Below are positions 1 to 64,000 of a stretch of 64,000 nucleotides of DNA, piece by piece. The notes beneath the pieces were generated by a model that saw only the letters and a list, made by a program, of their open reading frames with translations, was not told the DNA's origin and made no database searches. Within the stretch, counting starts at the first letter, position 1. The number at the start of each line of letters is the position of its first letter. The stretch comes from Cordilura impudica (Eukaryota; Arthropoda; Insecta; Diptera; Scathophagidae): contig OY821517.1 of the NCBI GenBank assembly GCA_963682025.1, positions 234,133,901-234,197,900 of the forward strand, read 5' to 3'. A program made the position numbers and the translations under genes.

Positions 1-647
1 AATAGTGGAAATTAGAAGTATAAATGCAAAAAAAAAAAAAAAAAAAAAAAATATTCAAAATTCAAAAATAACGATTGTTTGTTTGGACAGAGTTGTATCT
101 TCTGAAATTAATACAAAGTAAAGCTGTATGGTACGAAAACTGAAAACTAACCACACTGCTCGTAGGCCTGACTTTAGGTGAGTGTGTTAAAGCGCTGACC
201 AAAAAGTGCAAGTACGAGTGTATGTGAAGTTCACGGTTCAAAACCTCACGGCCGCCCTAAGTAGAAAAAATTTTCATATAGAAACAACCTATTCAATTAA
301 AACATAACAATTATCACAATGTTCAATAAATCGCTGATGAAGGCTGAAATGCCAGAAACCGGTCCGATTAAGAATACAGTGCAGTTATGAATTTTTGAAA
401 TATATGCTTTCTTCTTCTCTACCACGCACCATTTAAAACAAAATTAAAAAAATTGCATATTAATTACAGTAGTAATTGCAATATGTCTGAAAAATGACTA
501 TAAATCTAACAAAACAAAAAATTTTCTTCGCTTCACAGCGTCATCTCAAATATATGTAAAGTGCATATGTAGGTATGTACAAAAACCGTACATCACATAT
601 GACAACTCTTACGAAAACTGAGAATAGTGGAAATTAGAAGTATAAAT

Positions 648-687
<40 letters not shown>

Positions 688-2303
688 TCAAAATTCAAAA
701 ATAACGATTGTTTGTTTGGACAGAGTTGTATCTTCTGAAATTAATACAAAGTAAAGCTGTATGGTACGAAAACTGAAAACTAACCACACTGCTCGTAGGC
801 CTGACTTTAGGTGAGTGTGTTAAAGCGCTGACCAAAAAGTGCAAGTACGAGTGTATGTGAAGTTCACGGTTCAAAACCTCACGGCCGCCCTAAGTAGAAA
901 AAATTTTCATATAGAAACAACCTATTCAATTAAAACATAACAATTATCACAATGTTCAATAAATCGCTGATGAAGGCTGAAATGCCAGAAACCGGTCCGA
1001 TTAAGAATACAGTGCAGTTATGAATTTTTGAAATATATGCTTTCTTCTTCTCTACCACGCACCATTTAAAACAAAATTAAAAAAATTGCATATTAATTAC
1101 AGTAGTAATTGCAATATGTCTGAAAAATGACTATAAATCTAACAAAACAAAAAATTTTCTTCGCTTCACAGCGTCATCTCAAATATATGTAAAGTGCATA
1201 TGTAGGTATGTACAAAAACCGTACATCACATATGACAACTCTTACGAAAACTGAGAATAGTGGAAATTAGAAGTATAAATGCAAAAAAAAAAAAAAAAAA
1301 AATATTCAAAATTCAAAAATAACGATTGTTTGTTTGGACAGAGTTGTATCTTCTGAAATTAATACAAAGTAAAGCTGTATGGTACGAAAACTGAAAACTA
1401 ACCACACTGCTCGTAGGCCTGACTTTAGGTGAGTGTGTTAAAGCGCTGACCAAAAAGTGCAAGTACGAGTGTATGTGAAGTTCACGGTTCAAAACCTCAC
1501 GGCCGCCCTAAGTAGAAAAAATTTTCATATAGAAACAACCTATTCAATTAAAACATAACAATTATCACAATGTTCAATAAATCGCTGATGAAGGCTGAAA
1601 TGCCAGAAACCGGTCCGATTAAGAATACAGTGCAGTTATGAATTTTTGAAATATATGCTTTCTTCTTCTCTACCACGCACCATTTAAAACAAAATTAAAA
1701 AAATTGCATATTAATTACAGTAGTAATTGCAATATGTCTGAAAAATGACTATAAATCTAACAAAACAAAAAATTTTCTTCGCTTCACAGCGTCATCTCAA
1801 ATATATGTAAAGTGCATATGTAGGTATGTACAAAAACCGTACATCACATATGACAACTCTTACGAAAACTGAGAATAGTGGAAATTAGAAGTATAAAAAC
1901 AAAAAAAAAAAAAAATATTCAAAATTCAAAAATAACGATTGTTTGTTTGGACAGAGTTGTATCTTCTGAAATTAATACAAAGTAAAGCTGTATGGTACGA
2001 AAACTGAAAACTAACCACACTGCTCGTAGGCCTGACTTTAGGTGAGTGTGTTAAAGCGCTGACCAAAAAGTGCAAGTACGAGTGTATGTGAAGTTCACGG
2101 TTCAAAACCTCACGGCCGCCCTAAGTAGAAAAAATTTTCATATAGAAACAACCTATTCAATTAAAACATAACAATTATCACAATGTTCAATAAATCGCTG
2201 ATGAAGGCTGAAATGCCAGAAACCGGTCCGATTAAGAATACAGTGCAGTTATGAATTTTTGAAATATATGCTTTCTTCTTCTCTACCACGCACCATTTAA
2301 AAA
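1..2303. repeat. Tandem array of a ~620-bp unit (3.7 copies)
   Basis: Four head-to-tail copies begin at 1, 623, 1256 and 1874. The fourth stops after the CACGCACCATTTAAA segment near 2300. Copies are nearly identical apart from an A-tract about 27 bases into each unit, which varies from about 13 to 33 A. An inverted copy lies at 21619-22125. The unit contains a tRNA-like promoter pair (see 150-255), so it may derive from a SINE or tRNA pseudogene that became a satellite. No open reading frame of note is present. Confidence 0.95.
150..255 (+). other. tRNA-like segment with box A and box B (repeated in each 620-bp unit)
   Basis: TAGGTGAGTGTG at 175-186 followed by TTAAAGCGCTGACC resembles the D-arm of a Ser/Leu-type tRNA. 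GGTTCAAAACC at 235-245 fits the RNA polymerase III box B consensus. The spacing of about 50 nt is normal for tRNA genes. The acceptor and T stems do not pair well, so this is a tRNA-derived relic (SINE head or pseudogene), not a working tRNA. It recurs at the same offset in the other units and in the inverted copy. Confidence 0.4.
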
Positions 2304-2661
2304 AAATTATTTTTGACTCTTTTTGGTTAATCAAAAATTTTTTTGCGCATAAGAAAGCTGAGATTTTTCCTTTAAGTGCTTTTTGGTCGCTTTGTTGGAT
2401 GCAAGTGGGATATCTATCAAAATAAATGTTTTGTAACTCAAGGCAACGGTTTATAAATTTTTAGCATATGGACTATTTTGAATTTTTTCCTATTTGTGTG
2501 TTAGTGTTTCTAAAACCTTACAAATAAACCTGATACTGAGAAACTAGACAAATTATCCTTTCCGACGGTATGTAACATAAGTAACTAAAATTTCATATCT
2601 TCGATACTGTAATACCCGCAATATGATAAACTCAGGAATAAAATTACGTTTTTCTATAGAA
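2304..2661. other. AT-rich spacer, nothing recognised
   Basis: Unique AT-rich sequence between the 620-bp array and the AAT microsatellite. I see no ORF, RNA gene or repeat boundary in it. Confidence 0.5.
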
Positions 2662-9232
<6,571 letters not shown>

Positions 9233-9239
9233 CTATATA

Positions 9240-10600
9240 TATAAAATTCATTTTCTGTTTGTTTGTTTGTTTGTTTGTTTGTTTGTTTGTTTGACCGCTA
9301 TACAAATTTTTGTTTTTCAACGGATTTTCCTGAAATTTTGTACACACGATCTCTATACCCCAGGAAAGGTCGCCATATACTTTTTACCGGCCACGCCTAC
9401 TTTTACGCCCACTTTTTATGTAAAATTCATTTTCTGTTTTATTCATATTTGTTCACTATACAAATTTTTTATTTGTTAACAGATTTCTCTGAAATTCGGT
9501 ACACACGATCCCTGTACTCCAGCTAAGGTCGCCATATACTTTTTATCGACCACGCCTACTTTTACGCCCACTTTTTATATACAATTCATTTTCTTCTTTT
9601 TGGTATATTTGTTCGGTATACAAATTTTTATTTTTCAACGCATTTCTCTGAAATTTGGTACACACGATCTTTGTACCTCAGGCCAGGTCACCGGGTGATT
9701 CTTGCGGCCACACCTACTTTTACGCCCACTTTTTGTATACAATTTGTTTTCTGTTTTTTGGTATATTTGTTTGCTATAAAAATTTTTGTTTTTCAACGGA
9801 ATTCTCTGAAATTTGGTACACACGACCTCTGTACTCCACCTAAGGTCGCCATATGCTTCGTACCGGCCACGCCTACTTTAACGCCCACTTTTTGTATACA
9901 ATTCATTTTGTTTTTTGGTATATTTGTTCGCTATACAAATTTTTATTTTTCAACCGATTTCTCTGAAATTTGGTACACACGATCTCTCTCCTCCAGGGAA
10001 AGTCGACATATTCTTCGTACCGGTCACGCCTACTATTATGCCCACTTTTTGTATACAATTCATATTCTGGTTTTAGGTACATTTGTTCGCTACATAATTT
10101 TTTTAACGGATTGAAATTTGCTACACACGATCTCTGTACTCCAGAGAGGTCGCCATATGATTCTTGCCGGTCACGCCTACTTCTACGCCCGCTTTTTATA
10201 CAAAATTAATTTTCTGTTTTTTGGAATATTTGTTCACTATAGAAATTTTTATTTTTCAAGGGATGTCTAAAATTTGGTCACACGATCTCTATACTACAGA
10301 GAAGGTCACCATATGCTTCTTACAGGCCACGCCTACTTTACGCCAACTTCTATGTATATAAAACTTATTTTTTCCTTTTATTTGTTTCTTTATTTGATTG
10401 CTATAAAAACTTTTATTTTTCAATGGCTTTCTTCGAAATTTAGTACATATTCCAGGGAAGGTCGCTGTATGATTTTTACCGACCACTCCTAATTTACGCC
10501 CAATTTTCTTATAAAATTCATATTTTGTTGTGTGGTATATTTCTTCCCTATACAAATTTGTACTTTTCAATGGATTTCTCTGAAATTTGGGTTACACGAA
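9240..10600. repeat. Tandem ~159-bp repeat, about 8.5 diverged copies
   Basis: AATTCATTTTCTG-type unit starts recur near 9243, 9423, 9582, 9741, 9899, 10059, 10206, 10367 and 10516. Each unit carries conserved blocks: TTTCAACGGATTTCTCTGAA, GGTACACACGATCTCTGTAC, AAGGTCGCCATATG and CCACGCCTAC. Copies differ by 10-20 percent and small indels. A (GTTT)n run at 9256-9292 sits at the junction with the AAT tract. The many short frames in all phases are repeat artefacts. Confidence 0.9.
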
Positions 10601-10849
10601 AATAACTACACGGTGAACAAATTCCCCAAACTTAAAAAAAGGTACCCAAAAGAAATGAAGAAATTCCCCATTTTTTTTTAATTGAAATAAAAAATGAACT
10701 TACTCCCCAAATTCGTTCTTAAATTTTTGCATATTTTTATTTAATGAATTTTGTTAAATATTTATTTTAGTGAACATTTGCATACTGCTCTCAATATATG
10801 TCCAACAATAAATGCATTTAAAATGAGTATTCTTTTCAAGATAAGTTGG
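10601..10849. other. Spacer, nothing recognised
   Basis: AT-rich sequence with no recognisable coding or repeat signal, between the 159-bp array and the GC-rich repeat. Confidence 0.4.
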
Positions 10850-11300
10850 CAACAGCTGCGCGGCAGCACAGGTGTGGTTGCCAAACGCGCGGAAGCGGCG
10901 CGTGGCGTGCGACCGCGGACTCGGATGCGACGCGCTCTCGGAACACAGCTCAGCTAAAATATCGCAATGCTCTAAAAAATATGTTTTAGGAATTAAAATA
11001 AGTTAACGAGAACTAAGCGGAGGCACGGGTAGTAGCTGCGAGGAAGCGGCGCGAGGCGCGCGGACGCGACGCGCTCGCGGAACACAGCTCAGCTAAAATA
11101 TCGACCGCGAATTCGGACACGACGGATGCGCACGCGACGCGCTTTCGGAACACAGCTCAGCTAAAATATCGCAATGCTCTAAAAAATATGTTTTAGGAAT
11201 TAAAATAAGTTAACGAGAACTAAGCGGAGGCACGGGTAGTAGCTGCGAGGAAGCGGCGCGAGGGGCGCGGACGCGACGCGCTCGCGGAACACAGCTGAGC
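10850..11300. repeat. GC-rich tandem repeat truncated by assembly gap
   Basis: A block rich in CpG (GCGGCGCG, GACGCGACGCGCTC) followed by GGAACACAGCTCAGC and TAAAATATCGCAATGC repeats with a period of about 210 bp (unit landmarks near 10937 and 11147, a shorter internal copy near 11080). It ends directly at the N gap, so the array is probably longer in the genome. It is the only GC-rich stretch in the window. Confidence 0.8.
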
Positions 11301-11500
11301 NNNNNNNNNNNNNNNNNNNNNNNNNNNNNNNNNNNNNNNNNNNNNNNNNNNNNNNNNNNNNNNNNNNNNNNNNNNNNNNNNNNNNNNNNNNNNNNNNNNN
11401 NNNNNNNNNNNNNNNNNNNNNNNNNNNNNNNNNNNNNNNNNNNNNNNNNNNNNNNNNNNNNNNNNNNNNNNNNNNNNNNNNNNNNNNNNNNNNNNNNNNN
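11301..11500. other. Assembly gap (200 N)
   Basis: Exactly 200 N, probably a placeholder of arbitrary size. It joins a GC-rich repeat to a pure heptamer satellite, so the adjacency of the two flanks is not proven. Confidence 1.
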
Positions 11501-14500
11501 TTACATTTTACATTTTACATTTTACATTTTACATTTTACATTTTACATTTTACATTTTACATTTTACATTTTACATTTTACATTTTACATTTTACATTTT
11601 ACATTTTACATTTTACATTTTACATTTTACATTTTACATTTTACATTTTACATTTTACATTTTACATTTTACATTTTACATTTTACATTTTACATTTTAC
11701 ATTTTACATTTTACATTTTACATTTTACATTTTACATTTTACATTTTACATTTTACATTTTACATTTTACATTTTACATTTTACATTTTACATTTTACAT
11801 TTTACATTTTACATTTTACATTTTACATTTTACATTTTACATTTTACATTTTACATTTTACATTTTACATTTTACATTTTACATTTTACATTTTACATTT
11901 TACATTTTACATTTTACATTTTACATTTTACATTTTACATTTTACATTTTACATTTTACATTTTACATTTTACATTTTACATTTTACATTTTACATTTTA
12001 CATTTTACATTTTACATTTTACATTTTACATTTTACATTTTACATTTTACATTTTACATTTTACATTTTACATTTTACATTTTACATTTTACATTTTACA
12101 TTTTACATTTTACATTTTACATTTTACATTTTACATTTTACATTTTACATTTTACATTTTACATTTTACATTTTACATTTTACATTTTACATTTTACATT
12201 TTACATTTTACATTTTACATTTTACATTTTACATTTTACATTTTACATTTTACATTTTACATTTTACATTTTACATTTTACATTTTACATTTTACATTTT
12301 ACATTTTACATTTTACATTTTACATTTTACATTTTACATTTTACATTTTACATTTTACATTTTACATTTTACATTTTACATTTTACATTTTACATTTTAC
12401 ATTTTACATTTTACATTTTACATTTTACATTTTACATTTTACATTTTACATTTTACATTTTACATTTTACATTTTACATTTTACATTTTACATTTTACAT
12501 TTTACATTTTACATTTTACATTTTACATTTTACATTTTACATTTTACATTTTACATTTTACATTTTACATTTTACATTTTACATTTTACATTTTACATTT
12601 TACATTTTACATTTTACATTTTACATTTTACATTTTACATTTTACATTTTACATTTTACATTTTACATTTTACATTTTACATTTTACATTTTACATTTTA
12701 CATTTTACATTTTACATTTTACATTTTACATTTTACATTTTACATTTTACATTTTACATTTTACATTTTACATTTTACATTTTACATTTTACATTTTACA
12801 TTTTACATTTTACATTTTACATTTTACATTTTACATTTTACATTTTACATTTTACATTTTACATTTTACATTTTACATTTTACATTTTACATTTTACATT
12901 TTACATTTTACATTTTACATTTTACATTTTACATTTTACATTTTACATTTTACATTTTACATTTTACATTTTACATTTTACATTTTACATTTTACATTTT
13001 ACATTTTACATTTTACATTTTACATTTTACATTTTACATTTTACATTTTACATTTTACATTTTACATTTTACATTTTACATTTTACATTTTACATTTTAC
13101 ATTTTACATTTTACATTTTACATTTTACATTTTACATTTTACATTTTACATTTTACATTTTACATTTTACATTTTACATTTTACATTTTACATTTTACAT
13201 TTTACATTTTACATTTTACATTTTACATTTTACATTTTACATTTTACATTTTACATTTTACATTTTACATTTTACATTTTACATTTTACATTTTACATTT
13301 TACATTTTACATTTTACATTTTACATTTTACATTTTACATTTTACATTTTACATTTTACATTTTACATTTTACATTTTACATTTTACATTTTACATTTTA
13401 CATTTTACATTTTACATTTTACATTTTACATTTTACATTTTACATTTTACATTTTACATTTTACATTTTACATTTTACATTTTACATTTTACATTTTACA
13501 TTTTACATTTTACATTTTACATTTTACATTTTACATTTTACATTTTACATTTTACATTTTACATTTTACATTTTACATTTTACATTTTACATTTTACATT
13601 TTACATTTTACATTTTACATTTTACATTTTACATTTTACATTTTACATTTTACATTTTACATTTTACATTTTACATTTTACATTTTACATTTTACATTTT
13701 ACATTTTACATTTTACATTTTACATTTTACATTTTACATTTTACATTTTACATTTTACATTTTACATTTTACATTTTACATTTTACATTTTACATTTTAC
13801 ATTTTACATTTTACATTTTACATTTTACATTTTACATTTTACATTTTACATTTTACATTTTACATTTTACATTTTACATTTTACATTTTACATTTTACAT
13901 TTTACATTTTACATTTTACATTTTACATTTTACATTTTACATTTTACATTTTACATTTTACATTTTACATTTTACATTTTACATTTTACATTTTACATTT
14001 TACATTTTACATTTTACATTTTACATTTTACATTTTACATTTTACATTTTACATTTTACATTTTACATTTTACATTTTACATTTTACATTTTACATTTTA
14101 CATTTTACATTTTACATTTTACATTTTACATTTTACATTTTACATTTTACATTTTACATTTTACATTTTACATTTTACATTTTACATTTTACATTTTACA
14201 TTTTACATTTTACATTTTACATTTTACATTTTACATTTTACATTTTACATTTTACATTTTACATTTTACATTTTACATTTTACATTTTACATTTTACATT
14301 TTACATTTTACATTTTACATTTTACATTTTACATTTTACATTTTACATTTTACATTTTACATTTTACATTTTACATTTTACATTTTACATTTTACATTTT
14401 ACATTTTACATTTTACATTTTACATTTTACATTTTACATTTTACATTTTACATTTTACATTTTACATTTTACATTTTACATTTTACATTTTACATTTTAC

Positions 14501-17500
14501 ATTTTACATTTTACATTTTACATTTTACATTTTACATTTTACATTTTACATTTTACATTTTACATTTTACATTTTACATTTTACATTTTACATTTTACAT
14601 TTTACATTTTACATTTTACATTTTACATTTTACATTTTACATTTTACATTTTACATTTTACATTTTACATTTTACATTTTACATTTTACATTTTACATTT
14701 TACATTTTACATTTTACATTTTACATTTTACATTTTACATTTTACATTTTACATTTTACATTTTACATTTTACATTTTACATTTTACATTTTACATTTTA
14801 CATTTTACATTTTACATTTTACATTTTACATTTTACATTTTACATTTTACATTTTACATTTTACATTTTACATTTTACATTTTACATTTTACATTTTACA
14901 TTTTACATTTTACATTTTACATTTTACATTTTACATTTTACATTTTACATTTTACATTTTACATTTTACATTTTACATTTTACATTTTACATTTTACATT
15001 TTACATTTTACATTTTACATTTTACATTTTACATTTTACATTTTACATTTTACATTTTACATTTTACATTTTACATTTTACATTTTACATTTTACATTTT
15101 ACATTTTACATTTTACATTTTACATTTTACATTTTACATTTTACATTTTACATTTTACATTTTACATTTTACATTTTACATTTTACATTTTACATTTTAC
15201 ATTTTACATTTTACATTTTACATTTTACATTTTACATTTTACATTTTACATTTTACATTTTACATTTTACATTTTACATTTTACATTTTACATTTTACAT
15301 TTTACATTTTACATTTTACATTTTACATTTTACATTTTACATTTTACATTTTACATTTTACATTTTACATTTTACATTTTACATTTTACATTTTACATTT
15401 TACATTTTACATTTTACATTTTACATTTTACATTTTACATTTTACATTTTACATTTTACATTTTACATTTTACATTTTACATTTTACATTTTACATTTTA
15501 CATTTTACATTTTACATTTTACATTTTACATTTTACATTTTACATTTTACATTTTACATTTTACATTTTACATTTTACATTTTACATTTTACATTTTACA
15601 TTTTACATTTTACATTTTACATTTTACATTTTACATTTTACATTTTACATTTTACATTTTACATTTTACATTTTACATTTTACATTTTACATTTTACATT
15701 TTACATTTTACATTTTACATTTTACATTTTACATTTTACATTTTACATTTTACATTTTACATTTTACATTTTACATTTTACATTTTACATTTTACATTTT
15801 ACATTTTACATTTTACATTTTACATTTTACATTTTACATTTTACATTTTACATTTTACATTTTACATTTTACATTTTACATTTTACATTTTACATTTTAC
15901 ATTTTACATTTTACATTTTACATTTTACATTTTACATTTTACATTTTACATTTTACATTTTACATTTTACATTTTACATTTTACATTTTACATTTTACAT
16001 TTTACATTTTACATTTTACATTTTACATTTTACATTTTACATTTTACATTTTACATTTTACATTTTACATTTTACATTTTACATTTTACATTTTACATTT
16101 TACATTTTACATTTTACATTTTACATTTTACATTTTACATTTTACATTTTACATTTTACATTTTACATTTTACATTTTACATTTTACATTTTACATTTTA
16201 CATTTTACATTTTACATTTTACATTTTACATTTTACATTTTACATTTTACATTTTACATTTTACATTTTACATTTTACATTTTACATTTTACATTTTACA
16301 TTTTACATTTTACATTTTACATTTTACATTTTACATTTTACATTTTACATTTTACATTTTACATTTTACATTTTAATACATTTTACATTTTACATTTTAC
16401 ATTTTACATTTTACATTTTACATTTTACATTTTACATTTTACATTTTACATTTTACATTTTACATTTTACATTTTACATTTTACATTTTACATTTTACAT
16501 TTTACATTTTACATTTTACATTTTACATTTTACATTTTACATTTTACATTTTACATTTTACATTTTACATTTTACATTTTACATTTTACATTTTACATTT
16601 TACATTTTACATTTTACATTTTACATTTTACATTTTACATTTTACATTTTACATTTTACATTTTACATTTTACATTTTACATTTTACATTTTACATTTTA
16701 CATTTTACATTTTACATTTTACATTTTACATTTTACATTTTACATTTTACATTTTACATTTTACATTTTACATTTTACATTTTACATTTTACATTTTACA
16801 TTTTACATTTTACATTTTACATTTTACATTTTACATTTTACATTTTACATTTTACATTTTACATTTTACATTTTACATTTTACATTTTACATTTTACATT
16901 TTACATTTTACATTTTACATTTTACATTTTACATTTTACATTTTACATTTTACATTTTACATTTTACATTTTACATTTTACATTTTACATTTTACATTTT
17001 ACATTTTACATTTTACATTTTACATTTTACATTTTACATTTTACATTTTACATTTTACATTTTACATTTTACATTTTACATTTTACATTTTACATTTTAC
17101 ATTTTACATTTTACATTTTACATTTTACATTTTACATTTTACATTTTACATTTTACATTTTACATTTTACATTTTACATTTTACATTTTACATTTTACAT
17201 TTTACATTTTACATTTTACATTTTACATTTTACATTTTACATTTTACATTTTACATTTTACATTTTACATTTTACATTTTACATTTTACATTTTACATTT
17301 TACATTTTACATTTTACATTTTACATTTTACATTTTACATTTTACATTTTACATTTTACATTTTACATTTTACATTTTACATTTTACATTTTACATTTTA
17401 CATTTTACATTTTACATTTTACATTTTACATTTTACATTTTACATTTTACATTTTACATTTTACATTTTACATTTTACATTTTACATTTTACATTTTACA

Positions 17501-20437
17501 TTTTACATTTTACATTTTACATTTTACATTTTACATTTTACATTTTACATTTTACATTTTACATTTTACATTTTACATTTTACATTTTACATTTTACATT
17601 TTACATTTTACATTTTACATTTTACATTTTACATTTTACATTTTACATTTTACATTTTACATTTTACATTTTACATTTTACATTTTACATTTTACATTTT
17701 ACATTTTACATTTTACATTTTACATTTTACATTTTACATTTTACATTTTACATTTTACATTTTACATTTTACATTTTACATTTTACATTTTACATTTTAC
17801 ATTTTACATTTTACATTTTACATTTTACATTTTACATTTTACATTTTACATTTTACATTTTACATTTTACATTTTACATTTTACATTTTACATTTTACAT
17901 TTTACATTTTACATTTTACATTTTACATTTTACATTTTACATTTTACATTTTACATTTTACATTTTACATTTTACATTTTACATTTTACATTTTACATTT
18001 TACATTTTACATTTTACATTTTACATTTTACATTTTACATTTTACATTTTACATTTTACATTTTACATTTTACATTTTACATTTTACATTTTACATTTTA
18101 CATTTTACATTTTACATTTTACATTTTACATTTTACATTTTACATTTTACATTTTACATTTTACATTTTACATTTTACATTTTACATTTTACATTTTACA
18201 TTTTACATTTTACATTTTACATTTTACATTTTACATTTTACATTTTACATTTTACATTTTACATTTTACATTTTACATTTTACATTTTACATTTTACATT
18301 TTACATTTTACATTTTACATTTTACATTTTACATTTTACATTTTACATTTTACATTTTACATTTTACATTTTACATTTTACATTTTACATTTTACATTTT
18401 ACATTTTACATTTTACATTTTACATTTTACATTTTACATTTTACATTTTACATTTTACATTTTACATTTTACATTTTACATTTTACATTTTACATTTTAC
18501 ATTTTACATTTTACATTTTACATTTTACATTTTACATTTTACATTTTACATTTTACATTTTACATTTTACATTTTACATTTTACATTTTACATTTTACAT
18601 TTTACATTTTACATTTTACATTTTACATTTTACATTTTACATTTTACATTTTACATTTTACATTTTACATTTTACATTTTACATTTTACATTTTACATTT
18701 TACATTTTACATTTTACATTTTACATTTTACATTTTACATTTTACATTTTACATTTTACATTTTACATTTTACATTTTACATTTTACATTTTACATTTTA
18801 CATTTTACATTTTACATTTTACATTTTACATTTTACATTTTACATTTTACATTTTACATTTTACATTTTACATTTTACATTTTACATTTTACATTTTACA
18901 TTTTACATTTTACATTTTACATTTTACATTTTACATTTTACATTTTACATTTTACATTTTACATTTTACATTTTACATTTTACATTTTACATTTTACATT
19001 TTACATTTTACATTTTACATTTTACATTTTACATTTTACATTTTACATTTTACATTTTACATTTTACATTTTACATTTTACATTTTACATTTTACATTTT
19101 ACATTTTACATTTTACATTTTACATTTTACATTTTACATTTTACATTTTACATTTTACATTTTACATTTTACATTTTACATTTTACATTTTACATTTTAC
19201 ATTTTACATTTTACATTTTACATTTTACATTTTACATTTTACATTTTACATTTTACATTTTACATTTTACATTTTACATTTTACATTTTACATTTTACAT
19301 TTTACATTTTACATTTTACATTTTACATTTTACATTTTACATTTTACATTTTACATTTTACATTTTACATTTTACATTTTACATTTTACATTTTACATTT
19401 TACATTTTACATTTTACATTTTACATTTTACATTTTACATTTTACATATTACATTTTACATTTTACATTTTACATTTTACATTTTACATTTTACATTTTA
19501 CATATTACATATTACATATTACATTTTACATTTTGCATTTTACATTTTGCATTTTACATTTTACATTTTACATTTTACATTTACATTTTACATTTTACAT
19601 TTTACATTTTACATTTTACATTTTACATTTTACATTTTACATTTTACATTTTACATTTTACATTTTACATTTTACATTTTACATTTTACATTTTACATTT
19701 TACATTTTACATTTTACATTTTACATTTTACATTTTACATTTTACATTTTACATTTTACATTTTACATTTTACATTTTACATTTTACATTTCACATTTTA
19801 CATTTTACATTTTACATTTTACATTTTACATTTTACATTTTACATTTTACATTTTACATTTTACATTTTACATTTTACATTTTACATTTTACATTTTACA
19901 TTTTACATTTTACATTTTACATTTTACATTTTACATTTTACATTTTACATTTTACATTTTACATTTTACATTTTACATTTTACATTTTACATTTTACATT
20001 TTACATTTTACATTTTACATTTTACATTTTACATTTTACATTTTACATTTTACATTTTACATTTTACATTTTACATTTTACATTTTACATTTTACATTTT
20101 ACATTTTACATTTTACATTTTACATTTTACATTTTACATTTTACATTTTACATTTTACATTTTACATTTTACATTTTACATTTTACATTTTACATTTTAC
20201 ATTTTACATTTTACATTTTACATTTTACATTTTACATTTTACATTTTACATTTTACATTTTACATTTTACATTTTACATTTTACATTTTACATTTTACGT
20301 TTTACATTTTACATTTTACATTTTACATTTTACATTTTACATTTTACATTTTACATTTTTCATTTTACATTTTACATTTTACATTTTACATTTTACATTT
20401 TACATTTTACATTTTACATTTTACATTTTACATTTTA

Positions 20438-20440
<3 letters not shown>
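11501..20440. repeat. (ACATTTT)n heptamer satellite, about 8.9 kb
   Basis: An almost perfect head-to-tail array of the 7-mer ACATTTT, well over 1,200 copies. Rare variants include TTTTAATACA near 16371, ACATATT near 19445 and 19501-19520, and single-base changes near 19534-19580, 19791, 20300 and 20360. The uninterrupted core is next to the gap and the variants concentrate at the distal end, as expected if central units are homogenised. The 300-plus-codon HFTFYIL frames in it are artefacts of a 7-nt repeat that lacks stops. Confidence 0.97.
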
Positions 20441-20470
<30 letters not shown>

Positions 20471-20513
20471 TTAATTTTTTGTTTTTCATTTTTCATTTTC
20501 CATTCTCCATTTT

Positions 20514-20546
<33 letters not shown>

Positions 20547-20590
20547 TTCATTTTTCGTTTTCATTTTTTTTCGTTTTCATTTTTTCTTTC
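20441..20590. repeat. Degenerate edge of heptamer satellite
   Basis: The array decays into CCATTTT, TCATTTT and CGTTTT variants before normal sequence resumes. Confidence 0.8.
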
Positions 20591-20759
20591 ATATTGGCGA
20601 CTTTTTTTTTTATTATAACGTGGTAACGATAAAAAAATATGTGGCAATACTACTAACATGAGCTATGTTATTGTGTTCTTGGTATTGTTAATATATATAT
20701 ATGCATAATTTTTTTTTTTTTGGCATTTTTTTATGTTGTACAATTATAATGTTCAACCA

Positions 20760-21105
20760 CTAAACTGTTACAACAACACACTGGGTTTTATGTTTTTTTT
20801 AGAGGTATCTACATATTTTTGCTCGTACCTAATCACGATGATGCCCGATTTAGCAATTTTCAATACCCACCTGCTGGGAATTATGGCAAATGATATTATT
20901 GTAGCCTTATCCAGTAAGATTGCTTTTTTTGTGAATGAGCGTGATTTCAACAGACAGACGGACATCGCTATATCGACTCGGGCTGTGATAAGGATCAAGA
21001 ATATATATATGCTTTATGGGGTCGGAAATTAGTTTTTCGATGCGTTACAAACGGAATGACAAACCTATATATACCCTCTGCCACTGACGTGTGGAGGGTA
21101 TAATA
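20760..21105 (+). mobile_element. Family K non-coding repeat, copy 1
   Basis: Shares blocks with the copies at 41360-41880, 51800-51900 and 52480-52903: GAGGTATCTACATA near the start, CAGACGGACATCGCTATATC, ATAAGGATCAAGAATATATA, GGGGTCGGAAA, ACGGAATGACAAAC and a terminal TATATACCCTC/GAGGGTATA pair. I recognise this as a dispersed dipteran repeat of Helitron/DINE-like appearance but cannot assign the class. The 99-codon frame inside (20733-21032) is not conserved as protein among the copies. Confidence 0.6.
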
Positions 21106-21618
21106 AAATATACAAATATAATGTGTGCAAGTGAACAGCTGCACATGTTTGCAACCAGAATAAAAACATTAATAATGGAAAAAATGGTGAGTATTTGCTA
21201 TTATGGTAAACAATTAAAAAACATTAATAATATCGTATTTTCTGTTTTGATATAAAAATATAAAAGGTGAGTATTAAAACCCATAGCTTGTGATTTGTTT
21301 TACATAAGACAATTACATTCAGGACTACTCAAAGCAGGGCCGAAGGAAGAAAGAAAAAATTACTATAGCTGAGATAGCGATATTTTATTTATTTTGTAAA
21401 GGAAATAAATGGGATTGAAATCAGCATTAAAATGGGAACTGTAGGCTTTTTGTAATATTCTATACCAAGTATTTTTATATATGTATGTATATATGTATGT
21501 ATGTAAATAATACAAGCAACAAAATCAATACGAATAGAAAAAATGTAAGTTCATGCAATTTGCGGTATGGTCAGAGCGGAATTATGTTTTTAATTCAATA
21601 AAATAAGTGAATTATGTT
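21106..21618. other. AT-rich spacer, nothing recognised
   Basis: Contains a short TATG microsatellite near 21480-21510 and no coding signal. Confidence 0.4.
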
Positions 21619-22125
21619 TAAATGGTGCGTGGTAAAGAAGAAGAAAGCATATATTTCACAAATTCATAACTGCACTGTATTCTTAATCGGACCGGTTTCT
21701 GGCATTTCAGCCTTCATCAGCGATTTATTGAACATTGTGATAATTGTTGTTATGTTTTAATTGAATAGATTGTTTCTATATGAAAATTTTTTCTACTTAG
21801 GGCGGCCGTGAGGTTTTGAACCATGAACCTTCACATACACTCGTACTTGCACTTTTTGGTCAGCGCTTTAACACACTCACCTAAAGTCAGGCCTACGAGC
21901 AGTGTGGTTAGATTCAGTTTTCGTACCATACAGCTTTACTTTGTATTAATTTCAGAAGATACAACTCTGTCCAAACAAACAATCGTTATTTTTTTGAATT
22001 TTTGAATATTTTTTGCATTTATACTTCTAATTTCCACTATTCTCAGTTTTCGTAAGAGTTGTCATATGTGATGTACGGTTTTGTACATACCTACATATGC
22101 ACTTTTACATATATTTGAGATGACG
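21619..22125 (-). repeat. Inverted single copy of the 620-bp unit
   Basis: Reverse complement of the tandem unit at 1-2303, from AAATGGTGCGTGGTA to GAGATGACGC. It includes the box B block as GGTTTTGAACC and the A-tract as a T-run. It carries a few substitutions that the tandem copies do not, so it diverged separately. Together with the array it brackets the two giant satellites. Confidence 0.93.
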
Positions 22126-22470
22126 CTTTTGAAGCGAACTCGAAAGCAAATAAATCTCAGTGGGAGAGAAATCATTGGAAGATGTAAATTTGTGGTATAT
22201 GGCCGTTATATTTTGTTTATTCATGGCAAGCAGTATAAATTAGAACAATTACAACTTATGAATTTGCGGGCAAAATGTGGTTGGAATTGCCAAGAAATTA
22301 TTGCCCGAGAACAGCAAACAGAGAATAGAGAGAGATTATAGGCACCGGGATGATAAATACTGTACTGTTCGAAATGGCAGAACCACAACGCAATTTATAC
22401 CAACCATTGGAGGAAATGGTAGCACAACCTACATGTTCCGCAAAAGCCCTTCAATCCTTAATTAAACAAA
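22126..22470 (+). pseudogene. Unrecognised broken coding fragment
   Basis: A frame with ordinary amino-acid composition runs from about 22126 (TLLKRTRKQINLSGREIIG...) to a tag stop at 22339-22341. A second frame continues in register after a one-base slip in the GAGAGAGA run near 22325 (IIGTGMINTVLFEMAEP, ending near 22490). Together they could encode about 115 residues. I recognise no family and no catalytic motif. It may be a relic of a host gene or transposon, or simply chance. Confidence 0.25.
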
Positions 22471-22910
22471 TTTTAATATATAAGACATAAGAGAAGTATG
22501 AAATAAAAAATGTATTTGTAGATTTCCACAGTTGTTAAACATGATGTCCCCAAAATGATGACAATATATGCTCAGTTTATGAAAAGTAATATATAGTAGA
22601 TGGCTTAAAACGCGTAACGTTTAAAGTAAAGCCAAAACTACAAATGGCTAAAGTTACACCTCTAACTATAACATTAATTTCTCTTTATTGTTTTAATTTA
22701 AAACTAGCATTTAATGTAAATTTTTAATAATCTCTGCATCTATGAAAAAATAAAACGAAACTACGGGCATTTATTTAAAAACTAAAACAAAAGCATGGTT
22801 TATTATTTGAAAAACTTATTTAATGCTTTAACATAATGATATGTATATATTTTTTTAATTTTACGATCTAACTACACAACATAGACTAAAATATAAAAAA
22901 AATACTTTAA
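22471..22910. other. AT-rich spacer, nothing recognised
   Basis: No coding, RNA or repeat signal seen. Confidence 0.4.
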
Positions 22911-23868
22911 CTGACTAAAGCACATTTAGCATCAGTACATTTGGCAATCCGATATTTTCTACCGAAAAACTTGTACGGTAACATGAGCACGACGGCATCA
23001 GCTAATTTTTCGGGTTTGCTAAAAATTAAAAATTTGATCCAATTTAAATGTAAAAGCATGAAAAAAATAACACAAATTTGGCAGTTTCAGGTTCTAATTC
23101 AAGTAGCTCTCTTATGGGTAATTTTGGCACCGAATTACTAAATTGTTCAATTTCAGGACGCATCATATTATAGTAAACCAACCAAAGACATATTGGAGTC
23201 TAAAAATATCGCACCTGAAAAAGACTCGAAAACATCACCTAATGCCTTTTTTATTTCAACGTCTTCAGCATCATCGCATTTCCCAAAAATTGCAAACAAA
23301 AAGTTGAAGGAAGGAGAAACTCTTTTATCAGTATAAATTTTATCCTCTTGATGAGTACGCACAAAACGATCAACAACTTTCGTTACGACCTGAGACAAGT
23401 GTCTAAAATATTTGTGGATTTCATGCCTTACAGCTAATTACGCAAATACGGTATTGTTAACTAAACCACATCTCAAATCGGTTAAGATTCCAGGAGAATG
23501 CTGCCTAGGGTCTTCATACAAAAAACTTGTTATCAAATAATCCAATACAGCATCTCCCAAGAATCCTAAACGTTGATAACAGTCGGTTCATCTTTTGGGA
23601 GTATAAGAGGCATAAATAATGGCTTGCAACAAGTAAGATCTGTCGCGGAATTTATATCCCAAAGCTTGTTCAAATTTCTCACAACCCGCCAAAAAACCTT
23701 CCAGCGCTTCTTCACCATTGGGTGTATAGTGTAGCAGTGGAGATTTAGACGGAGTCCAATACCTTCATTATCAGGTAAAGTACTACTAGGTTCTTTAGCT
23801 TCCTTAGTATCATATGTTATACTCCAATTAAGGTTTCAACGCAATCGGCAACAGATTTATCTAAAACA
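22911..23868 (-). pseudogene. Dcr-1: Dicer-1 fragment (RNase IIIa end, RNase IIIb, start of dsRBD)
   Basis: Read on the minus strand, the order of pieces is that of insect Dicer-1, the microRNA-processing RNase III. (1) DKSVADCVETLIG, the end of RNase IIIa (about 23855-23815). (2) A linker with SPLLHYTPNGEEALEG. (3) RNase IIIb: [28 protein letters not shown] and [11 protein letters not shown], then CDDAEDVE and [20 protein letters not shown]. (4) [12 protein letters not shown] and [11 protein letters not shown]. (5) After a ~60-bp intron-like insert ending TTTTAG, KPEKLAD and YRIAKCTDAKCAL from the dsRNA-binding domain. Lesions: in-frame stops after YASYTPKR and after NNTVFA, frameshifts, a replaced stretch before CDDAED, a shortened dsRBD, and Glu to Gly in the RNase III signature (RLEFLGD to RLGFLGD). 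A TTTTAG acceptor also precedes DKSV. Retained introns point to a genomic duplication, not a retrocopy. Confidence 0.9.
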
Positions 23869-24310
23869 GAACTAAAAATTATTTTTATTTATTTCCAATA
23901 TATTTTATTTATATTTTGAGTTTTAATGAAGTTAGCTGGAATACTATATTTTTTCTATATATTTTATTTACACATTTTCAATTAAAACTGTAATGTATTA
24001 TGTAAAACACACTCACTTTAATTACATTATTATTTTGCTAGCAAATTTCAATTTATTATCATGTAAATCTTACTTAACTTATAATACAATTAACAGAAAT
24101 AAGAACACGCGTTAATTTGTCCACAGAAATTTCAATTTGTGACAATGAATAAGAAGAAATATATAATAAAAAATATACAACGTGTATAAGAATGCCAGCA
24201 TATTATATTAATATAGTTTATTCATCTGAAATTCGTTGTATAAATATTTTGAAAATTTTTGTAGTTCACAAACAAAATTGAAGATGTCGCTCGTGTGTGT
24301 CGCTAGTGCG
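23869..24310. other. AT-rich spacer, nothing recognised
   Basis: Possibly further decayed intron of the Dicer-1 duplicate, since it lies upstream of the acceptor at about 23860 on the minus strand. No exon is recognisable. Confidence 0.3.
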
Positions 24311-24362
24311 TGTTATAGGGTATCGTATAGTCTAGACCGAATTTAATTTTGTTACTTGCTTT
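24311..24362 (-). mobile_element. Family H terminal fragment
   Basis: TAGGGTATCGTATAGTCTAGACCG followed by TTACTTG matches the terminal palindrome end of the H elements at 43788, 47229 and 54677. The palindrome is shortened here. Confidence 0.6.
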
Positions 24363-24846
24363 CAAATAATTTTTGGCGAGCTGGTCAAATTTTTATTTCC
24401 ACATATATTTAGGTGGCTGACTGATTTAATTAGTGTTTTCATAGGGATGTTTGTTAGATGTTCCGGAAGTGTTTTTTATTGCCAATAATTCACGAATGTA
24501 TATAGAAGAAAAATTATGGATACGTCTGGATATTGTAACATTCTCACCATAAACTGCAAACCCGAAAGATATAACAGAACCTTCGGTGAAAAAAGAGTAT
24601 AATTTGAGTATTTAATATTAATTAATTCCAAAAATTTCTACTTTATTTCAAAGGACGTCATGTTGTGTTTATTTGTATGTATATGCAAGTGAGAAATCTA
24701 TATTAAGATTTGAAAAGCACCAAGGTTCTAAACGAGGGGAAATTCTATTCTCTACATTTGGAATTAATAACCATATTACAAAACTGCGAATCTAGAGCTG
24801 ATCAGTTTGAAGATGTCACCACCCTCGCCTATAAATTTCATTATCG
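24363..24846. other. Spacer or 5' region of LINE A
   Basis: No ORF1 is detectable ahead of the LINE A endonuclease. This stretch may be its leader or unrelated sequence. Confidence 0.3.
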
Positions 24847-27159
24847 ATGAACTCTAATGTAAATATTTTATCATTGAATGCCCGCAGCCAGCGAAATAAA
24901 AATGTGTAATTGTTTAGTTTTTTGCTATCCCACAACGTTCATATTTGCCTTCTCTCAGAGACGTTGTTAAATAAAAATATCATAACTAAAAACAGAGAAT
25001 TTCATTGTTGTAGAAAAGATCGTACTGATGCAAACGGTGGTGGGGTAGCGATTCCTATTAGAAAAAATATCAAACCTGAAATTATACTAAGCGTTAATAG
25101 TAGCTTAATCGAAATTATTGGATTAAAAATTTTTACAACAAATGAAAATTACATTAAAATTTATTCCTGTTACTTCCCAGGAGGATCCGCAGGCTCTGAT
25201 GACTCGAAAAATATTTGTTCAGATATCCGTAAGTTAACCTGTGTTAATTCTATCTTAGGTGGGGATTTTAATGGTCGGCACAGTTTATGGGGTTGTCACT
25301 GGACTAATTGTTGGGGTATACTTCTTTACGAAAGGTTGGACAGTAACAATTTGCAAATATTATATCCGAATATTTACACATATATTCCAAGTAATCCTAA
25401 CAGACAACCATCAACATTAGATCTATTTTTAACTAATGCTTCAACAAACACGTCACCAGTCACAGTTATAAATGCTTTGAGCTCAGATTATTTGCCTATA
25501 AAAGTATTCATTAACTCTAGTTGTAGATTCATAGAAAATTCATATCTTGATTTTAAAAATGCTAATTGGATGAATTATAACCGACTTGGAACAAACAAGC
25601 TATCATCAATTAATTTAGATATAATATGCCATAGAGAAGAAATATTGTGAAGAAAAAGTATAACTTAATTCCTACTTTACAACATAACAACATTAATTTT
25701 AACAATCAGTACGAAAAATGTGAAATATTGGCTGAGAATTTTAATAAAAGCGCAATTCCATCAAAATGTCAACTTTGATGAAAAAAATTTTTTTTCATTT
25801 ATATGAAGTAAGTTTAAAAATATATTAAAATATGTTCCAAGTTACATAATGTAATTTCTTAAAAGTATTCTAGATTATAAAATAATTAAAAAATTTATTG
25901 GTTTACTAAATTTTCTTTAATACATGTTTAAGAAGCTTTAGTCATTCCGTCACGTCAAATGACAGTTAATAACTTCAACATTGTCATAGCTAAGTAGCTC
26001 TGATTTATAATTTTATATTGCTTATATATCATATGTAAAATATTCATTAGTTTAAAAACTGACTAGCTTCTTAATTGACAAAAGTTCCTAGGTTTTAATA
26101 CCAGGACAGAGTCATGGTAGCAAAAATGTCATTCCGTCACACAATAAGAAATTACTCAAAAATAAAAGAATAAAATAGTGAAAAAATTGTTTCAGAGTTT
26201 TTTTTAAATCTCTTACTCATTAACAATCATTTTCAAACTGAAGAATGAATTTTCAATTGAAAATAGCTTTGTGAAATAGCCTTAACTTCAATTTTTCAAC
26301 TCAAAATGTCATTCCGTCACATATGGAATTGCCCAAAAATCATTCCTTTTCTCTTAGCAACTTTACAACTATTGCCGAAGTAGAAGAAAGCATCACAAGT
26401 TTACATACAATAAATTTAAATACAAAAAATTTCACACCAGTTACCCCAAATCAAATCAAAAACGTAATTTAAAAAATGAAGACCAAAAAATTCCCTGGTA
26501 CTGATAACCTAAACAATATATGCCTTAAAGCTCTTCCTTAGAAAGGTGTCTATATCTTACTGGAATAACTAATGCATGTTTCAAACTTAACTATTTTCCT
26601 ATCCTGGGGAAAAATTCAAAAATCATGCCTATCAAAAAACCAAACAAGCTTCCTGATAGTCCATCATCGTATAGACCAATTAGTATGTTATCTTCAGTGA
26701 GTAAAGCGCTAGAAAAAGTTATAAAATGAAAACTGGAAGAGTTTATTGATGCCAAGAATATTTTGTCGTCTCAACAATTCGGATTTTGTAAACAATACAA
26801 CACAGCTCAATCCTTGGCAAGAATAAGAAAAATAGTTAAGTAAAATTTTCAAATTGGTATATAACCTGGACATCAAGGCAGCATTTGACTACATTTGGCA
26901 TAACAGCCTTATCCACAAATGCTGAAATTAAATTTATCTATCAATCTGATTAAAATTTTACATAGTTTTCTTTCAAATCGATCTTTTTGTGTCCATATTG
27001 GTTCAATTTCTTCCAGAGATTTTAATATTACAGCTGGCTGTTCTCAAGGTTCTTGCCTCTCACCTATTCTTTACAATATTTACACTGACGATACAGCGAT
27101 ACTCAGCACTGGATTACTAGCAGATGAAGTAGTAACAAATTTACAGTCAGCAATGGTTA
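24847..27159 (+). pseudogene. LINE A, Jockey-like non-LTR retrotransposon ORF2, 5' part
   Basis: Endonuclease (APE type) from ATG 24847: NILSLNARSQRNKN, then LLSETLL (catalytic Glu), GGDFNGRHSLWG (GDFN motif) and SSDYLPI, where the usual His of the SDH motif is Tyr. An in-frame TAA at 24907 and the stop at 25650 break it. After an inserted element (25753-26335) the reverse transcriptase follows in broken frames: KFPGTDNLNN, SYRPISMLSSVSKALEK, QQFGF, DIKAAFDYIWH, CSQGSCLSPILYNIYT. The DD of the YADD-type motif (DDTAILS) is fused directly to NIYT, showing an internal deletion. The frame ends at a 15-bp target duplication (27145-27159) where LINE B is inserted. The rest resumes at 36785. Confidence 0.88.
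25753..26335. mobile_element. Small inverted-repeat element inserted in LINE A
   Basis: The LINE A reading frame (ILAENFNKSAIPSK) stops here and resumes with the acidic segment before the RT (FTTIAEVEESITSL). The insert begins GCAATTCCATCAAAATGTC and ends with the inverse ATATGGAATTGC, a short terminal inverted repeat. Inside, GTCATTCCGTCAC recurs at 25941, 26128 and 26308, roughly 180 bp apart, and a related AAAATGTCA lies at 25763. It has no coding capacity, so it is non-autonomous. I cannot assign the superfamily. Confidence 0.6.
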
Positions 27160-29414
27160 GGTTAGATTAGATTGAAAAAAGAGGAGCCATGTATATACAT
27201 AGTTCATATCCGTTTTTCTCGGATATACACTAAAGCTAGAAAGTCAGCTTGTTGTGCGCTCTACATACTCGTGCTCATCCGGTTATCTACCCCTTATTTA
27301 ACTTAGGAATTTGGTCTAGACAGCAAACTTCCTGAGTGTTTTCCAGCGTATCCCCCCTAAGAGCCGCTAGGCCTGGTATGATGTCGTTGGATAAATATCT
27401 GAGCCTTGTTCCCACAAATGCAGGACAGTAACAAAGGCAGTGTTCTCGGGTCTCGTCATACTCTCCACAAGCTCTGCCTGTGGCAGATTCCGCCCGTCCT
27501 ATACGGTATAGGTAAGCCCTCAGTTCAGAGCGCCCTGTGAGGATGCCAATAATCGTACTCAGTTCGCTTCTATTCAGACTTAGGATTTCCCTAGTCCTCG
27601 AAGTGTCGGGAGAGCCCCATTATATCTTCGTAACCTTACCTATGTCAGTTTCCTCCCGAACTGAAGTATGTGAACTGGTCCGCCCATTCCGAGAGTTTCA
27701 ATTCGAGAGACTGGAAAGCTATTGGGTTTTCCAAATTGACTCCCTCCAGGACCCTGCTCTCAATATGGTCCTGCCAAGTGAACATTTTGTCGAGAATAAC
27801 CCCAAGTTATTTCACCGTTTGTGTGATTCTAATCGTTTTGCCCTGGAAGCGGGGTTCATCGAAATCGACTATTCTCGTCTTCCTAGTAAAGAGGAATATT
27901 TCAGTCTTTTCCGGGTTCACATTAAGTCCCCTCGGTTGTGCCCAGTTGTACGCTATTTCGAGTGCATCCGATGCCCTTCAATATAGATTCCTAGGATCTT
28001 TCCCGCTTAACATTATCGCTACGTCGTCTGCGTAGCAGACAGGTTGGAAACCCTTATTGGCTAGAATCTTCAACAGACTATCTATAGTGGTCACCCAAAG
28101 AAGGGGGATAAAATTCCCCCTTGGGGTGTTCCACAACAAACCTTGTCCCTTAATCTAATGCCACCAACCCTCGCAACTTAATCCAACTATTCCCTAGCAT
28201 GTGACCGATCCAGGCTTCAATGTCCCTGTCTACGTCGAATCGGTCTAGAGATTGAAAGTAGCGTATCGGTCGAAACATTATTGAAAGTCCCTTCTATATC
28301 AATAAATATAGATAGGATGAAGATTTTTCGATCAAAATATCTTTCGATGTTTTCACTAAGCGTCCCCTCAAATAAGCGTGTTGTTAAAACCTCAATAGCT
28401 CATTCGGGATCTGAGATTTAACCATGTAATCAACTATGCACTCCATGGTATTCAGTAGGAAGCTCTCCTTTTCCGGCTTTGGTGTGAAGACCACTTTGGC
28501 CTCCTACCATGCCTTGGGGGTGTACGCCAATTTAAGGAAAGCAGATAATATTCCAGCCAGACTACTACCAATCAAGTTGCATTAAAGGGCAAAACTCTGT
28601 ATTGCCTTATGTACCATCATTTCGGATATTCTATTTTTTCTCTGCGCTCGATGTTGTTCCTCATTAGGCCCACCATATTGTTCCCCATCGCATCCCGTTC
28701 ATTGTTCCACGTTGGGTCCAGCTTATCGAGGCACATTGGTATCAATTCCCGGGTTTCTATGCGGCCCATGTTCGTCGATAAGAAAGTGTGCCTCTATCAT
28801 TATTCTTAAGGATTGTTCCATCGAGTCCGCCCGAATCCTGCCCTTACCGATTGGAGTTTCAGGATGTGAATGGGTTTTCGATAAGAATTTCTTGATTTTC
28901 GAGACGTCATTAACGCTACCAACCTGTTCACAGAAGAGTTTCCAGGAGTTGGGTTTGGCTACTCGAATCTTTTTGTTGTAATCTCTGAGTTTGATGTGGT
29001 AGTCGTCCCAGTATATTGCATTTTTTTATGACGAGCCCTATTGAATAGTCTTCGAATGTCCTTCCAAGATATATCAGTTCCCCTGTTAACCAGGGTTTAT
29101 CTCAGGGAGATCTCCTTTCCTGGAATGGACAACATTCCTTGAAGCACTCAATTAGGATCCTCGTTAATTTGTCCACTTCTTCGTCAACCTCTTCGACATA
29201 CATTAGGTCTGCGGGAGGAGTAGTTAGACGTGCCTGTAGATTTCTTCTAAATTTAGGCCGATCAGCTTTAGCCTTATTCCTGAACTTAAAGGGTTCAGGT
29301 GGTGGTTGTGCTAGTTTAAATAAAATGTATCGATGATCCGAGAAGGAGTGTTCGCTAGAGACATGCCAATCTTGGATATCATCCATTAAATTTTTTGAAC
29401 AAATTTAAATATCT
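27160..29414 (-). pseudogene. LINE B, LOA/R1-like retrotransposon ORF2, 3' part
   Basis: Minus-strand continuation of the element whose 5' part is at 35619-36784. Reading right to left: end of endonuclease (DWHVSSEHSFSDHRYILFKL at about 29370), then RT in broken frames with FQPVCYADDVAIMLSG (YADD intact, near 28035), GLNVNPEKTEIFLFTRK and LGVILDKMFTWQDHI. The 3' end encodes LTGRSELRAYLYRIGRAES and the terminal Cys/His motif of this LINE type (ACGEYDETREHCLCYC) near 27450. The RNase H region between them is missing or too decayed to see. The 3' terminus at 27160 is a TCTAATCTAACC-like tail abutting the 15-bp target duplication. Plus-strand frames here (27537, 27670, 28609, 28712, 29139) are antisense shadows. 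Confidence 0.85.
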
Positions 29415-29661
29415 TAATCTTGCAACGCTATGGCAACAGAGTAGACATCTAAAGAGCTCTGCGAATTTATTTTAATTAATTTGTTGAGTAAATTAAGTAT
29501 ACAATAAAATCAAAAATATTGTGGAACTGTTGGATCAACGTGTAGTCTCAAAAAATACATTAGTGTTTTCCAATCATCAAACATCTACAAATATAAGCAC
29601 TGATATAAAAAGTAGTGTCAACATAACCTCAAATTTATTTGCGCAGTCATTAAATTAGTAA

Positions 29662-30597
29662 ATGATGTCGCAAATTAAATGTGTTCATTGTGAAAATTCG
29701 TTCAACAAAAACGAAAATCGTGTGAGATGTGCCTTTTGTGATGCACTTTTCCATTTGGAGTTTGCCACGCAACTTACTCCAGCACTCACAAGAACCATCT
29801 TGGATAGTGTTAAAAAAACAGGTGGTTGTCTTACATACAGATGCAGTTACTGCCTTACCGTCAACCAGAAATCCGACGGAGTAATTAGCAATTTCGATAA
29901 TTTGGAGAAATATATGCAGGGAATTTCTGCACAACTCGTTGATATTAAAAAAGATTTGGCAGACAATATAAGTTGCTATGACAAGCTCGAAAAGATTGTC
30001 GGGTTAAAAATTAAAAAACTGGAAGCGGACAACAATAATTTGAAAAGACAATTGAATCGTGAGGATATCATAGTTAAGGGGTTACCATCAACTATACCCA
30101 ATGATGAATTGTTTTCCACTGTAGTTGATATTGCAAGAATACTTGGTGGAAATTACTCAAACGGACTTGCATGGATAAGTAGTAAGTCGGCGGTTTTGGT
30201 GAAGTTTAATACTTTTCGTAATAGAGACACCATAATGGGTAACTATCGATCTAAGTTTGACCTTAAATTAAAGCAGATTAAAACTGCTGAAAGAGAAGAT
30301 TCTAGAATTTATCTGAATGACCATCACACACCAATGGTATCTAAATTTAGATTTTACTGTCGCAAAATGATGAAAGATAAAGTAATCCGTAAATTTGAAA
30401 TGCTGAATTGGGACATTCCTAAAGCTAAATTGTACTTTTTGGATGGAAGAATGGAGGAAAGTGATTTTGAGCACGTTGTTAAATTATTTGTGTCGAGGAA
30501 TGTTTCTGAGATGGGTAAATCTTTATCAAATATAAACCAGGTTGCAACACAGCAAACTGATGTAGGAGATGCAATCGAGATTAACAATTCGAAATAA
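29662..30597 (+). CDS. LINE C ORF1 protein, zinc finger plus coiled coil plus FP-like domain (311 aa)
   Basis: The only uninterrupted retrotransposon ORF of good size here. Residues 7-64 form a PHD-like zinc finger: Cys7, Cys10, Cys23, Cys26, His31, Cys61, Cys64. The Cys expected three residues after His31 is Phe34. Residues about 88-135 are heptad-like and Lys/Glu rich (YDKLEKIVGLKIKKLEADNN), a likely trimerising coiled coil. From about 138, DIIVKGLP, a conserved VLVKFNTFRNRDTIMGNYRS block and RIYLNDHHTPMVSKFRF match the domain shared by many LINE ORF1 proteins and baculovirus FP25-type proteins. The role would be binding the element RNA in the RNP. ORF2 of the same copy is dead, so any selection is past. 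The start is chosen at the first of two Met codons, just before the zinc finger. Confidence 0.8.
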   Translation: MMSQIKCVHCENSFNKNENRVRCAFCDALFHLEFATQLTPALTRTILDSVKKTGGCLTYRCSYCLTVNQKSDGVISNFDNLEKYMQGISAQLVDIKKDLADNISCYDKLEKIVGLKIKKLEADNNNLKRQLNREDIIVKGLPSTIPNDELFSTVVDIARILGGNYSNGLAWISSKSAVLVKFNTFRNRDTIMGNYRSKFDLKLKQIKTAEREDSRIYLNDHHTPMVSKFRFYCRKMMKDKVIRKFEMLNWDIPKAKLYFLDGRMEESDFEHVVKLFVSRNVSEMGKSLSNINQVATQQTDVGDAIEINNSK

Positions 30598-30930
30598 TTA
30601 ATTTCAAATACTAAGTACTAAGAGAATAGGTATATTTTTAATCTCATTTATTTTTTTTCTTTAATTTACAATTTCGTATGATTTTTTTAACTTTATTCAT
30701 TTTCTCTTCCTAGTTTTTTATCTCTATTTTGACATTCTTTTATTTGCTTTCGATTTCTGAATTAATAGTTTCAGCCTTTCTTTATATTTGTCTTTCGTTA
30801 TCTCTCATATACTTACTAATCTTTATAACTCGCTTATAATTTATAGTTACCAGATTGGTTAATATTTTTGTTATACATTTTTGATTTATTAAAATTTTTT
30901 AGATTTCTGGTTCATGTAACTCAATATATA

Positions 30931-32503
30931 CAGTCGGTCACAGCTTATTTGATGCAGATAAATTACATACATATGTTTAAAAATATATATTTAAAAATTT
31001 TGTTCTGAAAATACAAAAACAACATACGTGGTTTAGTTAATAATTATGCGTTATTTATATTTACAAAAAAAAAAAATATTTGCTTTAAGTTCTCTAGATA
31101 CTCAAAATACAAAATAACGTACAAAATTCAGGTCACAGCTTAAATGAAGCAATTTTAGAAAACATTAAATAAAATTTTTTTCGATTGCTTAGTATTTAGT
31201 AGGATATCCTTTATTATCTATAACCGCTGTATCCCACTCTTTTTGCAACACCTTTTTTAAGTTAGATTTGTTATGGATATCGTATTTTCGAATATTTGTC
31301 TTCAGTATTGACCACAAATTTTCAATCACATTTAAGTCAAGTGATTGTGCTGGAGTTTGAACTATATGCGGGCATTTCCATATCAACCAAGTCTGTACTA
31401 ATGGTGATTTGTGGTTAGGGTCATTATCTTGGTAGAATCGAAAGGCGTCCTCAATTTGCAATTTCGTCGCTCTTTGAATTAAATTTTCTTGGAGAAGCTT
31501 CAAATACATGTTTTTATCCATATTCCCTACGATAAAGGCCAAGTTACCTACTCCATTTGAAGACATGCATCCCCAAACCATAGCATATCCACCACCGTGT
31601 TTCATAGTGGCACGTAAATTTTGAGGTTTCAGCTCAGTATTAACATTGCGCCAAATGTAGGGTCTTCCATATGGTCCAAATATATTAACTTTCACTTCAT
31701 AAACAAAAATTACAGTTCTCCAAAATGCTGGTCTCTTATTTAAATGGTCACGCGCAAACTTCAGCCATTTTACTCTATTGTTTTCATTTATAAATGGTTT
31801 GTTTCGAGGAATTCGGCCATTAAAATCAGCGTCCCTCAATATTCTGTGAATAGTTTCAGGATGACTTGTCTTTCCCAAATATTTTTCGGCCATAAGTCAG
31901 ATTCGGAGCGCTTGTTGCTAGATTTTTACGAAGTTGTTGCACTAACCACTTAGAATCACTTTCAGTAAAAATTTTGTTTGGAGCTTGTCTACCCTTGTTT
32001 TCAACACGATTCTCACCTATGTAAATAGCGTTTTTATGCTGAACTGTTGAAGAACTTAAATTAACCATTTCAGCAACTTTCCGTGGAGTGTGCCCATTCT
32101 TATAGTGCTTTAATACTAACTCACGCATTTCAATGGATGTACGTGGCGCCATGGTTGAAAAATTCACTTCTTTTATTTTTTTATGCGTATCAGTCAAAAA
32201 CATAATTAGGAATGATTGCAGATAATAATTTTAAAATCTTAAGCTGAAAAAAACAACAAGGATAACGATAAAATTAACTGCATCATTTAAGCTGTGACAT
32301 GAGTTTTGTTCCTTATTTTGCATTTTTTAGTTTCGTGAGAGCACAAAGCACATTTTTGTTTTTGTTTTTTTTCTTAAATAAAATTACAACACTATAATAT
32401 ACTAAACCACATTCTTTGTTTTTGTATATTTATAACAAAATTTTTAAATATATAACGGTTTTTGAAAAAAACTTATCTGCATCAAATAAGCTGTGAGTGA
32501 CTG
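30931..32503 (-). mobile_element. Bari-like Tc1/mariner transposon with IR/DR ends
   Basis: Bounded by TA dinucleotides (30929-30930 and 32504-32505) and by terminal inverted repeats. The left end reads CAGTCGGTCACAGCTTATTT and the right end, inverted, CAGTCACTCACAGCTTATTT, both continuing GATGCAGATAA. A second, internal copy of the core TCACAGCTTAAATGA occurs about 196 bp inside each end (31132 and 32299, inverted). This double-repeat layout (IR/DR) is known from Bari and Sleeping Beauty type elements. Length 1573 bp. It sits between ORF1 and ORF2 of LINE C. Confidence 0.92.
31189..32203 (-). pseudogene. Tc1/Bari-like transposase, frameshifted
   Basis: Two overlapping minus-strand frames (32203-31856 and 31893-31189) together cover a Tc1-type transposase of about 340 residues. 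The N-terminal part has the paired helix-turn-helix region (RELVLKHYKNGHTPRKVAEM, then the linker RVENKGRQAPNKI). The catalytic part has TIHRILRDADFNGR, the region of the first Asp read as VIFVYEVKVNIFG, QDNDPNHKS (second Asp) and LDLNVIENLWSILK (catalytic Glu). In active relatives the first motif reads FSDES; here the Asp is Tyr, so catalysis is lost independently of the frameshift near 31870. DD34E-type spacing is preserved for the second Asp and the Glu. Confidence 0.9.
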
Positions 32504-32599
32504 TACATACATTTATTATGTTTTAGTTTTATAGCTAATCATATATTTTTTATAATATGAATTCGTACAGTTAGTGAAGTACAGTTATTTTTGTTATTA

Positions 32600-35415
32600 T
32601 GGATTTAATCAATAATATTATTAGTTTTTATCTGGGGTTAATTGCACAACAAATGGGAGTAATTAATTACAATTTTAATGTGGGGTAATTTGGGTCCACT
32701 AATTTACAGCACTAATATAAAGGGTTTTGTAAGAGCTGATAAATTTAATGTATGCCACATAAATGCTCAGAGCTTGGTAACTAAGGGTAATTCCGTTAAG
32801 TTTGGTGAGGTTAGACAGTTATTTGAACATAGTTCATATGATGTTATCGGAATCAGCGAAACTTGGTTTAAAGAGTCTACGTCGGATAATGCAGTTTCTT
32901 TCACTGGTTATAATGTTTTTAGGAATGATAGCTGTTGGGCCAGAGCTGGGGGTGTATGCCTGTATATATCGAGTACATATTAAGCGCGGGTAGTGTGCGA
33001 GAAAATGGAGGAAAATTCTATAGAGGGTTTATTCGTGCTTAGATAATTCTAATAAGCTAGTAGTGGGTGTTATTTATTTACCACATGGTATCTTTCCAGT
33101 GTGCGAAGATTTGTTAGGGGACGTGCATTTCGTCTTTCAAACATTATTTTGATGGGTGATTTTAATACCAATTTATTTGTAAAAGGGAAGTTAGTTAGAG
33201 ATTTTTGTTCAAGATCAGGACTATCTATTATTCATAACAATTTGCCAAATCACTTTAGGGAAGGTTATACCAATGCAACTTCAATTGATTTTTTTATGGT
33301 TTCAGAACCAGATTTAGTTGTTCAAAAGGCTCAGTACCAAATGCCTGTGCTAAATTCATGTCATGCATGTATATCTATTTCTTATAATATTAATGTGGAA
33401 AGAGTGTCGAGGGATTTTTGGTTTATGGATTATAACTCCCTTAATATGGAGCAATGCATATCCCAGTTGCAATCCAGGGATTTTTCTTACGTTTACAACT
33501 GTACTTCAGTAGATGAACAAGTAGCTTTTTTTTAATTCGGCTGTAATCGAAAATTTTTGCCAAAATGTTCCTTTCAAAAGGGCAGTACAAACACCAAATG
33601 ATAAATGGATGAGCTACCGGGAAATTAAGGTTGCAAGAGTTAAAAGGAATCTAGCATATCGTGCATTTAAGGAAGACAACAATTACGGAAGCAAAGAAGA
33701 AAAGCAAGTATAAGTTTCTTTTCAAATTGTAGTCAATCTCAATTGTGGCGAAGATTAAAAGCGGAAGGTGCCTGAGGACGAGGTCAAGAATTGTCTCTAG
33801 TGGATATAGAAGAGTTTAATAGAATGTCCATACCACCACCTATTTCTCGCTCGGAAGATTTTACATGCACCATTGACCCTTCTTTCAATGATACTGGTTT
33901 TTCTTTTAGAATAATAGAGGAGGTAGACATTTTAAATGCCATGCATAGCATTAATGCAAATGCCGTAGGTTATGATGGTATATCTTTACGATTTCTTAAA
34001 TTAATTTTTACCGGTATTTAACGCCGCTTAAAGTTTATATTTAATACTATTATTACATCATCTTATTTCCCTCAGATCTGTAAAATTGGAAGAGTTGAGC
34101 CTATCCCTAAGATAAAATCTCCTCGTGAGATATCTGACTACCGACCTATAAATATATTATCTTGTTGTTCCAAAATTTTGGAGATAATTTTGAAGAATCA
34201 AATCCAAAATCATTTACGTATGGAAAATTTGGTAAACAAATTTCAGTCAGGTTTTAGAAAGGGTTAAAATACAACAGGATTAAACCTCGATGTAGTGGAA
34301 ACTCTGAGACAAAATATGGATAAAAAGTACAATTTTGTAGTAGTTTTCTTAGATTTTAAAGGAGCATTTGATTCTCTCAGTATAAGTTTGCTTTTATCTA
34401 AGTTATCTAATCGGTTCAAATTTGGGGGTTCATCCTGTCGATTGATGAATTCTTTTTTAAGTGGGCGGAGTCAATATGTTGTTTTAAATGATGAAGTATC
34501 ATCGTCGCTAAGTACTTATAGGGGTGTAGCTCAGGGATCGGTTTTGGGTCCTTGACTTTTTATGTTATATATCAATGATGTTTTTTTGCAAGTAGATTTT
34601 GGAACATGTTATACTTATGCGGATGACATACAAATAGTTGCAAGTGATAATGGAAACGGTCTTGATTATTTAATTTTTAATCTTAATAGGGTTCTTCAAA
34701 GTATTTTGGAATGGTCAAACGGCAATTTTTTGAAACTTATCCCATCAAAGACTAGGGCTATGTCTTTTTCACATAGTTCCTGTTCTAGTATTGATCTGTG
34801 TTTAGGTAATGAACCAATTGAATTCGTCTCTTATCATAGAATGCTTGCATTGTACTTAAATCGAGATCTAGATTTTGGTTTTCATATAAATCATATTGTT
34901 GTCACAATCTCTTTTATATTGAGGAGGGTTTATACTTTGGGGTGTTATCTACCTATGGAGGTTAGAAAACGATTGGTTCTTTCTACATTTCTACCAATTG
35001 TTTTGTATGGTATGGAGATTTATTGTGGGACTTCCCAGCAGTATATTTTGAGACTCAAACATTGTTTTAATAGGATACTTCGTTATGTGTATGGTCTTAA
35101 ATTCAGAACTCGTATGACGTCTTATGTAATACATTTCATGGGCTGTGATTTTCAAACTTTAATCGGTACAAAGATATTACTTTTATGTATAAGGTTATTA
35201 AGTATGCTTTTGCCCCATATTTAAGAAACAGATTTAGGATTGGGAATTCTTCAAGAACACATATTTTTGTACCACCACGTTTTAACTCATTAATAATGAA
35301 AAGATCTTTTGTTGTGAAGTCAGTAGGGCTATGGAATTCTGTGGTTCCATGTACTGAACGGAAATTTTCGTATAATATTATGATGAGCTGCTGTCATCCT
35401 TGCCTTTTAACTTAA
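32600..35415 (+). pseudogene. LINE C ORF2 (endonuclease and reverse transcriptase), broken
   Basis: Endonuclease: FNVCHINAQSL (32742), DVIGISETWF (catalytic Glu), a frame break near 32983-33100, LMGDFNTNLF and TSIDFFMV. The SDH motif is read as SCHACISISY, so Asp is missing. RT: VGYDGISLRFLK, SDYRPINILSCCSKILE, FLDFKGAFDSLS, GVAQGSVLGP and CYTYADDIQIV (YADD intact). Then GNFLKLIPSKTRAMSFS, the thumb, and the C-terminal segment ending near 35415. In-frame stops lie at about 34019, 34265 and 34554, and frames shift near 33535-33790 and 35190. It would have reverse-transcribed its own RNA at nicked target DNA; this copy cannot. Confidence 0.88.
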
Positions 35416-35618
35416 TTAATCTTATTAATATTATATTTAATTATACTTTTATATTTAATATTTAATTGAAATATTGGTATTTTTGAAATATTTTTGAATT
35501 TTCAATTAATACATATAAATTGTATTAGTTTTAAGATTTTACCTGATGCCATATTATATTTCTGGTTTATAGGCCCTAAGGGCTTGAAAAACTATTGAAT
35601 AAATAAAAATAAAATAAA

Positions 35619-36784
35619 TAAATATCTAGAACCTCTTCCCTTAGTTTGTTAACAAAGGTCGCCGTGTTCCCAACATTAAGCGTAAAAAGGTAATTTTCGT
35701 TAAGGAATTCAAGTAATGCATCCCCCTTTGGTTACAGTTCGAACTTCCCCAAGCAGTATGGTGAGAATTCGGATCACACCCTATGACAACTTCCTTACCT
35801 TTTATCCTGGCCGGTTTTACCATCTCTTCCAGTTCCGACGTTGGTGGAGGTGTCGGCGAGTCCGAAGGGAGATAAACCGATGCCAAAAGCATCAGTTGGC
35901 TTCCGTGTTGCAGGACGGTGGCATCTGCGGTGGACAAGTCTGGAGAAAAGAGATAGTTAAGGTTTGTGAGACAAATAATACAAGATCTCGGTCGAGTTCC
36001 TGTATGAGCATAGAAAATTTGTTAATTAGTATCATTCAGTCCAGTAACCTTGTCATTTACTGCCCAAGGCCCCTGTAGTAGTATGATATGTAACTTACCT
36101 TTTTGTAATTTTTCCATCAGAGTTTGGGTAGCTGTTTTGCTCCGATGGAGGTTGATCTGCCTGAGCATGATCATTATTCGGCTAAAAGTTTTTCTTCTTG
36201 ATAGTTAGTTATTTCTTACTATCCCTTTAAAGCTGAGATGGATGGTGTTGGGTCAGTGGAAGTCCCCTCTTTTTTGCCCGCTTGGTTTCGTCATTTGCCT
36301 TATCCCAGCCAATGGTCGTCTTGCCTACTTGAAAGTAGACTGCGGCTGAGACGAAGAAGGCTTTACCTTTTGTGGTCTTTAGGCAAGCCATTGACTCCTC
36401 ATCAATCCACATAACGATAAGAGTGCCGTCTGTGCCCTCATCTCTGGGGAAAATCTCTCACTTGTCATTGGCTAGACCTTTATTCAGCTTTCCCAAGACC
36501 TTCACTACCTCTTCGCTAGAAAGTTTGCTGCCCCAACCTTTTATGAAGAAAGAGGCTTTGGTCAGGGATGGAATGTCCGCCTTTTTGACGAGGGATGTTT
36601 GGCACCGTCCCAAGGAGCTGGTATACATTACACCATTTTCTCCAGGGTTTGCACACATGCGTTGGGTGCAAGCAAAGTTCGTCCATTGCTGGTTTTTTCG
36701 CCATACTAGCATATGAAGTCGATTGTTACTTGCCTGATGGTGTAATCTGTTTTCTCTTCATTGCTTGTCTTTCACCTTTGGAAG
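35619..36784 (-). pseudogene. LINE B 5' part: ORF1 remnant and endonuclease start
   Basis: Reading right to left: ORF1 pieces SSEEVVKVLGKLNKGLANDK (36530-36458), then IFPRDEGTDGTLIVMWIDEE and KTTIGWDKANDE, a layout seen in LOA-type ORF1 proteins. ORF2 starts near 36170 with LRQINLHRSKTATQTLMEKL, then IILLQGPWAVNDKV. The usual catalytic Glu of QEPW is Gly, so the nuclease is dead. LLASVYLPSD and VIGCDPNSHHTAWGSSNCN (35800-35740) follow, and NVGNTATFVN just before the LINE C insertion. At its right edge it abuts the second copy (36785-36799) of the 15-bp duplication in LINE A. The total is about 3.4 kb without LINE C, so B was shortened by deletions. Confidence 0.83.
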
Positions 36785-37281
36785 AGTCAGCAATGGTTAA
36801 TGTCACAAACTATTTTTCAATAGTTCTTGCTTCATGCTTCATTCTTTCATCATGCTTACAATTCAACAACGAGTAAATAAATTGGGAAAACAAAGTAAAA
36901 TATTTAGGCGTTATATTGGGCCCTAAATTAAATTTTAGAGATCGCATACCTTATACAATAAACAAAGTCAATATTCATATCAAATTACTGTATGATTTAA
37001 TAAATGGAAACTCAATCCTCTCATTGGAAAACAAGATTATAATTTTTAAAGTAATATTTAAATCTGTCATGTCCAATGTGGGCTAAAGAAGCTAAATGTC
37101 ATCTTAGGAAACTAAAAATTTCCTTTCCTACAACCTTTCCTTTCAACCAAATATCTAACATAGAAATGATTGAACATAAACTAAATCGAATTGTAGAAAA
37201 CTTTAATTCCAGATGCTTGAATTCGGATTTTAAGTACATATCTGATCCTGTCTCTCACAATTTTAAGTGTATATTTAAGTA
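36785..37281 (+). pseudogene. LINE A, C-terminal part of ORF2
   Basis: Starts with the second copy of the 15-bp duplication AGTCAGCAATGGTTA and continues the LINE A frame interrupted at 27159. Recognisable pieces: WENKVKYLGVILGPKLNF (36880), LENKIIIFKVIFK, then after a slip KEAKCHLRKLKIS and MIEHKLNRIVENFNSRCLN. The end at about 37281 (CIFK then stop) suits the usual C terminus of Jockey-type ORF2. No 3' tail is clear. Confidence 0.85.
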
Positions 37282-37315
37282 AAAATTCTAACCTTCTTAG
37301 ATACAGTGGTGGGCA

Positions 37316-37990
37316 TTAGGCTATAATTTGCAAGCTTCTAGCTGGGCTGGTTTTAAAAGCTCCAGTAGTCTTATTTCTGTATTTAAGATTGGTTCCAAAT
37401 TTTTTAAATTTGTTTTGTTGGCAGTTGTATATATTATCGACGCTTAGTCCAAAGTGGGAAGTAATAATATTAATAATATTAACTAATATTTTAAGAAGAG
37501 TTTTAGGGTCAGAACCATTTTTAGACATCTTAGCATTTTGATGATGTTTACTTAGAATTAGCATTAGGCTTAATGCTTTGAATGTGTGCCTTAAAAGTGA
37601 GTTTTTTGTCGAAAATTAATTCTAAAAATTTATGCTCATCTACAATTTTAATATCTTTACCGCAAAATTTTAGTTAAGTGTTGTGTAAAACCTCATTATA
37701 GTGTCTGGAAAATCATATTGCTACAGTTTTTTCATCATGAAATTGAAAACCAATTACGTCATTCGAAGCTTCAAGTTTTTGAATAGTTGTTTGGAGTTTA
37801 TTAATTATAGCAGAACTTTTTTTACCAGAACAGTAAATAATAAGGTCATCAGCGTACAATAAGGCTTTAACGTATATGACAGTTGTTTAAAATGGCATCT
37901 ATTGCAAGAAGAAAAAGTGTAACACTTAACACGGACCCTGGGGGACGCCACACATTGGGTTGAAATGTGTCAAAGGTGAGGATTAATTCA
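37316..37990 (-). pseudogene. LINE E, I/R1-like reverse transcriptase fragment
   Basis: On the minus strand, GGVPQGPCL (37950), KALLYADDLIIYC (37850, YADD intact), KLEASNDVIGFQFHDEKT, HKFLELIFDKKLTFKAHIQS, GSDPKTLLKILVNI, then TTGAFKTSPARSLQIIA (37330). The order RT palm, thumb, C-terminal GAFKTSP block matches I/Jockey-group ORF2 proteins. Several stops and shifts. Both ends are lost, and the right end fades near 37990. Confidence 0.75.
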
Positions 37991-38365
37991 AAAGTTTAAG
38001 TTAATATATTGTAATAAGTTACGGTATCGGGTTAAAGCGTTATTTACTTTTTTTGTTATACTCTCTCAAAGTTCAATAATTTTCGCTAATTAAGTGGTAA
38101 AATGTAAAAAACTACGAATTTCATGTATGTTTTTTTGGTAGTTTGTTCAAAAATCAAAACTTTTTTTAAATGGAAGCTCAACTTCAGGTACTGGACCATC
38201 TTCATGATAAATTTTTTGTTGAAAAATATTGTAGAAACATATTTAACATTTTTTGAATATTATCCCAAAAAATGGGTATTTTTGAAATAAATATATACTT
38301 TGAAAGTGTTAATGGGTAAAATTGGGTAAAACTGTTTCCATAGTAAGTTACTGTGAGATTTCAGT
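37991..38365. other. Spacer, nothing recognised
   Basis: AT-rich, no coding or repeat signal seen. Confidence 0.4.
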
Positions 38366-39800
38366 TTTTTTTTTTTTTTATATAATCTTTATTCCATTAA
38401 TAAATAAATTTACAATTCAATAATTAGTGCCTCAGCGTCCAATGGACATTATAGAGGCGAGTTGGCAAACTATTTTAAACAAGAACTAAATATATGTATA
38501 CATAATTCAGTTTAGAGTTATATATATAAAAAAAGAAAAAAGAAGTATATATATATAAATACACATTAAGTAAAATAAAAAATAAAAATCTATCTATAAG
38601 AAAAGTAATTAATTGTATATGTACAATGAGATAAATATTCTTTGTTGCAAGATCTAATTACGAAAGAAGCATTTCCAATTTTTCAAGTAAATATTCTTTT
38701 ATCTTTCTTTTAAAAACTGATATTCTTTCAATGTTTTTGAGATGTTGTGGAAGATTGTTATATTCCAAACTACTCATGTGCTCCACTCTCTGTCTTGTGG
38801 TTTCCAATCTACACCTTGCAATTCGCAAATTCATGTTGTTCCTTGTATTAAACGCTGTTTGATTTCTGGAATATGTAATGGTATGATGACCAATATCATG
38901 TAAGGATTTATAGACATGAAGCAATAATTGCATTTTATGTAATCCATAAATTGGTAAAAGTGTCAATGATACTTCTTTATAAAGAGATAATGTTGGAAAT
39001 GTTAGTGGCAGACTAAAGACAGACTTCAATGCTTTATTTTGGACTCTTTGTAATGATTTTAATTCGGTGCTTTTTTTATAGCCATATATTATTGGCAAAT
39101 AATTCAAATGGCTATGTATCAATGCTTGGTAAATAAGAAATTTCGTTCTGGTATTGAATTTATTTTTAAATTTATAAATCAAACCAATAACAGCTACAAT
39201 TTTTGATCTGATGTGTTACATATGAACATCCCATGACAAATTAGTTTGCAGGTACATGCCAAGATATTTTGTTGAAGACGTTTCAAAAACTTCCCTTCCA
39301 TCAATAAATATACTAAAGTCTTGGTTGTCATTTATATATGGTCTGAATCTCAATAGTTTAGTTTTCTCAGAATTTAAGACAAGTTTGTTTATTCTAGCAA
39401 ACTCTGATATCAACGCTGCATCACGTTCCATGTGAGCTTTCAAAGCTGTTTCATGTTTATAAGGGTAAAAGATACATATATCATCCGCATACAAAAACAA
39501 ATTTCCAAATAAACCAAGATTCATTATATCATTCAGATAAACAGTAAACAACAATGGGCCCAAAACACTTCCTTGTGGTACTCCATATTCAACACTACCA
39601 AGATAACTTCTATTGTTGTTAACTTCAACAAACTGCTTTCGATTAGTTAAGTAGTTTTTTATCAAAGGTATTGATTTTCCGTTCACACCATAGTATCTAA
39701 GCTTATGTATTAGTATATCATGATCTACAAGATCAAATGCCTTCGAAAAATCGTAAAAAATACCAGCCACAAAAGCATTTTGCGTATATTTTCAATTACG
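38366..39800 (-). mobile_element. LINE F, 5'-truncated CR1/Jockey-like insertion with poly(A)
   Basis: The minus-strand element ends in a poly(A) run (a T-run at 38366-38380) preceded by AATAAAG-like signals. It begins inside the RT near 39800, the usual product of incomplete target-primed reverse transcription. I could not settle a target-site duplication. Confidence 0.8.
38658..39770 (-). pseudogene. LINE F reverse transcriptase and C terminus, single stop
   Basis: One frame over 371 codons is broken only by a TAA at 39216-39218. It opens at the catalytic-Asp motif FYDFSKAFDLVDHDIL, then RKQFVEVNNNRS, GVPQGSVLGPLLFTVYLNDI and LFLYADDICIF (YADD). NKLVLNSEKTKLLRF, KYLGMYLQTNLSWD, the thumb, and a C-terminal domain (LIHSHLNYLPIIYG, VEHMSSLEYNNLPQHLKN) follow. 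A few upstream residues (NAFVAG) are readable before 39770. Compared with full ORF2 proteins, the endonuclease and RT fingers are missing. The good state of the frame marks it as the youngest LINE in the window. Confidence 0.87.
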
Positions 39801-40258
39801 CAAAATATTTAACTTTCTTTTAAAAATTCCCAGTTTTCGGTACTGTGATTTTTGTTAATGGTGTTGTAAATATGTAACCCAGTATATCAACAACTTATTT
39901 TAATGATCATGTATATTAGAGTGGGACCAAAGTGAAAAAGTACAATGATAATACGAATTGTAGAAAACTCTTTAAATTGCAATAAAAGTTTCCGGTTTGC
40001 GAAATATCCATCGCCTAAATACTAATGCATTATATTTAATAAAAATCACTACTTTTACTTTATTCCACAAATTGAAGAAAACAGTAAGTCTCAATATTAC
40101 AAATTGTGAATTAACATTCTTTTAGTTCAACATACTTCAAATGTCTTAACCCTGGTACTTTTTAACATTTTGATTTTCAGTCCGCTCTAACGTAAAATGC
40201 CAAATATAAATAATAAAAAAATACCGTCAAGGTCCTACTCAGTGATGTCCTGCTATTG
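39801..40258. other. Spacer, nothing recognised
   Basis: AT-rich sequence. No CACAGTG terminus for the neighbouring Transib remnant was found here. Confidence 0.4.
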
Positions 40259-40642
40259 ATCGTTGACCAACCGAAGCCAGGCTTTAGAAACTCTAACGAC
40301 GGCCAAAGAATTGATAGAACGAATGCATGGATACTGGTTGTTGTATCCTGTTGACATGAGTTTCAAGTTGATACGTTTATGAACTATACTCACAACATGG
40401 CCAGACATTTCCTTAAGCTCTACCCGTTGCCAATTGGCCAACTATCTGAGGAAGCTCAAGAAGCTCGAAACAAAAATTTTAAAAATTATAGAGAACACTA
40501 TGCACGTGAATGCAGTTGGGCGAAGTCAAATGAAGGCATATTTAAAAGTTATACGAAAAAAATTCATCATATACCACAGATGGCACTAGATTTAATAATT
40601 TTGCCAACCACAACAGGTGAAGAAGAGGTTAATCATGAATAA
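40259..40642 (+). pseudogene. Transib-like transposase, C-terminal remnant
   Basis: Transib is a cut-and-paste DNA transposon whose transposase is homologous to the RAG1 core. A first frame (about 40269-40376) gives TAKELIERMHGYWLLYPV. After a frame break, 40379-40642 reads THNMARHFLKLYPLPIGQ, then LSEEAQEARNKNFKNYRE. His-x4-His (HNMARH) corresponds to the zinc ligands His937/His942 of RAG1, and the Glu of QEARN to catalytic Glu962. The tail after that is degenerate (DDEE-rich). Everything N-terminal, including both catalytic Asp residues, is absent and no terminal repeats are seen. Confidence 0.8.
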
Positions 40643-41344
40643 GAAGATGATGACTATGAAAGTAATGATGATTATGATTAGTGTAAAATAAGATGTAATG
40701 GTGATTACAAGATCAAATACTTGATATTAAATTTAGTATAATATAATAAAAACATATTTATTTGCTTAATTGTTTTTTTAATAGGGCATTAAGTACACTA
40801 TAGTTTGCAATTTGATTCATTAATTTATCTCGTTAGAATCCAAAGTTACACAAAAATTTGGGACCCAAAGTACTTTTCCAGAAAAACAAAAAAGAGCTTG
40901 ACAGGTTTTAACAAATTAAAGAAAAAAAAAATTTCCCCAAATGGTAGTTTTTAATGCACTAATAATAATTTGTAAAAAAAGATATCTTTTTTTTAAATAC
41001 GGCTTCCCTGAATTAATCCTCATTTGACTATCATTCAACCCACTATGCGCCGTTTTCGAGACAGTGACAATTGGATGGTGTGTAAGATTTAGCCATTCTA
41101 GGGAGACAATATTAAATATCTTGGAAAAAATGAGGCTAGACTTATGAATTTTGGTACAAGCTGTTACTAGGCCAATATGTACCATTTCAAAATGGGCGAA
41201 ATTGGACTACTGATACGCCCACCTCCCATACAACTGCAAACATTTTTATCTGATATTATTCGCATTGGATAACCAAAAAGTAAAAAGCGGCGAGTATGCA
41301 TGAGACTGTTTAAAATAAATAATAAAGAGGTAGAAGTAACAATA
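40643..41344. other. Spacer, nothing recognised
   Basis: AT-rich. The minus-strand frame at 40916-41185 has no recognisable domain. Confidence 0.35.
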
Positions 41345-41359
41345 AGTGTTTAATTTTTT

Positions 41360-41880
41360 TACATTATTTTTATTTGTCATTCCATTTGTAATAATTAGAG
41401 AAGAATTTCTGGACCCCATAAAATATATATATGTGATCCTTATAACAAGCGGAGTTGATATAGCGATGTCCGTCTGTCCGTCTGTGGAAATTACGATGAC
41501 AACTTCAATCGGGCAGCTAGGGTGCTCGTTTGCATAAGGAATGATTCTCTGACTTTCTGAAAAGTTGGCAATTTAAAATCGTCAAAATCGGTTGAATGGG
41601 GCCCGAGATCTGAATGAAGAACTAAAAAAAGTCTTGAAAAAATATGATTTTCTATGTTGTTCTTGTCACGATGACGGCCTCAATAGGACAGCTAGGGTGA
41701 TCATTTTTGGTGGGAATGATTTTCCAAGATCATGGGAAGTTTTCTGTTGTAAAAATCACTAAAATCGGTGGAACACGTTTACGGTAACCTCGGAAAAAAT
41801 AAAAAAAATGAAAAATATGATGTTTCTATATTGTTCTTGTTATTATTCTAAATGTTGTATTGTTGTCAAAGCTGGACTTT
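41360..41880 (-). mobile_element. Family K non-coding repeat, copy 2
   Basis: Inverse orientation to the copy at 20760: TTTGTCATTCCATTTGTAA, GGACCCCATAAAATATATAT, TCCTTATAACAAG and GATATAGCGATGTCCGTCTG. It is followed by two diverged internal units with ATGACNNCCTCAATNGGACAGCTAGGGTG near 41490 and 41670. Confidence 0.6.
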
Positions 41881-41887
41881 TTATTTT

Positions 41888-43165
41888 TGTAGTCGTTGTG
41901 GTAATACTATTATAATAACTAGCCCTTTGTAAATTTTTTTTATCGACTCTGTAGAAAAATTGTAAAGTTTCCATTGTTTTGGCATCACTAAAAAAAATTA
42001 GTTCATTTTTGACATCGCCACGAGCCTGCCTGCATAGTTTCAGATCGATTAAGTCACGGGAAAAGGGTTAAAAATCAATCCAAATTTTTTTCGACAAGCA
42101 GACACTACGAGTTAATATAATTGGAGTAAAAATTCACCAACATCTAAAGTAAGTAATGTTCAACTACTTAGTTGTTAATAAAAACAAACAATGTAAATTT
42201 ACCAAACAAAATTTTATGTATTAATTTATTTAAAATAAACACGAAAATAACTTTTGATGTTGTATTTTTAGTGTGTAATATTTACATATATGTTTACATA
42301 TATTAAATAAAAAAATAATATACATATATTCTATACATGTATATTCATAATAACCACATGTTAGAAATAAATCGGTATATTATTTTATATATATAAAATT
42401 CTCCAATATGTATTTTGTTTTAGGGAAAATACATTTCTTTTGTATTAACAGAACGTCACTTCATTTTGCTCAGTGTTGCTATGCCATAGTAGATGCCGCC
42501 GCAATTTTTGTTCTAATTAGCTTTGCAATCGTTATTTCTATTTTAACTTGAATGGCAACATTTTCAATTAAATAGCATACGTTTTTCCATTATTCTTTTA
42601 CAAATATGACCATAAGTTTGCCATATTAACTTTTTGTTGTGTTTACAAAATAGAGTTACCTAGTTCATCAATGAGTTTTTTTTGCTTTCAAAACAGTTCT
42701 ACATAGTTATATAAAATTATTATTCTGCTTTACCTACAAAATATCTGATTGCGATTACATATAATTTTTAAAAATTGTTTAAAATTACTAAAGCATTACT
42801 ATTGACATAAATACAAAATTGCACCTTTTAAATTTTCCGTTCAAATTTAAAAAAAATATCAATTCTAAAAATTGGAATTCAGGTTTCCAATTATAAATTA
42901 GAAAATATAAATTGAATTTCAGAAAATCATATTAAAACGTCGGATATAATAACTTGAAATTTAGAAGACATCAATTGAATTTTTAAAATAAAAATTTTAT
43001 TCTTTAAACACAAATTGAAATTCAGAAAACACCATATATGTTTACATTTAAAAAATCAACTGAAATTAAAAAAAAATATTGCGATTCAGGAGACATTAAT
43101 AGCATTTCAGGATAAGAAAATATTTATTTAAATTCAATGAAGTTTAGAAAACCTAATTTAAGAAT
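41888..43165. repeat. Repeat R, copy 1 (carries the empty Transib target)
   Basis: First of three diverged copies of a long AT-rich repeat (others at 43349-45240 and 46110-47492 plus 50648-50690). Landmarks are TTTCCATTGTTTTGGCATCAC (41970), CATCGCCACGAG, GTGTGTAATATTTACATATA (42272), ATAACCACATGTTAG, TGCTTTCAAAACAGTTCTAC (42688) and TTAGAAGACATCAATTGAAT (42961). At 42938-42942 it has a single CGTCG where copy 3 has a Transib insertion between two CGTCG. At about 42680 it lacks the H element that copy 3 carries. No coding capacity. Confidence 0.8.
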
Positions 43166-43693
43166 TGCGAACATAAAAATTGTTACATAAATAAAGCGCA
43201 ATTTGATGAGAATGTTATTTATATATTATTTTTCACAATTTTTTTGGATGAAAATTTTAAGTTTTTCAGAAAATAAAGATAAAAAATATTTTATTTAAAA
43301 TTTTTGGGACATTTGGTTTTTGCGTTTGGCATCCCTAATTTTAATGGTTGTTGTGGTGATAATATAACAAAAACTAACTCAAAAGACCAAGCTAGAAAAA
43401 TTTAAAAGTTTCCATTGTCTTGGCATCACTAAAAAAAATTTGTCAGATCATTTTTGTCATCGCCACGAGTCTGTCTGCAAAGCTTCAGATCGATTGGTTC
43501 ACGCGAAAAATCGATCCAAAGTTTGTCGACAAACAGACAAACAGACAAATAATGCTAAACTACCTAGTTATTAATAAAAAAATAATGTAAATTTACCAAA
43601 AAAATTTATTATGTATTAATTTATTTAAAGAAAAACACATCGTTAACTTTTGATGTTGGATTTTTGCTCGAATATCTGCATATACATACATAT

Positions 43694-44830
43694 CGCACCT
43701 GTACCTCTAAAGTGAGTCATATCAAAATTTAAAAATTTTCAGTAGAGGCAAAAAACGTTTTTTTTTTATATTTAATATAAAATTTAACAAGTAAGAAAAT
43801 TATAGTCGGTCTAGACCGACTATACGATACCCTATATATATTGAGTGGGATTTTTTATTAATTTTTTCGGCTGCAGATATGAAAAGTTCATATCGGATGC
43901 TATATCTATATGGGGACTAGGCCCAAAAATGGACCGATCCTGACCATGTTTGGTAAAGTCTCTTGTATTTTGCAAAAATATATACAAACAAAATTTGAGA
44001 AGAATCAGTGCAAAATTTTTGTTTTTTTGATAGATTTAAGTGAAGATCGGGAAGCAGCTCTATATGTGGCCTATGACTAAGAGTTGTCCAATAGGGATCA
44101 TTTTTGGACTACTGATTAATGGATGTAATATATACATACAAACCCAATTTGACTAAGAATTGTATGATAATTTGGATCTTATGGAAATATATGTTGATTT
44201 CATAGGGGTCATTTGTATGGGGGCTAGGTCTGAACATGGACCGATTTTCACCAATTTCAATAGCGTTCATCCCATGGCCGGCAAAAGATCAAATACCAAA
44301 TTTCGTCAAAATACATTCATATTTGCGACCTGCAGTTTGATTACAAGCTTTACATGGACACACAGACGGATGGACGGACATCGTTAAATCGAATCAGATA
44401 GTGATTCTGATTCGATCGGTATAATTAAAGATGGGTGTAGGTCAAATATTTTTGGTTGTTCCAAACAGCAGCACAAAGTCATTATACCCAAACCACATAG
44501 TGGTACCTATGGGGTATAAAAACAGTTGTTTCATTGTAAAGAATTGCGAATAATAAGTATACAACAGTAGTTGTTTTTGTGATTTTTTTAGTGATCATTA
44601 AAAATATCAATTTTTTTTGGGTACAACTCAAAATATATCTTTTCAGTGGATTCTGAAGAACCTACTCTTATAACACAAAAAGAGTTACAACTGTATTTTT
44701 TTTCCGAAAGATTAGAAAAATCGATGTAAGATTTTTACAGTGGATAGATATGACCACTGTGTATCGTTTTCTTGCAAAAATGTGAACATTGAAAAATTTT
44801 GAGTTGACTCACTTTAGAGGTACAGGTGCG
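43694..44830. mobile_element. Inverted-repeat element with a nested H element
   Basis: Terminal inverted repeats of about 30 bp begin CGCACCTGTACCTCTAAAGT (43694) and end with its complement ACTTTAGAGGTACAGGTGCG (44830). Both arms continue GAGTCA and, a few bases further in, CAAAATTT. ATAT is present at both flanks, matching the uninterrupted ACATATATTAAAT of the related repeat copies (target ATAT or TA). There is no transposase. About 730 bp of the interior is a nested family H element (43788-44520). Confidence 0.82.
43788..44520 (+). mobile_element. Family H non-coding element, copy 1
   Basis: Starts ACAAGTAAGAAAATTATAGT, then the perfect 18-bp palindrome AGTCGGTCTAGACCGACT and ATACGATACCCTATA. 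It ends CCAAACCACATAGTGG...GGTATAAAAAC. Copies at 46504-47229 and 53905-54677 (both inverted) have the same ends. The 75-codon frame at 44160 is not a gene: the matching stretches in the other copies are broken. No transposase, no clear target duplication. Confidence 0.8.
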
Positions 44831-45266
44831 ATATATTAAATAAAAAAAATATGTATAATCAATATCAATATTCCGCCATTTTTATAACATCGCAAAATGT
44901 TACAAATACACAATACTGTTACAAATATCAAAATACTCTAAATAATATACGTATATCCTATTGTTGTATATCCATAATAACCGCATTTTACAAATAAATC
45001 GGTATTTTATTTTATTTGACTATTATTTATCAATGTTTTTATAGCATTCTAATCAATATATAAAATATAAATGCTTTCATAACATTATAATATATATAAA
45101 AGGTTAATGTTTTCTACCAATCAGCTCAAAATTGTTTTCTTATGCATTTCATTTATATAAAATTTTGCAATATTTTCTTTCGCGGTAAATAAAATTTTTT
45201 GGTATTAACAAACAGGGTTGCAATTCATTTCGCTCTTTAGTTCAAGAATGATAGAATAAAGGCTTG

Positions 45267-45367
45267 GTTAGCCACACGTAACCGTAACGTAACGTGTCAG
45301 CGAAACCGGAACGTGCTTTTCGTGTAAAAACAGCTAGCACGTTATGTTACGGCTACGTGTGGCTAAC
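45267..45367. mobile_element. 101-bp foldback element
   Basis: The left arm GTTAGCCACACGTAACCGTA (45267) and the right arm ending TACGGCTACGTGTGGCTAAC (45367) are inverse complements with one mismatch in the first 20 bases. Pairing extends for about 30 bp (CGTAACGTG against CACGTTATG). A ~38-bp loop separates the arms. It resembles a minimal MITE or a hairpin-forming foldback sequence. Confidence 0.8.
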
Positions 45368-46134
45368 AGGGTCTTAAGTTAGGTAATTCTTGCTTGCTGC
45401 CACTAACGATAAATAATGTTACCCTGTTAAAACTTGGATACAAATTAACTGGATTACTGCAAAATTGTATATAAAGTTTTAACTTGTTATATGTATTAAT
45501 ATGATCTACTTCTTGAAATGCGCATATACAAACGGTGGTTTGTTAATTATAGAGCAACAAAAAGTTTATATGGATTCCAAACTTATGGTCATATTTGTAA
45601 ACGAATAATGGAAACACGTATGAATTAATAAATAAAAGACCTGCAAAAAAGTTAATATTTATTTATTTATTAGCTAAAAAAAAGTAATATAAGATCGATT
45701 TTGTTGATTTTGTTGTATATTGGTGTTGTATTTTTTGTGTGTAATATTTAACAAGGTCTTAAGTTAGGTAATTCTTGCTTGCTGCCACTAACGATAAATA
45801 ATGTTACCCTGTTAAAACTTGAATACAAATTAACTGGATTACTGCAAAATTGTATATAAAGTTTTAACTTGTTATATGTATTAATATGATCTACTTCTTG
45901 AAATGCGCATATACAAACGGTGGTTTGTTAATTATAGAGCAACAAAAAGTTTATATGGATTCCAAACTTATGGTCATATTTGTAAACGAATAATGGAAAC
46001 ACGTATGAATTAATAAATAAAAGACCTGCAAAAAAGTTAATATTTATTTATTTATTAGCTAAAAAAAGTAATATAAGATCGATTTTGTTGATTTTGTTGT
46101 ATTTTGGTGTTGTATTTTTTGTGTGTAATATTTA
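45365..46134. repeat. Tandem duplication of 385 bp
   Basis: 45365-45749 and 45750-46134 are direct copies, about 98-99 percent identical (differences such as ACAGGG/ACAAGG, TTGGATAC/TTGAATAC and one A in an A-run). A segment within it near 45565-45620 is the inverse complement of repeat R copy 1 near 42573-42625. The duplication is recent, or possibly an assembly artefact. Confidence 0.93.
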
Positions 46135-46202
46135 CATATACATACATACATACATACATATATTAAAAAAAATATAAATATAATATACATACATATATAT
46201 TC

Positions 46203-46253
<51 letters not shown>

Positions 46254-47492
46254 TATAAGTATATTCATAATAACCGATTGTTAGAAATAAATCGGTATAT
46301 TATTTTATTTATACGACATTCTGCAATATTTTGTTTTAGGGAAAATACATTTCTTTTGTATTAACAAACAGAGTGTCACTTCATTTTGCTCAGTGTGACT
46401 ATGCCACAGTAGATGGCGCTTTGCAATAGTTATTTCTATTTTAACATGAATGTCAACATTTTCAAAATATACACATGACTGAGTAAAGAATTAATGAGTT
46501 TTTATACCCTATACGACCTGACTTTGTGCTGCTGTTTGTAACTACCAAAAATATTTGACTTAGACCCATCTTTTATTGTATCGATAGACTCAGAATCACT
46601 TTTTGCCTCGATTTAGCGATGTCCGTCCGTCCGTTCGTCCGTCTGTGTGTCTATGTAAACATTGTAATCAAACTACAGGTCGCAAATATGAACATATTTT
46701 GATGAAATTTTGTATATGAGCTTCTATCGGCCATATGCCAACGCTATTAGATCTAGTCCCCATACATAAATCGACATAAATTGCCATTACATCCGAATTA
46801 TCATATAGATCTCAGTCAAATTGGGTTTGTGTGTGTTTAATATGTCCATTAATCAGTAGTCCAAAAATAAACCCTATAAGACAATTCTTAGTCATAGCCG
46901 CATATAGAGCTGCTTTCCGATCTTCACTTTAATCTATCAAAAAACAAAAATATTGCACAGACTTTTCTCAAATTTGGTTTGTATTTATTTTATCAAAACA
47001 TAAGTGACTTTACCAAATATGGCCAGGATCGGTCCATATTTCGACCTAGTCCCCATATAATTACATCCGATATGAACTTTTTCATATCTGCAGCCAAAAA
47101 ATTAATAACAATGCCACTCAAATTTGGTTCATGCTTATTTTTTATATCGAATTAGTTGGACCAAAGAGATAGGGTCTCTAAACCATGGTATAGGGTATCG
47201 TATAGTCGGTCTAGACCGACTTTAATTTCTTACTTGTTTGCTTTCAAAACAGTTCTACATAGTTATATAAAATTATTATTCTGCTTTACCTACAAAATAT
47301 CTGATTGCGATTACATACAATTTTTAAAAACTGTTTAAAATTACTAAAGCATTACTGTTCACATAAATACAAAATTGAACCTTTTAAATTTTCCATTCAA
47401 ATTAAAGAAAACATCAATTCTAAAAATTTTAATTCAGATTTCCAATTATAAATTAGAAAATATCAATTGAATTTCAGAAAATCATATTGAAA
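46110..47492. repeat. Repeat R, copy 3, left part (split by H and Transib)
   Basis: Matches 42259-42937 of copy 1: GTGTGTAATATTTACATATA, AATAACCGATTGTTAG, TGTATTAACAAACAGAGTG, TGCTTTCAAAACAGTTCTAC, TTAGAAAATATCAATTGAAT. It continues after the Transib element at 50648-50690. A (CATA)n/(AT)n microsatellite lies at 46137-46250. Confidence 0.78.
46504..47229 (-). mobile_element. Family H non-coding element, copy 2
   Basis: Inverse orientation: ATACCCTATACGACC at the left, GGGTATCGTATAGTCGG and the palindrome near 47205, and TTTCTTACTTGT at the right. It interrupts repeat R copy 3 where copy 1 reads straight through (ATGAGTTTTTTTTGCTTTCA at 42670), so the insertion point is known to within a few T residues. 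No obvious target duplication. Confidence 0.82.
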
Positions 47493-47497
47493 CGTCG
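47493..47497. repeat. Target-site duplication CGTCG (left)
   Basis: CGTCG immediately precedes the left terminus and is repeated at 50643-50647. Transib elements are known for 5-bp GC-rich duplications of the form CGNCG. Confidence 0.95.
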
Positions 47498-48181
47498 CAC
47501 AGTGGCGCCCGTAGAGCAAACGAGGTTGCAAAAATCAAAATTTTCATGTGCGCCGACGAAGTTTTGATTAAACCCATGTTATAGGAAACTTTTTTCAAAA
47601 AAACACACAATTTTTAGTCATTTTGTTGCGATTTCAGGTGTAATATCACGAAAAATAGCTAACGAATCGCCATATTTTTTGTTTGTATTGATTGATGTAT
47701 TTATTAAATGTATAATGATAAAAAAAAAATTAACTGTTTGCTTTGTGTTTCTCCTGGCAAATCACTATTTAAAAACTATCCGTTTTTCACTATTTTTCAA
47801 CTTTGACGGAAAATAAAAAAAATCTATATTTTTCTATATTTGCCATATTTGCAAAACATGTTCTTTGATTATTTCTTTACATAATTCAAAAGGTTTTATC
47901 TGCCCGTACGTGCCCGTTTGGCTTCTAGAGGTAAAAAAGGTTAAAAAGACATGGTTGCAGAAATTGGCGTGCATCCCATACATGTTTTGACTGACAGTAG
48001 TTTGATCTAATAGCTTGAAAATTGCATTTTAAGTCGGTTGTCTACCTGTGAGCCTCTGCCAAAGTCTAATCCCAATATTCTGCTACAGACACAGGATGCA
48101 CAAAAAACTACTCATTGAAATTTGCAGGTACGCACCTCACTTAAAAATTACTTTGGAGTACAAATGGTCAAGAACAAAATT

Positions 48182-48487
48182 GACTTGTGGTCCCTCCAGG
48201 TAGGCACAGATCTTATTTAGACACGAGCATAATATCAAAATTGCATAATTCACCCTAAATCCATATGTATGCAGGGAACAGGTAAATTTTTAGGCATGGT
48301 AGCATAAGCCTATATATTGCAAAATAAGCATAATGACTTATGGTCCCTACAGGTAGGCACAAATCTTATTTAGACACGAGCATCATACCAAAATTGCATA
48401 ATTCAGCCTAAATCCATATGTATGCAGGGAACAGGTAAATTATTAGGCATGGTAGCATAAGCCTATATATTGCAAAATAAGCATAAT
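48182..48487. repeat. 153-bp direct duplication in the Transib leader
   Basis: 48182-48334 and 48335-48487 are direct copies, differing at a few positions, with shared blocks CAGGTAGGCACA, TCTTATTTAGACACGAGCAT and CATATGTATGCAGGGAACAG. It lies just upstream of the transposase ATG (48536), so it may be promoter or leader sequence. Confidence 0.88.
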
Positions 48488-48535
48488 GCCTGGATTAGTT
48501 TACGACTGAAAGTTGGCGCAACAAGTACTGAAACC

Positions 48536-50322
48536 ATGGCGTTAAACAATTTAAAATTATTTGAACTGTTTAGAAAGTCACCCACACCAAAGTTTTTCAC
48601 GGAAGCTGCTTTAGAAGAACTTGATAGCTTATACGGAAATATTGAGAGAAGCGAAATTATAAAAAATAATTTTTATCTGATATATGCAAATATTAAGGCA
48701 AAATGGGTGAAATCTAATCGAACCATTCAGAACTTCAACTCCAAATACGAGGACTGGCTTAATGAAGACACCATCCTGGATATATTGGCAGTAGATAAAC
48801 CCACCACATCAACCAGAAGAGCAAAAGGAAGGCCAAAAAAAAGTGTTGAGGAGTGTTCAATTTTCACAAGAAAGAGGAAACTTGCCGATGCCACCAATGA
48901 CTTGACCACGAAGCATTTATCGGACGCGCTGTCTTTTAAATATACAAAGGATAGTGAAAGAGTTAGGTCGCAGATTACAAAATCTGTTGCTGATGCAAGG
49001 CCACTGCGACTAAAAAGGATTAAGGAAAGCATTCCCACGCCCAGAAACGCACACATTAAAAAGTATGGTTCCGAAGAAGCCTTGGCCTTGTTTATGGACT
49101 TACAACTTTCCAAAGAAAAATATGAGATACTACGGGCATCCTTGATGCGACACGTGGCTGACGTTTTACCAGGATACAAGCATATTACGCAAGCCAAAAT
49201 AAATTCACGACCACTGCATACGGAGTTTACGGAAGTCTCTGTGAAAGCCAATCTGCAGGATCTCATGGGCCATACAGCAAAACGGTTGTTGGAGAGTTTT
49301 CCTGAAAATGAGGTGAAAACTCTTCCTGAGAAACTGACATTGATCAGCAAATAGGGCTGCGATGGAGCATCCGGACAAAGCGTTTATAAGCAAAGGATAT
49401 CTTCCGATAACGCTACAATATCGGACGGAAATATGTTTATGGCATCTGTCATCAGTGCATTATTGCCGACCAATAATGTTTCAGTTTACAAGGGAATCGG
49501 CAGAACTCATAAGGACCACGGTGAAGGACATTGAAGAACAAATAAGCAATATTAAGCCTACAAAGCTGCAAATTGGAGAAGGAAAATATATTGAATGCAA
49601 TTACGAGTTCCACCTGACCATGGTTGACGGAAAAGTCGTAAACGAACTGACAGGAACAACCTCAACATTGTCATGCCCGATTTGCAAAAAGAGTCAGAAG
49701 AAATTTGGTAATTTAAACGATTCTACAAACGAGGAGAATTACGAATAGTAGACTAAAAGTAGACTGTCCCAAGCACGGATACGGTAACTCAAACGATGGA
49801 AACACTTCTAAGAGATTTTTTGAAAATGATGAGGCAGTAACTAGAATCACTGGAATTGACAATCAATTCGTGAAAATATTGGGAACGCTCTTGAATGTTT
49901 TAAACTGCAAAGAAAATGTCAATTCTACAAAATATGGAGAATATGCATCGAAAACTGCATCTCTTTTAGCAGAAATGTATCCACAGAAGACGTTGACCCC
50001 GACCGTCCATAAAATATTGGCGCATGGCAAAGATATAATTGAGTACCAGTCTTTGCCAATTGGAGAGCTTTCTGAAGAAGCACAGGAGTCTCTTAACAAA
50101 TTTTATAAAAAATATAGATTGCAGAACACATTCAAAGCATCAAGGGTAAGGCAAAATGAGGACCTATTCAACATGTTGGCAGCATCTTCCGATCCACTTA
50201 TTTCTTCCCTGCGGCATGTGAAGTCACGAATAGAGTTAGAAAATAATTATAGTTTAGAAATGATTAGTATTTTTGATATACCTTCTCTTACGAATTGTGA
50301 TGAATATTTTACAGAAAATTGA
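48536..50322 (+). pseudogene. Transib transposase (RAG1-core homologue), copy 1, broken
   Basis: The ATG at 48536 opens a frame of 272 codons. N-terminal region, then KGRPKKSVEECSIFTRKRKL (48824-), which corresponds to the GRPR motif of the RAG1 nonamer-binding domain, then RIKESIPTPRN and EEALALFMDLQLSKEKYEIL. An in-frame TAG (49352-49354) replaces the Trp usual in KWGCDG. The first catalytic Asp follows (codon 49361, GCDGASGQS). After a frameshift come HYCRPIMFQFT and the second Asp (codon 49626, TMVDGKV) with the zinc pair CPIC. About 60-70 residues are missing near 49750. The last part (frame from about 49750 to 50322) has NSNDGNTSKRFF, zinc-type His-x4-His in VHKILAHG (50008, 50023) and catalytic Glu in EEAQESLNK (50086). 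Equivalent RAG1 residues are Asp600, Asp708, Glu962, Cys727/730 and His937/942. The zinc ligands are all present but the protein cannot be made. Confidence 0.93.
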
Positions 50323-50642
50323 AAAAATAAATTTAAAAAAGAAGTAATTTTTTTTTAATTTGTTGGGTAATAATTTAAAAAATAAAACCCTAAAGAAAAA
50401 AAAATAAAAACAATCTAAAAATGTAAAAATAATTTTTTTTAGTTACCATAAAATTGATTTTTCTACAAATTTTAACTTTGGTAACCCATAAGTAGGCCCC
50501 TACAAAGCGTACCACCCTTTCCAAACGCTCATTTCATAGGCTGAACAGTTATCTATCATATGCTGTTTAAACTGTTCAATTATGTTATTCGGTTCAAAAG
50601 ATATAATTTTTGCAACGAAAAAACTCAAATGGCGCCACTGTG

Positions 50643-50647
50643 CGTCG
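50643..50647. repeat. Target-site duplication CGTCG (right)
   Basis: Second copy of CGTCG, directly after the right terminus. It is followed by repeat R sequence (TTAGAAGACATCAATTGAAT) that continues the left flank. Confidence 0.95.
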
Positions 50648-50740
50648 GAAATAATTACTTGAGATTTAGAAGACATCAATTGAATTTTTAAAATATGCAT
50701 AATAAAATTCAAAATCAAAAGATGGCATCACTGGGTTAGA

Positions 50741-51794
50741 TTTTGTATTGTATTGTGTTATTTTGTGTTACCACAAAGTCTAGTAGTGAAAACTCACTTT
50801 TAATATATAAAAATAATTATTCAGAAAAAAAATACACAAAAGATTGTCTTCAAATAGAATATACTGATTGACTTATGAAGAAATTACCACGTGGGATATC
50901 CTAGTGGTAAAGACATAATGGATCTATAGATACATACTCCCAACAATGTTTTGTACACAATTTTTGCCCCTTGGTATTTTACGATTGAATGGGTTAAAAT
51001 ATAACACCCACTGAATTGAAGGGTCCCTACAAAATTCAACTATGCGATGTATATTTACGAACAACAGACAACCTTTTACAGCTGGTCCAACCACAAATTG
51101 TAGTAGCTGTGGGTGATTATGTATTTAAATGTTTACAAAAATCTTAATATTGCAAAAATAATTTTGCGTTTAGCCCATCCTAGTCCGAGGTCTCTAAACA
51201 ATACAAATTGCCCACAGACAGCGACCAAGAGATGAGGAATTATTAAAGTATTTAAAAAATGAAAAAAAAAATTAATTTTAAAGTGAATCCTTAATAATTA
51301 AAGTGAGTCTATTGAATGAATTTACCTTTGTCATACATATGTAACATTTTATTTTTATTTGAATAAATATATATTTTTTTTTTCAATAAAATTGAAAAAA
51401 CTTTCCAGTCTTCCATTACGAATGCAAAGGTTGGTATGTAGTGGTTGTGAGCACGGTTTCATTTGTGACATGAATTCCATTTGGTGGAATTATAAATTCT
51501 GTTGATCCCCTAGCAACAGTAACAGAAGACTACCCGGCAAAAGTGTAATTCACTTACAGTAACCAATTGGAACTTTTTACTAATTAATAGGATTAATACG
51601 TATTTTCGGGGATAACGCGCTAATATTAAAAAATAATCAAGGTGATTTCTCCAAATAGTTTAGATGATTATTTATTTATTAACAATTGTTTATAAATTTG
51701 CAGACGTCCCAAGACAAATCTAAAATTCAATTATAATTTGGTTTAAATTAAATCAAAAATTTTTAATACTAATCGATTTAAAACCCCACACAGG
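50741..51794. other. AT-rich spacer, nothing recognised
   Basis: No convincing frame, RNA gene or repeat boundary. Confidence 0.35.
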
Positions 51795-51799
51795 GGGTA

Positions 51800-51900
51800 T
51801 ATATCAGTTTGTCATTCCGTTTATAACTCGTCGAAATAAATTCCTGAGCCCATAAACCATATATTTTCTTGGTCCTTATAACAAGGGAAGTTGTTTTTGA
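51800..51900 (-). mobile_element. Family K fragment
   Basis: GTATATATCAGTTTGTCATTCCGTTTATAAC, split here as TATATATCAGTTTGTCATTC plus CGTTTATAAC, then CCATAAACCATATATTTTC and TCCTTATAACAAGG, match the end of the family K copies. Confidence 0.55.
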
Positions 51901-52380
51901 AAATATACATTTTTTTGAAGCAGCATTCTTCAAAAAGTATCTCTCTTAAAGTGTCCTTTTTAATTTAAAATACCTTTTTAAAAAAGTACCTGTTTTTAAG
52001 CACATTTCCTTAAAAAGTATCATATGTGAAAAAAAGTACCTCGTTTTAAAAAGTAGCTATGCTTATGAAAAACATTTTTTTTTCTTCAAAAATAACATTT
52101 AAAAAAACATCTTTTCTTAAACAAGTACGTCGTAAAAATCTACCCTTTTCTCAAAGAACATTTTTTTAAAATTTTCCTTAAAAAGTATTTCTTAAAGTAC
52201 TATTTTTTTAAAGAAGTACCTTTTTAAAAGGATAACATTCTATTTAAAGTACATTTTCTTACAAAATTACCTTTTGTCAAAAAAGGATCTCTTATATAAA
52301 ATAACTTTTTTTTTTAAAAATACATTTAAAAAAAGTAAATTCTTTTAATGTACTTTTTTAAAAAAGTTTATTTTCCTGGT
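51901..52380. repeat. Degenerate AAAAAGTACCT-type low-complexity tract
   Basis: Irregular repeats of TTTTAAAAAAGTACCT and close variants on both strands. It is an A/T-rich cryptic minisatellite without a fixed period. Confidence 0.6.
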
Positions 52381-52479
52381 GTATGGCAAACCAAAAATTG
52401 CCAAGATTTTTAGAAACTTTTATTTTGAAATACCGCACAATTTTTAGCTCTCAAAACATTGGAAAATATGATTCCTTAT

Positions 52480-52903
52480 TGTGACTCTTCGTATTCTGTT
52501 GTAATGTATTGAACAATGAATTGCGACCCCATAAAGTATTTGTATTCTTATTCCCTATAACAACTCGAGTCCATATAATGTCCGTTCATGCGTCTGTCTG
52601 TCTGTCTTTAAAAATTACGGTCAGTCAACCAAATAAACCATTTACCTGGGTAAAGTTAAAATAATATTGTTTGTCGTTACTACGAGCAGGTTGGTATTTG
52701 AAATGGATTAAATTGGGCATCACTGTGTCAAGATATGGTATAAAATATGGACATACCTCTAAAAATATAAAAAAAATTGTGTATTTGCTGAAATAATTTG
52801 GTATTAAATTTAACAAATTGTTAACTTTTTTAAATATTTTGTTTACATTTATTATCAATACTAATACTAATTCGGCACAGCCGAATTTAGCACTCTTACT
52901 TGT
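52480..52903 (-). mobile_element. Family K copy with hairpin end
   Basis: TTGCGACCCCATAAAGTATTTG, read as GCGACCCCATAAAGTATT, then TGTCCGTTCATGCGTCTGTC, ACGAGCAGGTTGGTATT and ATGGACATACCTCTAAAAAT. It ends with the hairpin TTCGGCACAGCCGAA and TAGCACTCTTACTTGTTTT at 52903. The terminal CTTACTTGT is shared with family H (ACAAGTAAG inverted), suggesting related mobilisation. The inner edge of a Transib-like fragment begins right after it. Confidence 0.6.
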
Positions 52904-52904
52904 T

Positions 52905-53324
52905 TTATATTGGAAACTCTCTGAGGTGATGTATTAAAAAGTTCACTTGCTGTACTTGCAGAATCTCGTTTATCTGTTGAAAGCATTTTTTTTCGGCTGC
53001 CAAATATAGCTTTTCAGTACTTACTGAATTCAAGGCTTGGTTTGCTCTTCTTGCCTTTGTTTTTTGCGAACTTTCATTGAACGTCTTTAATGGTCTTCCA
53101 GCTTCCAAATTTTCTTTTGCTTTCTTATAAATAAATTGAGAAATTTAAATGTATGTGCTTAACCAGGCGCCATAGCGACTTAAAAAATCAGGTTTTGTTC
53201 GGTTTACCGAACGTAAACTTTGTAATTGCTCATAATCAATATGAGAATTAGAACTACTGCTAATTTTTCCACAAATATGGTTTACGGAACGGCCAAGCCT
53301 TTCATATTTGGGTGTTTTAACCAT
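52905..53324 (-). pseudogene. Transib-like transposase, N-terminal fragment
   Basis: The minus-strand frame from ATG 53324: MVKTPKYERLGRSVNHICGK, SNSHIDYEQL and DFLSRYGAWLSTYI. After a stop near 53146 it continues with KAKENLEAGRPLKTFNESSQ, TKARRANQALNSVSTEKLYL and CFQQINEIL. The order Y-x2-WL, then GRPxK, then a basic TKxRRA-type run is the same as in the other three Transib N termini (YEDWLNED...KGRPKKSVEECS; NEEWLKTG...FGRPKKDYEN; KGRPAKPIDGCS). The catalytic part is absent: the fragment stops where the family K element begins (52903). It could instead belong to another transposon sharing this DNA-binding module. Confidence 0.5.
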
Positions 53325-53639
53325 ATTTAAAAAATTTCGTGATATGTGTTCTTATCACTCATTATTAGTTTTTTTTAAATCGGCAAATCTCGACAGATAA
53401 TTTTATATGTGCCTTAAAGTAGGTACTTCAGACGTTCGTTTAAAACTAAATTGGTGTTGAAGCGTTATGAAGAAAAAAATTTATCGATTAAAGAATTTAG
53501 TTTTTTTTTTCCTAACTTAACGAAAAGAGTAATTGTTTAAATGAAATAGCACTAAAAGAATTTTCCAGGTTCTAAAAATAAATTCTCATGATACTAGCAG
53601 CGAATTAGTTGAGCTTCAAACGTTATATTGTTATTGTTG
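53325..53639. other. Spacer, nothing recognised
   Basis: AT-rich and no clear features. Confidence 0.3.
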
Positions 53640-53809
53640 ACAAATTAGGCAAAATTTTTACATTTTCTTCTTTTATAACAGGTGCTCTTTCATATTTGAT
53701 AAAAATATTTACTCAAATTGAAACTCAAAAAAACGACTTTTGGAAAAAATGGAAATGAACGCAGCCATGCTTCCACGAATTTCAGCTGCGTTAAATTTTT
53801 AAAAACTAA
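53640..53809 (-). pseudogene. LINE G, downstream RT piece
   Basis: Minus strand reading IRGSMAAFISIFSKSRFFEF and QFE, then NMKEHLL in broken frame. This continues the reverse transcriptase interrupted at 55436: in Jockey-group RTs, GIRGN-x-FIxNFLxNR-F-V follows the KAYDCVW motif by about 15-20 residues. Ends fade near 53640. Confidence 0.6.
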
Positions 53810-55435
53810 CAGCCGTATTCATAAAAAAATCTTAAATCAGGTTTTGAGTTGTAATGATGCAAAATCATGGTTATTAATTCATACGGTATTCGTATCTATA
53901 ATTATATCCTATACCACTATGTGGTTTGGGTATAATGACTTTGTGCTGCTGTTTGTAACAACCAAAAATATTTGACCTAGACCCATCTTTAATTATACCG
54001 ATCGAATCAGAATCACTTTTTGAGTTGATTTAACAAAGTCCGTCCGTCCGTCCGTCTGTGTGTCCATGTAAACCTTGTAATCAAACTGCAGGTGGCAAAT
54101 ATGAACATATTTCGATGAAATTTGGTATATAAGCTTTTATCGGCCATGGGATGAACGCTATTGAAATTGGTGAGAATCGGTCCATGTTCAGACCTAGCCC
54201 CCATACAAATTACCCCTATGAAATCGACATAAATTGCCATAAGATCCAAATTGTCATATAGATCTTACTCAAATTGGGTTTGTATGCATTCATTACATCC
54301 ATTAATGAGTAGTCCAAAAATGGTCCCTTTGGCCCCATATATACTGCTTCCTGATCTTCACTTAAATCTATTGAAAACAAAAATAATGCACTGATTCTTC
54401 TCAAATTTTGTTTGTATATATTTTTGCAAAATACAAGAGACTTTAGCAAACATGATCAGGATTGGTCCATTTTTGGACCTAGTCCCCATATAGATATAGC
54501 ATCCGATATGAACTTTTTCATATCTGCAGCCAAAAAAATTAATAAAAATCCCACTCAAATTTGGTGTTTGCTTATATTCTATGTGCAGTTAGTTGGGCCT
54601 AAGAGATAGGCTTTCTAAACGCATGGTATAGGGTATCGTATGGTCGGTCTAGCCCGACTATAATTTTCTTACTTGTTTTTTTTTTTGCTGTGTTTGAGAA
54701 AAATATGGTTTTTATAGAAAAAAAAATTAATGATAAACTTGTCTATTAATTAAATAAAGAAAAACATTCAAAACAAAATGATAGGTACATAGATATGTAA
54801 TTTATGTGATGATTTTATTACAGATTAAAAAAGTATTCAAATAACCAGTTTTATTTAATTTGTTTTGATTGTTTACACATCACTAGTTTTCTTTATTCTA
54901 GTATTATTACAAATTAAAAATATTCCTTTTAATGTAGTTGCCTTAATTAAGTTATTTTAATAATTCGTATAAATACTTCGAGCGCAAGCGCTCCTTATCC
55001 GGAATGGCAAATGGGTCGCTCCTTTTTTTTTTTGTCAACTTTCTTTTGACGATTATTTGAGATTTGGGCAATAATTTCTATTGTAAACAAAATATATGTA
55101 ATTAAAACATAATTTTTGTCAATAAAAATAATTCTTACCAATTCTATTAATCAAATATAAATTGTCTATTTCTCATTAAAAAATCAACTAACTTCTTTCG
55201 ATTGAATGACAATTTTTCGCTACTGTGTTCAAAGTGAAAACAAACACAAAGCAAAAAGCACAAATGTCATTTTAAAATAGGTTTAAAATAGGGTCGAACA
55301 AATTTTAAAATTCTTTTATTTACACAAGGTTTAAAATAGGTATTTTAAGCTAAAATTCGTTTATGAATACAATTTTATAGATTTTTGCTTAAAATGGATT
55401 TGAAATGCTGTTTAGAATTTTTATGAATACGGCTG
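53810..55435. mobile_element. Harbinger-like inverted-repeat element with TAA target
   Basis: It starts CAGCCGTATTCATAAAAA (53810) and ends TTTTTATGAATACGGCTG (55435). TAA flanks it at 53807-53809 and 55436-55438, the 3-bp TWA-type duplication typical of PIF/Harbinger. It interrupts LINE G: the RT frame before and after belongs to one protein. Without the nested H element (53905-54677) it is about 850 bp with no transposase, so non-autonomous. Its remaining interior is AT-rich with no frame of interest. Confidence 0.8.
53905..54677 (-). mobile_element. Family H non-coding element, copy 3
   Basis: TATACCACTATGTGGTTTGG at the left and GGGTATCGTATGGTCGGTCT at the right, then TTTTCTTACTTGT. The palindrome carries two changes relative to copies 1 and 2. 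The minus-strand frames at 54013-54558 correspond to translations also seen as fragments in copy 1 (DLMEIYVDFIGVICMGARSE). They share DNA, not coding constraint, because stops and shifts occur between copies. Confidence 0.8.
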
Positions 55436-55904
55436 TAATTGTTTCCAAACACAATCATATGCTTTCGTATGTCGAAAAAAAGCTGTAATTTTTGGGAAAA
55501 ATTGTCCGTAATATCAGAATGTAATAGTGCAAGATTATCAATTGTTCTTCTATTTTTCCTAAAGCCAGATTGATTGAGATTTAAATTTGAGTATATAATA
55601 TATATTTATAATAAACCATTCTTTTATTAACGATTCTAAGAGTTTGCAAAGAAAATTTGTAAGTGAAATTGGTCTATAGTTACTTTAATTGGTACATACC
55701 ACCTTTCCCTGGTTTTAAAATAGGGATTATTATTGTTTTTTTTTCTAGTTACTTGGAAATACCTTTTGCATCCAAATATTGCTATAAAAGTTTAAAAGGT
55801 GTTATTTAGCTTTTTTATTTAAGTTTTTTATCATCTCATATCTAATAGTATCGGATCCTGGATGTGTACCACGACAAGACTTCAGATAGTGTAATTTTAT
55901 AATT
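55436..55904 (-). pseudogene. LINE G, upstream RT piece
   Basis: Minus strand, right to left: LKSCRGTHPGSDTIRYEMIK (about 55880-55820), NFYSNIWMQKVFPSN, IIIPILKPGKGG (55730), then IVNKRMVYY, NQSGFRKNRRTIDNLALLHS (55575-55515) and FFDI followed after a slip by KAYDCVWKQL (55460). These are the finger and palm motifs of a Jockey-group RT, up to the first catalytic Asp. Frames shift repeatedly. The Harbinger-like element is inserted right after VWKQL. Confidence 0.78.
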
Positions 55905-56345
55905 ATACTAGCTGCAACCCGATGCGCTTCGCTACACCTATCGTAATGAAATAAATAGCTGGAATACATTTTGTAGAAAATTGTTTTATTTATATTTAGC
56001 GATTTTTGCTTTTGTCGATTTTTGTTTTTGCGATTTTTGATATTGGCGATTTTTGTTATTCGCGTTTTTCGGTTTTGAAGATTTGTGCATTTGGTGATTT
56101 TTGTTTGTTTTTGCGATTTTTGCTATTCTCAATTTTCGGTTCATGCAATTTTTGTTTTTTTTTTTGGCAATTTTTTTTTTTTTTTTTTTTTTTTTTAGCG
56201 ATTTTTGTCATTCGCGATTTTCGGTTTTGTTGATTTTTCACTTTGACGATTTTTGTGTATGTTGTTATTATTGATTTAGTCGATTTTTTTTGCGATTTTT
56301 TAATTTGGCGATTTTTGATTTTTGGCGATTTTGGTAATTTTTCTC
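55905..56345. repeat. GCGATTTTTG cryptic repeat and T-runs
   Basis: Begins ACTAGCTGCAACCCGATGCG, a common insect repeat end, then many variants of GCGATTTTTG/TCGATTTTTG at irregular 15-25 bp spacing and a poly(T) run at 56155-56195. No gene. Confidence 0.7.
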
Positions 56346-56349
56346 AGAA

Positions 56350-56940
56350 GCATGATATTCGAAACTTCTTGGTAATTGCGGACATATCAATCGTTTGTGA
56401 TGGCAGGTCTTAACGGTCGACAGTATGAACGTTGGAAAGTAAAAACTTTGCTTTATTGTGGGCGCAGGAAAATTGAAAGGATTATCTAACTGACTCGTTT
56501 TCTAGGCGTGTAGTTCCACCTGTCCACTGCAGACATAGAGGATCAGATACGCCATCTAGATGCAAGCTGTCAAATGCACCTCGCTCTATTAAAGTGACAG
56601 TTGAACCTTCGTCTAGACATAGGTATTAACAACATATTTTTTTTGAATACAAGCGGATGGGAATTATGCGAAATAATGGTCTATCTTCATCGCTGTCACT
56701 GTGCGCATTTATTTGTGCACTCCGCCGAGTAATTCGTGTTTCATTTGTACTTACAGTTTTAGATGCCGATTGGCTGACGTCATTGGTAGCTTTATGAAGC
56801 AAAGGATGGTGTTTAAACTTACAACCCGATACTCCGCATTCTTTATTGGGATGACATTTACGTTTATGATGGCTGAGACACTGTCATAAATTGATAATGT
56901 CCCATTTTTCATTTAGAGGCATCATCTTGAAGTTGTTACA
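56350..56940 (-). pseudogene. BEL/Pao LTR retrotransposon gag-protease remnant
   Basis: Minus strand, right to left: a Cys/His zinc-knuckle region (KCHPNKECGVSGC followed by HHPLLHK, about 56850-56800), a polar linker (TNDVSQSASKTVSTNET, AHSDSDEDR), then the protease region YLCLDEGSTVTLIERGAF (56640-56585). VSDPLCLQWTGGTTRLENES follows, and VHTVDR further on. LDEGSTVTLI followed by LQWTGG is characteristic of BEL/Pao polyproteins. Stops occur at the start of the knuckle region, before YLCLDEG and after NESVR. No LTRs, RT or integrase are visible. Transib copy 3 begins immediately to its right, with target CGACG. Confidence 0.72.
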
Positions 56941-57534
56941 CTGTTGGATTTTGTGGGAATCGACGCACAGTGGACCATATTTTGAGAAGGCGGCCAAAAA
57001 TAATTTTTTTTTTTTTGTTACCGATTTTAAAGTTATGTTATTCATTTGAAAGTAAATACTAGTAAACCTCAGGGAGCCACTCTATCTCAACTGTATCACA
57101 GCGAACAGGGTCTTCGAAAATCGGCTTTCTCAGTATTTTGCTAAAATTAAAAATTTCTTTGTAAATTTTTTTTTGAATGACTGTAACTTTTTCGATTTAA
57201 AAGATTTTGAAGTGAAATAAATTTTGTATAATTTTGTGGCTTCCACACTATTAATGTTAAAAACGTCAAATCTCTGAGTCATTCCGAAATTAAAAAAAAA
57301 AATTTTTTAAAAAAGGTCAAAATTATCCGAAAATCTCCTACTTAATAGAGAACTAACTCCTGCCACTCAAAAGCAGTCAGAAAAAATCTTACACTCTTCT
57401 GTAGTCCGAGCCCTCCTTTATAGTCCTATACCCCATTATATACCCGCCAGCTTCCGCCCGTGTGCACCAGAACAATTTTTCTGACCCAAGGTTAGATATT
57501 TTCTGCAAAATTTAGAATACAAAAGTTGTCCACT

Positions 57535-57665
57535 ATGTGGTTAGGATATATTAAGTTTGAGGCGATGTTTGTAACTGCCAAAAATATTGGACCTTTATCC
57601 ATCTTTTATTATACGGATCGACTCAAAAACACTTTCTGAGTCGATTAAACGATGTCCGTCCGTCC
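57535..57665 (-). mobile_element. Family H fragment
   Basis: Matches the left 130 bp of the 53905 copy (CCACTATGTGGTTAGGATAT; AACTGCCAAAAATATTGG; GATGTCCGTCCGTCCGTC) and breaks off abruptly. It lies within the leader of Transib copy 3. Confidence 0.6.
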
Positions 57666-58209
57666 GTCTAAGTGTTATGAATACAAAAGTTGGTCGTACC
57701 GGTGGACCGCGGTTTATTTTTTTGCGTGTCGGTAGAGTTGTCAGGAGTTGTTATATACTTATAAAAAAGGGTTGAGATATAGTGCGCTTAATTGTTACAG
57801 GTACATTTACATAGGTATCTTTCGAAAACATAAATAGTCTGAATTAGAGTTATATAGTTTAAATACCTGTCAAAATGGGAAACAATTTAAATAACAGGTA
57901 AATGGTAAAAAAAACTATTGCGACATATCCCTTTAAGATATGAGCAGGTATGCTTCACCTTTTAAATGGGGTTAGGGTGTGGGTTTTTTATGCTTCTAAA
58001 AGTGGTAATAAAAGATAAAAATTTTTATTTTACATAATTGCAAGAAAGAGTATTTATAATAATGTTTACACAATTATTATTCATTACAATTTGTGCAATG
58101 GCTAAGTACTGTTACAGAGATCTGGCAGATATTTATTTTCAACGAAATGATGTAGACGATGTAATTTTGCACATAGTGAGCAACGACTTGTAACCTAGAA
58201 GACATTGAA

Positions 58210-59215
58210 ATGCACAAAGGAAAAATTACTAATTTTGCATCGAATTTGAAAAGACGGTACATTGAATGCTCTCATAGCAAGGCAAATATGTACAAACGTT
58301 ACCAAGACAGGTTAATAAAGGAACTTATTTTTGAGAGTGCATCTACAACTGCCAACGAAAGTGGAAAAAAGGGTCGACCAGCAAAACCAATTGACGGATG
58401 TAGTGAAAGATCTCGAAGGCGCAAGCTGGAGAATAACAATGGAGAAATTTCTCAAAGTATTATTAAGGATTCATTTTTGCACCAAATTCAACCAACCCAA
58501 AATAAAAAAAATAAAATTTAAATAATTGAAAAAATAGTAGAAGCGAGTCCAAGACGCACAAAGAGGATTTTGAAAAGCATTCCTACACCAATTGAAGATA
58601 AGAAATTTACGCCGGAAGAAGCGTTCGCCCTATTTTTGGATTCGAAATTGACCAAAAATCAATATAAGGAATTGCGGAAGCGAACCAATGAAAAGAATTG
58701 TGGGATTTTTCCAGAGTATCGAGATTTAGTTTCTGCCAAAAAAGAATGCTTACCTTCACAATCTGCTTTTAGTGTCACTTCAACATCTAGCATGCAGCAG
58801 AAAGATAAATGCAAAAAAATTTAGAGAGTACGCCAATAAAACAGCTATACTTTATAATGAAAAATACTCTTGGAGATATATGCCATCCACAGTTCATAAA
58901 ATTTTGTACCATGGGGAACAAATAATTCAAATCAATATGCTACCAATAGGAGATCTATCTGAAGAAGCGCAAGAAAAAAGGTACAAAGACTACAGATTCT
59001 TTCGCGAGCACAACACAAGGAAAATGTCCAGATGTTGTACTAATGAATACTTATCACTATTTTGTTGTGCACTTCAGATCCATATATGTCCAACATTCGT
59101 CAAAAATGGAAAACTACCTCTATTGAATTAGATGAAGAAGCTAAACAACTTCTAGAAGATGAAAATCAAGGCTATTTAGAAGAAATTTTTACTAAAATTG
59201 GTTGATCTAAAGTAC
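58210..59215 (+). pseudogene. Transib transposase, copy 3, lacking the catalytic centre
   Basis: Frame 1 from 58210: MHKGKITNFASNLKRR, KKGRPAKPIDGCSERSRRRK (nonamer-binding-type GRP motif), a TAA at 58519-58521, then SPRRTKRILKSIPTPIEDKK, PEEAFALFLDSKLTKNQYKE and CGIFPEYRDLVSAKKECLP. At about 58800 the sequence jumps to KFREYANKTAILYNEKYSWR in another frame. STVHKILYHGEQII (His-x4-His) and LSEEAQEKRYKDYRFFREHN (catalytic-Glu block) follow. After a further slip near 59073 come SDPYMSNIRQKWKTTSIELD and the stop at 59213-59215. The jump removes some 300 residues, including both catalytic Asp motifs and the CxxC. This is an internally deleted, non-autonomous type of copy. Confidence 0.88.
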
Positions 59216-59310
59216 TTTTTCATTACACTAACAATAAGTTACACTTTTTTTATATAGTTAAAACACCACCCTAAAAGAAACATGTTGCCTAATATAACAG
59301 TTTTTATAAA

Positions 59311-59540
59311 GTTTTTTTGATGTGTAAACATCTATACGCGCAGGGGGGTAAATTTCTAATTCACAATACAATCACAAAAACAGCGTAATATGTGAGCGTA
59401 AGATCTTACGCGTAACATGTAAGATCTTACGCGTAACATGATTGTTTGGTGAAAAAATTATGTAATAAACTTGTTGTCGCTGTTTTCTGCATTTTATTTA
59501 TTACCAGATGTTTACACATCTCCCCTGTGATCGGACTCAC
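59311..59540. repeat. Palindrome-rich segment
   Basis: GATGTGTAAACATCT (59319) and, inverted, AGATGTTTACACATCT (59508) frame about 200 bp. Inside, GTAAGATCTTACGCGTAACAT is present twice in tandem (59398-59418, 59419-59439) and is itself partly palindromic; AACAGCG occurs near both ends in inverse orientation. It may be a small inverted-repeat element. No target duplication was settled. Confidence 0.45.
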
Positions 59541-59764
59541 TTAATTTTTTTATCCATCAACAATATACAAATGTTGCTTTGTATAACAAAATATATGTAT
59601 GTATTTAGAACTTTTAATAAAATTAATTAAATATATAATATAATCTAGGTATTGTAAAGAATAGAAATAATTATTTGTGGTAGTTGTCATTTTAAAAAAA
59701 AAAATATTTTTTTAACGATAAATAAAAATTATATATGAATAAAAAAGTTATTTGTGTGTCTTAA

Positions 59765-60016
59765 GGTGCGTTCAGACTACGCAAATATTTGACCAAATAA
59801 ACGTAACCCCTAAATAATGTATAATTTTCCTTGTATAATTTTCATTAAGTTATACAATATATGATATAGAATATAGTTAAATATATTAAATATTACTAAT
59901 GTAATAAAACATAACTTAATTTTGTCTTTTATATATCATGTAAGATTGAATAAAACTTTCATAAAATTAGTGGTTACGTTTATTTGGTCAAATATTTGCG
60001 TAGTCTCAACGCGCCT
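59765..60016. mobile_element. MITE with TTAA target (piggyBac-like)
   Basis: TTAA flanks both ends (59761-59764, 60017-60020). Terminal inverted repeats of about 45 bp: the left GGTGCGTTCAGACTACGCAA, then ATATTTGACCAAATAAACGT; the right end is its complement with two substitutions and one extra base near the tip. The ~160-bp interior is AT-rich with no coding capacity. TTAA duplication suggests mobilisation by a piggyBac-type transposase. A Harbinger TTA target is the alternative. Confidence 0.82.
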
Positions 60017-60020
60017 TTAA

Positions 60021-60092
60021 TTGTGATTCGAACCAGGGATATAAAGTTCAAAAGCAAGCGCTCTACGCACTCAGCTACCAAGATGTTTCTCG
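60021..60092 (-). other. tRNA-like sequence (pseudo-tRNA or SINE head)
   Basis: On the minus strand TTGGTAGCTGAGTGCGTAGA followed by GCGCTTGC resembles a tRNA D-arm with box A, and CCCTGGTTCGAATC matches the T-arm and box B. The anticodon stem does not pair and the 3' half of the T stem (CACAA) does not match CCCTG. It is therefore a degenerate tRNA or a tRNA-derived SINE head. It sits next to the TTAA MITE and upstream of Transib copy 2. Confidence 0.45.
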
Positions 60093-60228
60093 GCAGTTTT
60101 GCCAGTATATTATTTAACATGTTTGCTTTCATATTATCCATATATGTTGTTTAATATAGATATCATAAAGAAACGATGTTTAAAAGCAAACGTTTTTGAA
60201 AAATTAATATCAACGCAACAAAGTGTCG

Positions 60229-63200
60229 CACAGTGGTTCAAAACCAAAAAAAAGTGGTAATAAGTCTGGAACTTCTAAACTATTGGTTGGATTGGAATAG
60301 TATATTCCAGGCGATTGTAGTCAAGGATATAGGCTTTCAAAATATTTATTTTTCAGATACCCTGTTGTAACACAGGGTGAGCTACAGGGTGCCAAAGTCG
60401 ACCACCTCGAGGTGGAATATGCTTTACAAGCTTGTAACTTTTATAAATATGAAGTGATTTTTACGTTTTTTAAATTTTTCCAATAACCATTAAATTATTA
60501 ACAAAAAACATGCTTATACTACCTAGTTATCGGTTATGGTTTAAAAAATATTTGATTTTAAAAATCAACATTTTAACTTTTCACCAAATTCTTTCTTGGT
60601 TTTTCGCAAATAACATTTTTATTAAAATAGATAAAAAAAAATCTAAAAATATGTGGCGATAGCCAGTACTTTTTGAAAAAATACGTTGAAGTATTTTTTG
60701 AATTATTTCCAACCGTTTAGTGAGCACAAAATCTTAAAGTTGACTTTTTGAATCAGGTTCTAAAATTGCAAATTTTTGCCAAAAAATACCCTTCATTCTT
60801 TCACTTTTTTCTCACAGCCTTGGTAAAATATGTATATATTTTTCTACATATTTTAAAAGAATATGCTTTAAGAATGGTTGTAAGTGAAATTTTTAATATT
60901 TTTGGACATGCACCCTACGTCCAGCATTGGACGAAATTGGGCAATTTAAAAAAAAAAAACTAAGTTTTAAAAGTTAATACAAAATATCCGCTCGATTTCT
61001 TCAAATATTTCACCGCAGTATTAAAGCTCCAAATATTTTTATTTATTTGCCGCAATAAAATTCACCGCCATTACATAAAGTCAAATTTTCATACGAATTT
61101 TTTTTGTTAACATAAAAACATATTAAGATTAGTTATTTTTATATTTTGTTTATTGATTCAGAACGGCATTTAAATTATCTAAAACACTTCAAAAAATCAT
61201 TTTGATAACGTTAATAGTTTTTGAGATATTTATATTCAAATTTCAGAAAAAAATATAGAAAAACTATGGTTTTTCGTTTTTTTTGGTTTTTTTGGTAAAG
61301 TGTTCCCAAAATTTTCGAATTTTACTTATTATTATACACATTGTTAAAGAAGACATATTTATCTATTCAACGATATATAACATGTCCATCAAATATATTG
61401 CAACATGCTGAAATGATGACCCCATACCACACTCCACAGGCAAAAATTTAGCTATTTCTCTATTTGTTCATATAAATGGTCATTTACATAGTGAATGACA
61501 TATTTTTTTATTGTTTTTTGGTAAAGGGTTGCATACGTTTTTATTACTTCAAATAATTTTATATATCTTTTCAAAGAAGATATAATTATAAGTTAATGGT
61601 GTATGAAATATTTACCTAATGAGTTTCAACTGATCATAAAATTGCCCGAAACTCTGATACCTATTGCAAAATATCTGTAATTCACAATACCTTTTTATGC
61701 AACAAAAAACAGGCAAAAGCCAATTCCTTAGATTCACTAAAACAAAATGTAAGTATTGGTTGAAGTACCTGCCCGATATGTTACCTTTCAAAAAGTATTT
61801 TCAGTATATAACCATGAGTTTCTTGTTTATTAAGATCACTTACGTATAATCTATCATGGAGGTTACATTAAAGTATTATTCACTTTGCAAAGTTATTTGG
61901 GAAAATCCTTCCGATTCTACTATTCATTCATCACGTTCGGAAAAAGTCTCGAAATTATTTTATACAATTAACAATACTTACGGTTTAAATGTGAGATCTG
62001 AAGATGTTGAAAATTTTTACAAAGCTTACGAAAGAAGATTTAGCCAATCGGGTTTATCAAAATCAAAGTTTATGACTAAAAATGAAGAATGGTTAAAAAC
62101 GGGCCTCACAGTACAAATTGAGAAAAAGGCATTTGGTCGACCTAAAAAGGACTACGAAAATGTTCAGTCAAGGACAAAAAAGAAAAAACAAGAAGAAATC
62201 ATTTCATTATCCTAATGAAATTAAGGATTTTTTTAAATCAGCCTTATCACGCACGCAACCAAAGGAAGCTGCTAAAATTGTAGATGTGTTACCAACTGCA
62301 TCTCCTAAGCGGTTGAAGCGTATGGTACAAAGTATTTCAACGCCAAAATCGTCAACATCATTTACAGAAGAGGATGCGTTAGCTCTTATTTTAAATTTGG
62401 GATTGACAAGAAATAAATATGGTATTTTGAGAAAAGCTCTCAAAGAAAAAGGATTTGATATTTTTCCTACCAGCAGAGCCATAAAGGAAACAAAAAATAA
62501 AATTCTACCATCTAATGTGAAATCCAATACTGTAAGTGCAAATGTTGGATTAGCGGAACTGCTTGAAAACACTGCATCTAGAATAATATCCACATTTAGC
62601 AAAGAAGAAATAGAAATATGCAACAATTCAGAAGTTACGTTAATATGTAAATGGGGATGCGATGGAACATCTGGATTTTCTGAGTATAGACAACCAAGTG
62701 GAAGCAATTCAGAAATAGATTTTTCAACAATTTTTATGACATCATTAGTACCATTAAAAATGAGGCTATATAATGAGACAAGTTCTTCTTCTAGTGAGAG
62801 AGAATATCAGGACATATGGAGTAATTTAACACCCGGATCTAAGTTTCTATGTCGGCCAATCCGATTTGAGTACACAAAGGAAGACAAAATTACAACACAA
62901 AGCTTAGTGAGTTCAATAAATCAGGAAATTTCGAGATTGTCTCCAATTTTTGTGGAAATATCTGGAAGTGTCATTAAAGTATTATTTCAACCACTTTTTA
63001 CAATGATTGATGGGAAAGTAGCCAATGCCGTTACAGATATAACATCTACTTGGAAATGTAATATATGTGGAAAGAAAAGTTCAGAATTTCATAACAGTTG
63101 TGATGAAATTCCTATTAATGAAAATGCTTTAAAATTTGGAATATCACCACTTCATGCAAGAATACGATTTATGGAATATTGCTTGCATCTCGCATATGAT

Positions 63201-64000
63201 CTAAAATACCGACAAATTCCAGGACAAAAAAATATACCAGTTAAAAATAATACTGATCTACACGCCATACGAAAAACTGAGAAGAAAAGAATTCAGGATG
63301 AATTTAAAATGCAACTTGGTCTAATTATCGATAAGCCTCTTTGTGGCTATGGAAGTTCAAATGATGGTAATACAGCAAGACGTTTCTTTGAAGATCCCGA
63401 AACTACTTCTTTGATTACTAGCATTGACACGGCTTTAATCGCACGGTTTAAAGTAATATTAGCTGTCATTAATAGTAAACAACAAATTAATGCGGAGAAA
63501 TTGAAAATATATGCTAGTGGAACTAAGGAATTAATAATGAACTTATATCCTTGGAGGCCAATGACACCAACTGTACAGAAAGTATTAGCTCATGGGAAAG
63601 AAATAATACAAAATAGCATCCTGCCCTTGGGAGAACTGACTGAAGAAGCACAAGAAGCTAGAAACAGAGATGTCAAACACTTTAGACTTTTTAATACAAG
63701 AAAATGTAGCAAAGAAGCCCAAAATTCCGATTTAATGGAATATTTATTGATATCATCAGATCCAGTAATATACTCCATAAGAACAAAATGGTTACCAAAA
63801 ATAAGTCTTGAAATAGAAAATGATGATTCCGAAGCTATGGATATAAAACATCTTTTATCTTTTGATATTTCTGATTGTTTTGTAGAAAATAACTAGTAAA
63901 AAAGCAGACAATTGTTATGTAATTTTAAGCCCATTATAAAACAAAATAAAAAAATACTCATTAAAAAAAATTTAGTTATATTTGTTATTTAATAATGAAA
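60229..64000 (+). mobile_element. Transib element, copy 2 (left end and coding region; right end beyond window)
   Basis: The left terminus is inferred at CACAGTGGTTCAAAACC (60229), preceded by TGTCG, which fits the Transib target CGNCG except at the first base. The 1.6-kb leader (60229-61855) is AT-rich and has no frame of interest. The transposase follows at 61856-63896. The 3' end lies outside: in copy 1 the right end is 320 bp after the stop, here only 104 bp remain. No nonamer-like block is clear at the usual 23-base spacing, so the left end is less certain than in copies 1 and 3. Confidence 0.72.
61856..63896 (+). pseudogene. Transib transposase (RAG1-core homologue), copy 2, one frameshift
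   Basis: About 680 residues in two frames, 61856-62215 and about 62190-63896, joined by a single slip in the A-rich stretch near 62170-62210. N terminus: MEVTLKYYSLCKVIWENP, YERRFSQSG, NEEWLKTG, then FGRPKKDYENVQSRTKKKK (nonamer-binding-type motif). Second frame: SPKRLKRMVQSISTPKSS, EEDALALILNLGLTRNKYGI and FDIFPTSRAIKETKNKILPS, which parallels the RAG1 segment just after its nonamer-binding domain. Catalytic Asp 1 in KWGCDGTSGFSEY (codon 62661), Asp 2 in FTMIDGKVANAV (63009), zinc CNIC (63057-63068), YGSSNDGNTARRFF (63348-) and catalytic Glu in TEEAQEARNRDV (63654). The first zinc His of the HxxxxH pair is Gln (VQKVLAH, codon 63576). It ends DISDCFVENN. Length is normal for Transib. The best-preserved transposase here, probably inactive. 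Confidence 0.93.

Follow-up and report, generated by a model that had tools for sequence, protein, structure and literature searches.

A Transib element with RSS-like ends and a paralogous empty site in the genome of Cordilura impudica

Within the 64,000-nt stretch of Cordilura impudica DNA analysed here (the window), a transposon-like insertion begins and ends with sequences that resemble V(D)J recombination signals (RSS). The original prediction described it as a complete Transib element with its empty site in the same window. Here we ask what kind of element this is, how it came to lie where it does, and how far its ends can be read as recombination signals.

Element boundaries and the interrupted repeat

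The element is 3145 bp long (47498-50642) and has a copy of CGTCG on either side, at 47493-47497 on the left and, as read from the sequence, at 50643-50647 on the right; the 5-bp duplication that had been predicted was found at exactly these places. Both ends start, as originally claimed, with the heptamer CACAGTG (47498-47504 on the left; 50636-50642, minus strand, on the right). At the left end (47498-47536, plus strand) the heptamer is followed by a 23-bp spacer and the A-rich block GCAAAAATC, and at the right end (50605-50642, minus strand) by a 22-bp spacer and the A-rich block GCAAAAATT, the two spacers measuring what had been given for them. The termini form a perfect 12-bp inverted repeat, CACAGTGGCGCC. 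Inward of this repeat the ends are mostly dissimilar, except for a common 11-bp block, GTTGCAAAAAT, that was equalled in 1 of 5000 mononucleotide shuffles. When aligned to the RSS nonamer ACAAAAACC, the left block matches at 7/9 positions and the right block at 6/9. In 200 first-order Markov sequences modelled on the 43.4 kb of the window outside the satellites, CACAGTG followed at 22 or 23 bp by a nonamer match of at least 7/9 arose 0.025 times on average and at most twice; the left end passes this threshold and the right end is one match short of it.

The insertion interrupts a repeat of the host. The left part of the interrupted repeat (47237-47497, plus strand) is 94.7% identical to 42681-42942 and the right part (50643-50695, plus strand) is 94.3% identical to 42938-42990, both stretches belonging to a paralogous repeat copy (42679-43013, plus strand) in which CGTCG occurs once, at 42938-42942. 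The best local alignment between the joined flanks and this empty site contained 308 identities, 28 mismatches and 1 gap; in this alignment, which the original prediction had proposed as a check, the flanks align across the insertion and no failure to align was seen. The repeat is a dispersed family, with 2243 first-look candidates in the genome, of which the best 40 (window's own included) were scored. The site was uninterrupted in 40 of these 40 copies, a number that cannot serve as an estimate of the filled fraction because the ranking favours uninterrupted copies and interrupted ones rank low. Among 15 copies fetched from the other 39, the insertion was absent from all 15 and a single intact CGTCG was present in 10. 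The empty and filled sites genuinely compare the states before and after insertion, but they do so in two paralogues and not at one locus. The natural before/after pair put forward originally stands as regards the single CGTCG, with the correction that the empty partner is a paralogue from a high-copy repeat family.

The transposase and its family in the host genome

A sister copy of the element, L050, carries an open transposase frame of 667 codons, which is the one ATG-started ORF in its 6001-base stretch when ORFs of at least 400 aa are counted. The L050 protein matched the solved structure of HzTransib from Helicoverpa zea (6pqn) over residues 177-654 (E 1.4e-88), and gave weak matches to RAG1 (E 4.3e-07) and to RAG1L (6b40, E 2.4e-05). 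Residues D276, D383 and E590 of L050 align to D109, D208 and E419 of the HzTransib chain, each of which is numbered 17 below the catalytic residues D126, D225 and E436 reported for HzTransib (PMC6941560). The Pfam RAG1 profile (PF12940) scored 36.4 bits on the L050 protein, the curated cut-off being 25. A search for relatives scored 7990 candidates and yielded at least 538 relatives, 120 of which were listed; the best full-length relative among those listed was 61% identical, and one 450-aa partial was 95% identical. Their named sources include Helicoverpa armigera and the tephritid fly Eurosta solidaginis. When the L050 query was aligned with 53 of the relatives listed (120 of at least 538), the catalytic DDE was complete in 51 of the 54 transposases and a GRP motif at residues 98-100 was present in 50.

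To follow the family across the host, we searched 1,486,481,460 bases in 855 contigs. Candidates numbered 1887 for a whole-element query, 320 for a right-part query and 79 for a left-end query, the best 40 being scored in each case. In the right-part search the window's own sequence was 100% identical and the remaining 39 had identities of 95-98%; left-end matches besides the window's own cover the first ~100 of the 148 query bases. Fifty loci were examined, namely L001 (the window copy) and L010-L058, with L002-L009 excluded because they cover places already counted. The right end could be placed in 49 loci and both ends in 19, L054 having no right end in the fetched stretch. With the window copy included, the heptamer was exactly CACAGTG in 47/49 right ends and 16/19 left ends, one of the three non-exact left ends being an end that is lost. 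The block GCAAAAATC was found at 23 bp in 17 of the 19 left ends (window copy included), and either GCAAAAATC (35) or GCAAAAATT (5) at 22 bp in 40 of the 49 right ends. The genome search for further copies suggested originally therefore finds that CACAGTG ends recur and that differing termini are not the rule.

Flanks are common to L011 and L016, and to L050, L051 and L053; collapsing loci duplicated in this way left 17 distinct both-end insertions. Identical 5-bp flanks were present in 13 of the 19 both-end loci and in 13 of the 17 distinct insertions; in one of the four remaining insertions their lack is due to a lost left end. The right flanks of 46 distinct insertions fitted CGNCG in 25 cases and CRNYG in 40, the background per site in positions 20601-64000 of the window being 0.00065 and 0.0059, respectively. 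The exact pattern GGCGCCACTGTG-N0-20-CACAGTGGCGCC, which represents head-to-head joined ends and would let imperfect joints escape, had 0 matches in the genome, and a signal-joint-like remnant was rejected on this count.

We conclude that the element belongs to the Transib superfamily and is a new family of it. A RAG1-related DDE transposase, CAC-type heptamers, a 5-bp duplication and CGNCG-like targets were all found, and these are features that it has in common with Transibs such as those of Drosophila and Anopheles and HzTransib; CGNCG is the target given for Transib (PMC4735498). Protein, ends, duplication and target motif thus bear out the identity assigned at the outset. ProtoRAG/RAGL transposons also have a 5-bp duplication, CAC ends and a RAG1-like enzyme, but the L050 enzyme is much closer to HzTransib than to RAG1L, by the E values given above; no RAG2-like partner gene was noticed, the ORFs listed for the L050 stretch being those of at least 400 aa. 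The insect Transibs gain a well-documented family, with tens of copies examined, a transposase frame that is open in a sister copy, and empty and filled sites that pair cleanly.

Transib ends and V(D)J-type signals

Transib ends have been described as a heptamer plus, in some members, nonamer-like blocks, with symmetric spacers of 20-22 bp, a few having 12/23 spacers (PMC8355894), and some Transibs are reported to have heptamers and nonamers identical to those of RAG, with varied spacers (PMC6941560). Both of these sources cite Kapitonov and Jurka 2005 for the description of RSS-like Transib ends. Set beside these accounts, as the original prediction had proposed, the ends studied here show no departure from what the accounts describe; the heptamer is exactly CACAGTG, and the spacers are 23 and 22 bp against the 20-22 bp published there. 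RSS-like ends together with a matching empty site are what is expected of the known Transib group, and the picture of V(D)J origin is left unchanged by this family alone because RSS-like Transib ends are, according to those sources, on record since 2005.

The likeness to the V(D)J system lies in a heptamer equal to the RSS consensus, an A-rich block at 22-23 bp and catalytic residues that correspond to those of RAG1. Unlike a V(D)J signal pair, the ends are both 23-type, with nonamers that match at 7/9 and 6/9, and the sequence is a transposon, not a receptor locus. Examined as V(D)J-type signals, the ends have the heptamer CACAGTG and, with spacers of 23 and 22 bp, lack a 12/23 pair of nonamer spacings.

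Two further Transib families in the window start with the same heptamer. Family B is decayed (56966-59180, with transposase remains at 58192-59053); its left end, at 56966, reads CGACG and then CACAGTGG, with an A-rich block 21 bp away, and no right end was found by duplication matching. Its left-end query gave 818 candidates, and all 40 that were scored (window's own included) start at the first base. Family D (60229-64000, with ORFs at 61856-63896) is high-copy; its left end, at 60229, reads TGTCG and then CACAGTGG, and has an A-rich run ~11 bp from the heptamer and no block at 21-23 bp. The left-end query for this family gave 1353 candidates; 39 of the 40 scored (window's own included) start at the first base and the remaining one starts a base later, and the 39 other than the window's own are 98% identical. 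In two other genomic copies of family D, the far end carries an inverted repetition of the ~1.37-kb left arm, for a total of ~5.1 kb, the inverted arm being seen except for its outermost 20-30 bp. We fetched 10 further plus-strand copies of each of the two families. CACAGTG was present in 20/20, and CCAAAAAT stood at 21 bp in the 10/10 family B copies inspected. Left flanks fitted CGNCG in 5/10 copies of family B and 1/10 of family D, and CRNYG in 6/10 and 2/10; the target preference of family D looks weaker from these flanks.

It is possible, although we consider it doubtful, that the ends are bona fide RSS equivalents, in which a heptamer and a nonamer at 22-23 bp are read by a nonamer-binding domain. 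The exact RSS heptamer, the left end's 7/9 nonamer with its 23-bp spacer and the 11-bp block common to otherwise unlike spacers are consistent with this reading. So is the constancy of the blocks at 23 bp (17/19 left ends) and 22 bp (40/49 right ends), with the limit that end conservation among copies does not show function because the copies of a family have inherited their ends from a common ancestor. On the protein side, the GRP motif of 50/54 related transposases points the same way, as does the equivalent of the nonamer-binding domain, with GRP positions, that is described in Transibs (PMC9435367); and family B places its block at 21 bp in every copy inspected. Against it stand the two ends of the 23 type, which leave no 12/23 pairing, the 6/9 nonamer on the right, and the HzTransib ends, which reportedly have little or no nonamer similarity (PMC8289069). 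The heptamer is common to family A (that of the element), B and D, and the A-rich block lies at 21-23 bp only in A and B; its absence at a comparable distance from family D speaks against generalising a strict RSS reading. The strict reading is unproven because families B and D place the A-rich block at 21 and ~11 bp; what stands of the functional spacer/nonamer signal originally inferred is the resemblance in sequence.

A single genome that holds several multi-copy Transib families with the same heptamer and spacings of 23/22, 21 and ~11 bp offers a natural series of spacer lengths, and the family described here is useful as comparative material on the origin of V(D)J signals. We regard it as rather improbable, though conceivable, that 12-type and 23-type signals arose as alternative Transib end architectures coexisting in one genome; this reading presupposes that every transposase uses its GRP region to recognise the spacing particular to it.

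The broken gene and the history of the insertion

In the window copy the transposase gene is broken. Its N-terminal part (48536-49351, plus strand), with GRP at residues 98-100, ends at a TAG (49352-49354), past which similarity in the same frame extends as far as ~residue 306 (49453) and takes in the first catalytic Asp (49361-49363). An ORF in a different frame (49362-49745, plus strand) holds the middle part, with clear transposase similarity beginning at ~49470 and the second catalytic Asp at 49626-49628; the C-terminal part (49753-50319, plus strand), with the catalytic Glu at 50086-50088, follows after a further internal deletion. Similarity is split over three frames, the first of which contains the stop, residues 423-478 are missing, and the three catalytic codons survive in broken frames. 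The protein pieces match HzTransib 6pqn too; Pfam RAG1 scored 23.1 bits (cut-off 25) on the C-terminal piece and had no match on the other two. Upstream of the gene lie two 153-bp direct repeats (48181-48488, plus strand), also present in other copies covering this region. The description of the element as complete is therefore limited to its termini, which are intact, because the gene has a stop and internal deletions.

Where aligned, the window copy is 97.4% identical to L050 (3057 of 3140 positions), from which it differs by three larger deletions and small gaps. A search for the three larger deletion junctions, allowing up to three substitutions and recovering the window copy as positive control, found them in 0/17, 0/42 and 0/41 sampled loci with sequence on either side, and a lineage sharing these deletions was rejected. 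A broken gene between intact ends and a perfect duplication could suggest a non-autonomous deletion derivative that proliferates by mobilisation in trans, and the shorter 1650-bp copy L022 likewise has both ends and identical flanks; the absence of the junctions from the sampled loci, 49 drawn from a larger family, argues against such a derivative, and we consider it unlikely. That the heptamer, spacer and nonamer matched by chance and the repeat aligned as an AT-rich coincidence, for which the AT-richness of the region could speak, is refuted by the genomic copies and can hardly be entertained, given the Markov expectation of 0.025 signals outside the satellites of the window, the presence of the ends at tens of places, in many of which the two 5-bp flanks are identical, and the recurrence of the empty site in further repeat copies.

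The whole of the evidence is almost certainly explained by a copy of a Transib cut-and-paste DNA transposon that inserted at the CGTCG of a dispersed repeat and whose gene is now broken. Insertion within the repeat copy would have duplicated those 5 bp. The RAG1-related DDE transposase of the family would bind both ends, cut exactly at CACAGTG and, by analogy with the HzTransib enzyme and RAG, join the cut ends to a GC-rich 5-bp target. HzTransib is reported to move by cut-and-paste with hairpins on the flanks (PMC6941560), and we infer by the same analogy that this family may use RAG-like chemistry. The window copy would have been moved by the product of an intact frame, either its own before decay or that of another copy, and probably decayed in place after insertion. 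The transposase probably makes a second, subterminal contact at the A-rich block, which lies 22-23 bp in from either end, and the part of the enzyme that reads it may be the GRP-bearing N-terminal region.

Other features of the window were also recorded. A short decayed fragment of a Transib transposase, ~29% identical to the L050 query, lies at 40256-40543. At 44761 (minus strand), CACAGTGG is followed ~17 bp on by TAAAAATC, possibly a lone Transib end, and the search for an end to partner this CACAGTG gave no convincing candidate. Farther to the left, an AAT satellite of ~6.5 kb (2682-9232) and a ~9-kb satellite of the 7-mer TTACATT (11501-20567, 99% matches) are separated by a tandem array with a unit of ~159/317 bp (9296-10590).
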